Below, piece by piece: positions 1 through 35,129 of a stretch of 35,129 nt of DNA; position 1 is the first letter of the stretch; each line of letters starts with the position of its first letter. Position numbers and translations under genes: made by a program. The notes under the pieces are model-generated. The model made no database searches. It was given only the letters and a program-made list of their open reading frames with translations, and was not told the DNA's origin. This DNA is from Cytophagaceae bacterium (GTDB lineage: Bacteria; Bacteroidota; Bacteroidia; Cytophagales; Spirosomataceae), in contig CANKVC010000003.1 of the NCBI GenBank assembly GCA_947486835.1, positions 1 to 35,129 on the forward strand, read 5' to 3'.

Positions 1-375
1 GGTTCGGCTAACAGCAAATGGTATTCAAGATCCATGGGCTTATTGGGCACGTTGTTATTACTTTTTTTAATCATCCATTTAAAACATTTTTGGTATTTTT
101 CTCGCCTGACAGATGATTTGACTGAAGCGCATACGCTATACAATGAAATGCAAATCGTTTTTGAAAGTCCTATTGTGGTGGTTATTTATGTGCTAGGTTG
201 CATCTCTTTGGGTTATCACTTGTTGCACGGATTTCAAAGTGCATTTCAATCCCTAGGATGGAATCATCCTAAATATTCCCCCACCATAAAATGCATTGGA
301 GCTATTTATGCAGTCGTTATTTCTGCCACATTTGCTTCCATGCCGATTGCATTTTATTTTCATTTGATTCATTAA
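1..375 (+). CDS. sdhC: Succinate dehydrogenase/fumarate reductase cytochrome b subunit, 5'-truncated by window edge
   Basis: Frame is open from base 1 (GSANSKWYSRSMGLLGTLLLLFLIIHLKHFW...); membrane protein with HLKHFW and GYHLLHGFQSAFQSLG motifs; directly upstream of sdhA and sdhB. Confidence 0.9.
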   Translation, partial: GSANSKWYSRSMGLLGTLLLLFLIIHLKHFWYFSRLTDDLTEAHTLYNEMQIVFESPIVVVIYVLGCISLGYHLLHGFQSAFQSLGWNHPKYSPTIKCIGAIYAVVISATFASMPIAFYFHLIH

Positions 376-394
376 TATCAGCCGATAAGAAATT

Positions 395-2374
395 ATGACA
401 AAAATAGACGCCAAAATCCCTGTTGGAAATTTAGCCGAGAAATGGACCAAGTTCAAATCTAGTGTTCCGTTGGTCAACCCGTCCAACAAACGTAGCTTGG
501 AAATCATTGTAGTAGGTTCCGGACTTGCCGGTGCATCAGCTGCCGCTTCTTTAGCTGAATTAGGATATAAAGTAAAAGTATTTTGCTTTCAAGATTCTCC
601 TCGACGTGCACACTCAATCGCCGCACAAGGAGGTATCAATGCAGCCAAAAACTATCAAAACGACGGAGATTCTGTTTACCGACTATTTTACGACACCATC
701 AAAGGGGGAGATTATAGAGCTCGCGAAGCCAATGTACATCGCTTAGCTGAGGTATCCGGAAGTATCATTGACCAATGTGTAGCTCAAGGTGTTCCCTTTG
801 CACGTGAATACGGTGGATTACTTTCAAACCGTTCATTCGGTGGAACCCAAGTTCAAAGAACTTTTTATGCGGCGGGTCAAACGGGCCAACAATTACTATT
901 AGGTGCATATTCAGCTTTGCAACGCCAAGTGGGCATGGGTAACGTGGAACTATTTACGCGACATGAAATGCTGGATGTCGTGACCATCGACGGAAAAGCC
1001 CGTGGCATTATCGCCCGTGATTCTGTCAGCGGAGCATTAGAAAGACATTTTGGACACGCCGTTTTACTATGTACCGGTGGATATGGCAACGTGTTTTATT
1101 TATCAACTAACGCCATGGGATCTAACGTGACCGCGGCATGGAAAGCACATAAAAAAGGTGCATTCTTTGCGAATCCTTGCTATACACAAATTCACCCTAC
1201 TTGTATTCCTGTTTCTGGCGATCATCAGTCGAAGTTGACCCTAATGTCTGAGTCATTGCGTAATGATGGCCGTATTTGGGTTCCCAAAAAAGAAAACGAT
1301 ACCCGCAAGGCCAATGAAATACCGGAGGATGAAAGAGATTATTACTTAGAACGCCGCTATCCTGCGTTCGGTAACCTAGTACCACGTGACATTGCATCGA
1401 GAGCAGCAAAGGAACGTTGCGATGCGGGCTTTGGAGTAGGTTCATCTAAAATGGCTGTTTACTTAGATTATGCAGCAGCTATTATTCGTTATGGAAAAGG
1501 GGAAGCCAATAAACACAATATGCATAGCCCGACCGATGAAGAAATTCAATCCATGGGAAAAGCGGTTGTGAAAGAAAAATACGGCAACCTTTTTGATATG
1601 TACAAGCAGATCACTGGAGAAGATCCATATGAAGTTCCGATGCGTATTTATCCAGCCGTTCACTACACCATGGGTGGACTTTGGGTCGATTATAATTTAA
1701 TGACAACGGTTCCAGGTTTATACGCCTTAGGAGAAGCTAATTTCTCGGATCATGGCGCTAACCGTTTAGGTGCTTCGGCATTGATGCAAGGTTTAGCGGA
1801 TGGTTATTTCGTGATACCATATACGATTGGTGCTTATTTAGCTGCTGAGATTCGTACGCCGTCTATGTCGACGGATTCTGAAGATTTTGTAAACGCTGAA
1901 AAAGCTGTTCGTGATCGTTTAGAGACCCTGATGAACATCAAAGGTTCAAAGCCTGTAGATTATTTCCACAAGCGTTTAGGTAAAATTATGTGGGATGAAT
2001 GTGGAATGGCCAGAAGCGAGAAGGGCTTAAAAGCGTCCATTAAAGAAATCCAAGCCCTTCAAAAGGAATTTTGGTCTGATGTTAAAATCCCTGGTGAAAT
2101 AGATAATTTAAACCCAGAATTAGAAAAAGCGGGCCGCGTGGCCGACTTCCTTGAATTAGGGGAATTAATGTGTATTGACGCCTTGGACAGAAATGAAAGT
2201 TGTGGTGGCCACTTCCGAACTGAATTCCAAACGGAAGATGGAGAAGCATTACGTGATGACGAAAAATACGCCTACGTAGCCGCTTGGGAATACGAAAAAC
2301 AATCCATTTTCAAACTTCACAAAGAAGAATTGAAATACGAAAATATCAAAATTGCTCAAAGATCTTATAAATAA
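395..2374 (+). CDS. sdhA: Succinate dehydrogenase/fumarate reductase flavoprotein subunit
   Basis: FAD-binding [72 protein letters not shown]. Confidence 0.97.
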
Positions 2375-2383
2375 ATCGATACA

Positions 2384-3142
2384 ATGGAAGGACATTTAAA
2401 CCTGACACTCAAAATTTGGAGACAAAAAAATACCCAAACGGCTGGTAAATTCGAAACCTACCAGGTAAGTGGTATTTCAACCGATATGTCATTTTTGGAA
2501 ATGATTGACGTGTTAAACAACCGTTTGATCGAAGAAGGAGATGATCCGGTGGCTTTTGATCATGATTGCCGCGAAGGTATTTGTGGTATGTGTTCCATGT
2601 ATATCAATGGTCGGCCACATGGACCTAATCGCGGAGTGACCACATGTCAGTTGCACATGCGATCATTTAAAGATGGAGAAACAATCACCGTGGAGCCTTG
2701 GAGAGCGAGTGCTTTTCCAGTGATTAAGGATTTGGTTGTTAACAGATCCGCATTTGACCGAATCATTGCCGCTGGCGGTTTTATCTCGGTGAATACGGGG
2801 AATGCGCAAGATGCGAATAACCTACCGATTAATAAAGATAATGCGGATGATGCTTTTGCCGCAGCAGCTTGTATTGGTTGTGGAGCTTGCGTAGCCGCCT
2901 GCAAAAATGCTTCTGCGATGTTGTTTACATCAGCTAAAATATCTCAATTAGCCTTATTACCTCAAGGACAAATTGAGGCCGCCACACGTGCGCAAGCCAT
3001 GGTGGCCCAAATGGATGAAGAGGGTTTTGGTGCATGCTCAAATACCGGTGCATGTGAAGCAGAATGTCCAAAAGGCATTTCAATCGAAAATATAGCTCGA
3101 ATGAACCGCGAATATTTCTCGGCAACTTTCAGCTCAAAATAA
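2384..3142 (+). CDS. sdhB: Succinate dehydrogenase/fumarate reductase iron-sulfur subunit
   Basis: [20 protein letters not shown] plus [11 protein letters not shown] and [15 protein letters not shown] Fe-S motifs. Confidence 0.97.
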
Positions 3143-3155
3143 TATTCACCTAATG

Positions 3156-3185
3156 GCCCCTGAAACTTATTTCGGGGGCTTTTTA
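3156..3185 (+). terminator. Rho-independent terminator-like hairpin after sdhCAB
   Basis: GCCCCTGAAA-CTTA-TTTCGGGGGC (10-bp stem with one G.U) followed by TTTTT. Confidence 0.8.
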
Positions 3186-3190
3186 CGCCC

Positions 3191-3775
3191 TTGTTTCTAG
3201 AACCCAATCACTCGAAATCGACTCAAAAAGCTAGCTCATCTGGCTGGATTGAGGTGATCTGTGGCTCCATGTTTTCGGGTAAAACCGAAGAACTGATTCG
3301 AAGACTTAGGCGAGCAAAAATAGCCCAATTGCAAGTGGAGATTTTCAAACCTGCATCAGATACCCGTTATCATGATGAAGATATTGTTTCCCACAATCAA
3401 AATACCATCCGGTCCACCCCCGTGCATAGTGCGGTGGAAATTCTATTGCTGGCTGGAGATTGCGATGTGATAGGTTTGGATGAAGCACAATTTTTCGACC
3501 ATAGCATTGTAGATGTTTGTAATACATTGGCTAACCAAGGAAAAAGAGTCATCGTAGCTGGTTTGGATATGGATTTTAAAGGTCTGCCTTTTGGTCCCAT
3601 GCCGGATTTAATGGCCATTGCCGAATACGTAACAAAAGTCCATGCCGTATGTGTTTCCTGCGGTGGAGTTGCCCAATATTCATTTCGAACGGCAGCGAAT
3701 CAAGATACGGTGATGTTAGGGGAATCCGACACCTATGAAGCTCGTTGCCGTGCCTGCTTCCCTCTACAATCCTAA
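3191..3775 (+). CDS. tdk: Thymidine kinase (TTG start)
   Basis: [29 protein letters not shown]-loop, GLDEAQFFD, CxxC zinc positions (CVSCGG, CRAC). No in-frame ATG upstream of the P-loop. Confidence 0.93.
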
Positions 3776-3778
3776 ATT

Positions 3779-4246
3779 ATGCCCAAAGATCCGTCCTTTA
3801 AAAAAGTATTTCAAAAAATAATAGCTAAAAAACCAAAGGACTTAGATAAGCAATTTGGGGAAGCTCATGAGGAAGTTTTTGAACAAATGGATTGCTTGAC
3901 CTGTGGAAATTGTTGCAAGACAACCAGCCCCATGTGGAATGAAACAGATATTCAGCGAGTAGCCCATTTGTTTAAAATGAAGGTTTCCGCTTTTTTAGAT
4001 ACCTATCTCGTTCAAGACTCCGACGGGGATTGGGTATATCCTGCGGCGCCTTGCCCTTTTTTAACGGCCGAAGATAATACATGTCAGATCTATGATCATC
4101 GACCGAAAGCATGTAAGGAATACCCGCATACGAATCGAAAAAATATGATGGGGATCATGCAACTAACGGCCAAAAACGTCCTTATCTGCCCTGCCGTAGG
4201 CCAAATAATGGAAAAATTAGAACAAGTTTACCTGAGCTCAAAATAG
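3779..4246 (+). CDS. YkgJ-family cysteine cluster protein
   Basis: CLTCGNCCKTT ... APCPFLTAEDNTCQIYDHRPKACKEYP. Confidence 0.85.
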   Translation: MPKDPSFKKVFQKIIAKKPKDLDKQFGEAHEEVFEQMDCLTCGNCCKTTSPMWNETDIQRVAHLFKMKVSAFLDTYLVQDSDGDWVYPAAPCPFLTAEDNTCQIYDHRPKACKEYPHTNRKNMMGIMQLTAKNVLICPAVGQIMEKLEQVYLSSK

Positions 4247-4304
4247 AATTTGAAAATCACGTCAAAATTGAGGAAATTCGTATATTCATAAAAATTAGAA
4301 TTCA

Positions 4305-5222
4305 ATGCCAGCAACTGAATACCTTGGAATCGATGTCGGTGGAACCGGAGTTAAAATGGGAATTGTACATGCCGACACGGGCCAAATAAACAATTTTCAA
4401 AGTTACGATACCGCTACATGGCGCGAATCAAACCATTTTTTAGATCGATTAGCGGATGCGATTGCTTTGCATTTGTACCAGCATAAAAATGTTCAAAAGG
4501 TGGGAATAGGCCTTCCTGGAATTTTAACAAAAGACAGAAGAACCTTAATTGAAATTACGGCCATCCCTGAAATTGACGGATCTCCCATGATTGATATGTT
4601 GGAAAAACGTTTTCCAGAACATACTTTTTTCATGGAAAATGATGCCAATGCGGCGGCTTTAGGTGAATTTTATTTCTCTCCGGAAAAATCAAACATGCCT
4701 GAAGACTTTGTATTCATTACACTGGGTACTGGCGTGGGCGGTGCAGCGGTCATCGACCGCAAAATATTTTTAGGAGGAGATGGAAATGCCATGGAACCAG
4801 GACATGTGCCTTCCAAAAATGGCAAAGTATTGGAAAGAAATGTAGGCAAGAAAGAATTACTTCAAATGGCCAACCGAATGAGAGCTGAATATACAGGGGA
4901 AACAAGTTTACCAAGCGATGGAACTATCTCAACTACAGCGCTAGTCGTTGCTGCAGAGGAAGGTGATGCATTAGCTCAAGCCATATGGGATGAAGTAGGA
5001 ACTCTTTTAGGGGATATGCTCGTGTCACTGATTCGGATTTTAGATATTAAAAATATATTTATTGGCGGTGGATTATCGGCTTCCTATGATTTTATTGTTC
5101 CAAGCATGGAAAAACAATTAAACTATTGGCTTACCCCAGCCTACCTAGAAAAATTGACCATAAAAAAAGCATTATTAGGAAATGATGCGGGATTATTAGG
5201 TGCGGCATCCTTGTGTTTTTAA
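4305..5222 (+). CDS. ROK-family sugar kinase (polyphosphate-glucokinase-like)
   Basis: GIDVGGTGVKMGIV phosphate loop, ENDANAAALGE, TLGTGVGGAAV; no CxCGxxGC zinc motif. Confidence 0.82.
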   Translation: MPATEYLGIDVGGTGVKMGIVHADTGQINNFQSYDTATWRESNHFLDRLADAIALHLYQHKNVQKVGIGLPGILTKDRRTLIEITAIPEIDGSPMIDMLEKRFPEHTFFMENDANAAALGEFYFSPEKSNMPEDFVFITLGTGVGGAAVIDRKIFLGGDGNAMEPGHVPSKNGKVLERNVGKKELLQMANRMRAEYTGETSLPSDGTISTTALVVAAEEGDALAQAIWDEVGTLLGDMLVSLIRILDIKNIFIGGGLSASYDFIVPSMEKQLNYWLTPAYLEKLTIKKALLGNDAGLLGAASLCF

Positions 5223-5322
5223 GAATAAATAGGCGTAAAATTCATTATTTCAATAATTTAAACACCCAGAATTCTATTATTTATATATAATATTTATAAA
5301 ATCATATTTAGAATAAAAATTG

Positions 5323-5354
5323 TTTGATAATCCAATTTAAAATTCTAATATTTG
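5323..5354 (+). promoter_or_regulatory. Bacteroidota-type promoter for acpP
   Basis: TTTG (5323-5326), 20-nt spacer, AATATTTG (5347-5354; near TAnnTTTG), 32 nt upstream of the acpP ATG, with a very AT-rich region upstream. Confidence 0.55.
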
Positions 5355-5386
5355 CATCGTTTTTCAACCCCAAAATTTTTAATAAA

Positions 5387-5620
5387 ATGTCAGATATTGC
5401 AGAAAAAGTAAAAAGCATCATCGTAGAGAAATTAGGTGTAGAAGCATCAGAGGTTACTCCTGAGGCATCCTTCACAAATGATTTAGGAGCTGACTCCTTA
5501 GATACGGTTGAATTGATCATGGAATTTGAAAAAGAATTTAGTGTATCGATTCCAGATGACCAAGCTGAAAATATCCAAACAGTAGGTCAAGCAATTGCCT
5601 ATTTGGAAAACGCGAAGTAA
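5387..5620 (+). CDS. acpP: Acyl carrier protein
   Basis: [16 protein letters not shown]...[19 protein letters not shown]; start set at the ATG at 5387 rather than the upstream TTG at 5324 in the ORF track. Confidence 0.96.
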
Positions 5621-5642
5621 TCGAATCAAGATAATTAAATAT

Positions 5643-5713
5643 GTCAATTAGTACTAGGCAATGAATGAGGGATTTATCCTACATGATTTCTAGGACTAAT
5701 TGACTTTTTTTTT
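5643..5713 (+). terminator. Long imperfect stem-loop with terminal T9 between acpP and fabF
   Basis: GTCAATTAGT (5643-5652) pairs with ACTAATTGAC (5695-5704), extended inward by CTAG(G)/(T)CTAG, with a GGGA/TCCT apical mini-hairpin (5669-5680), then TTTTTTTTT. Confidence 0.6.
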
Positions 5714-5735
5714 GAACGATTAAAGAAAAAATCAC

Positions 5736-6983
5736 ATGGAATTAAAACGAGTTGTAGTCACAGGGCTAGGCGCCCTTACTCCCATTGGAAATACCGTTGG
5801 CGACTTTTGGGATGGTTTATCTACAGGAAAAAATGGTTGTGGTCCCATAACAAAATTTGACGCCGAAAAATTTAGAACTCGTTTTGCGTGTGAATTAAAA
5901 GATTTTAAGGTTGAAGACTTTATCAATCCCAAAGAGGCCCGCAAAATGGATCCTTTTACTCAATATGCAGTGGTAGCATCGGATGAGGCCATTGCTGATG
6001 CGGGATTTGACATGGAGACTTTGAACAAAAATAAGGTAGGCGTAATTTGGGGTTCTGGAATAGGTGGATTAAAGACCTTTGAGGACGAAATGATTTATTT
6101 TGGCCAGGGAGATGGAACACCTAAAATCAATCCCTTTTTTATTCCTAAAATGATTGCTGATTCAAGTTCAGGACAAATTTCCATTCGTAATGGATTTAGA
6201 GGTCCTAATTACGTGACTGTTTCAGCATGCTCATCCGCAAACAATGCGATCATTGACGCATTCAATTATATTCGAACAGGTAGAATTCATGTATGTGTGA
6301 CAGGTGGTTCAGAGGCGCCGGTGACTATTGCATCGGTCGGTGGTTTCACAGCGATGCACGCAATGTCAACTCGGAACGACGATCCTGCTACTGCATGTCG
6401 GCCCTATGACGTAGACCGTGATGGTTTTATTGTTGGTGAAGGTGCGGGGGCTTTAATTTTAGAAGAATATGAACATGCAAAAGCAAGAGGTGCCAAAATA
6501 TACGCAGAATTAATTGGCGGCGGTTTCTCTTCTGATGCGCATCACATCACTGCTCCACATCCAGAAGGTTATGGTGCATTATTGTCCATGCTAGACGCTT
6601 TGGAAGATGCGGGTATTAAACCAGAAGAAGTCGACTATATCAACACGCACGGAACATCAACCCCGATTGGAGATCCTCAAGAGATTAAAGCCATTGTCGA
6701 TTGTTTTGGCGAACATGCCTATAAAATGTCTATCTCGTCAACCAAATCCATGACAGGTCATTTGTTGGGCGGCGCAGGCGCCGTGGAAGCCGTGGCATCT
6801 GTGTTAGCGATCCAACATCAATTTGTCCCTCCTACCATCAATATATTCAACCGAGACCCTGAAATAGACCAGCGAATTGATTTGACAGAAAACGTAGGGA
6901 AGTCTAGAAAAATTGATATCGCTTTAAGTAATGGATTTGGATTTGGAGGCCATAACGCAACAGTCATATTTAGAAAATTATAA
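5736..6983 (+). CDS. fabF: Beta-ketoacyl-ACP synthase II
   Basis: VVVTGLGALTPIGN, SACSSANNAI, NTHGTSTPIGDPQE, KSMTGHLLGGAGAVE, NGFGFGGHNATV. Confidence 0.96.
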   Translation: MELKRVVVTGLGALTPIGNTVGDFWDGLSTGKNGCGPITKFDAEKFRTRFACELKDFKVEDFINPKEARKMDPFTQYAVVASDEAIADAGFDMETLNKNKVGVIWGSGIGGLKTFEDEMIYFGQGDGTPKINPFFIPKMIADSSSGQISIRNGFRGPNYVTVSACSSANNAIIDAFNYIRTGRIHVCVTGGSEAPVTIASVGGFTAMHAMSTRNDDPATACRPYDVDRDGFIVGEGAGALILEEYEHAKARGAKIYAELIGGGFSSDAHHITAPHPEGYGALLSMLDALEDAGIKPEEVDYINTHGTSTPIGDPQEIKAIVDCFGEHAYKMSISSTKSMTGHLLGGAGAVEAVASVLAIQHQFVPPTINIFNRDPEIDQRIDLTENVGKSRKIDIALSNGFGFGGHNATVIFRKL

Positions 6984-6986
6984 TTT

Positions 6987-7730
6987 ATGCCCCTAAAAAC
7001 TCTTTTAAGTTGGATTAACCCAAATACCATAGACCTAAGAGAGAAATTTCTAAAAAAATCAGTGACGCATTTAATAGGCTCAACACCTAATAATTTAAAT
7101 TTATACCGATTAGCATTTTTACACGCCTCGGCATCCAAAGATAGCGTCGCTAAAACATACAAAGAGTCCAACGAAAGGCTCGAATTCTTAGGCGACTCCG
7201 TATTAGGAATGATAACGGCAGCCTATTTATTTAAAAAATTTCCATTTAAAGACGAAGGATTTTTAACAGAAATTAGGTCAAGAATGGTCAGCAGAGAATC
7301 ACTCAATGTGCTCGGCCGCAAATTAGGACTTGACGAAGTCATCGAATACGAAAATCAGAAAAAAACAATTTTGTCTCGCTCCAGTATGTATGGAGATGCG
7401 CTCGAGGCGTTTATTGGTGCCGTCTACTTAGACAAAGGCTTTGCCTTCACACAAAATTTCATCATTAGTAAGATATTGACGCAATATTTTGATTTAGAAA
7501 TTGTCGTTCAGAACAACCCCAATTTCAAATCATTGCTCATCGAGTGGGCACAAAAAGAGGGCAAGAAAGCCCAATTCACTCTGGAAGAGGAAGGTTTGCA
7601 CCACAATAAAGAATTTACCGCTTTCGTTCTTCTAGATGGAGAAAAAATCTCTGAAGGAAAAGGATATTCAAAAAAGAAAGCCGAACAAACTGCAGCGATG
7701 AAAGCTTGTGAAGAGTTGGGCATTAAATAA
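6987..7730 (+). CDS. rnc: Ribonuclease III
   Basis: NERLEFLGDSVLG signature, GDALEAFIGAVYLDKG, C-terminal dsRBD (GKGYSKKKAEQTAAMKACEEL). Confidence 0.94.
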   Translation: MPLKTLLSWINPNTIDLREKFLKKSVTHLIGSTPNNLNLYRLAFLHASASKDSVAKTYKESNERLEFLGDSVLGMITAAYLFKKFPFKDEGFLTEIRSRMVSRESLNVLGRKLGLDEVIEYENQKKTILSRSSMYGDALEAFIGAVYLDKGFAFTQNFIISKILTQYFDLEIVVQNNPNFKSLLIEWAQKEGKKAQFTLEEEGLHHNKEFTAFVLLDGEKISEGKGYSKKKAEQTAAMKACEELGIK

Positions 7731-7736
7731 ACTCCC

Positions 7737-8801
7737 ATGAAAACACCTAGTTTATTTGCACACTATTGGTCCGAAAATGAAACATTGACCACTTTCCAAG
7801 AGGTGATGAATTGGGATATTAATCCCATCATCATTGAAATTATTCAAACCGAAATTACGCATCAACTCAATTCAGAATTCATCCAACATACTTTTCCTAA
7901 CTTCAATTGGGAATCCAATAGGTTTACAGAAAAATGGGGTTCAGCCATGCAAAGCCTGTTGATCAATGTAACCCTTCCTGAAAAAATTTGGCTGGATTGG
8001 ATTCAAGATTTAACAAACAAGACCATTGGGACAACAGACGAGGCTAAACCAGCTTCATTAGAAGAAGTCTACCCGTCTTTCGACGAATTGTTAAATGCTG
8101 AAGTGTATTATAGCTCACCAGCTGATTCATTAGAGGACATGAAAGAGGATGACGAGGTGATAGATGAGGTTATTGAGATTAAGGAGGAAGTCATAATCAA
8201 TATCGAAGAAGAAGAAGAAGAAGAAGAAGAAGAAGAAGAAGAAGAAGATAAGGATGAAGAGGAAGATGAGGAAAGTGATTTAAGGATAGATCAAGAATTA
8301 ACTAGCAGTAATGACAATGAATCTATCGAGATAGATTCCATCTTATTCGCTGAAGCTATCGAGGATAATGTGGATGAGAAAGATCAAGAATTTGTCCAAG
8401 AAAATATCGACATTGAATTTTCGGTATTAAATTTAGAAATTGGCTCCAAAGCCCCTTCAGAGAAAAAAATATTGGATATATTGGGTGATTCTCCTGAAGA
8501 AAAGGTTTTTGAGACGCTCCAAGCTAATCAAGACAATTCCCTAAAAGATCGAATTCATACCGAAATGACTTCGTCCTTAGCCGAAACCCTACCCCTTTTT
8601 CAAAAGATTAATTTCATTCAAAATTTATTTGAAGGAGATTCAACATACTTGGATCAAGTCATTCAATTCATAGATCATGAGGCGAATAAATCCACCGATT
8701 GGAAATCAATTTTACAAACAAAATATGCTGCATTCCAACGAGTCGACAATCAAGAATTATGGAATGAACTCTATGAACTCATCGAAAGGAAATTCAGTTA
8801 A
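7737..8801 (+). CDS. Conserved hypothetical protein with acidic linker (poly-Glu)
   Basis: Long ORF directly following rnc; low-complexity E/D linker; folded-looking C-terminus (LPLFQKINFIQNLFEGDSTYLDQVIQFID...LWNELYELIERKFS). Confidence 0.8.
   Translation: MKTPSLFAHYWSENETLTTFQEVMNWDINPIIIEIIQTEITHQLNSEFIQHTFPNFNWESNRFTEKWGSAMQSLLINVTLPEKIWLDWIQDLTNKTIGTTDEAKPASLEEVYPSFDELLNAEVYYSSPADSLEDMKEDDEVIDEVIEIKEEVIINIEEEEEEEEEEEEEEDKDEEEDEESDLRIDQELTSSNDNESIEIDSILFAEAIEDNVDEKDQEFVQENIDIEFSVLNLEIGSKAPSEKKILDILGDSPEEKVFETLQANQDNSLKDRIHTEMTSSLAETLPLFQKINFIQNLFEGDSTYLDQVIQFIDHEANKSTDWKSILQTKYAAFQRVDNQELWNELYELIERKFS
8205..8246 (+). repeat. (GAA)14 perfect trinucleotide microsatellite
   Basis: 42 nt of uninterrupted GAA encoding 14 Glu. 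Confidence 0.97.
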
Positions 8802-8846
8802 GTGATCTAAATGATCAGTTTTTGACCAAAGTTTCAGGAATAAACG

Positions 8847-8879
8847 AAGTAGTTTCATCTAAAAATGAAACTACTTTTT
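8847..8879 (+). promoter_or_regulatory. Perfect 12-bp hairpin plus T-run overlapping the start codon of the downstream gene
   Basis: AAGTAGTTTCAT (8847-8858)-CTAAAA-ATGAAACTACTT (8865-8876) followed by TTT; the ATG at 8865 is the start codon. Confidence 0.75.
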
Positions 8880-10820
8880 GTTTTAATTTTATTACTAGCT
8901 TTTAAATCCACTACAGCCCAGCAGTCAGATATGGTTGCCGATGAGGAAAAGCAATCCAATTTTAATTATTTCCTACAAAATCCGCTTCAAATTAACCAAG
9001 TAACTGCGGATGAGCTTTCGGCTTTAGGAATTCTTACTTCTACCCAAATAGGAAACTTTATAGCACATAGGACTCAGATTCATCACTTTGAATCCATCTA
9101 CGAACTTCAAACAATTCATGGTTGGGACCTAGCCCTATTAAAAAAGATAAAACCATTTTTACGTTGTGATAAAATAAATAAAAAATGGTATGAATTTTTG
9201 GAGTCGAAACACCAAATAGTCATCCGAAACGAAAAAACCTTAGAAGAAAAAAAAGGATTTAGCCCTAAAGATTCCAGAAGTAAAACGAGGTATTTGGGTA
9301 ATTCCTGGGGCCAATTAGCTCGATATCGAGGCCAATTAAACAATAACTTACGCGTAGGTGCTTTAATCCAAAAGGATGCAGGAGAGGTAAATTACCTTGA
9401 TTTTAAAAGCATTTTTATCGAAATAAAGCCAAACCGTTGGGTCGATAAAATAATCATTGGAGATTTCATCAATCAATGGGGTCAAGGCCTAGTCCAATCA
9501 GGTGGTTTTTCATTAGGCAAAAGTTTTGAAAGCATCAAAGCCACACAAAAATTTCACTTGGGCGCTATTCCATATACATCTAGCGGAGAATCCTCTTTCT
9601 ATCGAGGATTAAATGTCCAATTTCATGTGAATTCATTTAATTTTCAAGCCTATAGTTCGATTAGAAATTTGGACGCTAGCCTGAGTTCGGATAGCACTAC
9701 AAATTCTAAAAAAATCAATTCATGGATTGAGGACGGATACCACAGAACATCCAGCGAATTATCTCATCATTCAAATGTTCAAGAAACCGCTTGGGGTGGA
9801 AGTATGCAATGGACTCACAAACCCACCCATTTGGCTATTCAATTTAATCTAGCCCATACACTATTTTCTTTAGAAAAATCAAAATCACTTTTGGCCTACA
9901 AGATGAATTCCTGGTCCGGAAACCAAGTTGAAAATTATTCCATTAGCTTTCAAGCCCCCTTTCATAATATTCATTTCACAGGCGAATTTGCCTGGATGCC
10001 TGAAAATCATTTTTCCCTAATTCAAGGCGGAGCCTTTGCCGTTTCTAAAAAAACAGATTTGTCCTACTTATGCAGATATTATGCAAAATCCTATTTCAGC
10101 CCTAAAGCCAAAGGAATTGGAGAAAGTGCAGAAACAAATAATGAAATGGGTTTATTTGTTGGGAATCAAATCACTTTTAACAAAAGAAATAAACTATCTA
10201 ACTACCTCGATATCTTTAAGTTCCCAGGATTAAAATATGAAGTATCCCAACCCAATTCTTGGGGATGGGAAATGCTGAGCCGATACCAATGGGAAAAAAG
10301 AGGAAAATATACGTTTTTTGGCCAACTAAAATGGACGTCTAAACAAAATGATATTTCCCGGATTAACAAGGAACTTTCTCGAAATCATTTAATACAAACG
10401 AGCTTAGATTTACATCAGTTTAAGACCAAGAAATTGGATTTCCATACGCGCATTATGACATGCTTATTGATAGGTGCAAACACAAACGAAACAGGTTTAC
10501 TCGTCTTACAAGATGTTAAATACCAAATACGGTCGCTGGGGATTCAAGCAAGGATAGGGTTTATTCGTTCATCCTCCTATGATTCAAGACTATATGCGTA
10601 TGAAGTGGGTGTACCGCTATCATTTTCACTCCCCGCCTATTATGGACATGGTTTCAGAAATTGCCTCGTACTGGATTATAAATGGACAAAAAATTCCATA
10701 TTTTCCCTAAAAATAGGAAGGACAAACTATATGGATCGGGATGAAATTGGCTCAGGACTAGAGCTAATCAGCGGCTCACACAAAACGGATGTGACTTTTC
10801 AGTGCCAACTAATCATTTAG
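8865..10820 (+). CDS. Helix-hairpin-helix domain protein with probable C-terminal outer-membrane beta-barrel
   Basis: Signal peptide (MKLLFVLILLLAFKSTTAQ); HhH-like INQVTADELSALGILTSTQIGNFIAHR...FESIYELQTIHGWDLALLKKIKPFL; remainder rich in alternating aromatic strands. Confidence 0.75.
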   Translation: MKLLFVLILLLAFKSTTAQQSDMVADEEKQSNFNYFLQNPLQINQVTADELSALGILTSTQIGNFIAHRTQIHHFESIYELQTIHGWDLALLKKIKPFLRCDKINKKWYEFLESKHQIVIRNEKTLEEKKGFSPKDSRSKTRYLGNSWGQLARYRGQLNNNLRVGALIQKDAGEVNYLDFKSIFIEIKPNRWVDKIIIGDFINQWGQGLVQSGGFSLGKSFESIKATQKFHLGAIPYTSSGESSFYRGLNVQFHVNSFNFQAYSSIRNLDASLSSDSTTNSKKINSWIEDGYHRTSSELSHHSNVQETAWGGSMQWTHKPTHLAIQFNLAHTLFSLEKSKSLLAYKMNSWSGNQVENYSISFQAPFHNIHFTGEFAWMPENHFSLIQGGAFAVSKKTDLSYLCRYYAKSYFSPKAKGIGESAETNNEMGLFVGNQITFNKRNKLSNYLDIFKFPGLKYEVSQPNSWGWEMLSRYQWEKRGKYTFFGQLKWTSKQNDISRINKELSRNHLIQTSLDLHQFKTKKLDFHTRIMTCLLIGANTNETGLLVLQDVKYQIRSLGIQARIGFIRSSSYDSRLYAYEVGVPLSFSLPAYYGHGFRNCLVLDYKWTKNSIFSLKIGRTNYMDRDEIGSGLELISGSHKTDVTFQCQLII

Positions 10821-10821
10821 G

Positions 10822-11862
10822 TCAATAAATATTCACTTCGGTTTCAAGGGAAATGCCAAATTTTTCAAAGACCGAAGCTTTGATTTTTTCAGCTATTACC
10901 AAGATTTGGATTCCAGTGGCATGCCCATAATTAACCAAAACCAAGGCTTGATTTACATGCACCCCCGCATCTCCGTCTCGAAAACCTTTCCAACCCGCTT
11001 GCTCAATGAACCAGCCAGCAGGAAATTTTATGTCCGTACTCGCCTCAACAGGATAATTAGGTATCCCAGGAAAAGAACTTATTAAACGATCAGCTTCTTC
11101 AGAGGTTACTGTTGGATTCTTAAAAAAACTTCCAGAATTTCCAATCTCTTTAGGGTCTGGCAATTTACTTTTTCTAATTTCAATCACCACGTTAGATATA
11201 TCGCTAATCGTAGGATTACTTATTCCTTTTGCATTTAAAACAGTTTGAATGGCCCCGTATGAAGTTTTAATATTCGGCTTTTTACTTAATTTAAAACAGA
11301 CGGTTGAGATCAAGTATTTACCCTTTCCTTCATGCTTAAAATAACTTTCCCGATAGCCAAATTGGCATTGATTTTTTTCAAATCGTTCCACAACTAAAGT
11401 TCCCAAATTCAAAGCCTCTAGATGATCAAATGTATCTTTAATTTCAACCCCATAAGCACCTATGTTTTGCATAGGGGCAGCGCCAACAGTCCCTGGAATA
11501 AGTGCTAGGTTCTCGATGCCGGACCATTGATGTTGCACTGCATAGCTAACCAAGTCATCCCAAGATTCCCCCGCACCACTTCGTAAAATGACGTGATCTT
11601 CATCTTCCTGTATAACTTCAAAACCTTTGATTTCATTTTTGACAACCAGCGCATCAATATCTTGTGTACATAAAATATTACTTCCTCCTCCTAAAAATAG
11701 ATGGGGAACATGTGCGTATTGGCCTGCTTTTAGTAAAGCCACATAAGATTCCAAACTCGAAATGATCGTAAAATATTGAGCCTTGACTTCAATCCCAAAG
11801 GTATTGTATTCTTTTAAAGAATAGTTTTCAAACACCTGTGGAACTGAATTGGATTTAGGCAT
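10822..11862 (-). CDS. murB: UDP-N-acetylenolpyruvoylglucosamine reductase
   Basis: LFLGGGSNIL, GIENLALIPGTVGAAPMQNIGAYG, GNSGSFFKNP, PAGWFIEQAGWKG. Confidence 0.96.
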   Translation of the reverse strand: MPKSNSVPQVFENYSLKEYNTFGIEVKAQYFTIISSLESYVALLKAGQYAHVPHLFLGGGSNILCTQDIDALVVKNEIKGFEVIQEDEDHVILRSGAGESWDDLVSYAVQHQWSGIENLALIPGTVGAAPMQNIGAYGVEIKDTFDHLEALNLGTLVVERFEKNQCQFGYRESYFKHEGKGKYLISTVCFKLSKKPNIKTSYGAIQTVLNAKGISNPTISDISNVVIEIRKSKLPDPKEIGNSGSFFKNPTVTSEEADRLISSFPGIPNYPVEASTDIKFPAGWFIEQAGWKGFRDGDAGVHVNQALVLVNYGHATGIQILVIAEKIKASVFEKFGISLETEVNIY

Positions 11863-11863
11863 T

Positions 11864-12592
11864 TTAAATTAATTTGGTCGATAAAAATTCTTGCAATTCA
11901 GGAACAGTATTCGACATCATATTGGTAGAATTTCCCTCCCACATCTTTTTTCCATCCTTCAAAAACATAATGTATTGCCCCATTCGCATCACAGAATTCA
12001 TATCATGAGAAATCACGATGGTCGTAATTCCATATTCAACCGTTATTTCCTGTATTAAAAGGTCAATTTTAACAGCCGTCAAAGGGTCTAATCCAGAGTT
12101 AGGTTCATCGCAAAAAAGATATTTAGGATTCATCACAATAGCTCTTGCGATACCCACCCGCTTTTTCATTCCTCCTGAAATTTCAGAGGGCATTTGGTTC
12201 GCAGCAGCCTCTAATCCTACCCTTTTTAAACATAACATGGCCTGCTCTGTTTTTTCTTCTAAACCTTGCGAAGTCAGTGTATCTAAAGGAAATCGAACGT
12301 TTTCCAACACCGTTTTTGAATCGAAAAGAGCTCCACCTTGAAAAAGAACTCCCATCTCCCTCCGAATGGCCTTAACAGTTTCCGGATCTGCATTCACAAA
12401 GTCTCTTCCATCATAAAGTACTTTGCCTTTCTCGGGTGACAAAATCCCAATCATACATTTCAATAAAACACTTTTTCCAGTACCGCTACCTCCGATCACC
12501 ATGTTCGTCATTCCTTGTTTGAATACACCACTTACGCCATCAAGAATGACCCTTCCCTCAAATTCCTTGTGTATACCTTTAATTTCAATCAT
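11864..12592 (-). CDS. ABC transporter ATP-binding protein, MlaF-like
   Basis: MIEIKGIHKEFEGRVILDGVSG, GGSGTGKSVLLKCMIG, ISGGMKKRVGIARAI, FCDEPNSGLDPLTAVKID. Start chosen at 12592 (MIEIKG); the ORF track extends to 12628. Confidence 0.9.
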   Translation of the reverse strand: MIEIKGIHKEFEGRVILDGVSGVFKQGMTNMVIGGSGTGKSVLLKCMIGILSPEKGKVLYDGRDFVNADPETVKAIRREMGVLFQGGALFDSKTVLENVRFPLDTLTSQGLEEKTEQAMLCLKRVGLEAAANQMPSEISGGMKKRVGIARAIVMNPKYLFCDEPNSGLDPLTAVKIDLLIQEITVEYGITTIVISHDMNSVMRMGQYIMFLKDGKKMWEGNSTNMMSNTVPELQEFLSTKLI

Positions 12593-12684
12593 GCTCAAAA
12601 TTAGGTATATTTTATCAAAAATAAACACAAATCACCTTGACTAATTAGATGGAGTGATTCAAAAAAATGTGTAAATTGGTTTAT

Positions 12685-12692
12685 TATATTTG
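12685..12692 (+). promoter_or_regulatory. -7 promoter element TATATTTG
   Basis: Matches Bacteroidota TAnnTTTG; overlaps the TTG used as ORF start at 12690. No convincing -33 element. Confidence 0.45.
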
Positions 12693-12716
12693 CTCAACTC
12701 ATTAAACCCAATCACT

Positions 12717-13622
12717 ATGTTTTTAATTATTGTCGGAATCGTCCTTTATTTAGCAGGACAAGGTATTGGTAGCCCCAATCTCGTATTTTCAAAATATAGC
12801 CCAACATTCAAAATTGTCGGTATTGTATTTGCCCTCATTGGCATATTAACCTCTGCTGTTAAGCAAATAGATGCTGGAGAAGTAGGGGTACAAAGTGTTT
12901 TCGGTAAGGTGGTTCCAGAAACCTTATCAAGTGGATTGAATTTTGTGAACCCCATTGCCAACGTGTATATTTTCGACGCAAAAACTCAAAATTATACGAT
13001 GTCCGCAGTCCATGATGAAGGAGATAAATCTGGTGATGATGCCATTCGCGTACTTACAGCAGACGGTTTAGAAGTAGTGGTAGACTTAACGGTATTGTTT
13101 AGAATTTTACCTTCTGAAGCACCCAAAATTTTAAAGGAAATAGGTGAAGATTATAAAAATAAAGTGGTTCGCCCCATTACCAGAACCATGATCCGTGATA
13201 ATGCCGTTTATTATGACGCTGTGGCATTGTATTCTTTAAAAAGGAATGAATTCCAAACCAGGATTTACAATGATATTGAGAAAAATTTCAAGAAACGTGG
13301 TTTAGTCTTAGAACAACTATTGATCCGAAATATCAATCTACCCAATTCAGTAAAACAAACGATTGAATCTAAAATTAACGCGGAACAAGATGCTCAAAAA
13401 ATGCAATTTGTCCTTCAAAAGGAAAAGCAAGAAGCGGAAAGAAAACGAGTGGAAGCACAAGGAATTGCCGATTATCAAAAAATATTATCTACCGGTTTGA
13501 GCGATAAACAATTGCAATACGAATCGATTATAGCTCAAAAAGAACTAGCTAAATCTCCTAATGCGAAAGTAATTATCATGGGAAGTGGTAAAGGAACGCC
13601 TATTATTTTAGGAAACAATTAA
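12717..13622 (+). CDS. SPFH/prohibitin-family (Band 7) membrane protein
   Basis: N-terminal TM segments, then VKQIDAGEVGVQSVFGKVVPETLSSGLNFVNPI, EVVVDLTVLFRI, INAEQDAQKMQFVLQKEKQEAERKRVEAQGIADYQ. ATG start at 12717. Confidence 0.88.
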   Translation: MFLIIVGIVLYLAGQGIGSPNLVFSKYSPTFKIVGIVFALIGILTSAVKQIDAGEVGVQSVFGKVVPETLSSGLNFVNPIANVYIFDAKTQNYTMSAVHDEGDKSGDDAIRVLTADGLEVVVDLTVLFRILPSEAPKILKEIGEDYKNKVVRPITRTMIRDNAVYYDAVALYSLKRNEFQTRIYNDIEKNFKKRGLVLEQLLIRNINLPNSVKQTIESKINAEQDAQKMQFVLQKEKQEAERKRVEAQGIADYQKILSTGLSDKQLQYESIIAQKELAKSPNAKVIIMGSGKGTPIILGNN

Positions 13623-13667
13623 CATGAATGAGTGAAACCATTCAAAATTTTATTGATAGATCTAATA

Positions 13668-13702
13668 AAAAGGCCGAAGAAAATATCCTTCGGCCTTTTT
13701 TA
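13668..13702. terminator. Bidirectional rho-independent terminator
   Basis: AAGGCCGAAG-AAAATATC-CTTCGGCCTT flanked by A-run and T-run between convergent genes. Confidence 0.9.
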
Positions 13703-13714
13703 TTTTTGTAATTC

Positions 13715-14935
13715 TTATTTGCTTAAAATCGAATGCCCCATCTTATCCCGCTTCGTCTCCAAGTACTTTTCATTGTGCTTGTTGGGCGCAATCTCAATCG
13801 GAATCGAGTCCACTATTTCAAGGCCATAGCCTAATAGACCTGCACGCTTCTTAGGATTATTCGAAATCAACCTAATTTTATGTGCACCCAAATCACGTAA
13901 GATTTGAGCCCCTACTCCATAATCGCGCTCGTCCATGGAAAAACCTAACTCCAGATTCGCCTCAACTGTATCGCGACCTAACTCTTGTAATTTATAAGCC
14001 TTTAATTTGTTTAACAATCCGATACCACGACCCTCTTGGAACATATATAAAATAACTCCTTTCCCTTCTTTTTCGACCATTCCCATGGCGGCGTGCAACT
14101 GATCACCACAATCACAACGGCAACTACCAAAAATATCTCCGGTCACACAAGAACTATGGACACGCACCATCACCGGCTCATTTACCTCCCATTCCCCTTT
14201 AACTAAAGCCAAATGAGTATCTCCCGTATTTTTTTGTTTGAAGGCTATCAATTCAAATTGCCCCCATTCAGTTGGCATATCCACACCAATCTCGCGAGTA
14301 ATCAACGATTCCGTATTTAGCCTATATTCAATTAAATCTTTGATGGTGACTAATTTGAGATCGAATTTATCAGCTATCTTTCTCAGATCTGGCAAACGAG
14401 CCATACTTCCATTATCATTTAATACTTCAATCAAAACTCCTGAAGGTTGAAATCCAGCTAACTTAGCAAAATCCATCGAAGCCTCCGTATGACCAGTCCG
14501 CCTTAAAACTCCTTCAGATTTACTCTTCAAAGGGAATATATGACCAGGTCGGCCCAAATCAGTTGGCTTAGTATTGAAATCCACTAATGCTTTTATGGTT
14601 TTTGAACGATCGCCCGCAGAAATTCCAGTCGTACAACCATTACCTAATAAGTCAACCGACACGGTAAATGGTGTTTCATGCGATGTCGTATTTTGATCAA
14701 CCATCATCTCCAATCCCAACGCTAAACAACGCTCCTCTGTTAAAGAAACGCACATAAGACCCCTAGCCTCTTTTATCATAAAATTGACCAACTCAGGAGT
14801 AATTGCCTCTGAAGCACATATCATATCACCCTCATTCTCACGATCTTCATCATCGGCAACAATAATAATTTTACCCAATTTAATATCCTGAATGGCGTCT
14901 TCAATACGGTCCAATCGAATAGGTAATTCCTTCAT
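13715..14935 (-). CDS. ribBA: Bifunctional 3,4-dihydroxy-2-butanone-4-phosphate synthase / GTP cyclohydrolase II
   Basis: [89 protein letters not shown]. Confidence 0.96.
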
Positions 14936-15014
14936 ATATCAATCAATAATTTAACGAAAACACAAAGGTACGCAGATTTAGTTCCTATTTTACCTAAATT
15001 GCAACATAAATAAC

Positions 15015-15731
15015 ATGAAATTTATGTCGATTGAAGTCCTACATCTAAGTAAATCTTTTGGCCAATCTGTGGCCATCAGTGACCTAAGTTTTGACTTAAA
15101 AATCAGCCAAATAACGGGATTTTTAGGTCCCAATGGGGCTGGAAAATCAACCACCTTAAAGATACTGATGGGGCTAGAAATTCCAAGTAGCGGGGAAGCC
15201 AGAATTTTGGGAATGGATGTGCAAAAACAAGAGATAAAAATCAAAAAGCAAATCGGGTATTTGGCAGAAAATAACCCATTATATCCCGAAATGTATATCA
15301 AAGAGTTTTTAACCTTTATTGGCAAAATTCATGGCATAAGTTCGACTGAATTAAATAAAAGAATTACAGAGGTCATCGAGTTAGTTGGTCTAGAAAGAGA
15401 ACAAAAAAAGAAAATAAAAGAAATCTCGAAGGGGTACCAACAACGAGTTGGCATCGCTCAGGCCATCCTGCATGATCCCAAAATATTAATTCTAGATGAG
15501 CCTACCAGTGGCTTAGACCCCAATCAAATGGATGAGATTAGGTCTTTAATTGTCGCATTAAAAAAAGATAAGACGATTTTATTTTCAAGTCATTTGCTAG
15601 GGGAAGTCAATGCCATCTGTGACCATGTTCTATTAATCGACAAAGGGCAATTGAAAGCTAATTGCAGCATAGAAGAAGCAAAAAAATACCCCGGAGGGCT
15701 TGAAGCTTTCTTTAAGGATAAAACTAATTAA
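15015..15731 (+). CDS. ABC transporter ATP-binding protein (GldA-like)
   Basis: FLGPNGAGKSTTLKILMG, ISKGYQQRVGIAQAILHDPKILILDEPTSGLDPNQM; start could be 15015 or 15024 (MSIEVL). Confidence 0.88.
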   Translation: MKFMSIEVLHLSKSFGQSVAISDLSFDLKISQITGFLGPNGAGKSTTLKILMGLEIPSSGEARILGMDVQKQEIKIKKQIGYLAENNPLYPEMYIKEFLTFIGKIHGISSTELNKRITEVIELVGLEREQKKKIKEISKGYQQRVGIAQAILHDPKILILDEPTSGLDPNQMDEIRSLIVALKKDKTILFSSHLLGEVNAICDHVLLIDKGQLKANCSIEEAKKYPGGLEAFFKDKTN

Positions 15732-16512
15732 TTAGTTCAAAATCATCAGCATCTAAATACGTAGGGAATTTTTCTCTAAATTCAATCAAGTCAGATTTTG
15801 AAATGGAATGAGTTTGTATCGCATCTTCGTTAGACAAATTCAACAAATCATTCCCTAAATACGAAATAAGAGCCGAATCACCCTGGTATTGAATTTCGTT
15901 TCCATCTTGGCCTATTCGATTCACTCCGACCACATAAGCTAAGTTTTCAATAGCACGTGCCCGTAACAATGTATTCCAGGCATGTGAACGAACGGCGGGC
16001 CAATTGGCCACATAAATCGCTAAGTCATAAGCCAAGTCGACGTTACGGGACCACACGGGAAAGCGTAAATCGTAACAAACAAAAGCCGCGATATTCCAAT
16101 TTTTATAAGAAATAATCTCCCTTTTATTTCCAGCTGTATAAAACTGATCTTCTCCTCCCATCCTAAATAGATGTTTTTTATCATAGCTGAATTTTTCACC
16201 ATTGGGTGTAAAAGCCACAAATCGGTTGAAAAATTGATTGTTTTCTTTGCATTTAATGCTCCCAACGACTAAAGCATTTAGTCGATTAGCCATCAATTTA
16301 ATCCATTGGATGACCGGGCCACGACCTATTTCAGCTCCTTTATCATTCATGCTAAATCCCGTGCTGAACATTTCAGGTAGGACCACCACATCGGTTTGAT
16401 TGGCTAAATACTGAAGTTTTTCCTCTAATAAGGCGCAATTTGCTAGAGGATCTTCCCAGGCAATTTCGAATTGAACTAAACTTACCCTCAAAGGATTATT
16501 GGGGCCGGACAT
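15724..16512 (-). CDS. Carbon-nitrogen hydrolase (nitrilase superfamily, omega-amidase/YafV-like)
   Basis: VVVLPEMFSTGFSMN (Glu), YDKKHLF (Lys), AAFVCYDLRFPVWSRN (Cys). Confidence 0.9.
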   Translation of the reverse strand: MSGPNNPLRVSLVQFEIAWEDPLANCALLEEKLQYLANQTDVVVLPEMFSTGFSMNDKGAEIGRGPVIQWIKLMANRLNALVVGSIKCKENNQFFNRFVAFTPNGEKFSYDKKHLFRMGGEDQFYTAGNKREIISYKNWNIAAFVCYDLRFPVWSRNVDLAYDLAIYVANWPAVRSHAWNTLLRARAIENLAYVVGVNRIGQDGNEIQYQGDSALISYLGNDLLNLSNEDAIQTHSISKSDLIEFREKFPTYLDADDFELIN

Positions 16513-16523
16513 GTACTGATGGA

Positions 16524-17870
16524 TTATTTTGCTTTGGCAATATAGGAATAATATATTTTCAACTTAGCTTTCAGTGCATTAAGAGGAATAAATCGCACAC
16601 TCTCGCTCGATATTTTAGCATTTCCTGAAGCATCCGCTGAAATGGCAGGAGTCAATAAAAAACCTAAATTAGCTTTGTTGCCAGTCAATAATGCTTGCAT
16701 AATCGTCGTAACATTAAAAGAATATGTATTGGTAAACGAATTATAAGTAGCCGTTTGAACTCCTGCAGCACCTTCGGCTACAAAGTATTTAAGTCCGTAG
16801 GTATTTCTCAAAGGTCTACTAGAACCATCCGATTCAATTAAGGATAATTGGCCTATCGTCTGACCCAAATCTAAATTATCCGCACCTTGGAAAACTAATT
16901 CTGCCTTATTAACCGCTATGTCATTGTTTCCTTTCAACTTAGTCAAATATGGCAAATCGATTTTAGTTACAATGCCAGTTCCCGATTGAACGTAAGTAGT
17001 GTTATTCGTTTTGAGTGAAGATATTTTATCCCCAGACTTGACTAAATTAGCTAATAACCCTACTTTTTTAGACTTAATCTGGTTGAAACGCGCATTGAAC
17101 TCAGGCGTATACGTATTCGATAAACTGAAATAATAGTTTAGAAAATACTTTAAAGTATCTCCTGGGTTATGCCAATGCAAAGTCATTTTGGAATAAGCAG
17201 GAGAGAAGTTTAATAAAGCGGCTTTCTTTGTTTCTGCTGTCTGAATATAAAAACCTTTAAAAAAATCTCTAAATGAAGACCCGCCACCAGAAATAGCTTT
17301 ATCCTTATACTTGGATATCAATTCCTTGCCTAAAGCCAATCCCATATGAAATTTCAATGTATCATATTGAACTGAATCACCATTGACCGATTTAGCATAA
17401 AGTGGCTTAGGAGTAAAGGTATGAGTCTTTAACAACTCCGGAAAATAAGCAACGGTAGAATTAGTAAAATAATTTATACTTCTACTTAAACTATCCTTCA
17501 AACGATAAACATTTATACTCTGTGGTTGAGTTAAATCACCCTGAAAATTAGTATAAACCAAAGACATTTTCAATGAATCCAAAATAGAATTCTCTTTGGA
17601 ATTCAACGTGTCTGCATTAGCTATCTGTGCGAAAACATCAGATGTCACATAACCCAGTTCAGGATGAAAATAAGAACCCAATAACAAGGAATTATTAGCC
17701 CCAGTGTAAATGGAATCAATCAAAACCGTGGATGAATTAACGGTTAATGTATCCGTGTAATTTAATCCCACTTCCACACTAAAAAGGTCAGAACCTATTT
17801 CTTTGGGATCATCACATGAGGACAAGAAAAGGGAAATAATTACCAACCATTTAAGCGCCGGCCATCTCAA
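16524..17870 (-). CDS. DUF4270-type lipoprotein
   Basis: Lipoprotein signal MRWPALKWLVIISLFLSSC then DDPKEIGSDLFSVEVGLNYTDTLTVNSSTVLIDS...LLLGSYFHPELGYVTSDVFAQI. Start uncertain: TTG 17870, ATG 17900, or the ORF-track ATG 17972. Confidence 0.78.
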   Translation of the reverse strand: MRWPALKWLVIISLFLSSCDDPKEIGSDLFSVEVGLNYTDTLTVNSSTVLIDSIYTGANNSLLLGSYFHPELGYVTSDVFAQIANADTLNSKENSILDSLKMSLVYTNFQGDLTQPQSINVYRLKDSLSRSINYFTNSTVAYFPELLKTHTFTPKPLYAKSVNGDSVQYDTLKFHMGLALGKELISKYKDKAISGGGSSFRDFFKGFYIQTAETKKAALLNFSPAYSKMTLHWHNPGDTLKYFLNYYFSLSNTYTPEFNARFNQIKSKKVGLLANLVKSGDKISSLKTNNTTYVQSGTGIVTKIDLPYLTKLKGNNDIAVNKAELVFQGADNLDLGQTIGQLSLIESDGSSRPLRNTYGLKYFVAEGAAGVQTATYNSFTNTYSFNVTTIMQALLTGNKANLGFLLTPAISADASGNAKISSESVRFIPLNALKAKLKIYYSYIAKAK

Positions 17871-18660
17871 TGTAAGCTTTTTCGAAGAAATCGAGGTCAT
17901 TTTCGGCAATATTTTGGTGGGTTTTTTGTTTATGTTCATCAATAATTGATTGAATGCGGGTGTTATCCACATTTTCTAAGGATACTACTTTATCGGCAAA
18001 TTCCGCACCTATTTTAATAAATGCATGATAATCAGAAGTAGCTAAGCTACCCAAATGTACTTCATCTAAATCTCCAATTTTAACTTTTTCCAACAAATCG
18101 TCATTTGAAAACGTAAAATCAAAGGCGGAATTGTGTGGAGAAAAAATAGTTTTGGAATCTTTATAAATAGGGTGATTTCGGTAATGCGTGGAAATATACA
18201 AAGGCACTAAACTTGACATCCAATCGTTGCAATGAATGACATCTGGCGCCCAGCCTAATTTAATAACAGTCTCTAAAGCTCCTTTACAGAAAAATATAGC
18301 CCGTTCATGATTGTCAGGATAAAAATCACCCTCTTTATCATTTAAAACATATTTTCTTTGATAATAATCCTCATTATCGATAAAGTACACTTGCAATTTA
18401 GCCGCCGGAATACTGGCAACTTTTATGGTTAAGGGTTTCTCCTCATCGCCCATCGGAATCGTAATTCCGGAGAGTCGGACTACCTCATGCAATCGATTTT
18501 TTCGTTCGTTTATAGAACCAAATCTTGGAACCAATATTCTGATCTCCATCCCTCTCTCCTGCATGGCAGTAGGAAGATTGCGAACAAAACTGGCAATTTG
18601 TGATGTGTTTAGAAAGGGATCAACCTCGCTCGAAACGTAAAGAATACGTAATTTGGCCAT
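17851..18660 (-). CDS. Glycogen/starch synthase catalytic-domain-only protein (GT5 N-terminal domain)
   Basis: ILYVSSEVDPFLNTSQIASFVRNLPTAMQERGMEIRILVPRFGSIN, VIHCNDWMSSLVPLYI; only 269 aa. Confidence 0.82.
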   Translation of the reverse strand: MAKLRILYVSSEVDPFLNTSQIASFVRNLPTAMQERGMEIRILVPRFGSINERKNRLHEVVRLSGITIPMGDEEKPLTIKVASIPAAKLQVYFIDNEDYYQRKYVLNDKEGDFYPDNHERAIFFCKGALETVIKLGWAPDVIHCNDWMSSLVPLYISTHYRNHPIYKDSKTIFSPHNSAFDFTFSNDDLLEKVKIGDLDEVHLGSLATSDYHAFIKIGAEFADKVVSLENVDNTRIQSIIDEHKQKTHQNIAENDLDFFEKAYIEMAGA

Positions 18661-18703
18661 TCTAAAATTATTTATGGGGAAAAATTATCCCAAAAAAACA
18701 ATG

Positions 18704-18711
18704 CAAAAGTA
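18704..18711 (-). promoter_or_regulatory. -7 promoter element TACTTTTG for the GT5 protein
   Basis: CAAAAGTA on + strand; minus reading TACTTTTG matches TAnnTTTG ~45 nt upstream of the start codon. Confidence 0.45.
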
Positions 18712-18793
18712 CAAAAAATTTATCGCATTTCCACACCATTATTAGTCCAAAGGTCTTTATTTTGCTAATTGATTTATTATCTAACCCAATTTC

Positions 18794-19792
18794 ATGCTAA
18801 AATCCATCATAAAGTATCTTTTCTCTACCGCATTAGCCTTAGGCTTGTTGTATTGGGCATTCTCGTCAAGTAACATACAGTGGCAAGATATATTTGATAC
18901 GTTTGCGGTGGCCAACTACCAATGGATTCTGCTCTCCATCCTCATTTCCATTTTTTCACATATTTTGCGTGCATGGCGGTGGGAACAGCTGCTCGGCGCA
19001 ATGAATTTTTACCCAGGGACGCTTAGAACCTTTTCAGCGGTCATGATTGGCTACTTTGCCAATTTTATCGTTCCTAGAATGGGGGAAGTTTCCAGGTGTG
19101 GATCCCTTACAAAAACGGCTAACATTCCTTTCACCCAATCATTTGGGACAGTCATCACGGAAAGGATTGTCGACTTGCTCGGTTTACTCTTTATCGTTTT
19201 CATCGCCTTTTTTATTGCTTGGGAACCGATGCAACAATATTTATTCCCTAATGCAACTATACCGTCAACCTATTTGATTGTGTCAACGATATTGATTTTA
19301 GGCGCTTTAATTATTTTGCTATTTTTATTTAAAAATAAAATCGAAAAACTTTGGGCATCCTTTACGTCAAATAATAAATTGGGCAAAATTTTAGCTGGCT
19401 GGATCGTTGGAATTTTAAGCATCAAAGACGTCAAAAACCCTCAAAAATTCATTTTTTACTCTGTCCTAATTTGGGTATGCTATTATCTTAACGCCTATGT
19501 ACTATTATTAGCCTTCCCCGTAAGTCAATCCCTCAGCCTTTCAGCCGGATTAATGGTTTTAGTCATGGGGACATTTGGCATGGCCACACCCACACAAGGA
19601 GGAATTGGCGCCTACCATAAATTGGTTTCCGCCACCTTGGTCTTTTATTTAATACCGGTGAAGGACGCAACTGTATTAGCGACCTTTTTTCATGGAACCC
19701 AAATGGTCACCATTTTGTTATTGGGCGGATTAAGTTTTATCTTAACCTTATTTTTAACACAAATCGATGCAAAACCCATTGAGTCAAAGTAA
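18794..19792 (+). CDS. Lysylphosphatidylglycerol synthase TM-region / UPF0104-family membrane protein
   Basis: Multi-TM; LRAWRWEQLLGAM, GYFANFIVPRMGEVSRCGSLTK, TERIVDLLGLL, PTQGGIGAYH. Confidence 0.87.
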   Translation: MLKSIIKYLFSTALALGLLYWAFSSSNIQWQDIFDTFAVANYQWILLSILISIFSHILRAWRWEQLLGAMNFYPGTLRTFSAVMIGYFANFIVPRMGEVSRCGSLTKTANIPFTQSFGTVITERIVDLLGLLFIVFIAFFIAWEPMQQYLFPNATIPSTYLIVSTILILGALIILLFLFKNKIEKLWASFTSNNKLGKILAGWIVGILSIKDVKNPQKFIFYSVLIWVCYYLNAYVLLLAFPVSQSLSLSAGLMVLVMGTFGMATPTQGGIGAYHKLVSATLVFYLIPVKDATVLATFFHGTQMVTILLLGGLSFILTLFLTQIDAKPIESK

Positions 19793-20255
19793 AATCTTAG
19801 ATCTTATTTCGGCCATAGACCAACGAAATAATTGGAAAACCGATGAAAACGAACGCGTTGTTTTTACGAATGGATGCTTTGATATTTTGCATTTAGGCCA
19901 TGTCGATTACCTAGAAAAATCGAGCATGAGCGGTACAAAACTGATTGTAGGTGTAAACTCAGACCGGTCCGTCAAAGAATTAAAGGGACCCGAAAGACCT
20001 GTCAATTCGGAATATGCTCGAGCAAGATTAATTGCAGCTTTGGGTTTTGTTTCTATGGTCATTATCTTTGATGAAGATACGCCTTTGGATCTGATAAAAA
20101 CCTTGAAACCCGATGTGCTAATGAAGGGAAACGATTATAATTTAGAAACCATCGTGGGAGCCAAAGAAGTGTTGGAATACGGCGGTGAAGTTCTGACCAT
20201 ACCCCTTGTTCCCGATTATTCAACCACTGGAATTATTCAAAAACTAAAAAACTAA
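19767..20255 (+). CDS. rfaE2: D-glycero-beta-D-manno-heptose 1-phosphate adenylyltransferase-like nucleotidyltransferase
   Basis: VVFTNGCFDILHLGHVDYLEKS, VGVNSDRSVKELKGPERPVN, LKPDVLMKGNDYNLETIVGAKEV, STTGIIQKL. Confidence 0.9.
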   Translation: MQNPLSQSKILDLISAIDQRNNWKTDENERVVFTNGCFDILHLGHVDYLEKSSMSGTKLIVGVNSDRSVKELKGPERPVNSEYARARLIAALGFVSMVIIFDEDTPLDLIKTLKPDVLMKGNDYNLETIVGAKEVLEYGGEVLTIPLVPDYSTTGIIQKLKN

Positions 20256-20259
20256 AATT

Positions 20260-20940
20260 ATGTATATCATCGCTATTTTATTTGGAGTGGCCGGAATGTT
20301 AATTTCCTGGAGATTGAAATCAAAATTTCAAAAGTATGCTCAAGAGCCTTTACAAAGTAATTTTTCTGGCCAAGAAATTGCCGAAAAAATGCTCGCTGAT
20401 CATGGCATTACGGATGTTCGAGTGATCTCTGTTGAAGGCCAATTAACAGATCACTATAATCCTGCGGACAAAACAGTGAACTTATCTAACGATGTTTTTC
20501 ACGGTCGAAATGCCGCCGCCGCCGCAGTATCAGCACACGAATGTGGCCACGCAGTCCAACATGCACGTGCTTATTCTTTTTTAGAATTCAGAAGCGCCAT
20601 GGTTCCCATGTTAAATGTGGCGAATGGATTTATGCCCATCTTATTGATGATCGGTATGTTTGTACTTTATTCAACAGGAAGTGTACTTCTATTGACCATT
20701 GGCGTTGCGCTTTTTGCCCTTGCCACGCTCTTTAGCTTTGTTACTTTGCCTGTGGAATTTGACGCATCAAATCGCGCTTTAGCTTGGATCAAAGAAAAAG
20801 GAATTGTCACGCCAACTGAATATGAAATGTCAAAAGATGCACTTTGGTGGGCAGCTATGACCTATGTGGTCGCTGCACTGGGCATGTTAGCCCAATTGCT
20901 TTACTACTTAAACTTATTAGGTGGTCGTAGAAATGATTAA
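20260..20940 (+). CDS. Zinc-dependent metallopeptidase (YugP/Zn_peptidase_2 type)
   Basis: HECGHAVQHA zinc motif; LPVEFDASNRALAWI; C-terminal membrane segments. Confidence 0.88.
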   Translation: MYIIAILFGVAGMLISWRLKSKFQKYAQEPLQSNFSGQEIAEKMLADHGITDVRVISVEGQLTDHYNPADKTVNLSNDVFHGRNAAAAAVSAHECGHAVQHARAYSFLEFRSAMVPMLNVANGFMPILLMIGMFVLYSTGSVLLLTIGVALFALATLFSFVTLPVEFDASNRALAWIKEKGIVTPTEYEMSKDALWWAAMTYVVAALGMLAQLLYYLNLLGGRRND

Positions 20941-20961
20941 ATTCAATGATTACATTATAAC

Positions 20962-20995
20962 AAAAATGCCTCAAAATTCTTGAGGCATTTTTTTA
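20962..20995. terminator. Bidirectional rho-independent terminator
   Basis: AAAAATGCCTCAA-AATTC-TTGAGGCATTTTTTT between convergent genes. Confidence 0.88.
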
Positions 20996-22705
20996 TACAT
21001 TCAATTTACTTTTCCGATAACTATACCCAAAGTAAATCAATAAACCGGCCAAGCACCAATACAAAAAGCGCTCCCAATTCATTGCACCCATTTGAGTCAT
21101 TAAATACATATTCACCAAAAGACCCAATACAGGAATTAATGAAAGGTTATGCGTCACACTGAAAAAGGCTATAACAACCCAAATCAAGAAAAAACAAGTC
21201 ATAATCACATGATCGGCCTTTTCAGCGCCACTCCATATCCCCGAAAACCATTGTTGCCACGCGCTTAAAGTCGGCAAAGAAAGATATAAAGCAAGCACTA
21301 AGGAAAGCCCCACATAATATTTAGCATTGATGTACGGAATTTTAAACTTTGATTTTTTCTGATTTTCAGGGTCTAAATCTAAAATTAACACGCCCCCACA
21401 AACCAGCACAAAAGCAAATAAAGTTCCGATACTGCTCAGATTTATCACTTCCTCTAAATTGGCAAACAAGGCAGGAATTCCCACCAAAAAACCGGTCATG
21501 ATCGTTGAAAATGAAGGAGTCCTATACTTGGGATGAATACGCGAAAATGCTTTGGGCAACAAACCATCACGTGACATCGTCATCCAAATACGGGGTTGGC
21601 CCATTTGATAAACCAAAAGCGCACTCGTCAAAGCAATCACAGCACTCGCTGCCACAACCCCGGCCACGCCTGGCAAATTAACCTTCATAAACATAAAAGC
21701 TAATGGATCCTCAATTCCAGCTAATTCTCCCGAGGGAACAATGCCAGTCAGTACCAGCGTAACCATCACATATAAAACAGTGCAAATGATTAACGCCCAC
21801 ATCATTGCTTTGGGAATATCTCTTTGAGGATTTTTACATTCCTCCGCCGTTGTTGAGATAGAATCAAAACCAATATAAGCAAAGCAAACAGCAGCTACAC
21901 TCTTCAACACTCCACTAATGCCGTTAGGTGCAAATGGGGTCCAATTTTCTACTTGGACATAAAATGCCCCCACCCCTACCACGATAGCAATGACAGCTAA
22001 TTTGAGAATCACCAAAACATTATTCATATTTTTGGTTTCTTTGATGCCAATGTAAACTAAATAGGTAATCGCAGCTGTTATGAGCAAAGCGGGAATGTTG
22101 GCGACAAAATGCCAACCGAAAAAAACGGGGGCTGAATTAAACGCGACAAATCCTTCGCGTACATTGACCGACATTTGTTCTAATTTCTGACCCGCTTCTA
22201 ACGCTTGCAGAGCAGCTACGTGTGCTCGTTGGGCCGACAAATAATCCATGGTTAAAAATTCAGGCACATGAAATCCTAAACCCTCCAATAAATCCACAAA
22301 ATATTTAGACCAAGAAATGGCAACGGCCACATTGGATATCGCATATTCAAGCAATAAATTCCAACCTAAAATCCATGCCATCATTTCTCCCAAACTTGTA
22401 TATGCATAGGTATAGGCGCTTCCAGAAATAGGAACAGTCGCCGCAAACCGAGCATAACAAAATGCGGTAAACATACAGGCCAAAGCCGTAAAAACAAATA
22501 ATAATGAAACGGCTGGCCCCCCATTAGCGGAAGCCTGACCAATCGCTGAAAATATACTTGCGCCTATAATGGCCGCAACACCCATAAAGGTTAAATCTCG
22601 AACACCCAAGTTACGAATCATGGAATGACCCGCTAATTTTTCTACTTCTAACTGATCTGAAATGATTTTATCAATGGTTTTTTTTCGAAAAAGAGAAGCC
22701 CACAT
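20993..22705 (-). CDS. APC-family (cationic) amino acid permease
   Basis: 570 aa multi-TM; GVAAIIGASIFSAIGQASANGGPAVSLLFV, AVCFAYIGFDSISTTAEECKNPQRDIPKAMM. Confidence 0.9.
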   Translation of the reverse strand: MWASLFRKKTIDKIISDQLEVEKLAGHSMIRNLGVRDLTFMGVAAIIGASIFSAIGQASANGGPAVSLLFVFTALACMFTAFCYARFAATVPISGSAYTYAYTSLGEMMAWILGWNLLLEYAISNVAVAISWSKYFVDLLEGLGFHVPEFLTMDYLSAQRAHVAALQALEAGQKLEQMSVNVREGFVAFNSAPVFFGWHFVANIPALLITAAITYLVYIGIKETKNMNNVLVILKLAVIAIVVGVGAFYVQVENWTPFAPNGISGVLKSVAAVCFAYIGFDSISTTAEECKNPQRDIPKAMMWALIICTVLYVMVTLVLTGIVPSGELAGIEDPLAFMFMKVNLPGVAGVVAASAVIALTSALLVYQMGQPRIWMTMSRDGLLPKAFSRIHPKYRTPSFSTIMTGFLVGIPALFANLEEVINLSSIGTLFAFVLVCGGVLILDLDPENQKKSKFKIPYINAKYYVGLSLVLALYLSLPTLSAWQQWFSGIWSGAEKADHVIMTCFFLIWVVIAFFSVTHNLSLIPVLGLLVNMYLMTQMGAMNWERFLYWCLAGLLIYFGYSYRKSKLNV

Positions 22706-22711
22706 AGTTGG

Positions 22712-22746
22712 TTTGTTGGATGTATTTACGCCAACAAAAATACATC
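22712..22746. repeat. Two overlapping inverted repeats in the permease/GT2 divergent promoter region
   Basis: TTTGTTGG (22712-22719)/CCAACAAA (22731-22738) and GATGTATTT (22719-22727)/AAATACATC (22738-22746). Confidence 0.8.
22735..22742 (-). promoter_or_regulatory. -7 promoter element TATTTTTG for the permease
   Basis: CAAAAATA on +; TAnnTTTG on minus, ~30 nt upstream of the permease start. Confidence 0.4.
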
Positions 22747-22781
22747 TTTCTTCAAGAAATTCTAATTATGTCGATTTGTCT

Positions 22782-22789
22782 TACCTTTG
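22782..22789 (+). promoter_or_regulatory. -7 promoter element TACCTTTG for the GT2 gene
   Basis: TAnnTTTG match ending 4 nt before the GT2 ATG at 22794. Confidence 0.45.
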
Positions 22790-22793
22790 TATT

Positions 22794-23798
22794 ATGTCAG
22801 TCGCAATTGTCATCTTAAATTTTAATGGCCGAGGTTTTCTAGAAAAATTCCTTCCTGATGTTCTTTTAAATACACCAGAAGGAAAGATTTATGTGGCCGA
22901 CAATGGATCCACAGATGATTCCGTTAAGCTAGTTGAGGAAAAATTTCCACAGGTTACAATGATCCAATGGGCTAACAATCTTGGCTATGCGGGTGGATAT
23001 AATTTTGCCCTTAAACAAATTGAGGCGGAGTATTTTGTACTCATGAATTCAGATATTAAACCTCAAAAAGATTGGCTAAAGCCATTATTGACCTTCTTTG
23101 AGATGCATCCTAGTTGTGCAGCGGCGCAACCTTACATATTAGATTATCAACAACCTGAATATTTTGAATATGCCGGTGCCGCTGGTGGATACTGGGACCA
23201 ATTAGGTTATCCTTTTTGCCGAGGAAGAATCTTTGATCATTTGGAAAAAAATGAGAATCAATATCCCACATCATTTGTCAATTGGGCTTCAGGGGCCTGC
23301 CTAATGGTCAAATCAGAGCTTTTTTGGAAAGTCGGCGGTTTAGATGATTACTTTTTTGCTCACATGGAAGAAATAGATCTTTGTTGGCGCCTCCAAAGAG
23401 CCGGATATCAAATTGCAGCCGTGGCAGAAAGTCAAGTCTTGCACGTAGGAGGCGGGACTTTAGCACAAGGAAACCCCTTCAAAACCTATTTGAATTTCCG
23501 CAATAATTTGATCTTACTATACAAAAATGCAGACCCAGCACGTAAATTTACTACGATTTTAAAACGGATGATTTTAGATGGAATCGCTGGATTACGATTT
23601 TTAATGAATATGCAGTGGATGCAATTCTTAGCCGTATTGCACGCTCATTTCTATTTCTATAAGTATGTGATCTTTCACAAAAACAAACAGAATCTACCAG
23701 AAAGCCTTCAAAAAAAATACATTAACAGCTATCCTGGAATTATTGTTTTGGACTACTTCCTCAGAAAAATTAAGAAATTCTCAGATTTGAAATTTTAA
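22794..23798 (+). CDS. Family 2 glycosyltransferase
   Basis: MSVAIVILNFNGRGFLEKFLPDVL, YVADNGSTDDSVKLVEEKFP, NLGYAGGYNFAL, LMNSDIKP; ATG 22794 starts at the conserved beta-1 strand. Confidence 0.92.
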   Translation: MSVAIVILNFNGRGFLEKFLPDVLLNTPEGKIYVADNGSTDDSVKLVEEKFPQVTMIQWANNLGYAGGYNFALKQIEAEYFVLMNSDIKPQKDWLKPLLTFFEMHPSCAAAQPYILDYQQPEYFEYAGAAGGYWDQLGYPFCRGRIFDHLEKNENQYPTSFVNWASGACLMVKSELFWKVGGLDDYFFAHMEEIDLCWRLQRAGYQIAAVAESQVLHVGGGTLAQGNPFKTYLNFRNNLILLYKNADPARKFTTILKRMILDGIAGLRFLMNMQWMQFLAVLHAHFYFYKYVIFHKNKQNLPESLQKKYINSYPGIIVLDYFLRKIKKFSDLKF

Positions 23799-24016
23799 AT
23801 ATCCCAAACAGAAGGATTGTTCCTTTGCCGAAGATAGCGCCTTATGTTCATCCAAAAAGCAAGGATTAGATAAATGATGATGGGAGAACCCATGGTTAAA
23901 AAAGAAGTATAGATAAAATACAATCGAATGCTACTTGTCGAAATTTTGAACTTTTCACCTAATCGAGTACAAACTCCAAATGCCTGATTTTCAACGAAAT
24001 ATTTAATTTTATACAT
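23795..24016 (-). CDS. PspC-domain small membrane protein
   Basis: NQAFGVCTRLGEKFKISTSSIRLYFIYTSFLTMGSPIIIYLILAFWM. Confidence 0.82.
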   Translation of the reverse strand: MYKIKYFVENQAFGVCTRLGEKFKISTSSIRLYFIYTSFLTMGSPIIIYLILAFWMNIRRYLRQRNNPSVWDI

Positions 24017-24155
24017 ATCGATTAAATTATATCACAAAATTAGGAATAAGATCCGAAAATAACATCGCCGAAAATACATAAAACTATTTAATTATATAAA
24101 TTATTAAAATATTGATATTTATTTTAGAATAAATGTAAAAATATTTTCTTTTTTC

Positions 24156-24185
24156 TTGCATACAATATAATTATTTATACATTTG
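24156..24185 (+). promoter_or_regulatory. Consensus Bacteroidota promoter for the cold-shock gene
   Basis: TTG (24156-24158)-N19-TACATTTG (24178-24185), ~145 nt upstream of the csp ATG. Confidence 0.7.
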
Positions 24186-24221
24186 ACCACTTAAAAGATT
24201 TAACATATCCTTAATTTCGAC

Positions 24222-24243
24222 TTTCTCCTCTAGTTTCTCCTCT
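24222..24243 (+). repeat. Tandem direct repeat in the csp leader
   Basis: TTTCTCCTCT-AG-TTTCTCCTCT. Confidence 0.9.
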
Positions 24244-24330
24244 GATTTTCCAGGTTATTGATTCTATTAAAGTTTGTCGGCTTAAAGGTTTTTATCTCTC
24301 GAGGGTATTAATATTTTTAACATTTTTTTT

Positions 24331-24525
24331 ATGCAAACTGGTAAAGTAAAATTTTTCAACGAGACGAAAGGTTTCGGATTCATCGTTGATGATCAAACAG
24401 GTGAAGACATTTTCGTACACGTAACTGGCCTTACAGGCGTTACTATCCGCGAAAATGATTCAGTATCTTATGAAGTTACTGATGGAAAGCGTGGCGCAAA
24501 CGCTATCAACGTTAAGAAAATCTAA
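24331..24525 (+). CDS. Cold-shock domain protein
   Basis: MQTGKVKFFNETKGFGFIVDDQTGEDIFVHVTGL: RNP1/RNP2 motifs KGFGFI and IFVHV. Confidence 0.96.
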   Translation: MQTGKVKFFNETKGFGFIVDDQTGEDIFVHVTGLTGVTIRENDSVSYEVTDGKRGANAINVKKI

Positions 24526-24621
24526 TTTTCTTACGTTTTTTTTGATTAGAGCAAATCAGGATTAAACAATATATATAGGATTACCTATTTAAGATTGCAA
24601 AATTGATCTCTAGTTGAAGAG

Positions 24622-24655
24622 AAAAAAAAAGCCCTCAGAAATGAAGGCTTTTTTT
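24622..24655 (+). terminator. Rho-independent terminator after csp
   Basis: AAAAAAAAAGCC(C)TCA-GAAA-TGA(A)GGCTTTTTTT. Confidence 0.8.
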
Positions 24656-24736
24656 ATTTTACATGGTTCTGTTTACAAACTGAATACTATTTTCTACAGT
24701 TCAGTGGCCCAAAGTTAAACTTAAGCCTGAAGCAAT

Positions 24737-26449
24737 TTAAGAAATCCAGGCAATCACCTCCTCTTTGGTAGGCATGGATGAATCAATTTTCAATTTCTTT
24801 CTCATTCCACCTAAATCATTAAAAACTTTATTTGGATTGGCTTCTTTCAAAGCATCCAAAGTCAAAATTCCCATTTTCTGTAATGCTGGAATCCAAATTT
24901 CGGGTACCCCTGCGCTGATAAAATCTTGATCCGAAGATACTTCTTTCATGATTTCTGGACGCATTTGAGGAAAAAACAACACCTCTTGAATCGAGGATTG
25001 ATTCGTCATCAACATAGTTAATCGGTCTATTCCGATCCCAATACCCGACGTAGGTGGCATCGCATACTCCAATGAACGTATAAAATCATAATCCATCGCC
25101 ATCGCTTCATCATCGCCTTTTTCCGCTAATTTAAGTTGGTCCTCAAATCGCTCTTTTTGGTCAATCGGATCATTTAATTCGGAATAGGCATTTGCAATTT
25201 CTTTTCCATTCACAAATAGTTCAAAGCGTTCCACTAAACCCTCCTTCGATCTATGCTTCTTGGTTAGCGGAGACATTTCAACGGGATAATCAATAATGAA
25301 TGTGGGCTGAATTAAATTAGCTTCCACCTTCTCACCAAAAAGCTCGTCGATCAATTTACCTTTCCCCATTTGAGCATCCACTTCCATCCCAAAAGATGTA
25401 CATTTTGCTCTTAATTCATCTTCAGAAAGCTCATCTACATTCACGCCAGAATATTTCAAAATAGCTTCTGAAATACTTAATCGAGGATATGGACCAGCAA
25501 ATTCAATATGATTATCTCCCACTGAAATCTTAGTTTGACCATGTAAGGTCAAGGTTACCTTTTCAAAAATCTCCTCGGTCAAATTCATCATCCAATGGTA
25601 ATCTTTGTAAGCCACATAAAATTCTAAAGAGGTAAATTCAGGATTATGGGTTCTATCCATCCCCTCATTTCTGAACATCTTTCCAAACTCATACACTCCA
25701 TCAAATCCACCTACAATCAAACGCTTTAAATAAAGTTCATTGGCAATGCGCAAAAACAAAGGCATGTCCAACGTATTATGATGTGTTTTAAAGGGTCTCG
25801 CCGAGGCACCCCCATGAACCGATTGCAAAACAGGAGTTTCCACTTCTAACCAACCCCTTTGGTCAAACATCGTCCGCATCGTCGAAATAATCTTAGCGCG
25901 TTTAACGAAAATATCTTTAATGGAGGGATTTACGATCAAATCCACATATCGCTGGCGATACCTCATTTCAGGATCTGAGAAGGCATCATAGGTTTGACCA
26001 TCAGCTTCTTTCACCACTGGAAGTGGCTTCAGCGCTTTGGATAGCAAAGTAAATTCGCTCACATGAACCGATATCTCCCCAACTTGGGTCGTAAAAGCAT
26101 AGCCCTTGATACCGATAATATCTCCTATATCTAGAAGGCGTTTAAAAACGGTATTATACAACGTTTTATCCTCTCCTGGACATAAATCATCTCTTCGAAA
26201 ATACAACTGAATACGCCCATTCGCATCTTGTAATTCAGCAAATGAAGCATTTCCCATGATGCGAAATCCCATTAACCTACCAGCTAAACTAACTTCTTGG
26301 AAATTATTTAATTCAGGTTTATATTCGGCCAAAATCTGAGAAGAATAATGGCTGACCAAAAATGCGGCCGCAGGATAGGGATCGATTCCCATGCCAATAA
26401 GTTCCTGTCTTTTTTGACGTCTCAATAATTCTTGCTCACTTAATATCAT
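24737..26449 (-). CDS. lysS: Lysyl-tRNA synthetase (class II)
   Basis: FRNEGMDRTHNPEFTSLEFYVAYKDY, GIGIGIDRLTMLMTNQSSIQEVLFFPQMRPE; C-terminal helix-hairpin-helix-like extension. Confidence 0.95.
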   Translation of the reverse strand: MILSEQELLRRQKRQELIGMGIDPYPAAAFLVSHYSSQILAEYKPELNNFQEVSLAGRLMGFRIMGNASFAELQDANGRIQLYFRRDDLCPGEDKTLYNTVFKRLLDIGDIIGIKGYAFTTQVGEISVHVSEFTLLSKALKPLPVVKEADGQTYDAFSDPEMRYRQRYVDLIVNPSIKDIFVKRAKIISTMRTMFDQRGWLEVETPVLQSVHGGASARPFKTHHNTLDMPLFLRIANELYLKRLIVGGFDGVYEFGKMFRNEGMDRTHNPEFTSLEFYVAYKDYHWMMNLTEEIFEKVTLTLHGQTKISVGDNHIEFAGPYPRLSISEAILKYSGVNVDELSEDELRAKCTSFGMEVDAQMGKGKLIDELFGEKVEANLIQPTFIIDYPVEMSPLTKKHRSKEGLVERFELFVNGKEIANAYSELNDPIDQKERFEDQLKLAEKGDDEAMAMDYDFIRSLEYAMPPTSGIGIGIDRLTMLMTNQSSIQEVLFFPQMRPEIMKEVSSDQDFISAGVPEIWIPALQKMGILTLDALKEANPNKVFNDLGGMRKKLKIDSSMPTKEEVIAWIS

Positions 26450-26472
26450 GCTACATTTATATTTTCAAAGGG

Positions 26473-26495
26473 CAAAAATAGCCAAATCATTTGGC
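26473..26495 (-). promoter_or_regulatory. lysS -7 element with abutting 15-bp palindrome
   Basis: CAAAAATA (minus: TATTTTTG) directly next to GCCAAAT-C-ATTTGGC (26481-26495). Confidence 0.55.
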
Positions 26496-26546
26496 AAATA
26501 AAACTGCTAGGCGAGTTAGATAAAAACTTAAAACTTGTTAATAAAA

Positions 26547-26576
26547 TTGTAGACCTTAAACAATTGAGTACATTTT
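26547..26576 (+). promoter_or_regulatory. Promoter of the HtrA protease gene
   Basis: TTG (26547-26549)-N19-TACATTTT (26569-26576), one mismatch to TAnnTTTG. Confidence 0.5.
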
Positions 26577-26633
26577 TACGTTAAATTCGCACATTCAAAA
26601 ACCATAATCACAATTAATAAAAGATCCTTATAA

Positions 26634-28115
26634 ATGAAAAATCAATTAAAATCCTATGTAGTCATTGCGCTTTTATCCAGTGGAATTTCTTTAGGCGCAT
26701 TTCAATTATTTAATTTGGGTTCAAAAAATACATTAGGCGAAGTCCCTTCTGCATTTACAAACACGGTCTCGAGCATCAATGTCCCCGGAAATCCAGGGGA
26801 ATTTACTTATGCAGCCGAAAAAACCACCCCTGCCGTGGTTCACATCAAAACTAAAATGGAACAGAGATCGCGCCAGCAATTTTCTAGTCCATTTGACGAT
26901 TTATTTGGCGGATTTGGTGATCCATTTGGTGGTGGAGGCGGCGGTGGTCGTAGACAAGCACCTCAGCAACAAGAGGCTTCTGGCTCAGGCGTCATCATTA
27001 GCGCTGACGGGTATATTGTAACTAATAATCACGTAGTAGCTGAAGCAAGTGAGATTTCAGTGATCTTGAATGATAAAAGAGAATTTAAAGGTAAGGTTAT
27101 TTCGACGGACCCTTCATCTGACTTAGCTGTCATTCAAATTAAGGCAAGTGGCCTTCCATTCCTAACATTTGGAGATTCAGATGCATTGAGAGTTGGAGAG
27201 TGGGTATTAGCCGTTGGGAATCCTTTTAACTTAGAATCAACCGTTACGGCAGGGATTGTATCTGCCAAAGGTCGTCAGAATATCATCGATCGCGATGGAG
27301 ACATTAACCCATTGGAATCATTTATCCAAACAGATGCAGCAGTTAATCCAGGAAATTCTGGAGGTGCACTTGTCAACTTAAAAGGCGAGTTGATCGGTAT
27401 TAATACAGCCATTTATTCACGCACAGGCCAATTTGCTGGATACTCATTTGCCGTTCCCGTAAGTATTGTCAAAAAAGTTTCAGGTGATTTAATCAAGTAT
27501 GGCAATGTCCAAAGAGGTTTCCTTGGGGTTAATATCCTAGAAGTAAACTCGAAATTAGTAGATGAAAAAGATCTTAAAGTAAAAGATGGAGTCTATGTAG
27601 GTGGATTTGCTGAAAACTCTGCAGCCAAAGATGCAGGCATTAAAATCAATGATGTGATCATGAAGATTGACGGAGTGGATACAAAATCAACGGCCAAACT
27701 CATGGAGATTGTTGGCAGAAAGAGGCCCGGTGAATCATTAAATGTTTCTGTAAATCGCGATGGCCAGATTAAAGAGTTCAATGTAACCCTGAAGAATAAA
27801 GATGGCAACACTTCTATACTTAAAGGAGACATCGGCGAAACGTATAAATCAGAGTTCTTAGGCGCCAAATTCGGTTCATTAAGTAGTGCAGATAAAGAAA
27901 AGTTTAAGTTGAGTTCTGGAGTTAAGGTGGTTGAAGTTACCACAGACGGAAGATTAGAAATGTATGGCTTATCCAAAGGATCCATCATTACCAAAATAAA
28001 TGATAAGGCTGTGAATAGCCCTAAAGAAGCTACGGAATTATTAGAAGCCAGAAGAGGTCGAATTAAATTAGAAGGAATTGACGTCGACGGATCTAGATTT
28101 ATCTACGTACTTTAA
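26634..28115 (+). CDS. Do/HtrA-family periplasmic serine protease (trypsin-like + PDZ)
   Basis: GSGVIISADGYIVTNNHVV, DPSSDLAVIQI, VNPGNSGGALVNLKGELIGINTAI; PDZ repeats. Confidence 0.94.
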   Translation: MKNQLKSYVVIALLSSGISLGAFQLFNLGSKNTLGEVPSAFTNTVSSINVPGNPGEFTYAAEKTTPAVVHIKTKMEQRSRQQFSSPFDDLFGGFGDPFGGGGGGGRRQAPQQQEASGSGVIISADGYIVTNNHVVAEASEISVILNDKREFKGKVISTDPSSDLAVIQIKASGLPFLTFGDSDALRVGEWVLAVGNPFNLESTVTAGIVSAKGRQNIIDRDGDINPLESFIQTDAAVNPGNSGGALVNLKGELIGINTAIYSRTGQFAGYSFAVPVSIVKKVSGDLIKYGNVQRGFLGVNILEVNSKLVDEKDLKVKDGVYVGGFAENSAAKDAGIKINDVIMKIDGVDTKSTAKLMEIVGRKRPGESLNVSVNRDGQIKEFNVTLKNKDGNTSILKGDIGETYKSEFLGAKFGSLSSADKEKFKLSSGVKVVEVTTDGRLEMYGLSKGSIITKINDKAVNSPKEATELLEARRGRIKLEGIDVDGSRFIYVL

Positions 28116-28150
28116 ACACAGATTTTAAAATCTAATTTTCTTTAAAACAA

Positions 28151-28180
28151 AAAACCCGAGGCAAATGCTTCGGGTTTTTT
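28151..28180. terminator. Bidirectional rho-independent terminator
   Basis: AAAACCCGAGGC-AAAT-GCTTCGGGTTTTTT between convergent htrA-like gene and pdhB. Confidence 0.88.
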
Positions 28181-28199
28181 AATGCATTAAATTATATAC

Positions 28200-29183
28200 T
28201 TAAGATTTATATAAAACTTGTTTTACTGCTTTAATCGTTCTTTCTACACTTGGTAAAATTTCCTCGATTAACGTAGGCGCGTAAGGCAAAGGCAAGTCAC
28301 GTGAATTCACACGAATCACAGGAGCATCTAAGAAATCAAAAGCCCAACGTTGTAAATGATAAGCAATTTCAGAAGAAATAGCCGCTAATGGATTTGCTTC
28401 TTCCACAACTACACATCGATTGGTTTTTTTAACTGATTCCACTACGGTCAAATAATCAATAGGGCGGACACTGCGCAAATCAATCACCTCAACGGAAATT
28501 CCTTGCTTCTCTAACTCTTCTACCGCAGGCATCACCACACGAGACAACATTTTACCGAAAGTCACTAGCGTAACGTCTTTACCCGCTTTCACAATATTAG
28601 CTTTTCCGATTGGAATCAAATATTCTCCATCGGGAACTAATCCTTTGTCTCCATACATCACTTCCGATTCCATAAAAATGACCGGATCATTATCGCGAAT
28701 GGAAGCTTTTAATAAACCTTTTGCGTCCGCTGGATTGGATGGAACAACCACTTTCAAACCAGGTGTATTGGCAAACCAATTTTCAAAATTAGATGAATGT
28801 TGGGATGACAATTGACCCGCATTTCCTGTTGGTCCTCTAAAAACAATCGGGCAAGAATATTGTCCACCTGACATGGACATAATTTTTGAAGCCGAATTAA
28901 TTACTTGGTCTATGGCAACCAATGAAAAATTGAATGTCATGAATTCTACGATGGGTCTTAATCCATTCGCAGCAGCACCTACTGAAATTCCTCCAAATCC
29001 CAATTCAGCGATCGGTGTGTCAATCACACGATCCGGACCAAACTCATCCAACATCCCCTGGGAAACTTTATAGGCCCCATTATATTCAGCCACCTCTTCT
29101 CCTATAAGGAAAACACTTGAATCAGTTCGCATTTCTTCTTGCATGGCTTCACGCAAGGCTTCTCTAAATTGAATTTCTCTCAT
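28200..29183 (-). CDS. pdhB: Pyruvate dehydrogenase E1 component, beta subunit
   Basis: MREIQFREALREAMQEEMRTDSSVFLIGEEVAEYNGAYKVSQGM, DRVIDTPIAELGFGGISVGAA, GQLSSQHS. Confidence 0.92.
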   Translation of the reverse strand: MREIQFREALREAMQEEMRTDSSVFLIGEEVAEYNGAYKVSQGMLDEFGPDRVIDTPIAELGFGGISVGAAANGLRPIVEFMTFNFSLVAIDQVINSASKIMSMSGGQYSCPIVFRGPTGNAGQLSSQHSSNFENWFANTPGLKVVVPSNPADAKGLLKASIRDNDPVIFMESEVMYGDKGLVPDGEYLIPIGKANIVKAGKDVTLVTFGKMLSRVVMPAVEELEKQGISVEVIDLRSVRPIDYLTVVESVKKTNRCVVVEEANPLAAISSEIAYHLQRWAFDFLDAPVIRVNSRDLPLPYAPTLIEEILPSVERTIKAVKQVLYKS

Positions 29184-29216
29184 AATGATAAATTAAGTAT
29201 GCAACCTAATCGGGAG

Positions 29217-29246
29217 CAAAATTAGGCAAGAAAATGCATACAACAA
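29217..29246 (-). promoter_or_regulatory. Consensus Bacteroidota promoter for pdhB
   Basis: Minus-strand TTG (29246-29244)-N19-TAATTTTG (29224-29217). Confidence 0.65.
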
Positions 29247-29323
29247 AACCAAAATTAGGTTTCTCATGCTCCCAATTTGATAAATTCTAGGTATTTTTGA
29301 TAATAATTAGAATTTCTACCCAA

Positions 29324-30352
29324 ATGACTGTTAAAATAGCTCCCATTTCTGAATCATTGGCCACTTTTTTTGACCAAAACGAATATTCGCACATCGCTAT
29401 TTTGGTCGATGAATTTACAAACAAATATTGTTTGCCTATCATTCAAGATTTGTTGCCTTCTAATTTCACCAAAATTCTGATTAAATCTGGAGAGCATCAT
29501 AAAAATTTAGCTACCTGTGAGCAGGTTTGGGACCGAATGACAAAGGCTAATATGGATCGACATAGTTTATTGGTCAATTTAGGTGGCGGTGTCATAGGCG
29601 ATTTAGGAGGTTTTTGTGCCTCCACCTACAAAAGAGGAATCGATTTCATTCAAATTCCTACTACATTATTAGCCCAAGTGGACGCGAGTGTAGGGGGTAA
29701 ATTAGGCATCGACTTCCACGGACTAAAAAATCATATCGGAGTTTTCCAATTGCCTAAAGCCGTATTAATTGACCCCAAATTCATTGATACCTTATCGATC
29801 CAACAAAAAAAATCTGGCTTTGCTGAAATTATCAAACATTGCTTAATTCGCGATGAAAAGGAATGGAGTGCGATACGCCAACAAAGTTTCGAGGAATTGG
29901 ATTTATCAAAATTAATTGCTCATTCAGTTGCGATCAAAGAAGCGGTTGTTTTAGAAGATCCAAAAGAAGCGGGCTTACGTAAAATATTAAATTTTGGTCA
30001 TACCTTAGGCCACGCCATTGAAACCTATTTATTAGATAAGGGGAAAAGGAAGATTTTACATGGAGAGGCGATTGCGATCGGCATGATTGTAGAAGCATTT
30101 ATTTCCCATCAACGCGATTTAATTAGCCTACAAGAACTTGAAGAAATAGAATCTTATTTGTTTGAAAACTATGGTCGGGTCAAATTGCACACAGAAGAAA
30201 TTTCTAAAATTATCGCATTAACTGCTCAAGATAAAAAGAACAAAGGCAAAGAAATTCGCTTTTCATTGTTGACCGGATTAGGCGATTGTGGATATGATAT
30301 CCCTGTTAGCGCCTCAGAAATGAAGAAGGCCATTCAGTATTACTTGAATTAA
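29324..30352 (+). CDS. aroB: 3-dehydroquinate synthase
   Basis: LVNLGGGVIGDLGGFCASTYKRGIDFIQIPTTLLAQVDASVGGKLGID, KSGFAEIIKH, NFGHTLGHAIE; ATG at 29324 preferred over TTG at 29297. Confidence 0.95.
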   Translation: MTVKIAPISESLATFFDQNEYSHIAILVDEFTNKYCLPIIQDLLPSNFTKILIKSGEHHKNLATCEQVWDRMTKANMDRHSLLVNLGGGVIGDLGGFCASTYKRGIDFIQIPTTLLAQVDASVGGKLGIDFHGLKNHIGVFQLPKAVLIDPKFIDTLSIQQKKSGFAEIIKHCLIRDEKEWSAIRQQSFEELDLSKLIAHSVAIKEAVVLEDPKEAGLRKILNFGHTLGHAIETYLLDKGKRKILHGEAIAIGMIVEAFISHQRDLISLQELEEIESYLFENYGRVKLHTEEISKIIALTAQDKKNKGKEIRFSLLTGLGDCGYDIPVSASEMKKAIQYYLN

Positions 30353-30640
30353 TTATTCGATTACCTGCGGTACTTTAAAATATTGCTCGTTGGTATCCGG
30401 CCCCAAAGCCAATGCTTTTTCCTTGGACAAATCTTGTTTAGCCACATCTTCTCGAAATTGATTCATGGCCGGTGTCATATGAACTAAGGGCTCCACATGA
30501 TCCGTATTCACCGCATTAAGCGCTTCCATCCAGTCAAGAACCTTGTTGATGGATTCTTGCATCGGTTCGATTTCATTGGGGTTTAATTCCAAACGAGCCA
30601 AATGGGCAATCTTTAATACATCTTCCTTATTTACTTTCAT
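30353..30640 (-). CDS. gatC: Asp/Glu-tRNA(Asn/Gln) amidotransferase subunit C
   Basis: VLKIAHLARLELNPNEI...VLDWMEALNAVNTDHVEPLVHMTP; 95 aa. Confidence 0.92.
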   Translation of the reverse strand: MKVNKEDVLKIAHLARLELNPNEIEPMQESINKVLDWMEALNAVNTDHVEPLVHMTPAMNQFREDVAKQDLSKEKALALGPDTNEQYFKVPQVIE

Positions 30641-30818
30641 CTTCTTTCTGAATTAACTTTTTATCATCTGGCATTTCCTTGTCCAAAAAGGAATTTAATT
30701 GGTCGCGATCCATCGAAGAAATAATTTGACCAAACGAATCAATTTTCATTTCAAAACCTTCCAAATTAGGATGCACCTTAGGTTTTTTTTCGATCGGGTT
30801 GATTATTTTTTTTGCCAT
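30627..30818 (-). CDS. Small uncharacterised protein between gltX and gatC
   Basis: MAKKIINPIEKKPKVHPNLEGFEMKIDSFGQIISSMDRDQLNSFLDKEMPDDKKLIQKEDESK; overlaps gatC start by 14 nt; start (30818) lies 1 nt past the gltX stop codon. Confidence 0.7.
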   Translation of the reverse strand: MAKKIINPIEKKPKVHPNLEGFEMKIDSFGQIISSMDRDQLNSFLDKEMPDDKKLIQKEDESK

Positions 30819-30819
30819 T

Positions 30820-32322
30820 TTATCTTTTATTGAATGCATCTATTGCATGGGTAAGCCGAAGCAAAACTTGCTCTTTACCCCACAATTCCATTGAGATCAT
30901 CAAATCGGGTCCTGCCCCATTTCCACTTAAGGCGACGCGCAACATTTGCATCACCTTTCCCATTTTGATACCGGCCTCTTCTAATTTCACATGAATGAAC
31001 GACTTAATGGAATCAGCTTCCCAAAGCTCTAAATCAGGCAAACTTTCCTTTAAAACTTGTAAGCCCTTTTGCGATTCCTCGTTCCATTTATTTAATACGA
31101 CTGCCTCCTCGTAGATCGTAGGCAATTCCGTAAACTCCTTCACTTTTTCACCCAATTCCTGAGGAAAAGTAATCCGATCTAAAAATAAATGCACAAATGA
31201 TTCTGCTTCTTTTTTAGGCAAATCGGGTAAATATTGAACAGCTAGAGTACTAACATCCTGTAATTTAAGGTATTGCTCATTAAACCATTTGGCTTTATTT
31301 ACGTCAAATTTAGCCCCTGCCTTATTGATTCTCTCTAATGAAAAAGCAGAAATCAATTCATCTAATGAAAATAATTCTTGTTCTGTTCCTGGGTTCCAAC
31401 CTAAAAAAGCTAAGAAATTAATCATGGCCGAAGGAAGATATCCCTCTTGTTTAAAGCCCTTTGAAATAGTTCCTGTTTGTGGGTCCTTCCATTCTAAAGG
31501 AAAGACAGGAAATCCGCCTAAATCCGCATCTCTTTTTGAAAGTTTTCCATTCCCTTCCGGCTTTAGTAACAGGGGTAGATGGGCGAATTGTGGCGGCTGC
31601 CAACCAAAAGCCTGGTACAACAATATATGCAATGGAGCTGATGGAAGCCATTCCTCGCCACGAATCACATGAGTGATTTCCATAATATGGTCATCCACGA
31701 CATTGGCTAAATGGTAAGTTGGCATACCATCCGATTTCATTAAAACTTTGTCATCGATACTGGACGTATGAACATGTACCCAATCGCGAATGCTATCTTG
31801 GAACCGTATTTCCGCCTTCGCTGGAACTTTTAATCGGATTACATAGGGCATCCCTGAAGCGATCAAATCACTTATTTCCTGCTCAGACATAGACAAAGAG
31901 TTCTTTAATTTGACTCTTGTTAAAGCATTGTATTGAAACGCGCTTCCTTTACTTTCGTAGATTGCTCGCATCGCATCCAACTCCTCAGAGGTGTCAAATG
32001 CATAATATGCTTTTCCTGAATTGATTAATTCGTCTGCATATACTTTATACAATTCCTTACGCTCACTTTGTCGATAAGGTTCATGTGGACCGCCCACGCC
32101 TATTCCTTCGTCGGGCATAATTCCCAACCATTTTAAAGAATCTAAAATATAGTTTTCTGCACCTTCAACAAAGCGGGTTTGATCAGTATCTTCAATACGT
32201 AATATAAAAGTACCCCCTAATTTATGCGCTAATAAATAATTATATAAAGCGGTTCGAACCCCTCCTATATGCAAAGCACCTGTGGGACTTGGGGCAAATC
32301 GAACTCTTAATTTTTTAGACAT
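30820..32322 (-). CDS. gltX: Glutamyl-tRNA synthetase
   Basis: VRFAPSPTGALHIGGVRTALYNYL, RIEDTDQTR, GNGKLSKRDADLG (KMSKR-type). Confidence 0.95.
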   Translation of the reverse strand: MSKKLRVRFAPSPTGALHIGGVRTALYNYLLAHKLGGTFILRIEDTDQTRFVEGAENYILDSLKWLGIMPDEGIGVGGPHEPYRQSERKELYKVYADELINSGKAYYAFDTSEELDAMRAIYESKGSAFQYNALTRVKLKNSLSMSEQEISDLIASGMPYVIRLKVPAKAEIRFQDSIRDWVHVHTSSIDDKVLMKSDGMPTYHLANVVDDHIMEITHVIRGEEWLPSAPLHILLYQAFGWQPPQFAHLPLLLKPEGNGKLSKRDADLGGFPVFPLEWKDPQTGTISKGFKQEGYLPSAMINFLAFLGWNPGTEQELFSLDELISAFSLERINKAGAKFDVNKAKWFNEQYLKLQDVSTLAVQYLPDLPKKEAESFVHLFLDRITFPQELGEKVKEFTELPTIYEEAVVLNKWNEESQKGLQVLKESLPDLELWEADSIKSFIHVKLEEAGIKMGKVMQMLRVALSGNGAGPDLMISMELWGKEQVLLRLTHAIDAFNKR

Positions 32323-32328
32323 ATTTGA

Positions 32329-32700
32329 TTATTTATAGGCAATGCAAGAAATCTCAACGCGAACATTTTTGGGCAATCGGGCTACTTCTACGGTCTCACG
32401 AGCCGGTGGATTTGCCGTGAAATATTGGCCATATACACCATTGATTTGACTGAAATGATTCATGTCCTGGATAAAAATCGAACATTTCACAACCTGTTCA
32501 AATGAATATCCCGCCTCTTTTAAAATATAACCCAAGTTTTTCATGACTTGATCAGTTTCTTCTTCAATACTTGCGCCTGATTCAAAGGCGGAAAGGGCGA
32601 TTTGACCAGACACATATAAAGTACCATTCACCTCAACAGCCTGTGAATAAGGACCTATGGGAGCAGGAGCGTCTGTAGATAAAATTATTTTTTTTGTCAT
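32329..32700 (-). CDS. RidA/YjgF-family enamine/imine deaminase
   Basis: DAPAPIGPYSQAVEVNGTLYVSGQIAL, PARETVEVARLPKNVRVEISCIA. Confidence 0.94.
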   Translation of the reverse strand: MTKKIILSTDAPAPIGPYSQAVEVNGTLYVSGQIALSAFESGASIEEETDQVMKNLGYILKEAGYSFEQVVKCSIFIQDMNHFSQINGVYGQYFTANPPARETVEVARLPKNVRVEISCIAYK

Positions 32701-32707
32701 ATCTTTG
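32700..32707 (+). promoter_or_regulatory. -7 promoter element TATCTTTG for the EamA transporter
   Basis: TAnnTTTG match that begins on the last base of the ridA start codon complement; the eamA ATG follows at 32715. Confidence 0.4.
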
Positions 32708-32714
32708 AAATGAA

Positions 32715-33617
32715 ATGCAAGTTACCAAAATCACCTCATTTATAATAAACAAAAAAGGAATCTTCTTTATGTTGATTTCCTCCCTTTGCTTTGCTTCTAT
32801 GTCAGCCATGGCCAAAGATTTAAGCGAAAAGTTTTCCTCGGTGCAGTTGGTATTTTTTAGAAGTGCTGTAGGCCTTCCCTTTTTATTTACCAGTTTATGG
32901 CTTAAACCTGCGGTCCAAAAAGGAGGTAAATTATATTTCATAATTCTTCGAGGCATCCTGGGAGCCTTTACTTTATACTGCTTATTTTACACGCTGGAAC
33001 ACCTGAGTTTATCCTTAACAAATACGTATGGCCAAGCATTCCCTTTGTTCATCGCTATTTTTAGTTTTTTCATATTTCCCACTGAAAAATTATCTCGACA
33101 CCAAATCATGTATTTGCTCGTCGGCTTTTGTGGAATAATTCTGATTTTTAGGCCAGAGACCAACGGCACATTATTGCATCATAGCACGGGCATTATTTAT
33201 GCAATCGGAACGGCATTGGGATACATTGCGATCAAAGAGGCGCAAAAATACTATGATTCCAGGTGGGTGGTTATTTCATTCATGGGTGCAGGGCTCATCG
33301 CCTCTATTCTTTCATTGTCCTTTGGGACGTTTACGGACCTTCCGAATAGTTTCCTGACAGGGAAGTGGATAGCGCCGAGTGCCAACGAATGGCTGCTCGC
33401 CTTAATTATGGGCCTTTTAGCACTAGGAGTACAATATTTTACCACTCAAGCTTTGTTAAATGAAAAAACAAGCATCGTGGGGGCCATTGGAAATAGCAGT
33501 GTTTTGTTTTCTATCTTGATTGAAATAATTTTGGGCCATGGCTTTCCAAGTCCTATCGTATGTCTGGGTATTAGCTTAGTTGTATACGGCAGTTATCAGG
33601 TTAGCAAAGGAGATTAA
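32715..33617 (+). CDS. EamA/DMT-family transporter
   Basis: Two-repeat ~10-TM protein; GIFFMLISSLCFASMSAMAKDLSEKFSSVQLVFFRS, ILRGILGAFTLYCLFYTLEHLSLSLTNTYGQAFPLF. Confidence 0.9.
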   Translation: MQVTKITSFIINKKGIFFMLISSLCFASMSAMAKDLSEKFSSVQLVFFRSAVGLPFLFTSLWLKPAVQKGGKLYFIILRGILGAFTLYCLFYTLEHLSLSLTNTYGQAFPLFIAIFSFFIFPTEKLSRHQIMYLLVGFCGIILIFRPETNGTLLHHSTGIIYAIGTALGYIAIKEAQKYYDSRWVVISFMGAGLIASILSLSFGTFTDLPNSFLTGKWIAPSANEWLLALIMGLLALGVQYFTTQALLNEKTSIVGAIGNSSVLFSILIEIILGHGFPSPIVCLGISLVVYGSYQVSKGD

Positions 33618-33718
33618 TTCAGGATTCAGACGCGACAAAAAGCAAATAATTTTAAGCTTAGAAATCAGCGTCCATCGAATAAATTGAATTGAGCAAATTC
33701 TATCATATTAGATACATA

Positions 33719-33755
33719 AAAAAATCCCCCTGAAATGCAGGAGGATTTTAAATTT
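33719..33755. terminator. Bidirectional rho-independent terminator
   Basis: AAAATCCCCCTG-AAATG-CAGGAGGATTTT (one mismatch), A-run before and T-run after, between convergent genes. Confidence 0.82.
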
Positions 33756-33789
33756 TTCATTCCACAAGGGAATTCAAAATACATGTGAA

Positions 33790-34884
33790 TTATGCAGTTG
33801 CCGAGTTCATTACTTCGGTTTGCTTACGGATTGATTCAGAGTGAATCAATTTAAACAACTCCTCTACAAACTCAGGATATAAAGCTAAACCTTTAGCTTG
33901 ATTTGCACGATCACTATGAAGTTGCTTCCAACGATCTAATTGCAAAACAGCTACATTATTATCGCGCTTGTACTCACCTAATTTTTCTACTACGGCCATG
34001 CGAGCAGCTAAAACTTCTAATACCTCACGATCAATATTATCAATTTTCTCACGAAGGCTAGCTAATTCATCTGAAAAATCAGCGCCATAATTTGCATTAC
34101 GCACATCTAATTCACGTAACATCTCACCTAATTTCTCCGGGGTAACTTGTTGGGACGCATCAGACCAAGCCGCATCAGGATCTCTGTGCGTCTCGATAAT
34201 CATACCATCATAATTCAAATCAAGGATTCTTTGAGATAATTCCATCAATAAAGCACGCTTTCCAGCCATGTGAGACGGATCACCGATCAATGGCATTTGA
34301 GGAAATAAACGCTTTAACTCAACAGCCATAGCCCACATAGGTGAATTACGGTATTTCGTTTCTTGCGCATTTGAGAAACCACGGTGAATCGCACCTAATT
34401 TCTTAATACCAGAGCCTTGAAGACGCTCAAATGCACCTACCCAAAGAGCTAAATCTGGATTTACTGGATTTTTAACTAATACTGGAACATCAACACCCTT
34501 AAGTGCATCTGCTAAATCTTGAACATTGAATGGATTCACAGTCGTACGTGCACCAATCCACAATACATCAACGCCATATTTCAAAGCCAACTCAACATGC
34601 TCAGGTGTAGCCACCTCAATCGCCAATGGCAATCCAGTTTCTTTTTTCGCCTCTACTAACCACTTTAAAGCGGGCTCTCCCATTCCTTCAAAACTACCTG
34701 GACGCGTACGTGGTTTCCAAACTCCAGCACGCATAATATGTGCATAACCCTCCGCTTTAATGCGACGAGCTGTTTCTAATACTTGCTCTTCTGTTTCAGC
34801 TGAACACGGACCCGCAATAATAAGGGGTTTACCTTCCGTCTGAATCCATTCCTGCATAGGAATAATGTCTAAATTGGCATTCAT
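33790..34884 (-). CDS. Bifunctional 3-deoxy-7-phosphoheptulonate synthase / type II chorismate mutase
   Basis: IIAGPCSAETEEQVLETARRI, RAGVWKPRTRPGSFEGMG, PLIGDPSHMAGKR; C-terminal CM LREKIDNIDREVLEVLAARMAVVEKLGEYKRDNN. Confidence 0.94.
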   Translation of the reverse strand: MNANLDIIPMQEWIQTEGKPLIIAGPCSAETEEQVLETARRIKAEGYAHIMRAGVWKPRTRPGSFEGMGEPALKWLVEAKKETGLPLAIEVATPEHVELALKYGVDVLWIGARTTVNPFNVQDLADALKGVDVPVLVKNPVNPDLALWVGAFERLQGSGIKKLGAIHRGFSNAQETKYRNSPMWAMAVELKRLFPQMPLIGDPSHMAGKRALLMELSQRILDLNYDGMIIETHRDPDAAWSDASQQVTPEKLGEMLRELDVRNANYGADFSDELASLREKIDNIDREVLEVLAARMAVVEKLGEYKRDNNVAVLQLDRWKQLHSDRANQAKGLALYPEFVEELFKLIHSESIRKQTEVMNSATA

Positions 34885-34971
34885 AATACTTCTTACGTTT
34901 TCAGGCAGCTTTCGCCTGTGATTTATGATTATTTATTTAATATGATACGAATATCGGTCAATATAAACTCT

Positions 34972-34979
34972 TATATTTG
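34972..34979 (+). promoter_or_regulatory. -7 promoter element TATATTTG upstream of proline dehydrogenase
   Basis: TAnnTTTG match 19 nt before the ATG; no clear -33. Confidence 0.4.
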
Positions 34980-34997
34980 CAAGCAATTTTGTACCAA

Positions 34998-35129
34998 ATG
35001 ACCCTAAATACTTCATCAAACGAATTGAAAAAGCTTTCCTTTGAGGACACCCACATTGCCTTTGCCTCCAAAAATAATTTCGCACTACAAAAAGCCTATT
35101 GGATTTTTGCCATAATGAATCAAAATTGG
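34998..35129 (+). CDS. Proline dehydrogenase, N-terminal fragment (truncated by window end)
   Basis: MTLNTSSNELKKLSFEDTHIAFASKNNFALQKAYWIFAIMNQNW resembles the N-terminus of Bacteroidota proline dehydrogenases (DNTEIAF..KS...LKKAYFLF..M); not in the ORF track because it runs off the window. Confidence 0.65.
   Translation, partial: MTLNTSSNELKKLSFEDTHIAFASKNNFALQKAYWIFAIMNQNW

Follow-up and report, generated by a model that had tools for sequence, protein, structure and literature searches.

The closest described systems are found in bacteriophage T4, where genes e (lysozyme), soc, 49, and I-TevI carry start-region hairpins (PMC3014915). The T4 start region is paired in long transcripts initiated upstream, and in gene e promoters located just upstream of the start yield transcripts devoid of the 5′ part of the structure; the paired elements are the Shine-Dalgarno sequence and/or the AUG, and the regulation is proven (PMC3014915). 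Another related case is the sigG gene of B. subtilis, which stands behind another operon and for which a hairpin of 20+ bp, unable to form in the gene's own transcript, was proposed as a block of read-through RNA; the sigG mRNA itself contains a second hairpin at the ribosome-binding site, and its GTG start lowers the output (PMC5942855). A third point of comparison is the ordinary intrinsic terminator, that is, a stem followed by a T-rich tract.

In Bacteroidota the 30S subunit binds without Shine-Dalgarno help, and how these bacteria prevent the translation of read-through RNA is, to our knowledge, little studied. In the window, i.e., the whole stretch of 35,129 nucleotides analysed here, a hairpin lies over the start codon of an outer-membrane HhH/beta-barrel gene; the nearest genomes belong to the genus Aquirufa, freshwater Spirosomataceae-type bacteria. 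As in T4, the Aquirufa start region is predicted to be paired in long upstream-initiated transcripts, and a promoter just upstream of the start, giving transcripts without the 5′ part of the structure, is proposed likewise; unlike T4, the phylum is devoid of Shine-Dalgarno sequences, the start codon itself lies in the stem in most clades, and the promoter is a predicted one. With sigG the locus shares the position behind another operon, the weak start codons (in most Aquirufa clades), and, as far as the proposed model holds, a hairpin that blocks read-through RNA and is lost from the own transcript, but here there is one short hairpin, with arms covarying across the genus. In the window's clade the stem and the following T-rich tract resemble an intrinsic terminator, whereas the T-run is not conserved in the genus, the stem is AT-rich, and the start codon is placed in the 3′ arm. 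The start-codon hairpin can be considered a variant of known control, with silencing of read-through RNA as its most likely mechanism.

The Gene and Its Neighbourhood

The gene occupies positions 8865–10820 of the forward strand and encodes a product of 651 aa with a ComEA-like helix-hairpin-helix (HhH) domain at the N-terminus and a large outer-membrane beta-barrel besides. Since the N-terminus, MKLLFVLILLLAF..., resembles a signal peptide, the ATG at 8865 is taken as the start. The AlphaFold model of the barrel has a mean pLDDT of 85.6, and a PDB fold search with the product retrieved only generic large barrels of the TonB-transporter type (TM ~0.4). Transformation in Riemerella strictly requires another HhH protein (PMC8459023), and tight control of a protein that apparently combines a ComEA-type DNA-binding domain with a barrel would be in keeping with participation in DNA uptake, although this is no more than a guess.

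The gene is preceded on this strand by fabF, by rnc, and then by a gene without known function (7737–8801), which is the last of the acpP-fabF-rnc-side series and a possible source of read-through; 63 nt separate its end from the start of the HhH/beta-barrel gene. As the start hairpin is the only terminator-like site listed on the forward strand between rnc and the HhH/beta-barrel gene, read-through is likely.

The 7737–8801 gene contains a run of GAA triplets (8204–8250) encoding poly-Glu; relatives differ in the length of this gene and show little conservation in its central part. In six Aquirufa genomes (L016, L017, L018, L019, L034, and L035) the HhH/beta-barrel orthologue has a common in-frame TGA at codon ~540 (..GAY TGG GGA TGA CTR..), after which ~107 codons are conserved in frame with dN/dS of ~0.07–0.16, similar to the values upstream of the TGA where dS was computable. 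This looks like stop-codon read-through or other recoding, and sequencing error is an unlikely source.

Hairpin over the Start Codon

The initial annotation of this DNA described a perfect 12-bp terminator-like hairpin containing the start codon, and the structure was found exactly there and proved stronger than claimed. On the forward strand it extends over 8847–8876 and consists of the 5′ arm AAGTAGTTTCAT (8847–8858), the loop CTAAAA (8859–8864), and the 3′ arm ATGAAACTACTT (8865–8876), the latter being the start codon together with codons 2–4, so that all 12 pairs are perfect. It is followed by the T-rich tract TTTGTTTTAATTTT (8877–8890), which also represents signal-peptide codons and which, in the window's clade, might serve as a U-tract. 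The RNA of 8795–8900, the segment which the annotation had proposed for folding, gave −25.2 kcal/mol (z = −3.8, with 1 of 200 shuffles equally good), and the hairpin region folded alone gave −14.4 kcal/mol (z = −5.5).

As a background, 400 kb were sampled from each of two Aquirufa genomes, giving ~620 automatically called starts, where perfect stems touching the start codon were at most 8 bp long with the exception of this gene's orthologue and ORF L124. The 15-bp hairpin over the called start of L124 was dismissed, the real start being located further downstream. The start-codon hairpin is thus far beyond chance.

Conservation and Covariation of the Arms in Aquirufa

The HhH/beta-barrel orthologue is present in 37 of the 38 Aquirufa genomes examined, and in all 37 leaders the start is covered or touched by a hairpin, of which there are six sequence types. 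Type A has the arms GTAGTTTCAT/ATGAAACTAC and an ATG start; type B, TTTCAAGG/CCTTGAAA and TTG; type C, TTTCACTT/AAGTGAAA and GTG (TTG and one mismatch in L035); type D, GCGCATC-GCTAGCTT/AAGCTAAC-GATGCGC and ATG; type F, GAGCT-GTTTCAAG/CTTGAAAC-(A/G)GCTC and TTG; and in type E, with the arms CTAGTTT/AAACTAG, the stem ends 3 nt before a GTG start.

The summed energy of pairing in cis for six clade representatives was −82.0 kcal/mol, the best of 720 arm assignments (mean −47.6), and in all 300 random draws of other representatives the cis pairing ranked 1 or 2. Covariation extends to the start codon (ATG, TTG, or GTG): its first base changes together with the opposite base of the 5′ arm, and 26 of the 28 distinct rows have it paired, by T-A, A-T/G-T, and C-G types, with G-U tolerated as in RNA; this number refers to the register common to types A, B, C, and F and was obtained by a start-anchored script, since the MAFFT leader alignment left the start codons of the clades out of register. 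The inner core TTTCA/TGAAA is nearly invariant among the Aquirufa hairpins and alone proves nothing, since it could reflect, at least in part, two independent constraints, namely, the promoter and the NTG-AAA start. When flanking pairs only were considered in four clades, 320 out of 500 draws gave the cis combination first place among 24, a result that is weaker but agrees with the others.

Outside clade D, single-sequence folding gave z values between −2.5 and −6.9. All clade A rows have the same twelve start nucleotides, synonymous sites included, even where the proteins share only 50–54% identity, and the core AGTTTCAT-N-ATGAAACT marks no gene but the HhH/beta-barrel one in the 13 genomes carrying it. 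The hairpin exists and its arms co-evolve. Because own arms pair better than swapped ones and the start base covaries with its partner, these comparisons indicate that arm pairing is under selection and that the hairpin is real and selected. The 5′ arm, on whose presence in relatives the initial annotation had made its idea depend, is kept genus-wide and covaries with the start region, which supports the claim that a transcript coming from the fabF-rnc-7737 side folds a hairpin hiding the start codon.

In the sister genus an apparent hairpin ACCAAAGC...GCTTTGGT is located 4 nt before the ATG and was not counted as support; the fold value obtained there (z ~0) refers to a 41-nt segment which cuts this hairpin off. 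Five Spirosoma-like genomes (L157, L161, L162, L163, and L173) have a different leader hairpin of the ATGCC...GGCAT type ~20–50 nt before the start, with matching changes at the outer pairs. In other genera (L086, L090, L041/L046/L093, L165, and L166) hairpins that belong to the upstream gene and resemble terminators reach into or border on the orthologue start.

Promoter-Like Element and Conserved Leader Blocks

Clade-weighted conservation revealed two blocks in the leader, one at 0–24 from the upstream stop (TAA.TGATTTTCATTATCAGTTTT) and another at 50–58, (C/G)TA(G/A)TTTC(A/G), separated by a spacer of unconserved sequence and nearly constant length. In the window the first block (8799–8823, forward strand) comprises the upstream stop TAA and then TGATC-TAAAT-GATCA-GTTTTT, a putative weak hairpin or palindromic protein-binding site. 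The weaker hairpin announced by the initial annotation at 8803–8822 is present here as described, with TGATC at 8803–8807, TAAAT, GATCA at 8813–8817, and then GTTTTT. This block is conserved in Aquirufa and the sister genus and is almost exclusive to this locus; a genus-wide regulon operator was considered and rejected, as the exact sequence occurs here and only rarely elsewhere. The TGATTTTCATTATCAGTTTT-like block may be a putative activator site.

The second block contains TAnnTTC, in the window as TAGTTTCA (8850–8857, forward strand), a possible −7 promoter element inside the 5′ arm. Counted from the upstream stop, TAnnTTC starts exactly at +51 in all Aquirufa leaders but L008 (+52). In the sister genus (L036), where the rnc neighbourhood is kept, TAGCTTTG stands at exactly +51 and matches TAnnTTTG, the Bacteroidota −7 promoter consensus (PMC6847099, PMC9723704). 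TAnnTTTG occurs upstream of Aquirufa genes 85 times versus 17 expected, and, taken together with the sister-genus match, this makes block 51–58 probably a −7 element, degenerate in Aquirufa. Several features tell against this reading. The Aquirufa version at the locus, TAnnTTC[A/G], departs from the consensus and was not enriched in Aquirufa upstream regions (19 versus 17 expected). G at the third position of the element is nearly absent from F. johnsoniae promoters (PMC6847099) and is found in 13 of 94 Aquirufa boxes. As to the −33 element, no conserved TTTG or TTG was detected at the right spacing in the leaders; F. johnsoniae promoters, too, generally have only a weak −33 element (PMC6847099).

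Since the distance from the −7 element to the transcription start is 4–5 nt (PMC6847099), transcription would begin at ~8862–8863, in the loop, and yield an mRNA that has hardly any leader and lacks the 5′ arm. With such a start, which the initial annotation had named as speaking against its idea and which the promoter-like element within the 5′ arm predicts downstream of 8858, the hairpin would silence read-through RNA rather than gate the gene's own mRNA. About one-tenth of the Aquirufa TAnnTTTG boxes sit 10–16 nt before a called ATG, so short leaders probably occur in this genus. Near-leaderless mRNAs are a minority in flavobacteria (5.5%; PMC9723704) and would suit TTG/GTG starts poorly.

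Proposed Silencing of Read-Through RNA

According to the explanation that we favour, and to which we give about an even chance, read-through RNA is silenced by the hairpin while the gene's own transcript starts in the loop without the 5′ arm. RNA running on from acpP-fabF-rnc-7737 would fold into the hairpin during its emergence; pairing would then engage the start codon together with the surrounding bases, 30S subunits could not bind, and the read-through message would stay untranslated. The gene's own promoter, with its −7 element (TAnnTT[T/C]) inside the 5′ arm, would give a transcript beginning in the loop, with a leader of a few nucleotides and without the 5′ arm, and so translatable. In the window's clade the stem and the T-rich signal-peptide codons may also terminate some of the read-through RNA. 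The promoter, the transcription start, the read-through, and the silencing are the parts of this scheme that we infer, and no Aquirufa transcriptome, RNA, or expression data were found in the literature.

In long RNA the predicted probability of an unpaired start was 0.00–0.04 in 10 of 11 Aquirufa representatives (0.66 in L021), and predicted start accessibility rose in most clades when the RNA began at +63. The gain was modest in the window's clade (0.18 in short versus 0.04 in long RNA) and not consistent in clade E, whose hairpin is placed immediately before the start (L021, 0.66 in long versus 0.45 in short RNA). In F. johnsoniae structure in the start region lowers translation (PMC6847099). 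Start occlusion is the conserved theme of the hairpin.

The starts are TTG or GTG in most Aquirufa clades, and weak start codons seem to be a long-standing trait of the gene and fit one kept at low output. Among 19 orthologues in other genera (L156–L175), 13 have only TTG/GTG as a canonical start before the signal peptide. A more far-reaching and tentative extension, which we consider possible but clearly less probable than the silencing itself, is a regulated start-codon switch in a phylum devoid of Shine-Dalgarno sequences, in which AUG, UUG, and GUG would evolve to pair with the promoter-bearing arm, so that promoter, lock, and coding are united in one sequence.

Alternative Explanations

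The main rival is a hairpin acting within the gene's own mRNA, with transcription starting upstream or only by co-transcription with rnc, which would damp or switch translation, for example under the influence of temperature, a protein, or RNase III of the neighbouring rnc. The arm covariation also fits this explanation, the weak TTG/GTG starts of most clades and of 13 of 19 distant relatives are expected at low output, block 8799–8823 is conserved upstream, and the sigG leader holds a second hairpin of this kind (PMC5942855). However, stem energies of about −8 to −19 kcal/mol, calculated for 37 °C and stronger still at 20 °C, would leave the mRNA nearly off without a visible switch partner, loop length and sequence vary by clade, which speaks against a conserved ligand or protein site, and a search of 8500–9200 against Rfam gave no family match at E up to 1 (thermometers, riboswitches, and leaders). 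The suggestion of the initial annotation that the fold is opened by temperature or protein gained no support from the static folding used here, and we regard the own-mRNA hairpin as rather unlikely.

A further explanation is that the upstream operon has an intrinsic terminator whose overlap with the downstream start is accidental, the signal-peptide codons serving as its U-tract. The initial annotation had also read the hairpin in this manner, and the reading holds in part: in clade A, to which the window belongs, the 12-bp stem is followed by 6–7 T in 8 nt, the same count is found in clades D and F, and inspection by eye showed terminator-like hairpins overlapping or abutting the orthologue start in other genera (L086, L090, L165, and L166). 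In clades B, C, and E and in the sister genus, however, the corresponding 8 nt hold only 2–4 T, and the hairpin persists in B, C, and E; in addition, the window stem contains few G-C pairs. Since the T-run is missing in three of the six types that keep the hairpin, the structure is not mainly a terminator, and the window's clade may have acquired termination as a local extra; an accidental overlap is improbable.

Still less probable is a symmetry acting at the DNA level, with a dimeric repressor bound to an operator that covers promoter and start. The symmetric arms, the preservation of TAnnTTC even where it is partly unpaired (clades D and E), and the fixed spacing to the conserved palindromic block 8799–8823 are consistent with such a site, but half-site sequence and spacing differ between clades (loops of ~4 to 10 nt), and the recurrent G-U pairs would be mismatches in DNA. 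A neutral quasi-palindrome kept matched by replication template switching would account for near-perfect inverted repeats with clade-specific sequences, but is the least credible explanation in view of the exact genus-wide position over the start of one gene, the frozen synonymous codons of clade A, and the fact that in no other reliably called case among ~620 starts does the stem exceed 8 bp.

Biological Meaning

In summary, silencing of read-through RNA remains the preferred explanation. The preservation of the hairpin in spite of changed letters and a changed start codon suggests that it blocks synthesis of the protein from run-on messages of the neighbouring genes. The finding also carries a caution, because a hairpin that covers a start and looks like a terminator can serve to lock translation, even in cases where it is incapable of ending transcription. 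With compensatory variants spread over 37 genomes, and with covariation that includes the start codon itself, the locus is a small test system provided by nature.
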